Positions 1-64,000 of a DNA stretch of 64,000 bases are shown here, one piece after another. Under the pieces are notes generated by a model that saw only the letters and a list, made by a program, of their open reading frames with translations, made no database searches and had not been told where the DNA came from. A program made the translations under genes and the position numbers. Numbering within the stretch: the stretch's first letter is position 1; every line of letters begins with the position of its first letter. The DNA is taken from positions 1,984,001 to 2,048,000 of the forward strand of contig NC_068972.1 in assembly GCF_016808095.1 (NCBI RefSeq). Reading direction: 5' to 3'. The DNA comes from Vigna angularis. Taxonomy: Eukaryota; Streptophyta; Magnoliopsida; Fabales; Fabaceae.

Positions 1-1758
1 GAAAATGTTGTTCATATGGAGCGTGTGTCAAATTTGCACTATCTTTTGCAGTTATGTGCAAAAACAAGATCATCCATGGGAGGAAGAGCAAGCCATGCTC
101 AGGTTATTCGTGTTGGCTGGGAAATTGATGTATTAACTTCAAATATGCTGATTAACATGTACTCTAAATGTTCTTTAGTTGATAGTGCACGTAAAAAATT
201 CAATGAAATGCCAGTGAAAAGCTTAGTTTCATGGAATACCATGATTGGAGCACTTACCCAGAATGCCGAGGATCAGGAGGAAGCTCTAACTCTTTTAATT
301 CAAATGCAAAGAGAAGGAACCCCATTCAATGAATTTACCATTTCCAGTGTTCTATGTAAGTGTGCCTTCAAATGTGCTATACTTGAGTGCATGCAGTTGC
401 ATGCTTTTTCAATTAAGGCTGCTATAGATTCAAATTGTTTTGTTGGAACTGCTTTACTCCATGTTTATGCTAAGTGCTCTTCAATAAAATATGCAAGTCA
501 GATATTTGATAGTATGCCTGAAAGGAATGCTGTTACATGGAGTTCAATGATGGCTGGATATGTGCAAAATGGGTTTCATGAGGAGACTTTGTTACTTTTT
601 CACAATGCTCGGTTGATGGGTTTAGAGCAGGACCCTTTTATGATATCATCAGCTGTTAGTGCTTGTGCAGGCCTGGCAACTTTGGTTGAAGGGAAGCAAC
701 TGCATGCCATTTCAAATAAGTCTGGATCTGGGTCAAACATATACGTTTCTTCCTCCCTTATAGACATGTATGCCAAATGTGGCTGCATAAAGGAAGCATA
801 TCTTGTGTTTCAAGGTGTGATGGAGGTTTGGAGCATTGTTTTATGGAATGCAATGATTTCTGGGTTCGCCAGACATGCTCATGCACCCGAGGCTATGGTC
901 TTATTCGAAAAAATGCAGCAAAAGGGCTTCTTTCCTGATGATGTGACATATGTAGCAGTACTAAATGCATGCAGTCATATGGGTTTACATGAAGAAGGAC
1001 AGAAGTATTTTGATCTCATGGTCAGACAGCACAAACTTTCACCGAGTGTCCTTCACTACTCATGTATGGTTGATATTCTTGGTCGAGCAGGACTTGTTCA
1101 CAAGGCTTATGAATTGATAGAAAGAATGCCATTTAATGCAACTTCTTCTATGTGGGGTTCACTTTTAGCCTCTTGTAGAGTTTATGGCAATATTGAACTT
1201 GCTGAGATTGCAGCCAAGCATCTCTTTGAAATGGAGCCTAATAATGCAGGAAACCACATCTTGCTAGCAAATATATACGCAGCTAATAAAAAGTGGGACG
1301 AAGTTGCAAGAGCAAGGAAGCTTCTTCGAGAGAGTGATCTGAAGAAGGAGAGGGGTACAAGTTGGATTGAAATTAAGAATAAAATTCATTCATTTACTGT
1401 TGGTGAGAGAAACCATCCACTAATCGATGAGATTTATGCCAAGTTGGATGATTTGGTGGTAGAGTTGAAGAAGCTAAATTACGAGGTGGATACCGATAAT
1501 GACCTCCACGATGTGGAAGAGAGCAGGAAACAGATGCTTTTGAGGCACCACAGTGAGAAGCTTGCTATTACCTTTGGATTGATGTGTTTGCCTAGTGGTA
1601 TACCAATTAGGATTATAAAAAACCTCAGAATTTGTGGTGATTGCCACATTTTTATGAAACTTATGTCCAAGTTTACTAGCAGGGAGATTATTGTTCGAGA
1701 TACAAACCGTTTTCACCACTTTAGGGATGGATTCTGTTCCTGTCGAGAGTTTTGGTGA
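1..1758 (+). CDS. DYW-class pentatricopeptide repeat protein (5' partial)
   Basis: This is a PLS-type PPR protein, a family that binds organellar RNA and usually guides C-to-U editing in mitochondria or plastids. About ten degenerate PPR units are visible from residue 40 (for example the SNMLINMYSKCS and TWSSMMAGYVQNG units), followed by E motifs and a DYW deaminase-like domain from about residue 465. The zinc/catalytic signature is present: HSE at residues 512-514 and CGDCH at 540-544. The last three residues are EFW instead of DYW. Residues are numbered from the ATG at 16, but the frame stays open to base 1 with no upstream stop, so the real start and any transit peptide may lie off the window. 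No intron is seen. It converges on the INCENP gene. Resemblance to the At5g04780 type is only an impression; the RNA target cannot be read from this. Confidence 0.9.
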   Translation, partial: ENVVHMERVSNLHYLLQLCAKTRSSMGGRASHAQVIRVGWEIDVLTSNMLINMYSKCSLVDSARKKFNEMPVKSLVSWNTMIGALTQNAEDQEEALTLLIQMQREGTPFNEFTISSVLCKCAFKCAILECMQLHAFSIKAAIDSNCFVGTALLHVYAKCSSIKYASQIFDSMPERNAVTWSSMMAGYVQNGFHEETLLLFHNARLMGLEQDPFMISSAVSACAGLATLVEGKQLHAISNKSGSGSNIYVSSSLIDMYAKCGCIKEAYLVFQGVMEVWSIVLWNAMISGFARHAHAPEAMVLFEKMQQKGFFPDDVTYVAVLNACSHMGLHEEGQKYFDLMVRQHKLSPSVLHYSCMVDILGRAGLVHKAYELIERMPFNATSSMWGSLLASCRVYGNIELAEIAAKHLFEMEPNNAGNHILLANIYAANKKWDEVARARKLLRESDLKKERGTSWIEIKNKIHSFTVGERNHPLIDEIYAKLDDLVVELKKLNYEVDTDNDLHDVEESRKQMLLRHHSEKLAITFGLMCLPSGIPIRIIKNLRICGDCHIFMKLMSKFTSREIIVRDTNRFHHFRDGFCSCREFW

Positions 1759-3568
1759 GGTTCTGATGTATATATATATTTCATTTTTTAACTCCAACTA
1801 GCACATTGATTGACATAGGGGGCAGGTGTGGTGATCAAATGACTTTGGCAATCTCCTATCCATGTTTAATATTACATAGGAACATTTTTTTTTCTGATGC
1901 AAATGATTGATTTTAGTTTGTCGTAAAGTATGAAGGAGATATATGTCTTTAAATCTGCGTTAGGCGCACACTGATTCACGTCAAATTTGATAAAGAACGC
2001 AGTAGTATTAGTTGTTTTGGTGCACCTCCACTTCATGATGCCACAGTAGTATTAGCTGTGAACAGAACATCTCCATTGGCAATATAGGCAAAGTTATTTA
2101 TATAGTGGCTTGAAAGAAAATAACATTGGAGCAAATGATGTGCAGTTGGTTATGTTGGCAAGACTCAAGAATTTCTTAAAAGTAAATTACTAAGAGTTAT
2201 GTAATATATTGAAAGAAGTGACCATCAAATAATGTTCTTTAAGGATACATTTTAATTATGGAACTTTATGATGCTCTTAACTTATGCTTGTGAATGTATA
2301 TTTTTTTAACGAAACTCTGGTCGAAGGATTCTAATAAGCAGCGAGCTCCTATTTCACTTTTACTGAACGTTTAAGGACAGAAATCCCTATACATAAAACA
2401 CACACGCCATCTTTGTTTTTAAACTATCACACATCTCATTGGCTGCATTAAAACTTGTTTAAGTACCGAGGAAACCCTAAGTTATAAGGTTATGACTGTC
2501 ATACATTCTTTAACTACCTACTGTTCTTTCTTTCCGAATCTTTGATCCTGCAATAGTTTCACCTTTGACAATCGCAAGTTCTAATTTTAAAATCAAACAA
2601 ACCCAACTTGGTAAAACTAGCCCCCTGTGGCAAGAACTTCAATTAATTAATTAATATTCTTAAACTTTAGCCATTGAAATGTAGGTCGCACCAGCACTGG
2701 CGATTAATTCAAGTGTCTTATATGGATTAATCCAAGTGAAAAAATCAATTGTTCATTTTATTAGATTAAACAAAAAATAGCGTAATATTATCTAACTAAT
2801 AAGTACTCTGACATTCGCGAAGCTAAATTTTTTAGCCTTCGGCGGAAGCTTGAATACAGATGTAATCCAAACTAAGTGTTTTCAACGAAAGGATCTCCTC
2901 GCTTTACTACAAGAGGAAATGCCTTATATATACAGTGACTTTCTGATACTATACAAATTATAAAATAATTCTAACAAAAAAGGAATGTCGTTAGAAGAAG
3001 CAGAGTTGAAGATGCATCAATGATCTTAATATTCATCATCTTGGCGGCTACATCTTAATTCATTATGAACCTCAACAAAAATCTGCCACAAGTAAACAAA
3101 ACCCAGTAACTAACGTTATTGTCAGATAAACAACTAATGTTATTCGTAGTTTTCGTTAGAAACCTTTCATAGAGTAAAAATATAGTCTGCGAGGTATTAG
3201 TTTTACCATTCGGAAAATGTAGGTCCAGAAAAAAATCTTCATCACAATTCACAGCCAGCCAAATTCGTCTACCATTGTTTCAATCATTTGTGTTTTAAAT
3301 AAATAAAAAAATGTCCAAAAAGCAATTTTTTATTCCCATTTACGTTTGTTATTATTCATAATCAGTTGTCAGAGTTAAACTTATTCTTTAATGTAGCATA
3401 AATTAATAAATATTAGTTTAATGTGACCCGTCTAAGACTGGCAATATGGTTCACATTTTTTCACTTCATAATTCCTAATTAAGCAATAAAATTCTTCTTT
3501 CCCTACATACATGTCAAGAGACAACATACCTTTAACACAATCCGTGTTAATAAGATCAATATGCTGTG
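1759..3568. other. Intergenic spacer between two convergent genes
   Basis: This stretch should hold the 3' UTRs and polyadenylation signals of the PPR gene (plus strand) and the INCENP gene (minus strand). The sequence is AT-rich, with a short AATT run near 2641. No coding region or transposon ends were recognised. Confidence 0.5.
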
Positions 3569-6500
3569 CTACCGTAACTGAAGCTTCCGGGGCAGGAGAA
3601 CTACAAAAGAATGCAGTTAGTGGTTAGTTTCAGACAACAATATAAACAGCTTATAAATTTTAAGTGTTACCTTCTGCTATATTACAAAAGCTTTCCTGGG
3701 GAAAAATCAGTTCCGGGTCCATTTTCTGGGAACTAACAATCAGAGAAAGGCTATGCTTGCTGCAAAAAGCAAACCAGATTCAATATTTCAGGTTAGACAA
3801 CCTAAAATTTCAACCAATTTCTAACCATCAAGCAATAATTATAAATTTTTGGTGTCAAACGCTTACTCTTAAAGCTTTTTCTCATTTTCTTTCTCAGTTT
3901 AAATAAAAATGCCCACGTGAACTACGAAAGGATTCCAACACCCAGATATCAAATTAAAAATGACGCTCCAAAAACTCGAACAATTACAAACCTTGCCCAT
4001 GAAGGGATAAACTTGTTATTGGGCATGTCATCCTCATCTTCATCTTCGTCATCTGAACCTTTATAAGGAGAGATCTCGTACGATTGCTCTTGAAGTGTGT
4101 TTTCGATTATCAAGTCACCATCATCTTTCTCTTTGATTAAATTGTCTATTACCTATAAAGATGTACATTTAAATACTCGGATGATTACAAAAGCAAGAAA
4201 GCAAGTCCAAAATACAATTTTATATATTTGAAACGTATGATCGACTACTACAAGCAGTCTGTCTCCTCCATCAGTACAAGAAGAAGCTAAAATTATTTCA
4301 AATATCAAAGCTAAAATCATTTGACATCGCATTAAAAACATTGGCACTATTTCACTGACAAGGAAATAAATGTCATGTATTGTTAAAAGAGAACTTATTT
4401 CTACAGTGGGAAAATATTACTCATAGCCTTGAACAGAGTGGTTAAAATCATCCCAAATATGAATATTAACGATAACAAAGAGGGCCAAAGAAAATATTAC
4501 CTTTCCATTATTATTAAAGTCATTCACTGATTCCGAATTTTCCGGACACGGTTCTTTTCTTTTATGATTTGCTGAATCCCTCATGGCCAACGATTCATTT
4601 TCAGAAATAATCACCGTATTGCATTCTCTTTTGTCTTGCGCACGCAAATTCTTCTGATATTCTTTTGAATCCAACAATTTCTTGTTTTCCTGGACTTCTT
4701 CACCCTGGATCAGACAACCCATGTATTATTATTTTCCTGAAAGTAGAGAGAGAGAAAGAACAAGGAAATGTTATTTACCGTAGTTCGGCGTTCTATTTCT
4801 GTCTGTTCCTTCTTTCCCCGTACCTTCTCATGCTCTTGCAGCTGCTTCTTCATGTCATTAACACGCTTCCTTTTTTTCTCTTTCTCCTTCTTTTCTTCAT
4901 CCTCCCTTTGTCGCTTCTTTGTTGCAATTTGTTCCTCCTTTTTCTTTCGTTCTTCCTCTCTTTTTTTCTTCTGCAGCTCCAGCTCTACCTTCTCTCGCTG
5001 AAGTCGCAACACCTCCTTCTTCATCTTGCGCTCGTTCTCTTTTTTTTCTGCCATACGCTTGGCAGCCTCAGCTGCCTCCAGGGCCTTCACTTTGATGTCT
5101 CTTTTGCCTACATGTTCAAATAATTATATGACCAATTGTATGACCATGTCAAGATGAATTGCAATCTTCAAATAAGGCAACCTTTATTATAAAACAGATA
5201 TGATTACTTACCCGTAACAACCGCGGCAGCTTGTTTTTGTTGTACTAAGGGAACAAAGGAAGAAACGTTGGATACAATATTGTTAATGGGGCCACGTTTC
5301 ATACTATCTTTTCCAGATAACTTTGGCCTACCGGGCCTTTTGCAGACTGATTCTGTGGTCCGCTTGACATCATTCGCTCCAAGAGATATATTCTGGTTCT
5401 CCTTCCCCTTTCTTGTGAATCTCTTCCTATTGCTATTCTCAAGCTTATTTTTCACCTTACTGCCAGTTCCGCTCAGATTAAACTCTGTGCTTACAACATC
5501 ATCACGCCTACCAGCTAATACATCATCTCGTAAAACCGATAAAGAATGGTTTGCATCATCTACGATCTGAGCTAGAGGTTTTCTTTTATTTGATCCAGCC
5601 ATTCCTTGGGAATCAATGCCCCTTTGGAATGTGTCAGCAATCTCATCAACAACTTCATTTTCTTCGGTAATGCAGGGAAGATCTAGTTTTAAACTCTTGC
5701 GCTTTCCTGAACTGCCTAAGTTTGAATTAAATCGATCCCAAAGGGTTTGAACTGAAGAAGTGAACTGGCCCTCGCAATTTGGTTGGTAGTCAGAAAGGGA
5801 CCTTGGACTCGCATCGCTTAGAGGAAGAGAACTGCCTGTCCCTAAGCCCTCCAGAAGTCCATTAGGTAAAGATTGATAGAGCTCAGGTATGTTATGTAAC
5901 TTGTATGGGGTTAAGGATCTGCACAATGGAGAATGCATAAACCTAGATTTACCAACGGATGTATTACTTATTGAGCTATTTGAAAGATCCATCATTTCCA
6001 ATTCCATTTCATCTCCAGCGATGCATGTCTGTGCACTATCTGTTTGAATAATGAACCCTTCAAACTCGGGTAAAGCCTCATCTGTACCAACCAAATCCAA
6101 GCATTGCATTCCTGGAGAAGCAGACATACAAGCTGAGAATTTAACATTTCCCTCAGAATAAATTCTTCTGCTTGAGGTGCTTTTTTCAACACAACTCAGA
6201 CGTTCTACACTTTCTCCTCCACAATTAACCTGGTGATGCAATGACGGCGCCTTCTCATCCGTGTTGCATCTTATCGTTGAGTCAATACCAAAACCTGATG
6301 GATTTGCCGCTGCCAACAGAAGGGTGTCTTCGCTTCTTTCTCTTCCGTCCACAATAAGCTTCTGCCAGCAGGAAAACCATTTAGACAATCTATTCAGAAG
6401 GTTATACAAAAATGTAAAGGCATCTTTTTACACATACATCTGCATATTTACTATAATAAGATATTGAAAAATACAATGTGTTCACACAACCCACTCACAA

Positions 6501-9500
6501 ATAAAGAGATCCAGTAAAACATCTCAGATATTGAAGTCTTAATTTTTAAAAATAAATAGCAAAACATTTTTCCCGGAAACTTTATTTTTCACTATCCAGA
6601 CATTTTGTCACTGTTCCAAAAATTCAAGTTTTTTTGTATTCGTTGAAGGTGAGAAATTGCATGTTATATATAACTAACAGTGTTCAATGGAAAAGGAAAA
6701 CGACTGTATAAAGGAAAACAACTGTATAAAAACAACAACCAATCCTATCTTGGTAGCATGGATCACACAATGCCATAGTATTTCTATCTGACAAGTCAAG
6801 ATAAAATTCCTGAGTAAAGAATCGATGTCAAATTATATCAGCAAATTATTCTACACTTATGTTTCTAATTTAATATCAGCTTACCTAAATTATTCTTACA
6901 TTTGTCAAGATTCACATTCATTATTAACCAAGATAGGATTCTCACTTTTATCTCTAATATTGTCTAAACTTAGTTAAGTGAATAAGGCATTTCTTACATT
7001 ATTCACTGCACATGCATTTTTTCTATATTCCCACTTCCACTTGCTCATTTGCCGTGAAATGTTGCATCCACTCTCATCCAATCTTTAAACAACGGGATCA
7101 AAAATATTGAAGAAAACGAAGTAAAAAATTATGCTGACTTTTTCGATCCATGTGAAGATGTTACACAGTGCATAGTAGAGTTACTGTATGGGGTTTTATC
7201 ATCGTTCGGAATCCTTTTTCATTTTTATGTGAATCAGTTTTTTTTTCTTAATTCAGGGAATTTATTTAATTTTAAGAGTTTTTTTATATAATATTAGTGC
7301 TTATTCTATTCAAATAAGGATTCAGTTTTAACCTTGGATTCTTAAGTGACGGATCCAAATAAGAATTCAGTTTGAACTTCAGATTCTTAAGTGATCTCTC
7401 TTCCTACCCTCTGTTACTTTGTTTTCTATCCTTGCTCTAATGAGAAACTGAATTTGCAACCAAAGTTCTGCTACATCATTTTTACTCAGCAATGATACAA
7501 TTATCAGTCAATTCCAGCATTCTACCTTCTCCAAATTTTAAATAGTTTTCGTGGGAGAATCACATAGGCATTGTTGGAAATCTTGTCCAAATTTGGAAGA
7601 AAGTTGAAATCCATACTTTTCATTTTTCAAAATAGAAATAATATGTAAAATAGCTTTTAAAGGAGCTCGCAATCATTGAATAAAATGAATCTGGTTATGT
7701 CTATGCAAAAGCAATAATTTTGACGGTAAAGTTCAAAGATGTTAACCAAGAATCTCCGATGAACACATTGATTTTGCATGTTCACATCAATTCTGCTAGT
7801 GCAAAGTGCAAAAAATCATGTAAAACATAATCCTCAAGAAAAAATCTAATGCAGACAGACTTATTACAGCGCAAATTCGTATATATTTATAATTTTCAGA
7901 AAGTAAAACAAAATATTTTGTACCTCTTCTTTGCTCTCTTTCAGTGAAGTTTCTTCCATTGTTTGGCATTCCCCGTTGTATTGCATTTCATTTGTTGAGC
8001 TATTACTCACATATCTATGGCCTATATCCTCCTCTTGTTCAGATGGAAACTGTTCTACTTCTAGGGCAATCTCCGAGTTATCATCTTTAATAATCAAACT
8101 TCTACTTGCAGGCCTTTGGTCAATATAATCACGTGACATTTCCAAGAGGTTTGAAGAGGCAGGTACATATCCCTCTCTTTGAATTTTCCTTCTTTTATGC
8201 TGCGGACATGAATTCCCAACATCATAAGTGGAACTTCTTAAAATCTGGAAGTCAGCTGAAAAACTGGTAATTTTTCCAACGCTGAGCAATGTCTGCCGCA
8301 ACAAGTCACGATCTTGACACAAGGTATGTGGGGCCGGTTCTGCCAAACTAACATTCACATTATCCAAAGGAGCAGAAACTAAGGACCCAACAGTGAAATT
8401 TGTAACATTCTCATCTGTGGACTTTTGCAGATCATTTTCAGAAACTGCTTCAGAAAAAGAATATGCCAACCTAGCACCACTTCCACCATTTTTTACTTTA
8501 CTGTTTACTGAAACAAGTTTGAGTGGCATGACTCCTTCTGACAAACTTCTTGATGAATTTTCACCAACAACTAGCGAAGGACTTGACTGATTCAGCAAGG
8601 AAGAAGTAACAACACATAGTTCATTCTGCACCGTACGTATCTCTTTGTCTGGTGATACAGCACTTAGTGTTGTCCTAGTTATGCCTTCCTCCTCAAAGTG
8701 GCTTGATCGGGATTCCATATGTGGCCCCTCTTTTCTGATCAGTACTTCCTGCATTTTCCTCAAAGGTATATCCCCCAAAGAGTTGTGCTTACTTTCGCAT
8801 GCAGGAGAAATTTCCTCTCCGAGTAAATTTAAAGATTCCAACGAATTCAGAGATTCTTCTCCTGGTGGCACTCCCTGTTGTCCCTCTTTCAAATCAGGAC
8901 AACAAATTCCGCTTATATTTCTCTGATCTACATCATCAAAATTAAGCTGCTTAGGCTTCGCAGACATAATAAAATCAGAGGGCTGCTTTGACATTGATAG
9001 ATTCAGCCCAAACTTAGGGCTAAGACAAGAAAGATCGTCTTCAATTAACCCATGAAAGTACTCATCAACTTCACCAACAATTGCAGCAGACGTGTGCTGA
9101 ATATTATCAATAGGAATGACATCAGATGGTACATTTTCTTGGGCATCCAAGACTTTTTTATCCACCACTGTTTCGATGTAATCTGATCCTTCTTGTAAAG
9201 TCCCGCCATCTAAATTGGAAGAACTCACTGGCCTTAATGGTCCTTCGTGTGAACAAGTAGCCACAGTTCTCATCTTTCCAGAAGCAACTAGTGCGGCAAC
9301 ATTGTCCTTCTCTGCAAAACCCCTGTCATTTTCTATATCTAATTTGGAATACTTTGGACTTGAAGATAACCTTCTAACATCCAGTTCGGTAAGCTGTACA
9401 TTCCAATATTTCTTACCTGCAGATTTGGAGCAGGCATCACTTTCACAGAAATTGGATCTGGAAGACTTCAATACTTCTTCAATCTTTCCAGAACCACTTC

Positions 9501-10971
9501 TACTTGAACATCCTCTATTTACCATAGAAAAATCAGGATTGTTTTGACAACTGAGGGACCCAACAACGGACACCACAGGATCCTGCGAAATTAAAGGTTG
9601 AGGTGATGGCGCTGATTTATCAATAGACTCTACAGAACCACCAGTCATCAAAAGATCATGCCCTGGTGATGGGCAAGAACTTCTAAGTAATTTTATCATA
9701 TTATGAATGCTACTTTCTTCTTTATTGAGGCAGGAGTTGCCATCTTTAACTGCACTCCCTCCACTTCCATTGCTGCAACCAATGACTTTCCTTACATCTG
9801 TTGAGTCAGCATCTGTAAATGGTTGCATAAGATTACAGACTTCAACTCCTTTACCACTGCCCAAGGAGCTGTCAAGCTTCATCGCCAGGCTAGAATTTTT
9901 AGATTTAGTTAATCTCTCATCATTGACGGCAAAACTTCCATTCACACAACATGGTTGGTTGACTATCTCCAATGAATCATTCAAATTATCCAGAGGAGGA
10001 GCATCTCCCTCTGCTAAAGAAGAACTAGTAACATTCAAAGAATTGGATTTCTTCTGAGACGAGCTTTTAGATTTCATTATCTGGCCAGAGCAATTAGTTA
10101 CACAATCACGTGGTTCCATTTCTTTCATGGAACAACTTTGGATGTTGGAATGCAATTCTTTAACCACGTCTGACTCCATTACACGTTCTTCCCGTTGAGT
10201 CAGGGGTACAGCTCCTGAAACTGTGCCAACACAGAAACCAGCGTCGTCGACACCGTTCTCTGACAATCGTCTGGCTGCTTTTGCACTATTACGTAGCTCC
10301 AAAGCCTTCTGCCTCGACTTTGACCTTTGCAACTTTGCCAGAGACAGAGCTGGGTCTTGGTGAATTTCCAAGGCACTTGTTTCAATCTGATTCTGGGGTG
10401 GTGATACAGCACCTGAATCCAATTCTGGAGGCCTACTTGAGGCACATACACCATTGTTGATGGAGCAATCCGGCAAATTATAAGCCCCAACTCCTGCATT
10501 TAACTCCTTTTCTAAAGCACGACGTTCAATACGCAAATCACTGTATACACCAGGGAAAGGAACTCTATATTGCGGTTGCGAAAGCATAACTTCAGAAATG
10601 AGGTCATCTTTGTTTAACTCTGCCAAGAGAGAAAAAGTTACCATCAAATTAAGTTCAAATATCACAAGGAAAATGGGTCGAGATGTTGCAGCACAAACAT
10701 AAGTACAATGGAAATTCTAACTGAAACCATTTCTACCAAAAGTCAAAAACCTAAGTCGCAGTCGTGAATGCGCAAGAGAAAATAGAGAGAGGGAGAGTGT
10801 GTTACCTTGTGGATCTGCGTGAAGGGAAGAACTGCACAGCCACGGAGGAGGAGGGATTCCGTTGAGAAGGAGTTTGGAGTATATGTGTTGCTCCCAGAGA
10901 AGGCACTGTTGACGCGACTGCTCGATTATTCGCTTCTTCCGCTCGAAAATCTGCACGACGTGCTTCTCCAT
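3569..10971 (-). CDS. INCENP: INCENP (inner centromere protein; plant WYRD-type), 8 exons
   Basis: This is the scaffold of the chromosomal passenger complex, which binds and activates Aurora kinase at centromeres and the spindle midzone. Exons on the minus strand are 10971-10806, 10619-7924, 6361-5212, 5107-4779, 4704-4501, 4152-3992, 3759-3671 and 3600-3569; all joints are GT-AG and phases agree, giving 1608 residues. The ATG at 10971 opens MEKHVVQIFERKKR. Residues 56-1337 are long, serine-rich and low in recognisable domains. Exon 4 (about 1339-1447) is almost pure Lys/Glu/Arg, the single-alpha-helix or coiled-coil segment. The C-terminus is a textbook IN-box (about 1540-1608): ISPYKGSDDEDED, then KFIPSWASKH, then FCNIAEVLLPRKLQLR at the stop. 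The family's C-terminal IN-box makes the identification firm. The exact exon 2/3 boundary could hide a small extra exon in the 1.56 kb intron. Confidence 0.93.
7311..7400. repeat. 45-bp tandem duplication in INCENP intron 2
   Basis: Two adjacent, slightly diverged copies of a 45-bp unit start at 7311 and 7356 (each begins CAAATAAG and includes GATTCTTAAGTGA). It lies in the 1.56 kb intron and has no obvious function. Confidence 0.7.
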
Positions 10972-11014
10972 CGCCAAATTTCTTCTTCGCTTTCACATCG
11001 ATGAAGATCGTGAT

Positions 11015-11022
11015 TTTGGCGC
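11015..11022. promoter_or_regulatory. E2F-binding site upstream of INCENP
   Basis: TTTGGCGC matches the E2F/DP consensus TTTSSCGC exactly and sits about 44 bp upstream of the INCENP ATG. E2F sites are common in promoters of plant S-phase and mitotic genes, so it suits a cell-cycle gene. Binding is inferred from the motif alone. Confidence 0.55.
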
Positions 11023-11871
11023 TGTTATACAATTCAAATTTGGGGATCCTTAGATTGTAGTGGAAATGCATTCATCCTTCAACCCCACTTTCCAAGTTTC
11101 AAATTGATTTTTTTTTTGGTGTACCTTAAGGTTTTGGGCTTATTTAAACTTTAACGCTTCGGCCCAGCATAATGAAATGGACCAACCTATTGACCCAAAT
11201 AAAACCTCAGTCCTGCTGCGTTATATACTATTTAATATTTATCCTAATTTTATAAATATATCTATAAATACTGAAAAAGGAAAATATATAGAAGAAAAAT
11301 ATTTATCATTTTTTTATATATCACGCATTATACACGTACTAGTTATTTTTTTTCTGCAATTTAATAATGATATTTTCTTAAAAAATTTAAATGTGAAGGT
11401 TGGATAAGTTTCAATTATAACGAATACTTGTATAGCTTTTTTATTTTCGATTTCTCTCATTTAAGTGAGTTGTTGACTAAGTGGTCATTTGCATGTTACG
11501 AAACTCTAAATTATAATTCATTGCATTAACTAAGAATGATTAACCTATTTATCTTTTAATTTATTTTGTTTAAAAGAAAATAAAATAGCCCGTGGAAATA
11601 ATCTAAACCATTTATAATGATTCATGTTGAATTTGTAACTTTTAACCTGTTGTCGGCTCTGGTGGTTAATGTAATTACTTATGAAACAATTCATTGTCAA
11701 AAAAAAATAATTAATTATATGGAATAAAATAAAAGATAAAGTGTAAAAAAAAAATATTGATGTAAAATATGGTGAAATTCTGGATGGTCTTATGTCTATT
11801 TAAATGATCAAATATTTTTAATATTTTCTAAAAAGAGTTTGGATGATAATAGAAATATATATAAGCTAATA

Positions 11872-11880
<9 letters not shown>

Positions 11881-11938
<58 letters not shown>
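11881..11938. repeat. (TA)n microsatellite
   Basis: Uninterrupted TA dinucleotide run of about 58 bp. Confidence 0.97.
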
Positions 11939-11942
<4 letters not shown>

Positions 11943-13257
11943 GAGAAATTTATTGGATGAAATCTTTAATTTGTTTATCATTTTTTTATATATATGATCA
12001 TTTGATTTATTTTTGAAGTGGTGAACTTGGACCATTTTAGTACAGTCCACCCTTGATCCGTGAAAAGCGAGTCAAGTTGGATTGGTCTATTATTAAAAAA
12101 CAGACCAAAAATTACAACATGTCCTAACATAAGATGGATAAGTAGACTAACTCGTCACAATTTTTTTTGTACTTTTTTCTTTTTTAAATTAGTTTATATA
12201 TGTATATATATAATTAAATATTAAAAACATATTTAATAATATGAATATTTTTTAAACTGTTAATTAATATTTTTAACTAGATAAATTAAAATAATTATTA
12301 TTAAATTATTCTATTATAATTAATAATTGAAACTTATTTTATAATTTTTAATGATTTAAACTATAATGTATATTTAAACCTTTATAAAAATATAAAATAG
12401 AAAAAATTTAATCTTTTAAATTATTTTAATTTTAATTTTTAATTTAAAAGAAAAAAAAAGACTAACAAGTCCAAACGTTTTAATATGTGTTTGATATGAC
12501 AATTTTACGAACTAGACGAGTTGAGCTAAAATGGACTAATATGACTTTTATATTTTCTCACCTATAATTTAAAATGCATCTTTAAAAGACAAATCAAATG
12601 TAAGATGAAACAAAGCACAAATTTTTTTTAAAAAAAACTAACTCTTAAATAAGAGTATTTGTCTATTCATTAAGATATTTAAGTACAACATATAATCTTA
12701 AACACTGGATTTTGTAAAATATGCCAAATATATCTAAAATAAAATGAATATATGACATTTAAATTATGTAAAAATTGCATCATGACTATTAAATAGAGTT
12801 TTTTTTTTGTCTAATAATAACATTTAATTAAACGCTTGGTATAAAAACCAGTATAATAATGTATCTTGTTTTATTACAAAGATAGGGTGAAATAAAGTTA
12901 TCATCTAATTCACTAATTGTTGAATATGACTAACATATTTTTTTATAAAAGAAAAATATATATCTTTGATATTAGAGGTATAATTAAACTTAGTTATAAA
13001 AGCTAATTAACATTTCACATTTCACGAATATAGTCTTAAATGAGATTAACATATTTAATGACTTCTTTAATTTAGTAATCATTCAAATTTAAAAAAAAAA
13101 AATAGCTATTAAATACCGAATAAATTATTCACTCAAACAATATTTATTCCCTTAAAGTCAAACTCGGCTTTTCTGTATTCTAGAAAATTAAGTTTCCTCA
13201 CTTGGATAAACGTGTTGGTAAAAGTATAGATTTAAATAAATATCAATACTAACTTGG

Positions 13258-13322
<65 letters not shown>
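13258..13322. repeat. (TA)n microsatellite
   Basis: Uninterrupted TA run of about 65 bp in the AT-rich spacer. Confidence 0.97.
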
Positions 13323-13326
<4 letters not shown>

Positions 13327-13933
13327 AATTCAAAATAAAATTTGGTTTTCTCCAAACTTTCATTTCATTTATGTAGTGCTATATACGTTTGTGTATATAG
13401 AACAATGATAGTAAGTCATACTACTGTAACATATACAACAATAATTAAAAAATATTTTTAAAGGAAGCGTTGTAATTAGATGAATCACAAATAAATTAAT
13501 TTCATCAAAACAACAATATTAAAAAAATATAAAAACTACACATGGATCTTGCACATAATAAATATTTAATAAATAAAATATTAATTCATGTTTTTTAAAA
13601 AACTCATAACAAATATGTGCTATAAAATATTAACGTATGATCGTTTAAAATGTGAATTTACAAGTTAACTCATAAATCGTGAAATCAAAATAAAATTATT
13701 ACAATCTAGATGGTATATTTATACATATCTTAGTATGTGAGAATTCGTCTCTTAATTTCTTCTTATTTATGTTAGTTTGCATGACTTGAACTATAAGTAA
13801 AATTAACTCTTTTTAATCAGTAAATTCAAATAATAATTCATATATTATTCTATGACGTAAAAAAATAATGAATTATATTGATAAATGTATGTTTAGTTTA
13901 GCCATTAAAATAATAATAATAATAATATATATA

Positions 13934-14941
13934 GGGGTTTGTTAATGCGTGTAAGCTGTTTTTCAGTTAGTACATTTTAGCAATGTGACAGGTTTTAGTA
14001 AACAAAAATACCCCTTATATATAATGGATTTTAAGTTTTAAGGTTAAGGGTATTTTAATAATTTTCATTCTCAAAACTAAAAAAAAAGAAACTCCCAAAC
14101 CCTTACTGACCTCTCTCATTTCTCTCAACCCTTTCTCTTTCATCTCTCTCACTCCAACCTTTTCTCTATCATCCCTCTAGCCCCAATTAAAAAAATCAGA
14201 AACACTTGCCGTTAAACAATTTGTCTTTGTAAAAAGTTGAGTAATTGACATATTCACCTTCAGGCAAAGGTTCATTCAATATCTCTTTAATTTCACCATC
14301 TTCATTAACCTATCTAATTTCATCACCTGTTGAATCATCATTTCTAACAAAAACCTTCCAGGCCAATTACCAATTCCTTCAGATGTCATTATGCTTGTGA
14401 AAATTAGATAAAATTATATACCATAAAAATTATAAAATGAAAACTCATTATAAAATAATTTTTTTGTAAGAAATTGTTTAACAACGAGTGTTTCTGATTT
14501 TTTCCAGGCCAATTACCAATTCATTATGCTTGTGAAAATTAGAAAAAATTAGATAAGACAAAAATTATAAAATGAAAACTCATTATAAAATCATTTTTTG
14601 TAAGAAATTGTTTAACAACGATTATTTCTGATTTTTTTCCAGATCAATTACTAATTCCTTGTGAAAATTAGATAAGATAAAAATTATAAAATGAAAACTT
14701 ATTATAAAATCATTTTTTGTAAGATTATTTAATGACAAATGTTTCTGATTTTTTCAATTGGAGCTACAGTAGGGATGACAGAGAAAACGTTGGAGTGAGA
14801 GAGATGAAAGAGAAAAGATTGAGAGAAATGACAAAGGTGAGTAAGGGTTTGGAGTTTTTTTTCTTTTTTTTAGAATGAAAATTATTAAAATACACAATGC
14901 TAAAATGTATCAACTGAAAAACAAACGTCCACGTTAGCAAA

Positions 14942-14943
<2 letters not shown>
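13934..14943. mobile_element. Non-autonomous DNA transposon with long terminal inverted repeats
   Basis: The two ends are inverted copies over roughly 250-280 bp. The left end reads GGTTTGTTAA, then TTTTTCAGTT and ACATTTTAGCA; the right end read on the minus strand gives GGTTTGCTAA with the same blocks. A pyrimidine-rich block with TTTCATCTCTCTCACTCCAA follows in both arms. It is flanked on both sides by (AT)n, so a target-site duplication cannot be proved; a 9-bp ATATATATA on both sides would fit a Mutator-like element but is uninformative here. There is no transposase. The long arms and absence of coding favour a MULE- or foldback-type derivative; the superfamily is an inference. Confidence 0.75.
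14357..14750. repeat. Three internal tandem units in the TIR element
   Basis: Three diverged units of about 155, 126 and 110 bp begin near 14358, 14513 and 14639. Each has CCAGRYCAATTAC, a GTGAAAATTAGA block, AAAATTATAAAATGAAAAC, then TTTTTTGTAAG and TTTCTGATTTTTT. They fill the centre of the element between its inverted arms. Confidence 0.75.

Positions 14944-15018
<75 letters not shown>
14944..15018. repeat. (AT)n microsatellite next to the TIR element
   Basis: Uninterrupted AT run directly bordering the right end of the 13934-14943 element. Confidence 0.95.
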
Positions 15019-15023
<5 letters not shown>

Positions 15024-15838
15024 ATGAAAGACATAACTATTCATTACTCTAAAATTAAAAGCTTATTGATAGAGATATCAGAATATTAAATCACCTGAAA
15101 TTATTAATTTAATATACAACAATTAAAGGCGTCCGTTACCTAAAGTGTTTCTTCTGGGAAAATATTTAATTTGCAATAAATGTGGGATAATATTTCTTAT
15201 TAATTTTAATTAAGATATTTTAATTAACTATAAAAAAAGTTAACATTTTATGATAGTTGATAATTTATGACCGTGTAAGAGTATAAAATGACTCTATTTT
15301 TCAGTTTCTTAAATTTGCTTTTAATTTTGAAGAACACCAATTTAATATATCAACATAAAAACAGAAGTGATGGTAGAAATAGTTTATATGAAATTAAATA
15401 TGCCATTAATAAATTTCATGGTCAATTAATATAACTTCATTTTTTTCATCTGTCTGCATAAGAAAATGAATGCGTTTTCTCTTGTTCAAAATTTGAATTT
15501 GGTTCTCATTTCACACATTCACATCACGTCGTTAAATTTGTATTAGTTCACGCTTTTCTTGAAACTAAAATGTTTTTAAATTAAATATATATTGCGTTTT
15601 ACATTAGGATCATAGAAAGTCACATGAATAGTCATTTTAATCATTTTAACATGGACACATATTTTTTTAATTTAATCGAATTACATTCATAACGTAATTT
15701 ACACTTTATTTAATTAAGCATTATTGTATAATTACATATTATTAATTTTGTTTATTTATATATATGTATTGCTGTGTGTGTGTATATATATATACATGTT
15801 CACAAAATGTTAACCATCATTCGCTTCAGCATACAGCA
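15019..15838. other. Upstream region of the GIR1-like gene
   Basis: AT-rich sequence that should contain the promoter of the gene starting at 15839, including a TATATATATACATG stretch near 15784. Nothing else was recognised. Confidence 0.4.
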
Positions 15839-16475
15839 ATGGATGCTAAGGTATACTCATTCAAAGTGCTTGTTTTTATGTCTCAACATTTTACCAAAAT
15901 AATTTAATTTCTTTGCATCCAACACAAATAGAAAAGATTTAATTACTATGAGTTCTTCATAAAAGTAATTTATAGTTAAATTTATTTCTACTTGAGTTCA
16001 TTCATACATGTTTTATGATTTAACTTTGTTGTAGAGAATGACATTGCATGTTTTGTTGGTTTTATGATATTCTTATGTTTGTTTGGTTGATTGAAAGGTT
16101 GAAGCAAAGGAAAGAAAGAAAAGAAGTTGGAGTGAGATGGAATGTGCAGAAGTTGATTTAGAACTGAGACTATCAGTAGCAGGGTCAACAAGTTCTGATA
16201 ATTTGCTAAATGCCATAGAATCTGCTACTTCGGGAACTCCATTGTCATTATCGTATCAGAGAGCATGTTTAGCTTCAAAAATGGCAATTGATAAGAATCT
16301 TGACGATACTCCAAAAGATGAACGACCACCATTAATTGCAATGGGATGTGCTATTTGTTTGGTTTATGTGATGGTATCCAAAGCTCACCCTAAATGTCCA
16401 ATCTGCACAAATTCTGATCTTATTAACAACTTTCAAACAAAACCTACAAAGAAAAAAAGGACAACCTGGTATTAA
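15839..16475 (+). CDS. GIR1-like EAR-motif / zinc-ribbon repressor
   Basis: A small nuclear-type protein of about 129 residues. The model has a 12-nt first exon (15839-15850, coding MDAK, followed by GTATAC) and a second exon 16098-16475 preceded by AG; the join is in phase. The start has a basic stretch (KERKKRSW), then an EAR-type repression motif DLELRL at residues 24-29, and a C-terminal four-cysteine motif: C88-A-I-C91, the block LVYVMVSKAHPK, and C104-P-I-C107. This arrangement matches GLABRA2-interacting repressors (GIR1/GIR2), which recruit TOPLESS-type corepressors in epidermal and root-hair control. The start choice is an inference: the alternative is the ATG at 16137, which would still keep both motifs. 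It may be lowly expressed, being 1.3 kb from a retrotransposon. Confidence 0.72.
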
Positions 16476-17779
16476 TATCTATTCATCTTCATCCGGTAGA
16501 TGTCACTTTGACAACATTTTCAATTGCAAAACTGGTTTGCAAAGTGCTACTCATCATTGTTAGCACATTGTCAAAAGAATAAATTATGAGAATTTTTATT
16601 TCCATTTTTTCTATTGCAATTATTGTATATTTTGATCGTTATTTATATGAAGTAACATGTACTTGTTTGTAATCGTGATAAATAATTTTTTAATTAGGTA
16701 ATTTCGATGGGGAAAGTGAAAAACAAATGAAAATTGAAAACAGAATAAAAGGTTTGTTGTAAATCTAGTTACGAATTTGTTAAGTAAGAAATGAAAAAAA
16801 AAATAGAACATAAGATATGAAGAACCACTAACCAAAAAATATAAAATTCCTGACAAAATCTCTAAATCATATACCACAAAAATAACTAATACCTTACATA
16901 TAATAGAACTGTGCATAGAAAATAGATGGATCAACTAAAAAGAATAAAGTGGAATAAAAAAAAAGTGGAGACGAGAGGTTCAACTCTAACATTGTTTTGA
17001 GAGGGTGATCTCAATAATTAAAAAAAATTGAAATGAATAATGTCTGAAGTGTTTTTTATTTATTTTACTTATTTTATAAATATTTTTAATAAATAATTAA
17101 ATATTTTACAATTTATTTTTCTTTTTTAGATAAATTAATTGTTTTTTTTATTTTATCATCAATTTTTATTTTAAAATATAATATTAAAATTTATAAAAAA
17201 TATTAATTATATTTAAATATTTAATATTATTTAATTTATTTATAAAAGAAAGTGGGGGTATGCAATTTTACTTTTTAAAATGAATTTTAAATTTTATTGT
17301 TTTCATTTTTTAATTTTAATTTCTTTTAATTTTATTGTCCAAATAACTCGTTTTTTTTTTTTTAAATTTACTGAATGAATAAATTATTTTCTTAAATTAT
17401 CTTAAACACTTATATATCATAGCAGTATTTACAGCTTTTTTTTTCTTAAAGTCATAAAACAACTATTAATATCATTTAAAAGGATTTATGTGTTTTAAAA
17501 ATTATGAATTATTGAATATGAAGACAAATTTCTTCAGAAAACGCTCCCTGTTTATGTAACATGTATCATGCAAGTACCCAGATGAAAAAAAAAAGTTAGA
17601 TTTACCTTACTTTTTCTTTCGTTATTAGTGAAAAATAGTTTGTCACGCATTCTCTCATGTTACTTTAATTAATATTTTTAGTTAAAATTCATTAAATAAT
17701 GTCACACGCGAATGATTAAGCATTAAATTTGCTTCGTTAGATAACTTTTATTCAATAAAAATTAATTAATGAGCATAAC
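16476..17779. other. Spacer between the GIR1-like gene and the retrotransposon
   Basis: Contains the 3' UTR of the preceding gene, then AT-rich sequence with no recognised gene. The last five bases, ATAAC (17775-17779), are the left target-site duplication of the LTR element. Confidence 0.5.
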
Positions 17780-18386
17780 TGTAAGACCCGTGAATTAGGA
17801 AGGTGGGACAAGGTGGTCACCCACCATTTCCCTAAAACACGGGTGCTTGTTTGGAGGAGGGATGCATTATTGATACAAGGAAAGAAGAAAAGGGGGCGGC
17901 TGGGGGAAGAGGGGGTGTTTCAGTTTTTTTTTATTTTGGGGGTGTCTTTTGGGAGAAGGGAATCAGAGAGCGTAGGAAGTTTATGGGGGACAGTGTGTTT
18001 CGTTTGTTTTTGGCTTGAAGAGTGAGAGAGAGAGAGCCGTGAGGGAGAGGGAGCAGCAGGAGGAAGGGAGCCTTCCTTCCTTCCGTTTCCAGCCGTCCGA
18101 AGATCACCTGGGAGCTTTACCAACTTCAGGAAGACTGAGATGGATCTGGGTTGAGTTGTTGCAAGGTTTGCTGGGAGAAGAAGAAGTGAAGAACTCTTAA
18201 AGATTGGAAGAAGATCAAACTCTCTAGAAATGATTCAAGGAGGTCTTCAAGAGGTAAGGGGAGCTAGATCTTTTGTTTGATTGATTGTATATGCTTTGTA
18301 TGATGCAAATCTGGGTAAAATCTGGGAAGAAAGGGTTGAATTTGATGTTTCTGGAAATCTGCAATTCTGCAGAAATTCTGCAGAAC

Positions 18387-18933
18387 CGTTCGTCCAATTT
18401 GATCCAAATTGGACGTTCGTCCGTTTAGAGCCACATTGGACGTTCGTCCAAATGGCTCGATCAAACGTTCGTCCAAGACTTCAACTCTTTGAGCGTTCGT
18501 CCGCGTTCGTCAGCGTTCGTCCAGACTACGAGCGTTCGTCCATGACTTCAACTTGTGAGCGTTCGTACAAATGGCTCGACCAAGCGTTCGGCCTTAAATT
18601 CAGTGTTGAGCGTTCGGCCTTTGAGCGAGTGTGAGTGAGCGTTCGTCCTTAGTTCAATTCTTAGCGTTCGTCCTTGGTTTCATCTGTGAGCGTTCGTCCA
18701 TTTGTCCAAACCGAGCGTTCGTCCAAAATGATCAGCATTGAGCGTTCGTCCAAACAGTGAGTGAGCGTTCGTCCGAATATATGAGCGTTCGTCCAAATAG
18801 TGGAGCGTTCGTCCAAATTGTTGAGCGTTCGTCCAAAATGTGGAGCGTTCGTCCAAATAGTGAAGCGTTCGTAGCGTTCGTCCTTAACACATTGATTTGA
18901 GCGTTCGTCCTTAAATTGAGTGAGCGTTCGTCC
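18387..18933 (+). repeat. CGTTCGTCC array in the 5' LTR
   Basis: About 20 exact CGTTCGTCC cores plus about five variants (CGTTCGGCC, CGTTCGTAC, CGTTCGTCA) occur in 550 bp, mostly as GAGCGTTCGTCCAAAT with irregular spacing of 10-45 bp. It is CpG-rich in a very AT-rich background. The same array is at 24255-24801 in the other LTR. Confidence 0.95.
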
Positions 18934-19335
18934 AATAGTGTCCGGTGAATAGTACTCGTCCAAATAGTATTTTACAAATATGTTGAATTTTAAGTTCCTT
19001 TGCTTTCGGATTGAATTATGTGTATCAATGTTTGGAATATTATCTATGACATGAATTATGTGAATGTATGAGATATGTTGGAATTGTTGGGATAATATGG
19101 TGGTATCTGATTTTTCCTAATTGAGGTTAAGATTCAAAGTAACAGTAAGTATGTTATTTAAATATTTCGGTTGCAATTTATGAATGCATGTTCATGTAAT
19201 CAAGATTGGTTGAAAGGGTGTGATTATAAGTGGTTTATGATGTACATTGTTGGTCCAAAAGAAATATCATGAGATTTAAAATGGTCGGATTGAATCGGAA
19301 ATTTAGATCCCTCGGTGGGATCAGTTGGTGTAAAG

Positions 19336-19780
19336 AATGAATGTGGGAAGCTTAGCCGGTTGTTCATCCTGATGTTCCGTGAGTACTCGTCCTCACGTAG
19401 AGGGGGTACGTCATGTGTGGGAACGGCAGGAGGTCCTAGTCCTAGGGTATCTGGACAGATAGGACTAACCTCGGGTGGCAGCTGATGACAGTTCCAGTTA
19501 CTACATCACCCGGGTGCACGAACACCGAAGCTACACAGAGACTCAGAATTTTATTATTGAGAATTGTAAAGTATGAATGTGGGAAGCTTAGCCGGTTGTT
19601 CATCCTGATGTTCCGTGAGTACTCGTCCTCACGTAGAGGGGGTACGTCATGTGTGGGAACGGCAGGAGGTCCTAGTCCTAGGGTATCTGGACAGATAGGA
19701 CTAACCTCGGGTGGCAGCTGATGAGAGTTCCAGTTACTACATCACCCGGGTGCACGAACATCGAAGCTACACAGAATTCA
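19336..19780 (+). repeat. 236-bp tandem duplication in the 5' LTR
   Basis: Two near-identical copies begin around 19336 and 19572 (both include ATGTGGGAAGCTTAGCCGG and a CATCACCCGGGTGCACGAAC block); the period measured at that motif is 236 bp. The right LTR carries the same pair at about 25204-25648, so it predates the insertion. Confidence 0.92.
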
Positions 19781-20355
19781 TTCTAGTCCGGACGAGTCTG
19801 TCTATGAAGTAACGAGTCGGTCTATAAAGTAATAAGTCGGGGTATAAAGTAACAAGTATTGTAATGTTGGTTTACCATTTTTGGATGACTTTTGCATGTT
19901 GTATGAGTGGGTGGAATTATGATTTAATGAATAGGCTCTAATTGTTCTTTTATACGAATCTAAGAATGATTATATGAATTACCTATGCTATATGTATAAC
20001 ATGCTTTTATATCTAGCTCACCCTTGCATTGTTTTTATCATGTGCTGTTTGGGTATGTTTCTTTGGCGATGATCATCCATTTGGATGGGAGCAGACGTTG
20101 TTGAAGAGGTTTCCCTTGAAGCAAGAGCTGGAGGTTGTTGATGTTGCAGAATAGTCTTCTTAGAGTTTCCTGATTGAACACTTGTAGTGTTTAATCCTTT
20201 CAACTGTTTAGGTTTAAATTTTCAGTGTCTGTTATTGGTGAATGACTGTAATTTCATATTTAATTACACTTCATACTCCGACTGTTCCCTATATTTGGAT
20301 GTTAACGTCTTTATTATATAATATTGGTTATTATATAATCGGGATGTTACATTAA

Positions 20356-20367
20356 TGGTATCAGAGC
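20356..20367 (+). other. Primer-binding site for initiator tRNA-Met
   Basis: TGGTATCAGAGC starts 4 bases after the 5' LTR and is complementary to the last 12 bases of CCA-tailed plant initiator tRNA-Met. A tRNA gene with that exact 3' end is at 43866-43937. Confidence 0.95.
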
Positions 20368-23184
20368 AGTTCGTCCTTAGGATGACCTTTGTGTTGTGGG
20401 TTTGCCGTGTCTTCTCTGTGAAGACTTGGGTGTAGATGGTATGATGTACCATTTCTTTCAAGTCTAGATTGTGGTGTGTGTATCTAACTAGAAGTTTTGA
20501 GAACAGAAAACGTCTTGATAGGAGTGATGAGGGTGCACACTCATGACTTTTACTGTAGATGATTTTCCTTTCTTAATTCTGAAGGTTAGAGGTAAGAAAG
20601 AGTTAGAGTTTCAGCGTTGTTTCCTGTAGTAATTCCTGTCTTGTTCTTATTTTGTGGTAGTGTGATGTGCTCTATAGTAGTGTTGGAATGCATATTTAAG
20701 GACAATTTGAGTTGTATACTTTTACTGGAATTGGTTTAAGCCTTTGAGACAAGTTCTCGCCTCGAAGATAGAAGTTAGAAGACTAAAAGTTAAGCTTCGG
20801 AGGGCTAGTGAAGATATTACAGTTTGGGAAGTAAAGTTATGGGTGAAGAAAATTTCAAGAAAACAAAGTCACAAGATCTTATATCATACGTTCGCAAGAA
20901 GTTCAGAGGTTAGATTTAGAGAATTTTTGGATAAGCATGGTTATAACAAGATTTGAGAAATGAGTTGGGTATAGTATATCAGTGATGGGTGGAATCTGAA
21001 TAAGAGAATTGATAGATGGTTTGAAGCTTAAGTTAAGAAAGAAATAAGTGGACTACGGGAAATCGTTATTTTGATACGAAGTAGAAGAAGAGTTGAGTTT
21101 GAAGGTTAGAATAAGATGAGCTTTGAGTAAGCATGGGTGTGACAAAGTTTGAGAGATCAGTTTAGTTCAGTGTATCAATAACGTCAGAGGTTAGAAGAAA
21201 AGGGTTCGAGGAGCAGTGTGTAAAACATAGATCGGATTCAAGGAGGGTGAAATAGAAGCCTGATCTCCAAGCGGAGGGAACATGAAATGTGTGAGGAGAA
21301 TTGGAGTACTATAGGACTGTGAGTTGAATAACCAAATGGAATGGTTAAACATGAATCTCAATTGGATAATGCATAGTCAAGTTTAGAAGAATGTTTCAAG
21401 ATTAGTGGTTCGTATAGAATAAAGTTTGGATCATTGGCTGAGATGAGAGATTTCAAATGTTGAAGGAAGGAGTACACCAGAATGCCAGTTTGGTAAGAAA
21501 GTATAAGGTCAGAGAATTAAGAGCACAATGGATGGAGAAAGATTTTAGAATAGATGATAAAGGGTGGCTGTAGTATAAGTTGCTAAAGAGGGTATCGAGA
21601 ATGATCAGAGAAGTTTGGGTTGGTTGAGATGTTTAGAGTTATGAAGTTGCATGTTGTGATAAAGTTAATTTTCTTTGGGTATGGTTTTATGGTGATGTTC
21701 AGTGTTCGGCTGAGTTTGATCAAGAGAGAAGTGGATGTTGAATGATGGATTGCAGAAGGCAGTGAGTTGGTAAGTTCAGATAAGGTCAGAAGATTAGTGG
21801 TGTTGGTTAAGAGTATCTTGAGGTTTGGAGGATTAAAGATAGGGTTTGTGTTTTGACGATTTCGAGTTGAAGAGGGCAATTCTTGAAGAAGAAGGTTTTA
21901 AGTTAATCTGGACGTGATGAGTGCAATTAAGAAGAGTTATGAGTGATGTGGCGTTTGTGGAGTTAATCTAAGGGCTCAAGTTTGAAGTTTATTTGGAGTG
22001 GTTTCTTGTCAGGGAAGGAGAACGAAGGTGGTGCATCAAGAATAGTTGAGTGGAAGATGGAAGCAAGTGTTATGAGGATTCAAGATGTTTGTAAATTGCA
22101 GATGAAGAAGAGATGATGTTGTTCTTTCGTAAGATTGAGATGTGATTCAAGGGATGTTTGTTATTCCAAGATAGTTCTCTAGTGCTTTATAGTCTTCCAT
22201 AGAAGCTTCGTGTTTCAAGAAGAAAAGTCACCAGTTATATATCAATTGCGGATCAAATTAGAAAGTGAAGAAAAAGGGGTGTAATGAATATGTGAAAAAG
22301 AGAAGATAAATCGTTATGAGGTAAGGGTTTTGATTGGTTTTCTGCAACAAGTATGGGATTTTATAACTTGGAAAAGTGGAATTCACTTTGGAGGGGAGTC
22401 TTAGGCAACACCAGTGTTTGAAATTTTTGAGTGGTTCCTGTTTAAGTCGTGCAGTGCAAGAGGAAGATGAAGGTTGAGTTAGAGCAATAATATTTTGGAC
22501 TCAGTATAATCATAGGGAGAACTACAAGGTTGAAGAATCGCAGAAGAGAAATAGAGGACATGTTGGCATAGTCTAGTATAAGTCTTAACAATCAGGAGTG
22601 ATTTTGGGCATGGTCGCTTTGGGGAGAAGAAAACAGTGTTGAGGAAATGGAATGACGAGGCTATTATGCAAAGGAAGAGTTTTCAGAGTTTTCTAAGGTC
22701 ATAAAATTTCTGAGAAAGGTTCTTCGAGGGTGATCTTTTGCTGGTTACAGTTGTCATGAAGGAAGTGTTCTTTTAAGTAAATTGGTGAGTAAGGAAGTAT
22801 AAAGATCAGAGTAGCGCAGCGGATGATGGTGAGCATGTGATTGTCAGTAACAGGTATGCATGAAGAACTTTAAAAATTGTGGATTTGTGGTTGTGAGGGA
22901 CAAGTTCTTTGAAACAGTATTGGTGTTGATATATGAGCATGAGTCGGGGGTGTTTGGTAATCTTCAAGAGTCAGAAGTGAGTTTAGGTGTGAAAGAATCA
23001 TGTGTCAGGCAGGGAAGATAAGTGAGCTTTTGGGTTGCAAGCTACAGGGTCAACTTTAAAGTTAGAAAGTGTTAGTGGCTTTGGAATGAGAAGAGTGGGT
23101 CAATGGGCGAAGGATACTATTTGAGTTGTGGTCTTGAGTTATAGTGGCAATCTAGAGGTAAGGTTATGTTAACAGACGATCAAG
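20368..23184 (+). other. Interior of the gypsy element, largely non-coding
   Basis: The strand is rich in G and A, broken by stops in all frames, with no zinc knuckle, protease or integrase motif that I could see. One short open stretch (20744-20956) has no recognised similarity. It looks like a decayed or rearranged gag-pol region rather than a new gene. Confidence 0.7.
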
Positions 23185-23514
23185 AATAAGTATACGTTGC
23201 TGAGAATAGATGATTTGATGGATCAACTACAAGGAGCTACAGTATTCTCTAAGATTGATCTGAAGTTTGGCTATCATCAAATCTTAGTGAAAGCGAATGA
23301 TGTGCAGAAGACGGCGTTCAGGTCTAGATATGGTCACTACGAGTATGTGGTTATGCCGTTTGGCGTGATTAATGATCCAGCCATTTTCATGGACTATATG
23401 AGTAGAATTTTAGACCCTTCTTGGACAAGTTGTGGTGTTATTTATAGATGGCATACTGGTCTATTGTAAGACTCGAGGAGAACATGAAGATCACCTAAGG
23501 TCAGTGTTTGAGGT
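23185..23514 (+). pseudogene. Ty3/gypsy reverse transcriptase relic
   Basis: The frame reads [20 protein letters not shown], then [22 protein letters not shown], all hallmarks of gypsy RT. The next block, normally FGVTNAP, is FGVINDP. A frame change follows about 23408, after which FIDGILVY replaces the catalytic FIDDIL motif and EHEDHLRSVFE continues. The loss of an Asp in the active-site motif plus the frameshift make it non-functional. Confidence 0.92.
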
Positions 23515-23637
23515 TGAGAGTATGCAAGCCAGTAAGGATTTGTCAGTTCAAGTGCAACAAGTAAGGATAATTTGGGAAAAACCTACCTAGGATTGTTCCG
23601 GTAAGCTTAATTTTCGAGGACGAAAATTTTTGTTGTT

Positions 23638-23645
23638 GGGGAGAA
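23638..23645 (+). other. Polypurine tract
   Basis: GGGGAGAA directly abuts the 3' LTR, as expected for the plus-strand primer, and follows the CGAGGACGAAAATTTT block. Confidence 0.85.
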
Positions 23646-26219
23646 TGTAAGACCCGTGAATTAGGAAGGTGGGACAAGGTGGTCACCCACCATTTCCCTA
23701 AAACACGGGTGCTTGTTTGGAGGAGGGATGCATTATTGATACAAGGAAAGAAGAAAAGGGGGCGGCTGGGGGAAGAGGGGGTGTTTCAGTTTTTTTTTAT
23801 TTTGGGGGTGTCTTTTGGGAGAAGGGAATCAGAGAGCGTAGGAAGTTTATGGGGGACAGTGTGTTTCGTTTGTTTTTGGCTTGAAGAGTGAGAGAGAGAG
23901 AGAGCCGTGAGGGAGAGGGAGCAGCAGGAGGAAGGGAGCCTTCCTTCCTTCCGTTTCCAGCCGTCCGAAGATCACCTGGGAGCTTTACCAACTTCAGGAA
24001 GACTGAGATGGATCTGGGTTGAGTTGTTGCAAGGTTTGCTGGGAGAAGAAGAAGTGAAGAACTCTTAAAGATTGGAAGAAGATCAAACTCTCTAGAAATG
24101 ATTCAAGGAGGTCTTCAAGAGGTAAGGGGAGCTAGATCTTTTGTTTGATTGATTGTATATGCTTTGTATGATGCAAATCTGGGTAAAATCTGGGAAGAAA
24201 GGGTTGAATTTGATGTTTCTGGAAATCTGCAATTCTGCAGAAATTCTGCAGAACCGTTCGTCCAATTTGATCCAAATTGGACGTTCGTCCGTTTAGAGCC
24301 ACATTGGACGTTCGTCCAAATGGCTCGATCAAACGTTCGTCCAAGACTTCAACTCTTTGAGCGTTCGTCCGCGTTCGTCAGCGTTCGTCCAGACTACGAG
24401 CGTTCGTCCATGACTTCAACTTGTGAGCGTTCGTACAAATGGCTCGACCAAGCGTTCGGCCTTAAATTCAGTGTTGAGCGTTCGGCCTTTGAGCGAGTGT
24501 GAGTGAGCGTTCGTCCTTAGTTCAATTCTTAGCGTTCGTCCTTGGTTTCATCTGTGAGCGTTCGTCCATTTGTCCAAACCGAGCGTTCGTCCAAAATGAT
24601 CAGCATTGAGCGTTCGTCCAAACAGTGAGTGAGCGTTCGTCCGAATATATGAGCGTTCGTCCAAATAGTGGAGCGTTCGTCCAAATTGTTGAGCGTTCGT
24701 CCAAAATGTGGAGCGTTCGTCCAAATAGTGAAGCGTTCGTAGCGTTCGTCCTTAACACATTGATTTGAGCGTTCGTCCTTAAATTGAGTGAGCGTTCGTC
24801 CAATAGTGTCCGGTGAATAGTACTCGTCCAAATAGTATTTTACAAATATGTTGAATTTTAAGTTCCTTTGCTTTCGGATTGAATTATGTGTATCAATGTT
24901 TGGAATATTATCTATGACATGAATTATGTGAATGTATGAGATATGTTGGAATTGTTGGGATAATATGGTGGTATCTGATTTTTCCTAATTGAGGTTAAGA
25001 TTCAAAGTAACAGTAAGTATGTTATTTAAATATTTCGGTTGCAATTTATGAATGCATGTTCATGTAATCAAGATTGGTTGAAAGGGTGTGATTATAAGTG
25101 GTTTATGATGTACATTGTTGGTCCAAAAGAAATATCATGAGATTTAAAATGGTCGGATTGAATCGGAAATTTAGATCCCTCGGTGGGATCAGTTGGTGTA
25201 AAGAATGAATGTGGGAAGCTTAGCCGGTTGTTCATCCTGATGTTCCGTGAGTACTCGTCCTCACGTAGAGGGGGTACGTCATGTGTGGGAACGGCAGGAG
25301 GTCCTAGTCCTAGGGTATCTGGACAGATAGGACTAACCTCGGGTGGCAGCTGATGACAGTTCCAGTTACTACATCACCCGGGTGCACGAACACCGAAGCT
25401 ACACAGAGACTCAGAATTTTATTATTGAGAATTGTAAAGTATGAATGTGGGAAGCTTAGCCGGTTGTTCATCCTGATGTTCCGTGAGTACTCGTCCTCAC
25501 GTAGAGGGGGTACGTCATGTGTGGGAACGGCAGGAGGTCCTAGTCCTAGGGTATCTGGACAGATAGGACTAACCTCGGGTGGCAGCTGATGAGAGTTCCA
25601 GTTACTACATCACCCGGGTGCACGAACATCGAAGCTACACAGAATTCATTCTAGTCCGGACGAGTCTGTCTATGAAGTAACGAGTCGGTCTATAAAGTAA
25701 TAAGTCGGGGTATAAAGTAACAAGTATTGTAATGTTGGTTTACCATTTTTGGATGACTTTTGCATGTTGTATGAGTGGGTGGAATTATGATTTAATGAAT
25801 AGGCTCTAATTGTTCTTTTATACGAATCTAAGAATGATTATATGAATTACCTATGCTATATGTATAACATGCTTTTATATCTAGCTCACCCTTGCATTGT
25901 TTTTATCATGTGCTGTTTGGGTATGTTTCTTTGGCGATGATCATCCATTTGGATGGGAGCAGACGTTGTTGAAGAGGTTTCCCTTGAAGCAAGAGCTGGA
26001 GGTTGCTGATGTTGCAGAATAGTCTTCTTAGAGTTTCCTGATTGAACACTTGTAGTGTTTAATCCTTTCAACTGTTTAGGTTTAAATTTTCAGTGTCTGT
26101 TATTGGTGAATGACTGTAATTTCATATTTAATTACACTTCATACTCCGACTGTTCCCTATATTTGGATGTTAACGTCTTTATTATATAATATTGGTTATT
26201 ATATAATCGGGATGTTACA
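23646..26219 (+). repeat. 3' LTR (2574 bp)
   Basis: Second copy of the LTR, near identical to 17780-20351. It has one extra GA in a GA run near 23890-23905 and C at 26006 where the 5' LTR has T at 20138. Its own CGTTCGTCC array is 24255-24801. The ATAAC target duplication follows at 26220-26224. Confidence 0.97.
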
Positions 26220-26224
26220 ATAAC

Positions 26225-27432
26225 TACTGTAAATTAATATTACATTTATGTATCATTCTAATAAAAAATTATTATTTTAGAATATTAATATTTTATCATT
26301 AATTATATTGGTATATAATGCCTCATATTAGTAACGTAGACTCATAACATCTATAGTAATTTTAATTTTCCACAAAATAGTTGTTACATAAGTGAAGGTA
26401 AACATCATCTGTGTTTTTCATTATTTTAGGACGCTTTGGAATAAATATACCTATACTTTAGGTTACATACAAATGCTATAATATAAAATTTGGGTTCAGC
26501 ATAAGGATAAAAAAAATCCTCAAATAAGGGTAATTGAATAATTAAATATTTTAATTTGAAAACAGTAGAAATATACTAATAAAGCAATTTTCTACGAAGT
26601 ATATAACCATTGGATGTACTATAAGTAAAAAAAATGTTCACCTTTGTAATTATTACCTTAAAAGGAACGTGTAAAACAATTATAATTAATTTGCTGTGTT
26701 AAAATGTTCACAATGAAAAGAAATTAAGATAAATAATATATGTCCTAATTGTATTACAATTTTACACTTATTATCTTGAAAGTCGTATCTTTTTTAGGTT
26801 GATAATCTATGCTAGTTAAATTCATATATCAAAATTAAAACTTTGCTATTAATAATTTTGGAATGTTATCAGTCTTTTATTGTAAAAAAGAAGTTTAATG
26901 CCAAAATATTAATAATGTTGTAAATTTTATGAAAACACCTTTATAAATAATTAGAGACATTAAATAATAGTTAATGTAAAACTTCGTCTACCGGCAATTT
27001 ATTATACAATTTTTTTACGTTAAGGGATAAAAATATATTTAATACTTTTAAAAGAATATGTTGAAATTAGTTGTTTGAGAAATAAAAGTCTTTCTTTATT
27101 TTTTTCAAAAAGTTGTAGAAAATCATTTAAAAAGCAACTTTTCTTTTTCATTCTCATGTTTCATCTCTACAATACGAGCAATACACAGTGTCATAAAATC
27201 AAGACTTAAGTTTTTTAAGACTTGATTGTAAAAATATGATGACATGATATAAAAGTAAGATTTAAAATCTTAAATTTCTAGGTCACAAAAATAAAAAGTT
27301 AATTCTCTATTTTAGAAATACATATATTTTTACAATAACTAAAAAAATGTTAACATTAACCAGCATGTCAATGTTATTAGACTTATATTAAAGTAAAATT
27401 TATAAAAGAAAATATTCAAAATTTTGCAACAC
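26225..27432. other. AT-rich intergenic spacer
   Basis: Sequence right of the retrotransposon; no gene or element recognised. Confidence 0.5.
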
Positions 27433-28018
27433 AGTGAATAAATGGATTTAAATCCCAGTTCAACCCATCATAAGTTGGTTACTTAGTGAGCGAACATAAC
27501 CCGACTCATTTATTAGCAAGCTGAAAAAATTCAAACCCGACTCGACCTGCCACGGGTTGGTAGGTTAAACGGATTGACTCACCTAATTATAAGTTTTTTT
27601 AAATAAAAAAAATTATAATTATTTTTAATTCAAATCTAAATAAATTTCAATCTAAAATGATGTTAAATTTCAAAGACAATTCAAAATAAAAAAAAAATAT
27701 ATCAATACAATTTCAAAGACAAATAAGTTTTTATAATATTGATAATTTTTGTATTATAAATCTATAATATTTTTCTCTCTTGAAACATCTTTAATATAAT
27801 AAAAAAATATTAATTAATAATATTAAAACATAAAATAATAAATAATTAAATTAAATTAGGAGAGTTTGTGAGTCAGTCCGACTCACCACGGATTCAACCC
27901 AACTGAGTCAGGTTTTAAGTAAATCGCATAAAAAAATTACATTTTTTTCCAACCCAACCCGACTCAAACTCGTGGTGACCCGGTTGGCTCGCGGATTACA
28001 GCCCATTTTGACCGTACT
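27433..28018. mobile_element. Possible degenerate hAT-like MITE
   Basis: The right part reads GCCCATTTTGAC on the plus strand, and the interior has blocks CAACCCGACTC / GAGTCGGGTT and CGGGTTGG/CCAACC in inverted orientation, resembling the element at 29486-29675. A left end beginning CAGTG is plausible. No target duplication was found, so limits are approximate. Confidence 0.4.
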
Positions 28019-29485
28019 AATTTAAACTAGTGAAATATAAAAATATTTTCTGAAATAAAAGATTTTTTATAAAAAGATTTCTTAAGTTTTTTCTCCAACT
28101 ACTTTTTACTATATTTAATTGAACCATTTTTAAGATGAATCTAATTATGATATCACCGTTAGGGTTTTTAAGAGAAAACACTGACAAAAATTGAAAACAA
28201 TAAATCATAAACAAATGACATAAAAGATCATAACTCTTCAAATTCACAACTTTAAAACAATATATTTAGAGATCTCTCTATTTATATATTATTCATCACT
28301 AATTTCTAGCCAATATAAAACCTCCAATTACCTTTAATTTTTTTTAGCAGATATACTTAAAATAAAAGAAAAAAACGTAGAAGTTACGATAAATTAAAGT
28401 TGACGACTTGTCGTCAACAAAGCGAAAAAGATTAAAAAAAAGAGTATATTCAATTAAATCTAAAAAGGTGCGAAATCCAAAATGGTGATAGTAAAATAAA
28501 TAAATATATAGTATCTATTTTCCTAAAATGAGGATTTATTCTAGGAAGTACAGTAAAGAATGGTAACGACTGATTAAAAAACCTGACAAGTAAGATTTAA
28601 ATCAAATATATAATTTATTATATACTCAATGTTTTTATCAACAAACCAAAGTAATATGATAACTTTTTGTTTTATTCTATAAAATAAATCTCTCACGTTC
28701 TTGACCCACGTAAATTGACTTATTAAACAATAAACTAACAATAAAAGATATATACTAAAATAACATGTTAGCAATACAATGGTCGGAAGAGGAGCTTGCA
28801 AGCTAGATGTGTGTCTGGGAGATACTGATTTTCTAACGTGGAAGGTGGCAATATGAAGTAAAAAGAGAAAAGAAAAAAGTGAATAAAAAACTTTAATAAT
28901 AATTGAAACGTGCATTTTGGGAAGTTAAACCATTTTTTTATTATTATGAGTTGAAGTTAAAGAATAGATGAAAGACAAGTTGGGGAACAATCATAGAGTT
29001 GAAAATAGCATGTGCATCCATGGAGCATGGCCAAGGTCTATAAATGTGGTTGGGAGACATAACAGTTCACTTCCAACTATCTTGCTCTTCGGAAGCCCAA
29101 TGCAGAGATTCCAGCTCAAGAATCACTTCTATAGTGCTACTACTAAGCATGAGCTTTCAATGATATTAGGAAAAATTAAATTATGTCCACATCTTCATCA
29201 CCTAGCTAGTGACATTCAAATGGCACAATAATATTAAGTTTCAACTATGAAAATGGAATAAAATCAATCCTCATCAAGCTTGTAGCTGGAAACTTGAAGG
29301 AGACTTCCAATAATATATGTGCAAAATGGACAATTTTACTACCCAAAAAGAATTGCCATGGCATAAAAAATGGACAATATGATAAATAATTTAAATATAA
29401 ATCTAAGTTTTATATTGAGTAAAAATAATAAAATTGAATAATATATTAAAATAAAAATTTATAAATTTATTGTTTTTAGGTTTTT
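28019..29485. other. Intergenic spacer
   Basis: AT-rich; a modest open stretch at 28968-29231 codes a peptide with no recognised similarity. No supported gene. Confidence 0.45.
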
Positions 29486-29675
29486 AGTACTCTCAAAATG
29501 GATCACCCGACCTGATTCGATCTTGTCTGTTTCGGGTTTATCACTTAGTGAGTCAATCTAATACGACTCATTTATTAATAAATAAAAAAAATTGAACCCG
29601 GATCAATCCACCATCAATCCGGGTTGGTGGATTAAATAAATTGACTTACGAGTTATAATCCATTTTGACAATACT
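29486..29675. mobile_element. hAT-like MITE (190 bp)
   Basis: Inverted ends: left AGTACTCTCAAAATGGATCA; right, on the minus strand, AGTATTGTCAAAATGGATTA. Candidate 8-bp target duplications AGGTTTTT (29478-29485) and AGATTTTG (29676-29683) agree at 6 of 8 bases, which suits an old hAT insertion. The family end TATTGTCAAAATGG is common among plant hAT MITEs. No coding. Confidence 0.65.
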
Positions 29676-32212
29676 AGATTTTGGAGTAAAAATTATATCA
29701 ATCTTTTTAGGCATGAGTTAGACTCGTATATCATTAATATTATATCTTCAAGATTATAATTGTAAAATGATAAAAATCTAGCAAAATCAAACTGTGAAAA
29801 CAAGGGCTTGAATAAAGACAATTATTGAACATAATTGGTGATGGTTAATTTTCTCCTCAATTAGAAGGCATCTATTGGGTGTAATCAGTAGCAAAGTACT
29901 TGTGGATTCAGTTCGTGTTATATAATTATGATTCCCCTTTTATTTCATGAGGTTATACAATTATTCTCTGGCATGTTTCTCTCTAAAAGATTCATCACTT
30001 TATTTGATTAGAAATGTCATGGGGTCCCCTACAAACCTCCTTCTCGAGTTTGCTAAGTGTTACTTTTTTGTACAACTAAGCTATTATTTTAGGACCCATT
30101 GTCACATGGACTAATGTACAAGCATTTGTATCTTTTTGTGTATATACATAAAAAACTCGTGCATCCCTGTTGAATTTTCTTTATGATATGGGTGAAGCTT
30201 TGGATAAGAGGTTCCAATTCCCAAGTAAATTAAAGCATTGATGGAGGCAAATTGAGTGGTTGATGGAGACCATTGCATCATCAAATGGTAGCTCCCAACA
30301 ATGCCAGCGAACAAAATGTCTTCAAGACTATTCTAGAACAAATTAATTCATACCAAAGCTAAACATATTTGGTTCACCATCACAATCTCATCAATTCGTA
30401 AGTTTCTGTTCACGATACAAAAGGATAAAGCTATTTATTTTGCTGACAATACTTGTTTTTAATTCTTCAACAAACAACTGATTCTCTAATGTCACTCTAA
30501 AATCTTATGTATGCTAATATAATACTTTAACTTAAAAAAAAGTGATTTTATAATATACATTTCACTTTAGAAATCACAACTCAAACTATCAATTACATAA
30601 TCTACACGGTTAATTTTCACTTTAGAAAGTAAATCAATGAGTTTAATCGACCACTAAAGAGGATAACCAACTATACATAAGTCTGGATAGTAAACTCTAT
30701 CTTGAAGAACAAATCAATAAGTCCAACCAACCATTAAACAAGTCGATTAACATTGAGTTCGAAGAATAAATCACCAAGTTTAGATAACAAACCACTAATT
30801 TTAAATAATCACCAAACAAATCATCCAACCTTTGGATGATCAGAATAAACGACACTAAAGTAAATTAACCTTAAAATTTATTAACTTAAGATTGAAATAT
30901 TATTAGTTACCATTGAACCCTAATTAAGCCAATTTTAATTAAAAATTCACCACAAAACCTAAATAAAAATTTAAAGTAAGAAAATAGATTATTTACATTA
31001 ACTAATACATTTATTTTCTTATCTGTGAAACATACCGTTAATCTTGATCTTACACTAATATATTATATTGCTTAAGAATTGAAATTTAGAATAATTTAAA
31101 TATATTATTTTCTAACTTTTGAGCTACCTTTTAAAATTAAAATTATGGTAGGAATTCTAACCTCTAAAACAAACAATAACGGAATACGAAGCTGTCCTAA
31201 CAATATGAACAGAGACAAGAACTTAATTTGAAGTCAATTCTGTCTGAAGAAAAGTCAGCAGTAACGCTTTTTATGAGGCAAGGCAAAGGGAAGGGATTAT
31301 AACTAAACCATCATTTCTCATTTTTATAATGGAAGTGTTGGTCAACTTTGAGAGATGCATGTCTACACCAGAAATTGAAGAAATATGTATGTAGAACTAT
31401 ATTTATAAAGCATCATCCTACCACAAAGTGTAAGAATTTCTTTTTTTATTAGTGGCCAACAAACATTCATGTACATTCCATGACCACGCGAAAGAATGCA
31501 TCACCGTAGGTGTATTTTTCTAGTCATTCACACAAGGGTCAACCAGAAGCACTAAGTAACTTCACAACATGGTTCAACTGAAGAAAACATAAAGGTACAA
31601 TGATTTCATTGGGGAATTTCTAAGATCTGGAATTGGCATGGAATAAGCAAGTGTGTGTTGATTGTGAAAGTATGTTATCTGTCCCTGAAACCAGATGACA
31701 GATTATTTATTACTGTATCCATGGCCATATATAGCATAGTAGTAGGAGATAAAAAGCAGAGCAAATTCATAATAAATAGAGAGCCTAGTTTTAGGTCTCA
31801 ACCTCCGTTTTGTAATAAATTCTGATGCGTGATACGACCGTTCCCTGTTTAAAAACCTTCACATGAATTCACCCTCTTTTCTTTGTTCTGTAATGAATCT
31901 TGTAACCACATATTTTTTTCACTTAATCTACCCTACCCTATGTGTCTTTTCCACCCATTTCATAATTTTATGACATAAAGGTAAAGGTTAACGGCAGGTG
32001 ACCTTCCATCACTATAAATGCACAATGGTTTAATGCCAAACGCTAATGGGGTCAAGTAGACTCAGTTTCATGCTCCAATATCAGACATTTCTTATCATTG
32101 TTTCCAAAATGATAAAAAAAAAATGTGTTCCCTAAGTCAAAGAATCGTCACAATGCTAATCAATGTAATGTTGGTTAAGAATTCAATGAGTTAGAAAGTA
32201 CCACGTTATTGA
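29676..32212. other. Intergenic spacer
   Basis: No gene was recognised. A small hairpin-like segment (30263-30297, GGAGACCATT paired with AATGGTAGCTCC) lies within a 67-codon minus-strand open stretch of unknown meaning. Confidence 0.4.
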
Positions 32213-32221
32213 TAAAAATAA

Positions 32222-32536
32222 GGTTTAATACTCTATTTTATCGCTAGTTTTGCTCGAAAATGTCAAATTAGTTCATCCTTTACAAAATGCGTCAATTACG
32301 TCCTCACTTAATAAAATTTGCATCAATGAAATTTCTTCCGTTAAATTCGTACAAATGGCGTTAATTATTTTTCTCTTTCTTCTGCTTCCTCAACTAACGC
32401 CGTTTGTACGGATTTAACGAAAGAGATTTCATTGATGCAAATTTTATTAAGTGAGCACGTAATTAACGCATTTTATAAAGGATGGACTAATTTGATATTT
32501 TCGAGCGAAACTATGGACAAAATAGGATATTAAGCC
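32222..32536. mobile_element. Mutator-like MITE, near-perfect hairpin (315 bp)
   Basis: The arms (about 32222-32365 and 32390-32536) are inverted copies with roughly 80-90% identity by eye. They are flanked by an exact 9-bp duplication TAAAAATAA (32213-32221 and 32537-32545). A 9-bp duplication is diagnostic of Mutator-like elements. The ends read GGTTTAATACTC and, on the minus strand, GGCTTAATATCC. No coding; the transcript would fold back along most of its length. Confidence 0.85.
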
Positions 32537-32545
32537 TAAAAATAA

Positions 32546-33456
32546 CTAAGAGATCACTAATATATAAATAAAAGATTCATATATTTTTTTTGAAAGTGAT
32601 TTTTTATATAAGCTTATTCACCATTGAATATCCGGATTCTCGAAAACAATGTAAAGATGGTTGTGTGATAAAACCATGCCACTTTCTTTTCTCAAAGTTA
32701 TAATTGAAACAGTATTGAATGCTTATATATGTTTTAGTGAAAAATTTAATTTTATATCTATACCGTATGACTGTTTAATCAATTTACCATCTAGATTTAT
32801 CAGTTAAAATTTTTGTCTGAGTTGTTTGGTTTGATAGAATAAATCGAGTGATCGACCTTAAACATGAATTAAGACTAAAACTTTTTATATTAAACCAAAA
32901 CATAATTATTATCTCTTAGATCGTAATTAAATTCGAAATTGATCTGAAATGTATAAATATATATTTAAGATATTATAGTATGTTAGTTACATTTAATACA
33001 CGTTTAAACTACTGAATTTGTACTGATTTTAGCGTAGCATCGAAATATCTTTATGTAAAGTTGGAGTTTCCGAACCAAATGAAAAATGGCAACCTAGACA
33101 AGAAATTAAATAAATAAAATTAGAAAAATTATTAACCTCGATCTCACCCACCAAAATAATACGGAAATGGAAATGTGTAAATGTTTGTTACTTACAAATT
33201 AACGAAGATGATAAACACAAACTCCAATGTTGATGAATGCTTGATATTTTCTGGGTGTATTGATTATATTAGACCGTATCTGTCTTTGTTATGAGGCGGA
33301 CAGTGATGAAAAAAAAGTACTGTTACATTCAGTTGTTGATGGGAGCATTGAATAACATTGAATTTTACAAACCTACAAATTAAATTCACCCATGAAAGCA
33401 CATACCAGACCCCATTTGTTTGTCATATTCTCTTGCCTCCTATGAGAGCCTCTTGC
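32546..33456. other. Spacer and OFP upstream region
   Basis: AT-rich; presumably the distal promoter of the gene at 33598. No transposon ends were recognised. Confidence 0.4.
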
Positions 33457-33464
33457 TTTAAATA
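33457..33464 (+). promoter_or_regulatory. TATA-like box of the OFP gene
   Basis: TTTAAATA lies about 134 bp upstream of the ATG at 33598, leaving room for a start site and a short leader rich in C and A. Position and sequence only. Confidence 0.4.
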
Positions 33465-33597
33465 CTCCATTCTGATCAAATTTATTGCAGGCACCAACCA
33501 AAACGCTTCCCAAATCCCATAGAAACTCAAACACCATCACATCCTCAGCCTCCCCTCATTCCTCACACACAGACAAAATACACAAAACATAGATCCA

Positions 33598-34335
33598 ATG
33601 GGAAAGAAAGCTCTCAGACTTCCCTCTCTTTTCAAAACCAAAGAACCACCAAGAAACCATCACCACCACCACCTTCTTCACAATTATCATCCATGGCAAT
33701 TCATACCCTCTTGCGGCCACTCCAAGACTCTCTCTTTCCGAGGTGCTGCCGACGATGACATCTTCAAGACAGTTAACTCCGTCTTCTTTGACCCTTCCGA
33801 GAGTGTCATCGAAACTCCCAAGTCATGGTTCACCACCTCGTCCGAATCCGCCAGCATCTCGACCGAGTCAGAAGACTATTACTGCTGCGACGGGGAGTCT
33901 CTGGAGATGTTGGTGCGTGGTGTGAGATCAGAGAGGCTTTTCTTCGAGCCTGGTGACACAAGCTCCATCTTGGAAAAGGCCAAGGCCAGTGGGTTTCCCT
34001 TCAAAGAAAGTGTGGTTCTTGCCATGGAATCAGAGGACCCTTACGAGGATTTCAAGAGATCAATGGAGGAGATGGTGGAATCTCATGGAGTAAGAGACTG
34101 GGAGGGCTTGGAGGAGCTTTTGACTTGGTATCTCAAGGTCAATGGCAGGAACAATCACGGATTCATAGTCGGTGCTTTTGTTGATTTGCTCTTTAGTTTA
34201 GCAGCTTCTAACGATTCTAACTCTTGTTCTGATTCAACTGCATATTCTTCTGCTATTTCTTCTTTTGCTTCTTCCCCCTTGTGTCATGAGATTGTCGAGC
34301 ATGGCATTGGGAATGATGATGCTGTAACATCTTAG
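33598..34335 (+). CDS. OVATE family protein (OFP), single exon
   Basis: A plant transcriptional repressor of 245 residues that controls organ shape and cell elongation, usually with TALE homeodomain and TRM partners. The N-terminus is MGKKALRLPSLFKTK with a poly-His run at residues 20-25 and serine-rich spacers. The C-terminal OVATE domain (about 138-203) reads SVVLAMESEDPYEDFKRSM, then WEGLEELLTWYLKVN and FIVGAFVDLLFSL, the domain's core. The length and single exon agree with the OFP13/15/16-like group; a finer assignment is uncertain. It has no other gene within several kb. Confidence 0.93.
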   Translation: MGKKALRLPSLFKTKEPPRNHHHHHLLHNYHPWQFIPSCGHSKTLSFRGAADDDIFKTVNSVFFDPSESVIETPKSWFTTSSESASISTESEDYYCCDGESLEMLVRGVRSERLFFEPGDTSSILEKAKASGFPFKESVVLAMESEDPYEDFKRSMEEMVESHGVRDWEGLEELLTWYLKVNGRNNHGFIVGAFVDLLFSLAASNDSNSCSDSTAYSSAISSFASSPLCHEIVEHGIGNDDAVTS

Positions 34336-35454
34336 CATTACCAGTTATTTCTCCTATCCTTCTGCTATACATTTGTAGATTAAAAACATGCTTAGCTATA
34401 ATTAATTAAACTAAATTAACTCCTCCTGATTATATATGTTCTTGCCACAATTCTTCTTGCTAAAATGTTTACTTACACTACACAGTTGTGTAAAGATCAA
34501 AGGCTCTGCGACCACAAACGTAAACCAGTTTTACTCTTTCGTTTTTCACAAACACTGGGTTCCATCTGTCATTTATGTATCACATGGTTCTCTGGTTTTT
34601 GTAGGAGACATTACACTGCACTTGTTTATAATTATTGGCGTATCTGAAATTTGTCTCTCTTATTTACGTATCTATATATTATTGGAATTTATATACTTTT
34701 TTTAATTTATTTATTTAACTAAGTCCGTTACAATTGTTAATTTAATTCTTAGTTCTGTTTAAAGCAGAATAAAAGATCAAATATATTTTTACTTCTATAA
34801 AATTTTCAAATGTCCCTCTAATAATAAAATGGCTTATTTTAATATATCATTTTGGTTCTTTCAAATTGTTTAGTGATAATATATTTTTATCCTTCTAAAC
34901 TTGTTTAAGCTCAAAATATATTTTTAGTAATTAAAATTTTCTTTTATAAGTAAGTTTTAGTCCTCCAAAGTTCTCCATATGTTGTTTAAATACGTTTCAC
35001 AAAATGACAAAAAGTACTGTAGGTAAAGTTTGAAACTCAAAAAATTGTGTACGTTGAAATTCCAGAGACAAAAAATAACGTTTTTTTTTATACAGAAATT
35101 TAAAATTACAATTAGGTAAAAAAAATATTATGTTGTTTCTGTAGGGTGATATAAATTATGAGCATTATTTAAGTAGATAATCTTGATCCAGTTTCCTATG
35201 ATGTGGATTGTTGAACGAAACTGGCACATACGTTCACGTAATTAACTTGAGCAAAAATTCAAATAAAATTGTGAAGATTGCTAATATATTTATAATTAGT
35301 TAGTTAAATGATAACTTTATATATTGGCATAAAAAAAGTCCCTTTGGTGATTAGAGAAGGAAATCTAATAACACTATTATTATTTTAGTGAAGTCGATTT
35401 GATTGATATAGTTTATCATATTTTTTTATCCTGTATAAAAAATTAAACTATAGT
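34336..35454. other. OFP 3' flank and spacer
   Basis: Holds the 3' UTR of the OFP gene, then AT-rich sequence. No gene recognised. Confidence 0.4.
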
Positions 35455-35700
35455 TTTAGAAAATATTTATAAACCAATGTTTAATTTCACATGGGTTTTA
35501 GATGCTTTATCTAATGAATTGTGAAGGAAGTAAAATAAGAGAGGGTGGAGTTTTTCAATTTGTAGAAAAATACGAAAATTTAAAGCAATTGGTACGTCTT
35601 TCTTTTAATAAGAAAAACATTTAACAGTGAAGCATTGTCCACTGCTGGTAAGGTAAACCTTATTTGTTAGTATTTGGTTGGTGGATGTTAACATATGTAA
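35455..35700. repeat. Dispersed direct repeat, copy 1
   Basis: Shares blocks TTAATTTCACATGGGTTT, GGAGTTTTTCAATTTGTAGA, TCTTTTAATAAGAAAA and TTGTTAGTATTTGGTTGG, in order, with 36888-37115. The copies are diverged by small indels. Identity of the repeat is unknown. Confidence 0.8.
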
Positions 35701-36124
35701 AAGCCTTCTTTTTAAATTTTATTGTATATCTGTATTAGTTTTTTAACGAATATAATTGTTAATTATTAAAAATTAATATAATTAAAATTTGTATATTAAT
35801 ATTTTATATTTTTTATTGTATTTAAAGTGAAACATGTACATATGTATTGTAATAATAGGCTATTTATTCAAACTTTTAATATATAATTCAACTTTTTTTT
35901 GGTATTCTATCCATTTTTTATAGAATATATTAAATAAAGTAAATAAAAAAAATTAATGCTAAAACGTCGTTTTATTTATATGTTTATATAACATAAATAA
36001 TTTAAACTTGTAATAGAAAATGTATGCATATTTTAAAAATAATGGTGCAATTATAATGATCATTTATGTTTCATAGAGTACGTGTAATGTATACTAAATC
36101 AAATAAAAGTATAAGTTTTAATAG

Positions 36125-36174
<50 letters not shown>

Positions 36175-36887
36175 CGAAATCAATAACAAAAAATAATAAT
36201 AAATATTTGTAATTTAGTTTTCTTTTGAATTTTTAAGAATATATTTGATGCATAACAGGCAAAAAAATATTAACACATTTAATGTAATTTTAAATAAGGT
36301 TATTCGTTCTTAATACTCCCACGTAGAAGCTAAGATTAAGAAGAATCCAGATACATTTTTTTTCTTATTATTGTTATATTTTAAAAATATTATAATAAAT
36401 ATTTTTCTTTCTATGTGTTCTTCCCGGTGGTAATAAGTCTTGTTATAAAAAACAAAGGGTGTTACTCTTGTATAATACTTTTAAATTATTTTTTTTTATC
36501 ACCTTATTTGCAAGACAATTTCCTCATAAAAGTTGAAACATCAAATAAATTTTCTTAATTTAAATTATTCTTGTCATTATTATATATCTAGTAAAGCTTT
36601 TGATTTGATATTTTACTTAGAAAATAGAGTTAACCATTTTAACTTGGACGATTAGATACTTAAATTGTTGAGTCTCTTACTATTCCATCTTTTATTATTT
36701 GCAAATTGCCCGCAATAAAATTATTTAATATAATTTAATAAACACAACAAATATATATTTTTAAATAATTTGACTGGAAAAATTATCTTTCAATAAATTA
36801 TTTTTATCAGATCAAAAGAATAATAAATTTGAAAATAATATATTTCTATTCATATCAAACTCAAAATAATAATTCAATATTTTACTG
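35701..36887. other. Spacer between the two direct repeats
   Basis: AT-rich; includes a (TA)n run. No gene recognised. Confidence 0.5.
36127..36172. repeat. (AT)n microsatellite
   Basis: Uninterrupted AT run of about 46 bp. Confidence 0.95.
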
Positions 36888-37115
36888 TAGAAAGTATTTA
36901 TAAAGCAGTTCTTAATTTCACATGGGTTTAAGATGCTTGATCTAAGAGAAAATGGAGTTTTTCAATTTGTAGACATACCAAAATTTCGAAGCCACTGGTG
37001 AGTGTTTCTTTTAATAAGAAAACCATTCAATAATGGACTCTTGCTTCACTATACTGAAATCGGTAAGATAAACCCTATTTGTTAGTATTTGGTTGGTTGG
37101 TACTAATGGATGTGA
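36888..37115. repeat. Dispersed direct repeat, copy 2
   Basis: Second copy of the segment at 35455-35700, same orientation, about 1.43 kb downstream. Confidence 0.8.
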
Positions 37116-38639
37116 AAGAATTTTTCCAAGCTTAATGGTAATATTAAAGTTTAATTATATATTAATGCTAAATTTTTAATTAATCAGACATTATCAAAAA
37201 TAAATATATTCATATCAATTAGATTCAAATTTGGATTTTTTTCGTTTGTTTTGTAATTTATCTGTTATTTATTTTTTGAGTTTATACGTGAGCAATTTAG
37301 TTTTGTAAGTTGTCATTTGTAAAGAGAGTTAAATGAATTTGTAAGGTGATAAAAAAATTGATATAACTCATCTTTGGGTGAAACGTTAATTTCATATCAT
37401 GTAAATGTTTAATAAAGTGTAAGTGAGAGAAGATTTATATAGAAATCTTGTGTTAAAAATATTAGAATTGAGGGTTATTTTACAAATATGAATGAAATAT
37501 GCTTTAATATAAATAAAATATAAAATAATATAAAATCGGAAATAATAAGACATCATTTGAAAATGTTGATCCTTTTAGTTAAATAGTCTTTTATTTGAAT
37601 CTTTATTGTTTCTTTTTTTGTTTCGTGAGTTTGAATAGCTTTTAGTTATTTTTTAATCTATGAATTGAAATTCCAATTTCCTAATCTATGAATTGAAATC
37701 ATGATGTAACAGTGAATTGAAAAATAAAAATTTTAAAAAATAATTCAAGTCGTCAATGCAGTTTATTATAAAAAAATTATAAAGAACCAGACCTGATCTA
37801 CAAAATTACACTTTATCTTTGAAAGTTAGTTACACATAGATCAACTATTAATAGCCTATATCACGTGTCTTAAAGATATTATTTTAATTAAATATGCAAA
37901 AAAAAAAAATTAAAATATTTTTCTTTAAAACAAAACATATTTTTAAAATTTTCTGATAGGAATTAACATTGTTCTTATATATTTTTATTCATAATGGAAA
38001 ATCACAAATAGCATAGTTCTGATTAAAATGATTGACTATAGTCTTACATATTTTCTTTTATAGTAAAAAAAGTCAAATATTATATAATTTTGAAAAGATT
38101 TATTTGAGTGAAAATGATGATATTTTTAATGTTACAAATTTTTACAATGCATTTTGATATTTATGAAGAAAAAGGAGAAGTACAGGTACTAGAACAACCC
38201 AAAAAGTCATACAAGTATTTATATTTTTACTTTAGCTACACACCACACTAAAATACAAATATTAAAAAATATAAAAAAACATATTTTTTGAATTATTTGA
38301 AAAAAAAAAGACGTATACTCGTACCTTTATTTTGGAATATCAAAACAACAAGATCATGCATCCAAAATGAAGAAAAATAATAATACTTTTGAATTATTTT
38401 AAGAGTATTAAGTATTACAACAACAAACACAATCACACGAGTAATTGTATTTTTATCTTCAAATATTATATGATAAGTAAGACTGTACAAATATATCTTG
38501 ACGTGATGAGTGTATTAGAAATCTTTCATTGGAGATAAAATTAATTTATAGGTTGTAAATCTTAAGTTATAAACTAATTTTATAAGATTAAATTATATTT
38601 AAAATTAACATTTTAACATAGTATCTAGATCATAACGTA
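37116..38639. other. AT-rich spacer
   Basis: Contains a 29-bp tandem duplication near 37650-37700 (CTATGAATTGAAAT repeated). No gene recognised. Confidence 0.45.
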
Positions 38640-39699
38640 TCTATTTTATTTTTTTATTTTGTTTTGTTTTTTTTAAGTTCAGAAACTTATTCAAATATGT
38701 TCTGAATGGTTAAACAATAATTATGTTTAAAAATTTGATTTATTTTACTTGGTTTCAACAATAATTAATAATGTATTTTTTAATTTTATTAATGTAACAG
38801 TTATATTGATATATTTGGTATACATATCATTAATTCCTTGTTAAGAACTAATAACTATTTTTCTAAAAATTGGTTATTTTAAAATATATTTTATGACCAA
38901 TAATAATATAATATTTATATATTTAAAAACTTTATTAAAGATGTCGTAATCGGGATCGCAATTAGGTGACTGACGAGACTCTCTAAAAAGAATTAAATTA
39001 TTGAAAATCAAAGTTTGAAATCGTCATCATAGTTTATTTTTTGAAAACTACGAAAAACTATGAAAACAAGTCATGGTGTACGAAATTAGAGTTTTGAGTT
39101 CAGGAGTCGGTTACGCGCAGGGAATGTGTTAGCACCCCTACGGTGCCTGTCTGAAGCAATATCTTTAATTAAATGTGCAAAGTTGATGTGGTTTTCAAAA
39201 TAGTTACTTTCTCCAAAAATAACAGTAACATTGGTCCTACATATTCTCATGTGAGAAATTCAGGGTACATAGTTCTTTAGAAAAATAAGTTTGGATTGAG
39301 AAATTTGGAAAATTGTTTAGAAAATTATTTTGGATTTTTGGAAAGTGAACCTGACAACGATTGACCTTGTTCATACGTATCTCCACTTTGATAGAGAACA
39401 AAGATCACGTAGTTATGGATCAGGTTGCCATTTAGAAAAAACGATTTATATTTTTTTATTTTTTAGATTTTATGATTTTTTTGGTATTTTTGAATTATTA
39501 GAAAAATGTCTTGACTTGGACAATGAACTAGATAATAAACAACGAGAACATAAAATTATTTTCATGATTTTGAAAATTTTTATATATTTTTTTATGATTT
39601 TTAACATAATTGATATGATTGAGAAAAATTAAGATGACAAAAGGAATCATATAAATGTTTACACTTATAAACAAGAAAAATATTTTTTAATTTTTTTAT

Positions 39700-39960
39700 T
39701 TAATTATCAAGCAAATCCGAGATTCAACATAATAATCAAAGTTATTATAAAATTATAATTATCAAGTCCGAGACTTGACATGACAATCAAAATTATTACT
39801 ATGGAAAATGTAATTATCAACCAAGTATGAGACTTGACATAACAATAATTATTGTTATGTAAAAAATTTAATTATCAAACAATTCAATACTTAACATGAC
39901 AATCGAGAAAATTAAGGAAAAAAGTAAGACTTGACATGACAATGAAAAATAATCACAAAC
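39700..39960. repeat. Degenerate ~70-bp tandem repeat
   Basis: Repeated blocks AATTATCAA, GAGACTTGACATGACAAT and AATTATTA occur about four times. It lies within the 38942-42588 insertion. Confidence 0.65.
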
Positions 39961-39992
39961 ATTTTTATTATTATTTCTTTTGTAATTTTATA

Positions 39993-39995
<3 letters not shown>

Positions 39996-40032
<37 letters not shown>
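39996..40032. repeat. (TA)n microsatellite
   Basis: TA run of about 37 bp within the insertion. Confidence 0.9.
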
Positions 40033-40035
<3 letters not shown>

Positions 40036-40429
40036 TTTTATATTTTTCGTTTTTTTTATTATTATTGTTTTATTTTTATGATTTTTATTAAATATTTGTT
40101 TTTAGACAAGTAAGTGTGTGCAGTGAATGTTAAAGGCAACAAACAAACAAACAGACCCAATAAAAATAAAGCACAAGACACATGGGTAAGGGGTTATCGT
40201 ACAAGGGGTTACATGCAGTAAAAATGACATGATAACCAAACAAATATTAAAAATAAAGAAACAAAAGTCAGCCCAAATAAAGAAAGATGCTCCCTCCACC
40301 TGCCTTCTTCCAGCACCTCCTCAATTTACTTTCTTTTCCAAGTTAATTTTTCTTTTTACTTTCAAATTAACTTTTTATATTTTTAATTAAAAACCCTAAT
40401 TCTATATCCTCATTCCAGCACACACCACA

Positions 40430-40572
40430 CCCCCCTGTCTCTTCTCTTTCTCTTTTCATTTCCGTCACCCACCACCTCCCCTCCCCTCTTCTCTTTTCCA
40501 TTTTCCTCACACCCACCACCCTCCCTCCCCCCCCACCCCCCCCCACCCCCCCTCCTTCTCCTTCTCTTTCCC
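40430..40572. repeat. Polypyrimidine tract with C runs of 7-9
   Basis: Plus strand is almost all C and T, with three C runs of 8, 9 and 7 bases near 40527-40552; the minus strand is the corresponding G/A tract. See the finding on quadruplex potential. Confidence 0.9.
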
Positions 40573-41079
40573 TTATATATGTGTGCTGGTATGTGATAAA
40601 AATGAAAAATATTCATTAACTACTAAAACCTTATTAAGAAAAAGTTGTGTATTTTACTGTATAACGTCTCATGAAAACATCGAAAAAAACTCAGCGAAAA
40701 AAACATTGTAGATGACAAATATGGAGGCTTAAACGAATATTCATATCCGTTTGGCTTGGCCTACGGATGTTGGATCTTTCATTTCGATTTATTTTTCTTA
40801 ACGTTTTAATTACTGTAATTCAATTTTCACTGAGGACAATTGTGGAATGGGGTGGTGCAGGAAGAAATTTGTAATGGTGTAGGGAGCAACACCTCCAAAT
40901 AACATACGAGTATGGAGGTAAAAACCAGAGGTGTGCGCGATCCAATCTTTGTTCAGGCCCAATCAGAAGAAATGGGTTGGATGACCCAAAGCCCCATTAT
41001 GAGATACTCCCTACACTATCCCATATTGTTCCTACATCAACATTTTTAAAAAATTTCAAAACTATCATTTATATTTTAA

Positions 41080-41760
41080 AAAATTTTACACTCTTGTTTA
41101 TTTTCTTCAATGAATATGTCACATCCGTTAACGGATATGGTTAACAGATATAGTCACGTCCGTTTAAGGTTTATGTTTTTCTATTTAATTTCTTTTAGTT
41201 TTTAGTTTATTAATTTATTGTATTTTAAATTAATATATAGATATCATTTATTTTTTTTAATTTGTTACATAATTATATATAAATTAATTTTATTTTATTT
41301 AATGAAATAATTATTATTAATTTAATTAAATTGTATTATTTTTTAATTGATTATGTTAAACCTATGCCATATCCATTCAAGGTTTTTGTCTTTTTTTTAT
41401 TTGTTTTGTTTTTAGTTTATTATTTTATTTTATTTTAAGTTAGTATATAGATATTATTTAAATTTTTTTCAAATTTATTACGTATTTATATATAAATTAT
41501 TTTATTTTATTTAATGAAATAATTATTATTAACTTATTTAAATCATATTATTTTTTAATTGATTATGTTAAACGGATATATCACATTTATTAATAGATGT
41601 GATCACATTCGTTCAAGGTGTTTTTTATTTTGTTTTTCTTTGTTTTTAGTTTTTTTTTAAATGCCACATTTGTTTCTTTATAATATATCATGTAATTATA
41701 TTTAAATTAATTTTATTTTATTTAATGAAATAATTATTATAAAATATATACAAATAAAAT
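41080..41760. repeat. AT-rich tandem units with CACATCCGTT motifs
   Basis: Three units of about 140-230 bp each contain ATTTTATTTAATGAAATAAT and are separated by blocks such as CACATCCGTTAACGGATATG and CCATATCCATTCAAGG. The unit composition matches the foldback element at 47536-48841. Confidence 0.7.
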
Positions 41761-42865
41761 ATGTAAATCATCAATCATCCCGACAGACCAGTTTCCTTAT
41801 TTTGATTATTTTCTTGAATTTAACTTAACAAGATTGTGCATATATGAAGAGTGATGTTTGATTTTCTTTAAATTTTAGTTTCTGATTTGTATTAACAGTA
41901 TATGATGCAGCTTGGAGCTTTGATGGTCATGACGGAGTATGCAGCTTGGAAGATGTATCTGGTTAACGAATTGGAGCATTGAGTATTTTTTGGGAATTGA
42001 AGAGTTGGAAAGAAGAATCCAGGATCGGAAAGGAAAGATGTTATGGTGAGAAGAAAAATATGAAGATCCCCGTGTTGGAGAGGAATAGGAGAGATTAAAA
42101 AGAAATTAAACAAAATAATATTAAAATCAAAATCAAATAAAATCTTTTCAAAACAAATAATAAACAAAACTAAGACAAAATAAATAAAAATGAAATACAA
42201 TAGAATAAGATAAAAACGAAATGAAATGGTAAAATAGAACAAAATCAAATGAAATCAATTTACAATAATAAAAAATCAAATGAAATAAAATCATATATCA
42301 CATAAAATTAAACCAAATCACCGAAAATAACATCAAATCAAATAACATAAAATCACATGCAATCAAATAAAATAAGATCACACAAAATAAAATAGAATCA
42401 TATGAAATAAAATCCAAGTAAAATCAATTCAAACATAATCATTGACTAAAACAAAAATAAATAAAATAAAATAAAATAAAGTAAGCATGACAAGAAAAAT
42501 AAAGAAGTATTTACATTTTTTTAATTTTATATATTTATATTTAATTTTTTTATATTATAAATTATCTCGACAAAATTGTGTGTTGACAAAAAATAATATA
42601 TAATTAGCTTTAATGATGTTACTAAATGTAATATATTTTGAATTTTAAAAACATACTATATATTTATTAAATACATTATTCTCGGTTTTAATTAATCTTA
42701 TGCACACAAAAAATATCTTTATTAAATAAATAGTAATATTAAAGGGTTTGTAAGGTTCATTTATTTGTGTATATATATATATACATGTATGTTTTCTTCT
42801 CTTGCATGCATAAACATATCTGTAAGTCTCAAAAGCACAAAAAGCACTTAGATTTTCTTCAAAGA

Positions 42866-43511
42866 ATGAGTTTCACAATTAAAACTTTGATGTCGTTCTT
42901 CCAATTTTTTTGTATTGTTTTCCTCTTGACATCAGGTATTAAACTCATATTTTGTTTAGCATGTTTTTTTTAATTGTATATTTTTTATTTGTTCTATTAC
43001 CTTATTGAAAATAAGTGTAATTTTAGGTGTTATATTAGTAAAAATGATAATGTTGAGTTTAAAAGATTCATAAATTTACTATCAAGGTTATAAAGTGGTG
43101 TGTATCCTTTGTACATATTTTATTAAGTTTTTAGCAATTTGTCTTTTTAGTAGATTCTCTCTTCATTACACGGTAAATTACATGAAATCAAATACAATAT
43201 TAACTGAACAAGTTAAAATATTAGATTAAATGAAATGAGATATGATATTACTTACGTGAAATTATTAGATGAATTGATAAAAAAAAGAATGATTTGGATA
43301 TAATTTGTAATTATATTTTTTTTTATAAATTTCAGGGGTGAGAAGTAGTTTTACACCAACACCTCCTGGAGATGTTTGCCAGGTAGGAGGACATTGTCCC
43401 AGCGAAGATGAATGTCAAAAATATTGTAAATTCTTTGCCTATAAGAGTGGTTTTTGTATTCCTCCTGGTGGTGAAAGATGCTGTTGTGAGAAAAAAGATT
43501 TTGCTGTGTGA
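42866..43511 (+). CDS. Secreted cysteine-rich defensin-like peptide, copy A
   Basis: Exons 42866-42935 and 43336-43511 join in phase across a 400-bp intron to give 81 residues. Residues 1 to about 27 are a signal peptide (MSFTIKTLMSFFQFF, hydrophobic, ending near TSGVRS). The mature part has eight cysteines: VCQVGGHCPSEDECQKYCKF, then FCIPPGGERCCC. The spacing with a terminal CCC resembles plant defensin-like (DEFL/LCR) peptides; the intron splitting signal from mature part is typical too. Function could be antimicrobial or signalling; no nodule evidence is present. It is the tandem partner of the gene at 45335. Confidence 0.85.
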
Positions 43512-43856
43512 AAGAAAGGACGTTTCTATTATATAATAATCTTAAAATCACTTGTTTTTCTTACTATTTATGTATGACAACTTTACATATAAAAAGTTGG
43601 AACATCAATAAACTCTTAATTTAAAATTCTCTTATCATTATTCATCCTTATTAAAACTTTGACTTGAAAGTATTGTTAGAAAATAAAGTTAAACATTTTA
43701 TCATATAAACTTAAATATATAAATTGATAATATAATGTTTTATCATATTTTTGTTATTTATAAATCAACTACAAATAATAGTTATTTTTTTAAAAATTAA
43801 TAAAGATTTAATTGCCTTTTTATCTAAAAAATACACAAAGAAAATAAATTTATTAT

Positions 43857-43862
43857 AAAAAA
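43857..43862 (-). terminator. RNA polymerase III terminator of tRNA-iMet
   Basis: Six T on the minus strand, starting four bases after the tRNA 3' end. Confidence 0.8.
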
Positions 43863-43865
43863 TAA

Positions 43866-43937
43866 TATCAGAGCCAGGTTTCGATCCTGGGACCTGTGGG
43901 TTATGGGCCCACCACGCTTCCGCTGCGCCACTCTGAT
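43866..43937 (-). tRNA. tRNA-iMet: Initiator tRNA-Met (CAT)
   Basis: The minus-strand sequence, 72 nt without intron, starts ATCAGAGTGGCGCAGCGG and ends CCTGGCTCTGATA. Acceptor bases pair (ATCAGAG with CTCTGAT), the A1:U72 pair marks an initiator, the anticodon is CAT in GGGCCCATAACCC and the T arm contains GGATCGAAACC. It follows the plant initiator sequence closely. A and B boxes are internal, so no separate promoter is needed. It lies 355 bp beyond the first defensin-like gene on the opposite strand. Confidence 0.97.
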
Positions 43938-44060
43938 TTGTTATTGAATGTTTGTTTAATCTTTTTTTCTTACTAGTATCCTTGTTATTTTCATCGCTGC
44001 ATGAAGAATGGGCTTTGGCGAGGTCCAAATTTATTTTAGACAGGGAGGCAGAAAAGTGTT

Positions 44061-44656
44061 TTGTCTGCAACTCCAACATTTTCATCCATCACCTCCAATT
44101 CCCTAAAATATCTCTAATTAAGGAGATAATTATGCAGTAATTATTTGTTTGTTGAAATTATATAATTTGATCCTCTAAAACACTTCTTTTATCTTAATTT
44201 TTGTTAAAGTCATTTAATTTGGTCCTCTTATTATTATTTTCAATTGAATCCAATTTTTTTGTTAAAATAGTTTAATTACATTCTTTATGTGATATTTGTA
44301 TAAACAATATTAACATTGTATATCACGTGTTAGATAGTAATATTTTTATTTATTTATTTATTTTGTAATTTTTTTTAAGTTTTAGATTAAAAATTAAAAA
44401 TATATTTAATTATATTTTAATTACATTGTACAATAATTGATTATTTAAGTTTATTGTACTTTTTAAAAATATATCTAGTATATGGTAAGTATAAATATTT
44501 AATATTTAATGTCTTTTTTAAATAACACTAATCTTCCTGTAAAACTAAGAGCATTTCAGAGACATTTCTGTGTTAATTTTTTTTATACATATTTCTGTGT
44601 TAATTTAAAGATAAAATTATAACACTTTCAATTTAACATTCAAACAACAACTTAAT

Positions 44657-44721
<65 letters not shown>

Positions 44722-44749
44722 TTTTTTTTTATTAAATATTTAAAAGATA
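44061..44749. other. Spacer between the duplication copies
   Basis: AT-rich; ends in a (CT)n run (about 44657-44682) followed directly by a (TA)n run (44683-44720). No gene. Confidence 0.5.
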
Positions 44750-45334
44750 AGATTCCTTTTCAGTTTTTTATCTTGTTTTATTTTTTTTAAAGTACTTATA
44801 CAGAAACTTATTAAAATATGACCTAAATTGTTAAACTTATGTTTACAAATTTGATTTATTTTAATTGGTTTCAACAACAATTAATAATAAATAATGTATT
44901 TTTTAATTTTATTAACGTGGCATTTATATTTATATATTCAGTATACATATCATTAGTTCCTTCTTCAGAAATAATAATTATTTTTCTAAAAATTGGTTAT
45001 TCTAAAATATATTTTATGACCAATAATAATCTGATATTTATATATTTTAAGAAATCATTAAAGGTAATATATGATTAGCTTTGATGCTGTTAATGAATGT
45101 AATGTATTTTGAATTTTAAAAACATAGTATATATTTATTAAATACATTATTTTCTATTTTAATTAAGCTTGTGCACAATAAAAAAAATATCTTTATTAAA
45201 TAAAATAATAATATCAAAAGGTTTCTAAATCCATCTATTTGTGTATATATATACATGCATGCTTTCTTCTCTTGTATACATAAACATATCTACAAGTCTC
45301 AAAAGAAAATAAAAACTTAGATTTGTTTCAAAGA

Positions 45335-45996
45335 ATGAGTTTCACAATTAAAACCTTGATGTCTCTTTTCCAAATTTTTTGTATTGTTTTCCTCTTGACT
45401 TCAGGTATTAAATTCATATTCTGTTTAGCATGTTTTTTAATTGTAAACTTTTTACATGTTATAATACTTTGTTGAAAATATAAGTGTAAGTTTAGGTTTT
45501 ATATTAGTAAAAATGATAATGTTGAGTGTAAAACATTCATAAATTTGCTACCAAGGTTAAAAGTGGTGTGGATCCTTTGTGCATATTAGATTAAGTTTTT
45601 AGTGATTTGTCATTTCATAAATCCTCTCATTCATTACACAATAAATTACATGAAATCAAATACAATATTAAGAAAACAGGTTAAAATATTAGATTAAATG
45701 AAATGATATATGATATTAATTACACAAGTTAAATCAAGTTAAATCATTAGATGAATTGATAATAAAAATAAAAAATGATTTGGATATAATTTGTAATTAT
45801 ATTTTTTTTATAAATTTCAGGGGTGAGAAGTAGTTTTACACCAACACCTCCTGGAGATGTTTGCCAAGTAGGAGGAAATTGTCCCAGCGAAGAAAAATGT
45901 CTAAAATATTGTAAATTCTTTGCCTATAAGAGTGGTTTTTGTATTCCTCCTGGTGGTGAAAGATGCTGCTGTGAGAAAAAAGATTCTGCTGTGTGA
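45335..45996 (+). CDS. Secreted cysteine-rich defensin-like peptide, copy B
   Basis: Exons 45335-45404 and 45821-45996, the same structure and phase as copy A, give 81 residues. All eight cysteines are kept. Coding differences from copy A are few: in the signal MSFFQFF versus MSLFQIF, in the loop HCPSEDECQ versus NCPSEEKCL, and near the end DFAV versus DSAV. It shares the TATA-like TATATATACATG stretch upstream (45243-45256). Confidence 0.85.
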
Positions 45997-46311
45997 AACC
46001 AAGGACGTTTCTATTATATAATAATCTTAAAATCACTTGTTTTTCTTACTACTATTTATGTATGACAACTTTACATATAAAAAGTTGGAACATCAATAAA
46101 CTCTTAATTTAAAATTCTCTTATCATTATTCATCCTTGTTAAAACTTTGACTTGAAAGTATTGTTAGAAAATAAAGTTAATCATTTTATCATATAAACTT
46201 AAATATATAAATTGATAATATAATGTTTTATCATATTTTCTTATTTATAAATCATTTACAATAATAATAATAGTTATTTTTTTTTTTGTAAATTAATAAA
46301 GGTTTAATTGC

Positions 46312-47149
46312 TTTTTTTCTTCACATTTAGAGTTTTGTGCTTCTTAGTATCTGTTTTTATAAATGTCTTTGGGTTCAAACGTGATGTAAATTAAGTCATT
46401 TGAGTTAATTCTATGGTGAGGTAACAAATAAATTTGTATTAATCAAGTCACTTGAATTAACTTTATGGTGAGGTGACAAATAAATTTGTATTTTTTTTCT
46501 CTCTCCTTTACCTCTTAATTGGTAAACGGAGTTAACACTTTTGTAGTATATGTTATACTATTATAATTAGACTTAGATGACTGTAAAATTTATACATACT
46601 TTTCTTATGACGGTTCTATTTTATTGATGTGTGATTTATCTTATAATAATGTTAGTTATAATAAGTATAAACTATTTATGTTAAAAATAAATCGATTATA
46701 AAAAATATACTTAAAGGTGTTTTTCAAATTTATTAAAGAAATTGATAATAAGTTTATTTCAATTAGTTGATTTTTTTAAATAATATAAATATTCTCAATT
46801 TTGTTAAGTTTCTTAACCAAACCATTTTAACTTATTTAAAAAAATCCAACAATTAAAATTATTATTTTTTATTAAAAATAAATTTCACTTTGACTTAGTC
46901 AATTAAAACATACTTCTATAACATTAAAAATCACCAATATAAAATGTTTAAAAAATCATTTAAATTTGGTGTATAAAATATATGTGAATTTTCAAAAATA
47001 ATTTTGCAAGAACATTATGACACATTTTCTTGATGTTTTGGAAAAAAATTAAGATTAAGGCTTTTATTTATTTTATATTAGGTGTGACATATTTTTGTAA
47101 TAAAAGATGTTATAAAATTTTATAATTATAAGACTAAATAAGTAGTCAA
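46312..47149. other. Extra sequence in copy B
   Basis: AT-rich insert relative to copy A, with a short direct repeat of TTATGGTGAGGTAACAAATA / TTATGGTGAGGTGACAAATA near 46400-46490. No gene recognised. Confidence 0.5.
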
Positions 47150-47190
47150 TGTTCCTGGGACCTGTGTCACGCTTCCGCTGCGCCACTCTT
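47150..47190 (-). pseudogene. Initiator tRNA-Met relic without anticodon arm
   Basis: The minus strand reads AGAGTGGCGCAGCGGAAGCG then jumps to ACAGGTCCCAGGAAC: the 5' half through the D arm and part of the T arm remain, but the anticodon stem-loop is gone and the T-loop and 3' half are lost. It is the copy B partner of the gene at 43866. Confidence 0.9.
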
Positions 47191-47535
47191 ATTTTTGTTT
47201 AATGGTTTTTTATTACTAATAGGCTTTTTATTTTCATCACTTCTTGTTTTTACTTTGAAGAATGGGTTTTTGGTGAGACCGACATTAATTTTAGAAAGAA
47301 CTGAGGCGAAAATATAAAGATTAAAAGGGAAGGGTTACTTCCTGTACCACTTCGCTTTGCTCTCTGCACGCCGTATTTTTTTAAATTTTAAAATTATCTT
47401 TTATATTTTAAAATATGCTACATCCTACCTCTTTTCTTCCATGGATATGCCACATCCGGTGAGTTTCTTCTTCAACGGATGTGCCACATTGATTTTAGAA
47501 AGTACTGAGTCAGAAAATATAAAGATTCAAAGGAG

Positions 47536-48841
47536 AGGGTTATTCCCTACACCACCCCACTTTACTCCCTGCACCACCACATTTTTTTAAATTCCAAAAC
47601 TATCTTTTATATTTTAAAATATGCTACACCCTACCTCTTTTCTTCAACGGATGTCAACATCCGTTGAGTTTCTTTTTTTTAATTTTAGTTTTTTAATTTA
47701 TTGTATTTTAAATTAATATATAAATATTATTTAATTTTTTTAAAATTATTACTTAATTATTTATAATTTTATTTTATTTTATTTAATAAAATAATTATTA
47801 TTAATTTAATTTATGTATTATTATTTAAATAATAATTAAAATATTTTTTATAAATATATTAAAACGGATGTGCCATATCTGTTGAATTTTTTTTTTAGTT
47901 TTTTATTTTAAATTAATATATAAATGTTATTTAATTATTTTAAAATTATTATTTAATTATTTATAAATTTATTTTATTTTATTTAATAAAATAATTATTA
48001 TTAATTTTAATTTATGTATTATTATTTAAATAATAATTAAAAATTTTGTTATAAATCTACTAAACGAATGTGCCACATCGATGTGGCAACATCGTTGAAT
48101 TAGTTTTTTTTTTTAGTTTTTAGTTTTTTAATTTTTTATATTTTAAATTAATATATAAATATTATTTAATTTTTTTAAAATTATTACTTAATTATTTATA
48201 AATTAATTTTATTTTATTTAATAAAATAATTATTATTAATTTAATTTATATATTATTATTTAAATAATAAATAAAATACTTTTTAAAAATCTATTAAATG
48301 GATGTGGTACATCCGTTGAAGTTTTTTTTTTAAATAAAAATAATAAACTAAAATATAAAATATGTTCATGGATGTCAACATCCGTTGAAGGTGAAACGAA
48401 TGTTGACATCCGTTATATAAAAGGGCAAATTAGGTATGAGGTGGTGTAGAGAGCGGTTGGTAGTGGTGGAGGTACTAAAAACTAAAAAAAAAACATTCAA
48501 CAGATGTGGCACATCAGTTTTAATATATTTATAAAAAATATTTTAATTATTATTTAAATAATAATACATAAATTAAATTAATAATTAATTTATTAAATAA
48601 AATAAAATAAATTTATAAATAATTAAGTAATAATTTAAAAAAAATTAAATGATATTTATATATTAATTTAAAATACAATAAATTAAAAAACTAAAAAAAA
48701 AAGAAAATTCAACGGATGTAACACATCTGTTGAAGAAAAGAGGTGGGGTGTAGCATATTTTAAAATATAAAGAATAGTTTTGGAATTTTAAAAAATATGG
48801 TGGTGCAAGGAGCAAAGTGGAGTGGTGTAGGGAGTAACCCT
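47536..48841. mobile_element. Foldback element with long inverted ends
   Basis: Left end starts AGGGTTATTCCCTACACC; the right end on the minus strand starts AGGGTTACTCCCTACACC. The inverted arms continue for about 170 bp (through CAAAACTAT and AAAATATGCTACACCC). The interior consists of about three direct, AT-rich units of roughly 190-230 bp (47690-48310) and one inverted unit (48490-48700), with CGGATGT / ACATCCG palindromes between them. A partial duplicate of the left arm precedes at 47335-47500. No coding and no clear target duplication. Confidence 0.72.
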
Positions 48842-51437
48842 GAAAAACTTCTGAACTCAAAATAACCCAACCCAACTAAATAAATTATTGGGCCCTGAAC
48901 TAGCTTAACTTTAAAAAAAAATATTCACAATGGTAATAATCATAATAGATATATGTGAATAAAATTTCCAATGAACAATAAATTTACATTTTCGATGGAT
49001 GGATGTTTATTAATAACATATAAATATTTGAATTACTTATGCATAAGTATTTCAATTATTGGTTTGTTTATTGGCCTAATAGGATTATTATAATATTAAT
49101 TCATGAATATTCGTTACCGTTGCTTGCATCATTTTCATTGTTTTCACGAGAGTTGGAGCTGAGCATTTTAGGTAAAAGTTTTATATTAAAATCTCACAGT
49201 TAGAATGACTCCAAAAAAGAGTGTCCAAACTACAAAACCACTCTAGTTAATTCCAGCAAATAAAGAAATTGATGAACATATATTAGAAGAACCAGAGCAG
49301 AGGCCAAATATTCTGTTCATAAAGTCAAATAATATATGTTTTGAAACAGATGCGTGGTTGGTAAAAGCAATTATAGATGCATTTGAATTGTGAAGAGGTT
49401 ATTATGAAGGTGGGTGCATAAAATTTTAAATGATCCAATTCGATCATATAAGTTGTCTATTTAAAAAAAAGTAGTTCCACTCATAAGAATCTTATTTTTT
49501 TTTTAAACGTCACTTTCAAAGGCATGGAATAAACGTATTTGTTTAAATATTTATTAGCAACATGTATTAAAATAATGTTGTAGGGATAACTTTAGTCATA
49601 AAATGAAAAAGAAAAAGAAAACAACTTATAGTATAATTAAATTTACTTTAAGTACTCAAATTTTATAGAATTGTTCTCTTTTAGCCTATTTAAAAGTTCA
49701 GTTTTCTTTTTCCTTGATAAACATTTATGAAAAATTCATTACTTAGGATAGTAGCGTCTGAATTTATTCCATGACTTTATATGATTACCACATGCTTTGA
49801 TTTAAAGTGTTGGATGGAGTGGAGTACATATTCTACGAAGAGTCTCTGTATAAGATAGTTTTAGAAAAACATGAAAGGAAATTCAATTTTGTTGGATACA
49901 AAAACCAGTGCAGCCTACAATATAGACTATCGTAGGATGTCTGCTTTAATATTCCAAAAATTTGTGGCACTTTGTTAAAAAGTAAGAAATATGACTCGAA
50001 TCCAGCCAGATCTTTAATATACACGGCAGACATATTATCATTTTCTTCTCTTGTAATAATAATAAAAAAAACACAAGTATAAACTTTAACGGGGTAATTT
50101 AATTTTCATGTATTATTATGCACAAAATTTTATAACGTAATCGAATTTGAATTTGTGTTTCTATAAGGATTTTTGACAGTTACTTATCCACACTGTCTGT
50201 AACTAAAATATTGATATAGAATTTTATAACGAAAACATGAAGAAAAAAAAAGTAAAAAAGTATTTTATTTGAATCCCAATCCTACATCAAAACATAGTTT
50301 ATTATTGGTTTATATAACTCTTGAATGACTAATATATGTTTTGTCTGTAAAAGGATGTCTCTCTTTGCATTATCTAAACTTCAAAACTAACAAATCATAT
50401 CATAACAAAGACAGTTAAAAAGGCAATTAAGCCCGGTTCAAAACAGGTAACTGTTTGACCTGAAATAAAATCTATAAACCAGAAACGAAAAGATTAATAT
50501 TTGAAACTTATTTTTGAAGTGTCTGTTTTGGGCAAGAAAGCCTGCGGTAGATACTAATGGAGCCCCAAAAATGGAGCCCCAAAGATACTTGTTGGTTTTC
50601 TCCTCTGTCTCTGTGTCTATGCTACTTTTCTTGAGAACCAAAAAGACGAAAAGAAATCTTTGCAAGGAAGGAGAGCTGCATTTGATCCGTTATAGTAAAA
50701 AATTGACTTAAAGATGCAATCTTCGTGATCAGTAACCCTATCCGCCCCAAATCTTTTTCCCACCTATCTATCCAAAAAGTGGTAGCTGATAAAAGGCCTC
50801 TAAAAAAGTAGAGGCGAGAGATTAATGCGAATAAGACCTAACAAAATACGAAGCCTTCCGCAAAGAATCTTAATTGTTACATTTTACATGGTAAAACACA
50901 AAAAACAAGAAACTAAGAGAGAGGGGTTTCAGTTCCCTTCACCGTTTGGATAAGCCTTTCTCTGCACTTTTAGTTTTCCTCTTACATTTATCATATTATT
51001 GTTTCTCCGCTATGCCAAGAAGGACTAGTAAACAAGGCAAGGCAAGGAATGTGAGTAACTGAGCCACGCAGAATAGAATTGGAAAACCAAGACGAAAGGG
51101 AGACAGACAAACCATGAAACTATGTCTCTCTCTCACACACTCTCTCTCATAAATTTACTCACACACTGAAATTTCTTTCTTCCTTAATAAACAAATAAAC
51201 TCATAACCCCACCCACAAAGCAACTTAATTTTCCCATCCTAGAATAATTACCGGACCATTACCACTATTATAAAACCAGTTATGATAAAACCCCCTCCCA
51301 TTTCCCAAAATTTTTGAGCTTCCATAAGTAATTGTGCATTCAAGAGGAAGCACCCAAAACCAAAACCAAGCATCATTTTACAGCAACAAAACCAAACCAA
51401 ACCATACCCATTGTCATAATTGTTCCTTGAAAGAAGA
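48842..51437. other. Spacer and pectate lyase upstream region
   Basis: AT-rich, no gene. The last 350 bases before the ATG have a CT-rich leader (51120-51150, TCTCTCTC) typical of a plant 5' UTR. Confidence 0.45.
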
Positions 51438-54400
51438 ATGCTCCCAATCACCTGCATTCTTTTAATGTGCCTTCTAAGTTCTTTCTCACCTCCAATTGAA
51501 GCTCTCCTCAACCTCACCGTCTTACCCCACCAACACCCTCACCCAGAAGCCATAGTCCAAGAACTTCAACGGTAAACAATATTTCCGCAGTCCAACAACC
51601 CACATTACGTACTTCTACTTCTCCCTCCTCTCAAACACTAAAAATTTCGCTACTTTCTCTTTTCGTGATGCAGGAAGGTCAATGTCTCGTTGTGGAGAAG
51701 ACAAACACTGTCCAAGGACCAACAACCCGCGTGTCTCACCGGAAATCCAATCGACGACTGCTGGCGCTGCGACCCCAACTGGGCGGCCAACCGGCAGAAG
51801 CTGGCGGAGTGCGGCGTCGGGTTTGGCAAAGACGCCATGGGCGGAAAGGGCGGGCAGATCTACGTGGTCACAGACTCGTCGGACCGCGACCCAGCCAACC
51901 CTGTCCCCGGCACGCTCCGGCACGCCGTTATCCAAGACGAACCTCTCTGGATCGTGTTCGCTGCGGACATGACCATTAACCTGAAGCACGAGCTCATCTT
52001 CAACAGCTTCAAAACCGTCGACGGCCGCGGCGCTAACGTCCACGTCACGGGCCACGGCTGTATCACTCTCCAATACGTCTCCAACGTCATCATCCACAAC
52101 ATCCACGTCCACCACTGCACACCCTCTGGGAACACGAACATACGCGCCAGTCCAACCCACGTGGGTTGGAGGGGGAGATCGGACGGCGACGGCATCTCCA
52201 TCTTCGGCTCCCGAAAGATCTGGATCGACCACTGCTCACTCTCTTACTGCACGGACGGCCTGATCGACGCCATAATGGGTTCCACTGCAATTACTATTTC
52301 CAACAACCACTTCGCCCACCACGACGAGGTGATGCTCTTGGGACACAACGATAAGTACTCCCCCGACCGTGGCATGCAGGTCACCATCGCGTTCAATCAC
52401 TTCGGCGAGGGTTTGGTGCAGCGCATGCCACGTTGCAGGCTTGGCTACATCCACGTCGTCAACAACGATTTCACCCAGTGGCAGATGTATGCCATCGGCG
52501 GTAGCGCTAACCCCACCATCAACAGCCAGGGTAACCGTTACACCGCCCCCTCCGACTCCGATGCCAAAGAGGTACATTTAATCAACTTTTTATTTATTCA
52601 TTATTTCACTCTTTTTACTTTTATTATTATTATATTAGTATCAATAATCTCATCCCTTCTCAATACTGTTCTTGGAAATGGGAACCACCGGCTGCATAAT
52701 AATGTCGTGTGTGGCCACTGTGTTGGTTTCTCTTTTTTTAAATCTTTCTTTGACTCTTGTTTGGAACGAATATATGCTTGCTGGAGGAATATTACAGTTG
52801 CGTGGGTGGCGCGTGGGGGTGGTTTTGCAAGTGATGCGAGAAATGAATTGAGGGTTGGTTTGTGTTTGAAATGGCAGGTGACGAAGCGCGTGGATACAGA
52901 CGACAGAGAGTGGAGTGGGTGGAATTGGAGAACGGAAGGGGACATAATGGTAAATGGAGCATTTTTTGTACCATCGGGTGCAGGGCTCAGTGCACAGTAT
53001 GCAGAGGCCACCAGTGTGCAACCCAAATCCGCCGTGCAAATTGACCAGCTCACCATGTATTCCGGTGTATTCGGTGATCCCAGGTATTGTTATTATAAAA
53101 TCATTATATTACCTTTTAATTTTATTTATTATTATTATAATTATATTCTCATTCGCTTATTATTATTATTATTATTATTTTATTATTATTATTCCCTTCT
53201 GTACCGAGTTCTCTGAGGGAATAATCTGCCCCTACAACGGACATTACCTGTCTCCTTAACTGTCTTTAGAAAGGGTATTGGTGTGGGAAAGGGTTTCTTG
53301 GGAGAAGTAAATGACTGGAATGCCCCTTACTGTGTGTGGCCCACATGGGTTTCTTTAAAAATGTTAAAAGGACGCTTTGCAGCAGATTGCCAACTGTGCT
53401 GCACAAGTTGTTGGGTAGGGATTCTGATTGGGTGTGAAAAGCTGTGTGGAATATTGTAAAATGTTTTTTACGTGCTTCCGCTTTCACGTCTTGTTTCCAA
53501 AACCTGGGTTTATGCTAAAACTCACTTTACAGGTTTAGGTGTATGAGTAGTAATTGGACTTTTATGTTATAGGATTAACGCGATATTGGGATTAGCAACG
53601 GTGATTAATAATTAACTAAATCGGGGAAAAGTGGAGGCTTTTTGGGCCGTGCACGTGATCGTGAGGTCATCGGGAAAGGAGAATCTCTGCCTCATGGCCC
53701 ATCAGGCTAACAGTCCTCGTTACAGTTCATTTGTCCTCATTCATTTCCTTCACCTTTTCCTTCCAAAGTTCACCATGCACCATAATATATTAAAGATTCC
53801 TTTTTTTTTTTCTTGGAGATTTTGAAAGCAGAAAAGTTTTTTGTTATGAAAGGAGAGCAAGGGGAAACTAACTAGGGTTGGGAGGTCGAGGTGAGATGTT
53901 TTTGGTGAAATTATATTAGTTTTTTTGGTGCTTTCCAGCAAGTAGAGATGGGACCCTTCCATAGTATAATAACGTGTTTTGTGATTGGACACGTACCAGT
54001 CAGAAAACACTCATGAAACCAGCTTCTGGTTCATAATTGGGAAAAAGACTCTCTCTAGCCTCTATTCATGGATTATTTCAGTGTAACTCTGGAATTGTCA
54101 ATGCCTATTGCCACTTCTTTTTCACACTTACCAGCTACCCCTACTCTCCCTATGACACGACACATATCACTTTTCAAACATTTATGAAAAAGATAAAGAC
54201 TTAATTGATTAGAAAAAGTATAAAGATAAAACAAATTAAAAACTTAAATATAAAGATTAAATTACTAATAGGTACCAAAATTCTAAGGAGTCTTTGGCCA
54301 ATATTCTGGAAATGTGTTACTGATGTGAGTTAGTGGGGAAGAGAGTGAGAAAATAATGTATGACACCTCATTTTGTGAGGTGTAGTCAAAACTAATTTAT

Positions 54401-54944
54401 TTGAATTTGTTGAATCTAGTCAGCCATGTTTCTTTACACAACTGCACCTTATCTTCTTCTCCCATGACATTGCTCGCATCCTTTTATTTAATGCCGCCTT
54501 CACCAGTCACAACACAACAAATTAATTACCTCATATTATTCAACCTTTTCTTCAAGTTTAAGCCAATGAAGATATTTATTTGTCTGTGTCATTCCTTCAA
54601 TTTGAAGGCAATGGCTTTTCACTTTTGATTGGCTTCTTATTTTCCATGTCTCTAAAAGGTAGCTTTCTTAGTGTTTGATGAATGAATAATTGAACAGGGA
54701 TAATGGGGATCTGTATCCCGGTTTCAACGGTGGTGGGTCCGTGACCGGAGCGACCAGCAAGGGCAACAGTGCGGCGGGGTCCAGCAGTGACGATGGAGAC
54801 TTCTTCGGAATGATATTCAGAGGAAGCAGCAGCCGTGCAGCGCCACCGTCATCACCGTCTTTGTCCGTTGCATTTGTTTCAACCTTTTTGTCTCTTGTAA
54901 TTATTCTGATTTTGGACGCTTCGACCAACCATCCCATTCTATGA
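51438..54944 (+). CDS. Pectate lyase (PL1) with signal peptide and GPI-like tail
   Basis: A secreted enzyme that cleaves de-esterified homogalacturonan by beta-elimination in the cell wall. Exons 51438-51571, 51674-52571, 52878-53083 and 54698-54944 join in phase to 494 residues. Residues 1-22 are a signal peptide. The PL1 beta-helix (about 100-380) shows [18 protein letters not shown]228-[31 protein letters not shown], and [16 protein letters not shown] with the catalytic-region RMPR. The C-terminus has a serine-rich spacer ([10 protein letters not shown]), then a hydrophobic end from about 465 ([17 protein letters not shown]), as in GPI-anchored pectate lyases such as PMR6. The PMR6-type assignment rests on the tail and N-terminus only. 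Exon 2 is much richer in GC than its surroundings. An ATT microsatellite (53159-53192) lies in intron 3. Confidence 0.92.
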
Positions 54945-57900
54945 TCAGAAAAAGAACGATCGAAGTTTCTACAATTTGTTTTTAAATTTAGAAACTAGGA
55001 ATCATATACACAGCTCTTCAAAGTTATTATCATATTGAAATCTATATAGAGCTAGTTCCACTACCATTCCTCATTGCTTCAAATGTATAGTTTAATGTAT
55101 TCAAATTTCAATTCACTTTACTTTTAATCTTCCTTTATACTCCTTCAAGCTCCATCAACTCTCACTTTTCATTTTCTACAACTCTAACAAATTTTGGTAT
55201 TATTCTAATTCAATTCACATTTGAAACAATCGTTTTAAATTTCAACATTTTATGATTCTTTTAATTATCACTATGTAGAATAATAATAAATAAATACCTT
55301 TTATGTTTTTTATTTTTTTCATTTCTCTCAAATATTGCAAAAGTATTAAGAGAATGCTAACGAAAACTCACCCCATAACCCAATTCAACAGAAGCTATAA
55401 TATTTTTGTTAAATATGTTTCAATATCAAACAATAATTAACATATTATTCATGTGATTGCAAATTTTATTATTCTTAATAATCTTATTTATATCATATAA
55501 TTCATTTAAACAAAATCACAAATAAATTAAATATATAAGTTAATATTTATAATGAAACTGTAAATACAACTCATTAAATAAAAAAGAAAAAAAAATAGGA
55601 AAAGAAATAATAAAAATAAATTTTAAATTTTTTTTAAAAAATTAAGTAAAGTAAAAATGGGTTCTTAAATAAAAATTGTACACATTAAAAAAGTAAGTTG
55701 CAGTATTATTTTCAACATTTGGAGAATCAAATTATTTGAATAAAATTATAAAAAAATCAGACTCACTTGGAGAATCAAACCAATTTTCAACATCTTTTTC
55801 CATTTTTTTAATTATTATACTTTTAAATAATTTAAAATGATCAATCATCCTTAAAACATGTATATATAAATATTCGATATAAATTTATTTTAGTAGTAGA
55901 AAGTACAATAAAAGTTGTCAATTCATAAGAATAGAATTTCTATCTTATAATAAACACGTGTTTAAATTTCGTTGTCAATGTGTAAGTGTATTTTTTTTAT
56001 ATTCTCAAGATAGATGTTCTAATTTTTCTGAATCTGCTTGTAATCGATAACTTGTTCATATATATATTTTTTTTAAATCACATTAATCAATCACGTGTGA
56101 TAAATTTTGTGTGGAAAATATTGGACTAATGCATATAAATTAAATTCTATCAATAATACTATCTTTTAAAAAAATTGTCACAACTCTAGCCACTCGTCTT
56201 TATTTATTATCTCTTGTATAATTATTCAAATATTAATTTCAATAATGCTTGTTTTTTCATACGATGTATGCAAGCTACAATAATTATTAAATGTGTGTAC
56301 TTGGAATAGCTTTATTCTAACATGTAAATACAATTTGATGACTCTATTTGTAGGGTCTTGAAGTTGAAATGTGGCTTTACTTGCTTCCATTAATCTATCA
56401 TGCTAGAATTGAAAGTTCTAATAATACCTAAAAAATGTCATAATAATTGTTTGAGTTGTTTACTAGATAGCTTTTGAGATGCATTCATAGTACCTTCACA
56501 TTCAACCTTTTCTGGACCTACTTTATAATAAGACTAAACCATCCATTTTACATTTGAAATACAATTACTTTTCATACTCAATTCCTCAAATATTTTAAAT
56601 AATTAAGAGCACATAATAATTGAAGACATTCATCTCATTTATAAAACAAGTTATTTAAAAGTTAGTCAAATAACATGTCAAAAAGTTAAATAACTTTTAA
56701 AAAAAAGCACGAATATGATTTTTTATCGTCATCATCATTGATAACAAATGCTTCTATTAATATAATTTTTATCAATACGATAGACTCAATAGTTTTGCGT
56801 ACAATGATATGGATAATTTAAATATAATTTTTTTCTTAATCAAGATAAAATTGCAAAATAATTTTGTTTCAAAAAATAGACACTATCTTTTGTGCTACTA
56901 TTGACTTTATCAAAATAATTTTAGCAAATTTAAAATAAAAACTCTGAACCATATGTTTATACGATGTTTATATTAGTGGACAACTGACCATGAAAAACGA
57001 TAAAATCGGACGACTGTAGTTTTAAGCAATCTTAAATACAATATTTAATCAAGTTTATTGGTAAGTCCTATTTATTAGATGATGAGTCGTGACTACAGTC
57101 TTGCTAACCTTAAGTCCATCTCAACATCTATATATACAGATCAAAGATAAGAAGGTATATAATTATATTTATTAGGAACTTAAGATTTAACTGTGACTTC
57201 TAATCTTAGGTTATTATGACTTGAGTGTGAGAGTGTTTTTGACAGGTAGTCATTCGTACGATTTAAAATTTAGACATTAAAAAAATAGAAAGAAGTAAAT
57301 TAAGAATTCAAAATAACCTAAATTGAATCGAAAAAAGTGTAAATGAATATTTTGTGACGATCCTCGACTCTACCGCGACCCAAAATAAAAACAATTACTC
57401 ATTTATATTTACAAGAAAAGATAAAAACAAAAGAAAGCAAAATAATTTACTATTTACATATTAATTTATTGAAGAAAATAAAATAAATTGTTGTTTTAAA
57501 CTATTATAAAGTTGGCGACTAGAGAGTGATTAGAATATAAGTAAATTAATCATTAGTGAATAAAAATATTTAGCTGGGCTTTTCCTGAATTGATTTGAAA
57601 ACAAATGGGAAGAAGACGATAGGATATGAGTGGAAGAAGTGCATTTCTGCTTGCATGTCAACTTCTAAGACAATTTCTTTATTTAATTTTAATGTTACTT
57701 TTCAAAGTAATAATAAAGTGTTTAACGTGACCTGTCTCCATATCAAAAAGAAATTGTCAAACCGTCCAATTCTAAGAATCTTCCTATCTGTGTCAAGTAA
57801 TGTAACTTCAACAAAAGACGGTGTCTTGCCATTCTTTTGCTACACCATCCATCAAATAATAATAATGAAATAACTATTCAGAGTACCTAAAAGATAATGA

Positions 57901-59261
57901 GTTTTTTTTTAATATAATGCTGATGAATAAAGAAGATCTATTTATCATCAAATAATACTCCAGAAAAAAAACAAATATTTGGTTATATTATATAGGTAGA
58001 GGGTGGAGCTTCATACCTTATGTTTTCGAACCTCTGAATTTAATTAAAACAAAAAATTCAAATTTTCATATCGTGATGTCTATTAAAATATTCTATCCCC
58101 ATCAAGATAGCTCTAATGTATAATTAATAGCGAAAGTCAGCTACGAGTTTTTCAAGATATTCCATAGAAACATTTTTACTATATGAAGTTAGGATTTTGG
58201 GTGGTAAAAAAAAATGGTTTTTAAATTTTGAAAAATTAAAGTATAAATGAAAAATCATTAAATTATAGATCTTATAACTCTTACATTAGAGAAAAATATA
58301 AAAAATTAAACTAATTGGCATAATTAAATCTATATAAAAGAAAAGAAAAGTCATAATATAACTCTTAAGTATTTAAATTGAAAATGCTTTTAAGTATAAT
58401 CTTAGTAGTAACTAAAAATATATTTGTTAATAATTTATTTTTGGTACAACGAATTAGACAATTATTTCTATATTTAAGATTTAAGCTAATCAAAATAAAA
58501 TATTAAGATAGGATCGATTATTTGATCTTAATAATGAACATAAAAAAAAATGTTAAGACAGATAAATTATCTGACGTTAACAATGAACATAATATGTCAA
58601 CTTTTCATGAGAAGTTCTAAATAGTAGTAAAAATATTAAAACAATAGAATAATATAATCTAAAATGGATTACATAATTCAGAATTTCAAAACGAAGTATG
58701 ATTTAAAATATATGAACAATATAAATTCTAAAATTAAAAAGTGATTTTTTTAATATGAAGTTACATTAATAAAATCATTCGTTCACTAAAAAAGAAGTGC
58801 CAACTGCACCATTTTTTCATACACTGAACCAATTTGGTACATTACAGGAGAATTTACAATTGACAGGGAGGAATAGACCAAAGAAACAGTGTAAACCCTT
58901 GCTCTCTAAGAAACAGGACTCGCAAGCTTGCTAATTTGCGTGTCTTGTGCACCATGCCGTGTAATCAAAATCGATTTTACTATCCATTATACTCTAACTC
59001 CAAGGAATTACTAAATAGAAGGTTTTTATTGGAAACTAAAATGTAAATATATTAGTAACATTAAATGTTACACGTTCCAATAAAACTTTCTACTCTTAAT
59101 TCCTTGACCATTGTCTTAAGGCAATGGTGAGTAAAAAATGAATTAAAATAAAATCATACTTCCCTTTCTATATTGGGAAATATAGCAGTGACATAACCCA
59201 ATTCAGGAAAAACTTTCAGCATAGCCACCAAAGTGAAAAGAAGGGTTGCAAGCTGAATACC
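54945..59261. other. 4.3 kb AT-rich intergenic spacer
   Basis: I see no gene, transposon end or RNA. Open stretches such as 57595-57873 have no domain-like composition and no start context. Confidence 0.5.
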
Positions 59262-62200
59262 TTAGTTAACCATGTCTTCCCTCAAGGATTGTGCAGCCTC
59301 TGCTTCCAATTTCTCCCAAGTTAACTCCCTCTTCTCTTCCAACTCTATAGTCTTGGCTTCTTTCTCTATGTACTGTCTTTGACACTCTTCAAACAATTCG
59401 GTATCCATCTCCAGAAACATCTTCCTCACATTGGCCGTTAGACCCTGCACTACTCGGCTCCAATGGCCTTTCATGTTTTTTTCCAAAGCTTCAAAGATTA
59501 CTGGCAATATAACATTTCGATTCTGGGCTACTAAATTCACAAAGTACTCATTGCTCCACAAGAAAAATGCTCGCTCGGCAACCTGACATGGATAGAATAA
59601 TTGTCAGAGAGCAATCAAGAGAAAATAAAAAACATTTTTCCATTACTACATCAAAGGACGAGAAACATCGTTTATTAAAGACTGATACTGTATTAGAGCG
59701 TTATTTATCTAATAAAATCTGACTACAGCAATGCATTACCCATTAAACTAGATCCAAATTCAAAATGTCTTATGACAATTTTCCTTGGCCGAGGTAGCTA
59801 ATCATCTTACACATACATAGCTTACCAATAGGAGGGGCACATGACGGTACAGGAACATTGAAATCTAAAAACAAAATAACAGATAGCAACAATGTCCAGA
59901 CCAGATTGTTTTCTCAATCTCCCCATAATTTGATAAATATATGACTTTTGTTTGTGTGCATGTTTACACGTGATTTTCAGTAACAAAGAACTCTCAAATA
60001 TGGATATGTAAAAACCCACCATAAGCTCTCGAGCCATCAAATCGACTATGGGATTGGAACTCAACTGAACATACTCACTTTCGGGCATCAAGACATGAGA
60101 GTGCACTTTCCCTCTCTTTTCTATGATAATATTTATATTGTTGAGATCTCACACCCCAGAAGTATTACAAATACAGATTTCTATTCATAGGCATGTGGGG
60201 ATTTTGTTATTGAGACTCCTATCTCTACGCTCCAAATATAAATCCCAGAAGTGAATAGGTGTATTAAGATTTCACATCAATTGGAGGCATGACCAATGGA
60301 GTCTTTATAAGGCTTAGACAATCCTTGGCTTATAAGTGAGCATTTGTAGGACTGTGTAGTTGCAAACCTAAATTGTAAGAAGATGCTAGAATTTATTCTA
60401 GATCCATTATTAGGTCATGCCTATTTATCTATGCTCTAGGATGTCTATTCCTAGGCATAAGGTGTTTTTATTGGGTCACCTACATCTGTCATACTCTAGA
60501 TGTTCAATCCTAAGCATAACTGAGCGTATTGAGATTCTACTTTGACGAGAGAGATCTCTGATCAATGCAGTCCTTACAAGGTTTGAGTTAAGTTAGGCCC
60601 TGTACCCGAAATTTAAGATGCTCAGACATTCATTGGTCTCGTATGGCTACCTCTATTTCCCCAAAGGATAATCATAATTTGTCAATATTTTTTTGACAAC
60701 ATTTTAACATCATCTACGTATCATTCTGTGATTGGTCCATGTTGGTGTTTATGATTATTATTATTGATTGTAGAGTAATTTTGGACCAATCACAATGACA
60801 CGTAGATAATGTTAAAATGTTGTTAAAGTACCATTATCGTTCTCGAAACTCCAAATGTTTATACCCAAGGGTGAGGGATGTATCCATATTAACTAGAGAC
60901 ATTACCAATGTAGTCCTCGTAAAGCTTCAATACTTACCTAAAGCCAATTTTATGAAGCTGAATTATGCATTAAGCCCAAATTCTAAGGCAAAATATTTCT
61001 CTAAAGCAAAGAACATCATATCATAAATACAGGGCATAAGCTATGAACCATCACTACAGAATGCTACAAGTTACATATGAAAAGTTAAGCATAAAAAGGC
61101 AGACCTGAAACTGAGAGCTGCCAAGGCAGCGCCCGATCTGTCTGAAAAGAGAGGCAATACACCGTAGAGAGTCAGTACATTGAGCTGCCTCAAGAACCAG
61201 TTCTAGTTCTCCAAGGAAAAGAACTTCCTTCCGAGAATTCGAGACTGGCCAGTACTTTAGCATCCCCTTGATCACAGGATCAGCCAGCCTGTTATCTTTC
61301 TCTACAAACTGAACCACGCAATGAGTCAGTTGTTCGTGATAAAAGGAAAGAGATTTGGGCTTGTGAAGTGGAATAAGAGTCCGAATTAGAAACTGTTTAT
61401 GTTCTTCTTTCATTGGCAAGGCAAACCCATTGATAATACTAGCATGGATCTCCAGCAACTCGGAAATACCATTGTGCCTCTGAGTTTCAAATACAAAACG
61501 GTAGAAGACGTCGTTGATGGCATTCCTAATGAAGGGCCTGTGCCCCATGTACTTGCCATAAATGCGGTGAAGAATGTTCTTTAAATACTCGCGCTCTCGC
61601 ATGTCCTCGGAATCAAACAAGTCGATGAGTTTCGTCACAAAGACATGGTCAATGTAGCGCTTGGAAGTCTTTACATCAACCTCCGGTGAGACAACGTAAC
61701 GCAAGAGGATATCATACACGAGCTGTAAGTGCGGCCACGACGGGTCCAAATATCTGTCGTCTTCATCGGGTTCCAGGTATTCTGTGCCGTGAGGTGATGG
61801 AGGGGGACAACGGAAGATGTTAACGGACACCATGTTAATCAAGTCTTCTTGATTTTCGCTGAATCCAAAGGACCCGGAATGGATGGTTTCAATGAGTTCC
61901 TCGAGTGTCTGGCGCTTTGTTTCCCTCTCGTTAACGGAATCGACAGTGTCTGAGAAATCGCACAAGAAGCAACACCCTTGTATTTTTCGGAGGATCAGCG
62001 CTCGGTGCTCCGATTCGTCGACGTCTCGCAGTGGAAGTAGTGGCTCGATTACGGTGGAATTGAGAGGCGGGGCAGCGGGTGAAGGGTTTTGAGAGTCGGA
62101 ATTGGCGGGAGCGACGGCAGGGGCGGTGATGGTGACGGGGGCGGGAGCGGCGGCATTACGAGATGCGTGTTTGACGACTACTTCGTAAAATTGAAGGCCG

Positions 62201-62262
62201 TTTTCCGGGAATTCTAATTTGGAGCATTTCTTGTGAGCGAGCTTTATGATCTTGTTGAACAT
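59262..62262 (-). CDS. PP2A regulatory subunit B' (B56 family)
   Basis: A B56-type subunit that targets protein phosphatase 2A to its substrates. Exon 1 is 62262-61105 and exon 2 is 59582-59262, joined in phase (SSQFQ | VAERAFFLW), 492 residues. The N-terminus MFNKIIKLAHKKCSK is followed by an Ala/Pro-rich linker (about 33-72). The B56 core runs from LRDVDESEH through WPHLQLVYDILLRYV, EREYLKNILHRIYGK, GFALPMKEEHK, LIPLHKPKS, KYWPVSNSRKEVLFLGEL to RKMFLEMDTELFEECQ near residue 460. The two-exon layout with a large first exon is usual in plants. The 1522-bp intron carries a MITE and repeat remnants. Confidence 0.95.
60139..60930. repeat. Degenerate TRIM/LTR-like repeats in the PP2A intron
   Basis: A motif resembling GAGATYTCACAT, then an ATGACCAATG / CAGTCCTTAYAAGG block, recurs about three to four times (for example 60139, 60259, 60528, 60868). 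The start TGTTGAGATCTCACACCCC resembles the 5' end of plant TRIM LTRs, by memory. Boundaries are unclear. Confidence 0.45.
60690..60830. mobile_element. MITE with ~50-bp inverted ends, in the PP2A intron
   Basis: Left arm TTGACAACATTTTAACAT, CTACGTATCATT, GTGATTGGTCCA; right arm on the minus strand TTAACAACATTTTAACAT, CTACGTGTCATT, GTGATTGGTCCA. About 40 bp of ATTATT-rich spacer separates them. Target duplication not found, so the family is uncertain. Confidence 0.75.
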
Positions 62263-62540
62263 TTTTTGGGAATTATTTGGATGGCGGGGGAAATGAATGT
62301 TGGAACGATCAAAAAGCCCAAGAAATTGGGAACGTTAACGGAAGCGGAAATTGGATTTGGCGAACCCGAAGCCCCAATGGTTAATGGTGCGACTTCTGGG
62401 TTGGATTGTGGAAACCGCGAATAACCGCTATGAAGCGGAAAACCACTCGCGTCCAAGGCGCCCTTCACTCGCATGAATCAATATAATAAACAAAAAGGTG
62501 CAAAATTGTAAAACGCAAAAATTAGTTGTTCTGGCCCGAG

Positions 62541-62548
62541 GCGCCAAA
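62541..62548. promoter_or_regulatory. E2F-type site
   Basis: GCGCCAAA is the reverse of TTTGGCGC, a perfect TTTSSCGC match, about 280 bp upstream of the PP2A B' ATG. Which gene it serves, if any, is unknown. Confidence 0.35.
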
Positions 62549-62561
62549 ATTCGAGGTTAGC

Positions 62562-62567
62562 CACGTG
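62562..62567. promoter_or_regulatory. G-box (CACGTG)
   Basis: CACGTG within GCCACGTGGAC, the core bound by plant bZIP and bHLH factors, next to the E2F-type site and about 300 bp upstream of the PP2A B' ATG. Confidence 0.5.
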
Positions 62568-62599
62568 GACTGTTATGCATTGTGCCAATGTGCCCAAAA

Positions 62600-63449
62600 T
62601 TAACTAAGAGCTTAGAAATTATTTTGGAATAAGAGAAAATTGAGCACGAAACCTATATTCCTTTAATATATAAATATAATAATACTAAAAATTAGCCTTA
62701 GTTGTTATCCTATATTAAAAGAGACTGATGAAATTTGGTTCAACGCCTTTACTCTTCAAAATAGATTAAAAAAATTTGATTCCTCCCTTTATATTTTTAA
62801 TTTCATGTAAGCTGACTTAACTGTATAAGAGTCAAATTTTTCATCTCTCCAAATCCACATATCCTCCCATATTCTGTTTAGTGAATTCCTTGCTAATTCT
62901 GCATAAACTCATCAGCTTGTTTCCCTTTTCATTTAAACAAATCTATCATCTAGTTTATTAACCATTCTCATGTATTGTTCTCTTTACAACTTCACAAATC
63001 TCTGTTGTTCCTTCCTTTTTAATAGAATTTGCTTAACAAGATATTAAATCTCTTCTATTTATTATATTGATTTTTTAAAATATAAATAAAGTGTTTATGT
63101 TGTTTCATATACAAATGGTTTCGTTGAGATGGTACTGGAATATTTCTCAAAACCGTGTTGTTCTCAAATTGTAATCTAAATACAGAGAGGATGGGGCAAC
63201 ACTGAAATCTATATAGACTCGGAAAGGAACACATTGTAATCCAACAATGCAATCAAATTCTAGAAAACATTTTAACATAATCACGCATAAAACGGAAGAA
63301 GGGATTAGTCATTCACCAAACTTGTTTAGTAAAAGGAAGAAATCACGTTTCAGCAAAGATTTATAAGGATATACAAAAAAAAAAAAAAAGGTTTGCCATT
63401 GGCTACATTTCAAAATGCTCCGGTCCATCACGTTTTAGAAAGAAAGCAA
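62600..63449. other. Spacer between the PP2A gene and the GW-repeat gene
   Basis: AT-rich, no gene recognised; should include the 3' UTR of the WG/GW gene on the minus strand. Confidence 0.45.
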
Positions 63450-64000
63450 CTACCATCCACCTTTGACAACCCCGTCATTTTTCTTGCCCCATGAACCTGC
63501 TGCACCTACATATAAAAACCATATAGTCAGAAGTCTATTGAATTAAGGTGAAAATAAACATAGTATTTACAAATTTATATTGATAAAACATTATAGATTA
63601 ATTCTGCTGTAATTTGTAGTTTATCTCCTAATTACTAATGATTCGTCGCATTGTAATTTTATTTTTCTTTCGAACACTAACTCGGGTTTTTCTTTCTGAA
63701 TAAACAAAAAGGGAAGAATAATTGGTTGGAGTTATATTCGGTTTTTCATTATTTCTTCCATACCTTCTGCTGATTCTTTCCAGCTAGAAGATTGACCATT
63801 ATCTGCAGCACTACTAGATTGACCCCACTTCAGAACTCCAGTAGTGTTTGAACTAGATCCCTTGTTCCACCCACCATCCTGGACATTGGTCTCTTCAGCT
63901 GTAGATTTTTTCAAGCTAGCACATGTAGCCTGTCTTGACTCATTGCTGTTCCAATTATCGTTAGCTCCACTTGCGGAGCTCCAGCTCTGCTTATTTCCAC
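63450..64000 (-). CDS. WG/GW-repeat protein, C-terminal end (partial)
   Basis: Only the last two exons lie in the window: 64000-63764 (open to the edge) and 63505-63450, joined in phase. The visible 97 residues are rich in Gly, Ser, Asn and Lys with spaced Trp-Gly pairs: KQSWSSAS, DNWNSNES, DGGWNKGSS, LKWGQSS, SSWKESAEG, SWGKKND, ending VVKGGW at the stop. WG/GW pairs are AGO-hook motifs that bind ARGONAUTE. Among plant proteins, the C-terminal parts of KTF1/SPT5-like and of the Pol V subunit NRPE1 have this look; ending in a GGW tail points to the KTF1 type, but the diagnostic N-terminus is off the window. Confidence 0.75.

Follow-up and report, generated by a model that had tools for sequence, protein, structure and literature searches.

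Several systems described in plants bear on the arrays considered here, and they are summarized from the excerpted text of the reports cited. Sireviruses, which are Ty1/copia elements, carry 8 to 32 copies per element of RM boxes, mostly CGG-CCG palindromes, that are clustered in the LTRs upstream of the TATA box and often form CpG islands, a signature common to elements otherwise little alike; extra motif clusters occur in their internal non-coding region, upstream of ENV (PMC2829016). VANDAL elements contain dense arrays of short motifs bound by their own anti-silencing VANC protein; the target of VANC21 is the 9-base motif YAGTATTAY, which lacks a CpG, and VANC targets lie in the same orientation within non-coding regions or introns, in tandem repeats that change fast and vary among related copies (PMC5735166, PMC10398659). 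Retand and other plant LTR elements possess length-variable, family-specific tandem repeats between pol and the 3' LTR (PMC11963269), and in the REM/GDE1-CLSY3 system of Arabidopsis repeated short motifs direct a chromatin pathway to loci, including 86 sites of motif 1 (PMC12270911). The arrays described below, found in LTR elements of Vigna angularis, are built on a short core with two CpGs. We propose that they may be clusters of putative sites to which a factor with DNA sequence specificity binds, serving LTR expression or anti-silencing, a reading to which we assign a probability of roughly one half, or slightly above.

The locus was analysed within a stretch of 64,000 nucleotides of V. 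angularis DNA, referred to as the window (G+C, 31%), which harbors a retrotransposon whose features are collected in the table below. Its LTRs have the ends TG...CA and are bounded by a 5-bp TSD, ATAAC, at 17775-17779 and 26220-26224. The two LTRs are identical apart from one substitution (20138) and one AG unit (18024), and the insertion is therefore recent. We take the primer-binding-site-like segment to match initiator tRNA-Met. A reverse transcriptase (RT) piece is the sole coding remnant recognised in the internal region (20352-23645), so that the element, apparently a recently moved and non-autonomous one, was presumably mobilised with the help of relatives. Downstream of the array, each LTR contains a 236-bp direct duplication (98% match; 19329-19775 and 25197-25643) representing the part common to the LTRs of several related families, and TATA-like words lie far downstream of the array, at LTR positions 2536 and 2553. 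Elsewhere in the window, tandem repeats that are AT-rich and have a period of ~200-235 bp occur at 41159-41740 and at 47689-48313; their units look similar, and the two are possibly related to each other.

Features of the LTR element in the window; positions are those of the window
Feature	Position	Strand	Basis
5' LTR (TGTAAGACCC...GATGTTACA), 2572 bp	17780..20351	+	self-BLAST, end inspection
Putative splice-donor-like AGGTAAG (CAAGAGGTAAGGGG), upstream of array	18252..18258	+	sequence
Array in 5' LTR, 25 CGTTCG cores, 20 exact CGTTCGTCC	18387..18933	+	
Local tandem block in array, 20-bp period, 6.6 copies, 82% match	18739..18872	+	
TGGTATCAGAGC, primer-binding-site-like, just 3' of 5' LTR	20356..20367	+	sequence
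Reverse transcriptase fragment, 90 aa (PF00078, E 2.7e-11)	23197..23466	+	Pfam match
GGGGAGAA, polypurine-tract-like, adjoins 3' LTR start	23638..23645	+	sequence
3' LTR, 2574 bp	23646..26219	+	self-BLAST, end inspection
Identical array in 3' LTR, 25 CGTTCG cores, 20 exact CGTTCGTCC	24255..24801	+	

A preliminary description of this DNA had reported about 20 exact copies of a 9-base word over some 550 bp, with an identical array in the other LTR, and both statements are borne out. All 40 matches to CGTTCGTCC in the window are on the + strand, vs 0.02 expected from shuffles; outside the element, a single CGTTCG occurs in the window, at 7203. The typical unit consists of GAGCGTTCGTCC and a short spacer. 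The spacing had been called irregular but is instead quasi-regular: 21 of the 24 gaps measure 19-29 bp (mean, 22.4 bp), and the CV is 0.25 vs 0.78 for random placement of 25 cores, none of 2000 simulations being as even. The accompanying suggestion that simple slippage does not explain the array stands in so far as most spacers are mutually unrelated, 6% of spacer pairs in the window array exceeding the shuffled mean by more than 3 sd, and falls short in so far as the array includes a local tandem block. Given its even spacing and mostly unrelated spacers, the array is not a random scatter, nor is it a simple satellite. The 25 cores, clustered as are the 8 or more copies of Sirevirus RM boxes, constitute a CpG-rich block in the LTR: the CpG o/e is 1.73 in the array, dropping to 0.53 once the cores are taken out, and 0.62 in the LTR beyond it.

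The 9-base word proved too long a definition of the core. In 10 of the 11 element sets, more than half of the CGNNCG words have AA/TT or AG/CT in the middle, and this predominance argues that the core common to families is CGYTCG, equivalent to CG-AR-CG on the opposite strand, with flanks that are family-specific. The fractions are 27/30 in the window array, 36/42 in the L011 LTR, 33/37 in L014, 13/20 in L025, 10/13 in the L016 LTR, 27/29 in L024, 81/92 in L015 and 104/113 in L022 (L-numbers designate stretches fetched from the 448-Mb genome). The predominance is weaker in L009 (LTR, 33/61; rest, 31/45), and L017, the exception, does not fit (41/118); in the window outside the element the fraction is 6/22. 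Flanks read GAG...TCC in the window family, and L016, L050a and L059 have the near-palindromic GGA...TCC. The full dyad GGACGNNCGTCC is the consensus in some families only.

The core-bearing words are very strongly over-represented in the genome examined (448 Mb in 33 contigs, of which ~0.36 Mb was read, window included). There are 31,388 occurrences of CGTTCGTCC and 18,474 of CGCTCGTCC. Two CGRTCGTCC words, serving as a CpG-matched control, together occur 4,126 times and are thus jointly ~12 times rarer than the two CGYTCGTCC words, and CGTCTCGTC, a scramble with the same letters and two CpGs, occurs 712 times. The places listed by pattern searches were the first in the genome, mostly on contig C1.

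At least four groups of LTR elements, otherwise barely similar or not similar at all, contain arrays of CGYTCG, which may run in the sense direction, the antisense direction or both. A search for the window family, in which 40 of 1573 first-look candidates were scored, gave at least 73 matches; counted across the family as the preliminary description had proposed, cores number 18-32 CGTTCG in each of the 20 LTR copies fetched (L029-L048), all of them retrieved with a query that itself contained the array. An LTR segment similar to that of the window occurs in L011, L014, L025, L024, L051, L053 and L055, where the arrays have other spacers. In L011, L014, L016 and L025 RT precedes integrase, the order of Ty3/gypsy elements, and the open gag-pol frames of these four relatives yielded gag/pol-type Pfam families only; antisense frames of 150-252 aa are present in L011 and L014. 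L016 belongs to a separate Ty3/gypsy lineage, with an RT-RNaseH 48-50% identical to those of L011, L014 and L025, and carries its cores antisense in a 663-bp LTR. L009 and L010 form an LTR pair, each LTR at least 3 kb long and the two 17.7 kb apart, which is matched (at L009) by L050, L056 and L059; L058 in turn has a 185-bp match to L050. The arrays of these last four lie in LTR-like or internal non-coding stretches; DUF7745 is encoded by L056 in two frames, and gag by L059. The lineage labels 'Ogre-like' and 'Tekay-like' are our presumptive assignments. In L059, the internal stretch that holds the gag frame also contains 32 CGARCG in ~650 bp (1750-2401), with 3 more on the opposite strand nearby. 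L015 and L022 are bounded by 375-380-bp terminal repeats, and their non-coding interiors are packed with cores pointing either way, and L049 (2196-2709) and L057 (650-1560) hold regular CGCTCG-core arrays with 35-bp and 105-bp steps, respectively, so that in this family the same core lies inside a true satellite-like repeat.

The dissimilarity of these hosts was assessed by BLAST with masked cores (E 1e-3), comparing LTRs or internal arrays of the window element, L011, L016, L009, L058, L015 and L049. No match was found for 18 of the 21 pairs, the exceptions being window/L011 (the LTR segment), L009/L015 (30 bp) and L015/L049 (101 bp). A wider sample was drawn from 24 places having CGTTCGTCC and a fixed five-base word 250 bases away; seven were fetched, picked non-randomly as looking unlike the window family, and all seven match one or another of the groups already described, L049 and L054 over just 100-164 bp. 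With respect to array structure, 15 of 16 arrays have at most 22% of spacer pairs above the shuffled mean plus 3 sd, the exception being L049 (100%). Evenness of spacing, judged for same-strand cores within array bounds set by eye, exceeded random placement at no more than 1 in 2000 in seven of 15 arrays, at 27 and 65 in 2000 in L015 and L051, and was not beyond random in the remaining six (247 or more in 2000).

Some of these features would be expected of a neutral minisatellite, in which the repeated cores provide a homology anchor for slippage, unequal exchange and template switching between units, an explanation that we consider unlikely. Cores would then persist as the junction common to the units and spacers would be reshuffled, without any function being required. 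It accords with the local 20-bp tandem block, with the fully regular array of L049, and with the units gained and lost between close relatives, a kind of change that the preliminary description had proposed to look for and that does occur. Spacer words common to different groups point the same way: 18 array pairs have at least 6 spacer 10-mers in common, the largest excesses falling within related groups, and L050b and L054 have 14 in common vs 1.1 expected, an excess that makes some exchange or common descent of units between array groups possible. Nor are cores better conserved in recent comparisons. Among 12 window-family LTRs (9 of 21 were left out, 6 as LTR mates and 3 as distant forms), polymorphic non-CpG sites amount to 12/122 in core vs 24/381 in spacer (P = 0.22), and polymorphic CpG sites to 3/50 in core vs 4/19 elsewhere (spacer 4/14, flank 0/5; P = 0.085). 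Differences within ungapped blocks run at 0.026 for the core and 0.030 for the spacer, the core being slower in 39 of 72 pairs and faster in 33; CpG differences in the same blocks are 0.038 in cores, 0.285 in spacers and 0.341 in flanks, values drawn from few sites and many pairs. We see no clear sign of selection on the core within the window family over this recent interval, and the expectation that cores would mutate more slowly than their spacers fails among the closest relatives. An initial alignment of the family, made with 15 of the 21 sequences and no LTR mates, had given core diversity of 0.071 vs 0.195 for spacers; it is not relied on, because an aligner stacks cores even of non-corresponding units. 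Under stricter tests the difference was gone for the nearest relatives.

Deeper comparisons, on the other hand, favor the core. Across seven LTRs of the L016 family (L016 and 6 fetched of 20; 77-98% identical), diversity is 0.065 in the core without its R position, compared with 0.22 for spacers and 0.109 for the remaining LTR sequence; the R position itself stands at 0.353, and the A preceding it, the third core base, at 0.13. Segregating sites are rarer in core than in spacer (9/53 vs 57/125, P = 0.0003), though not clearly rarer than in the rest of the LTR (118/421, P = 0.10), and CpGs are polymorphic at 4/21 in cores vs 12/20 elsewhere (P = 0.011). At a matched flank identity of 0.80, core CpGs are kept in 94.8% vs 65.4% for other CpGs, and the middle two bases are equal in 58.5% of the same cells (106 core cells, from overlapping pairs). 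At one corresponding place in this alignment (~290), L060-L063 read CGAACG and L064 and L065 read CGTTCG, L016 itself having no core there; it appears that in the latter two the core has been retained on the opposite strand. Comparisons in other families at flank identities of 60-90% (the pair L009/L050 contributing no cells) show the exact core kept at 0.667 (n=186), other 6-mers at 0.273 and CpG 6-mers at 0.429, and masking the cores before alignment gave the same direction (0.815, n=27 overlapping cells, vs 0.532 and 0.679). Core columns were picked by consensus, which favours conservation, and the pair counts are not independent. Overall, the deep comparisons argue that the core is under selection. 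The contention of the preliminary description that the core itself is selected, perhaps as a multimeric protein-binding or (anti-)silencing site, thus draws support from these comparisons and from recurrence of the core in unrelated elements, and is opposed by the nearest relatives. A neutral minisatellite could hardly place the same core, in opposite orientations, in otherwise dissimilar LTR lineages. Nor would it lead one to expect that CpGs, which normally change faster than any other sites, would be kept while the bases between them vary, or that an opposite-strand core would stand at a corresponding place.

The reading of the arrays as clusters of putative binding sites rests on the form of this conservation. 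In methylated DNA, CpGs normally disappear before other sites do, and the keeping of two CpGs four bases apart over long times would be the behavior of a binding site in double-stranded DNA. The freedom of A/G between the CpGs, the irrelevance of strand and the sharing of the core by unrelated elements suggest the same. The site would be CG-AR-CG, set in some families within the near-palindrome GGACG-NN-CGTCC; where arrays are densest, sites would recur about every two helical turns, a spacing that fits side-by-side occupancy and also fits tandem origin with worn spacers. A factor acting in trans, either host-encoded or supplied by another element, would be recruited strongly by multiple sites, and its recruitment would help LTR transcription or escape from methylation; arrays would then be kept and re-amplified, their spacers turning over by tandem duplication and mutation. 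This suggests that many retrotransposons of this plant share putative binding sites for one protein. By extension, a single trans-acting factor may read CG-AR-CG at ~50,000 sites, with at least four unrelated LTR groups having independently built or captured dense arrays of what would be a TE-wide operator for expression or anti-silencing. We advance this wider proposal tentatively, as one more apt to fail than to hold; such a factor would, we infer, be of Vigna type.

The same recognition could in principle serve the opposite end. The core might be a beacon through which a protein of the host, such as a Pol IV-guiding one of REM type, recruits methylation, with the elements retaining the core because its loss is slow or because silencing limits damage; this we judge improbable. 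Arabidopsis REM factors do guide Pol IV to specific sequence repeats, but the motifs given in the excerpted report (TTTTGCTTAT repeats and AAGCGGAT repeats) are other words (PMC12270911). Derivatives of the CpG-to-TpG/CpA type, as expected of methylated DNA, number 37 beside 51 intact cores in L022, 26/45 in L015, 18/35 in L053 and 15/33 in L054, and L022 is not obviously old, its terminal repeats being 99.2% identical. On the other side, cores are mostly intact in those elements whose two LTRs show 99.8% identity or more, the intact and same-strand decayed counts being 25/0 in the window, 19/1 in L011, 18/2 in L014, 11/1 in L025, 10/2 in L016 and 15/0 in L009. These counts were confined to same-strand words, as the 15 opposite-strand decay words of the window derive largely from the GAGCG unit prefix. 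Because such elements have mostly intact cores, and because both of the closest known systems point the same way, we prefer activation or anti-silencing over silencing as the role of the putative binding sites; the decayed cores of L022 weigh against that preference.

Were the word itself irrelevant, the arrays might merely supply many CpGs to readers of methyl-CpG density such as MBD proteins, in keeping with the array's elevated CpG o/e within a CpG-poor LTR and with the role of MBD7 in active demethylation in Arabidopsis, as given in the excerpted source (PMC4416881). This we hold to be very improbable, in view of the restricted middle dinucleotide, illustrated above by the window array and L015, and of the scarcity of CGRTCGTCC words relative to CGYTCGTCC words. 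A coding role for the array, as the source of a repetitive peptide, or an action at the RNA level can be virtually dismissed: ORFs of 117 and 100 aa do cross it, and a protein search with an antisense ORF (18664-18963, -) found, among 79 candidates, two matches (44% and 46% identical), the V. angularis 'hypothetical proteins' LR48_Vigan03g080500 and VIGAN_04083400, which are probably spurious gene models derived from such arrays, but no reading frame survives units of, for example, 20 and 25 bp, and arrays may be sense, antisense or of mixed orientation. Two further candidates, heat-shock elements (some dyads overlap GAAnnTTC) and Pol III B boxes, were set aside, since what is conserved are the CpGs, which neither is known to require. 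Of 15 sequences, 10 have a word resembling a splice donor on the sense strand (L014, L050, L054, L048 and L016 do not); as such words are also antisense in 6 of 15, a leader intron is only hinted at.

If the binding-site reading is correct, unrelated retrotransposons of one plant would have a single recognition code in common, and the expression of LTR elements under DNA methylation would become directly testable with tens of thousands of natural sites and variants. The pattern known from Sireviruses and VANC would be extended to Ty3/gypsy elements, with convergence on one core. For annotators there is a caution, in that some 'hypothetical proteins' are probably spurious translations of arrays of this kind.

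It remains to place the arrays among described systems. The preliminary description knew of no named element of this kind, which holds, within the literature consulted, for the core itself and must be tempered by the CpG-rich motif boxes known in plant LTRs (PMC2829016). Among the literature matches listed for the letters of CGTTCGTCC and GGACGAACG, none by title concerns plant transposons; the titles and abstract openings listed for work on Vigna LTRs and on gypsy CpG-island motifs do not describe the core, and the excerpted text of PMC10373317 and PMC4856725 does not mention it.

Set beside the excerpted accounts summarized at the outset, the arrays show both resemblances and differences. 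Like the RM boxes of Sireviruses, the cores are numerous (25 copies per LTR in the window) and CpG-rich, and in some families they form the near-dyad GGACG-NN-CGTCC; the additional internal arrays of Ogre-like elements (the L059 stretch) likewise recall the internal clusters of Sireviruses. They differ in the core itself, CG-AR-CG here and CGG-CCG there, in their hosts, which are Ty3/gypsy elements of at least two lineages and non-autonomous elements rather than Ty1/copia, and in position, the window array lying downstream of a donor-like site and the Sirevirus boxes upstream of the TATA box. The window family shares with the target arrays of VANC21 and VANC6 a dense motif in one orientation, fast-changing repeats and a non-coding location, whereas other core-bearing families are of mixed orientation, the core has two CpGs where the VANC21 motif has none, and it is common to unrelated LTR families where VANC acts on its own family. 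VANDAL elements moreover encode VANC, and the open gag-pol frames of intact relatives here gave gag/pol domains only. The arrays resemble Retand in comprising non-coding tandem repeats inside LTR elements, but one core extends across several families, in contrast to the family-specific repeats of that element; from the REM/GDE1-CLSY3 system they differ in their words and in number, with ~50,000 CGYTCGTCC sites vs 86 sites of motif 1. Hence the present arrays are perhaps best viewed as working like the Sirevirus and VANC cases while belonging to neither, by virtue of another class of element, another core, and its sharing across families.
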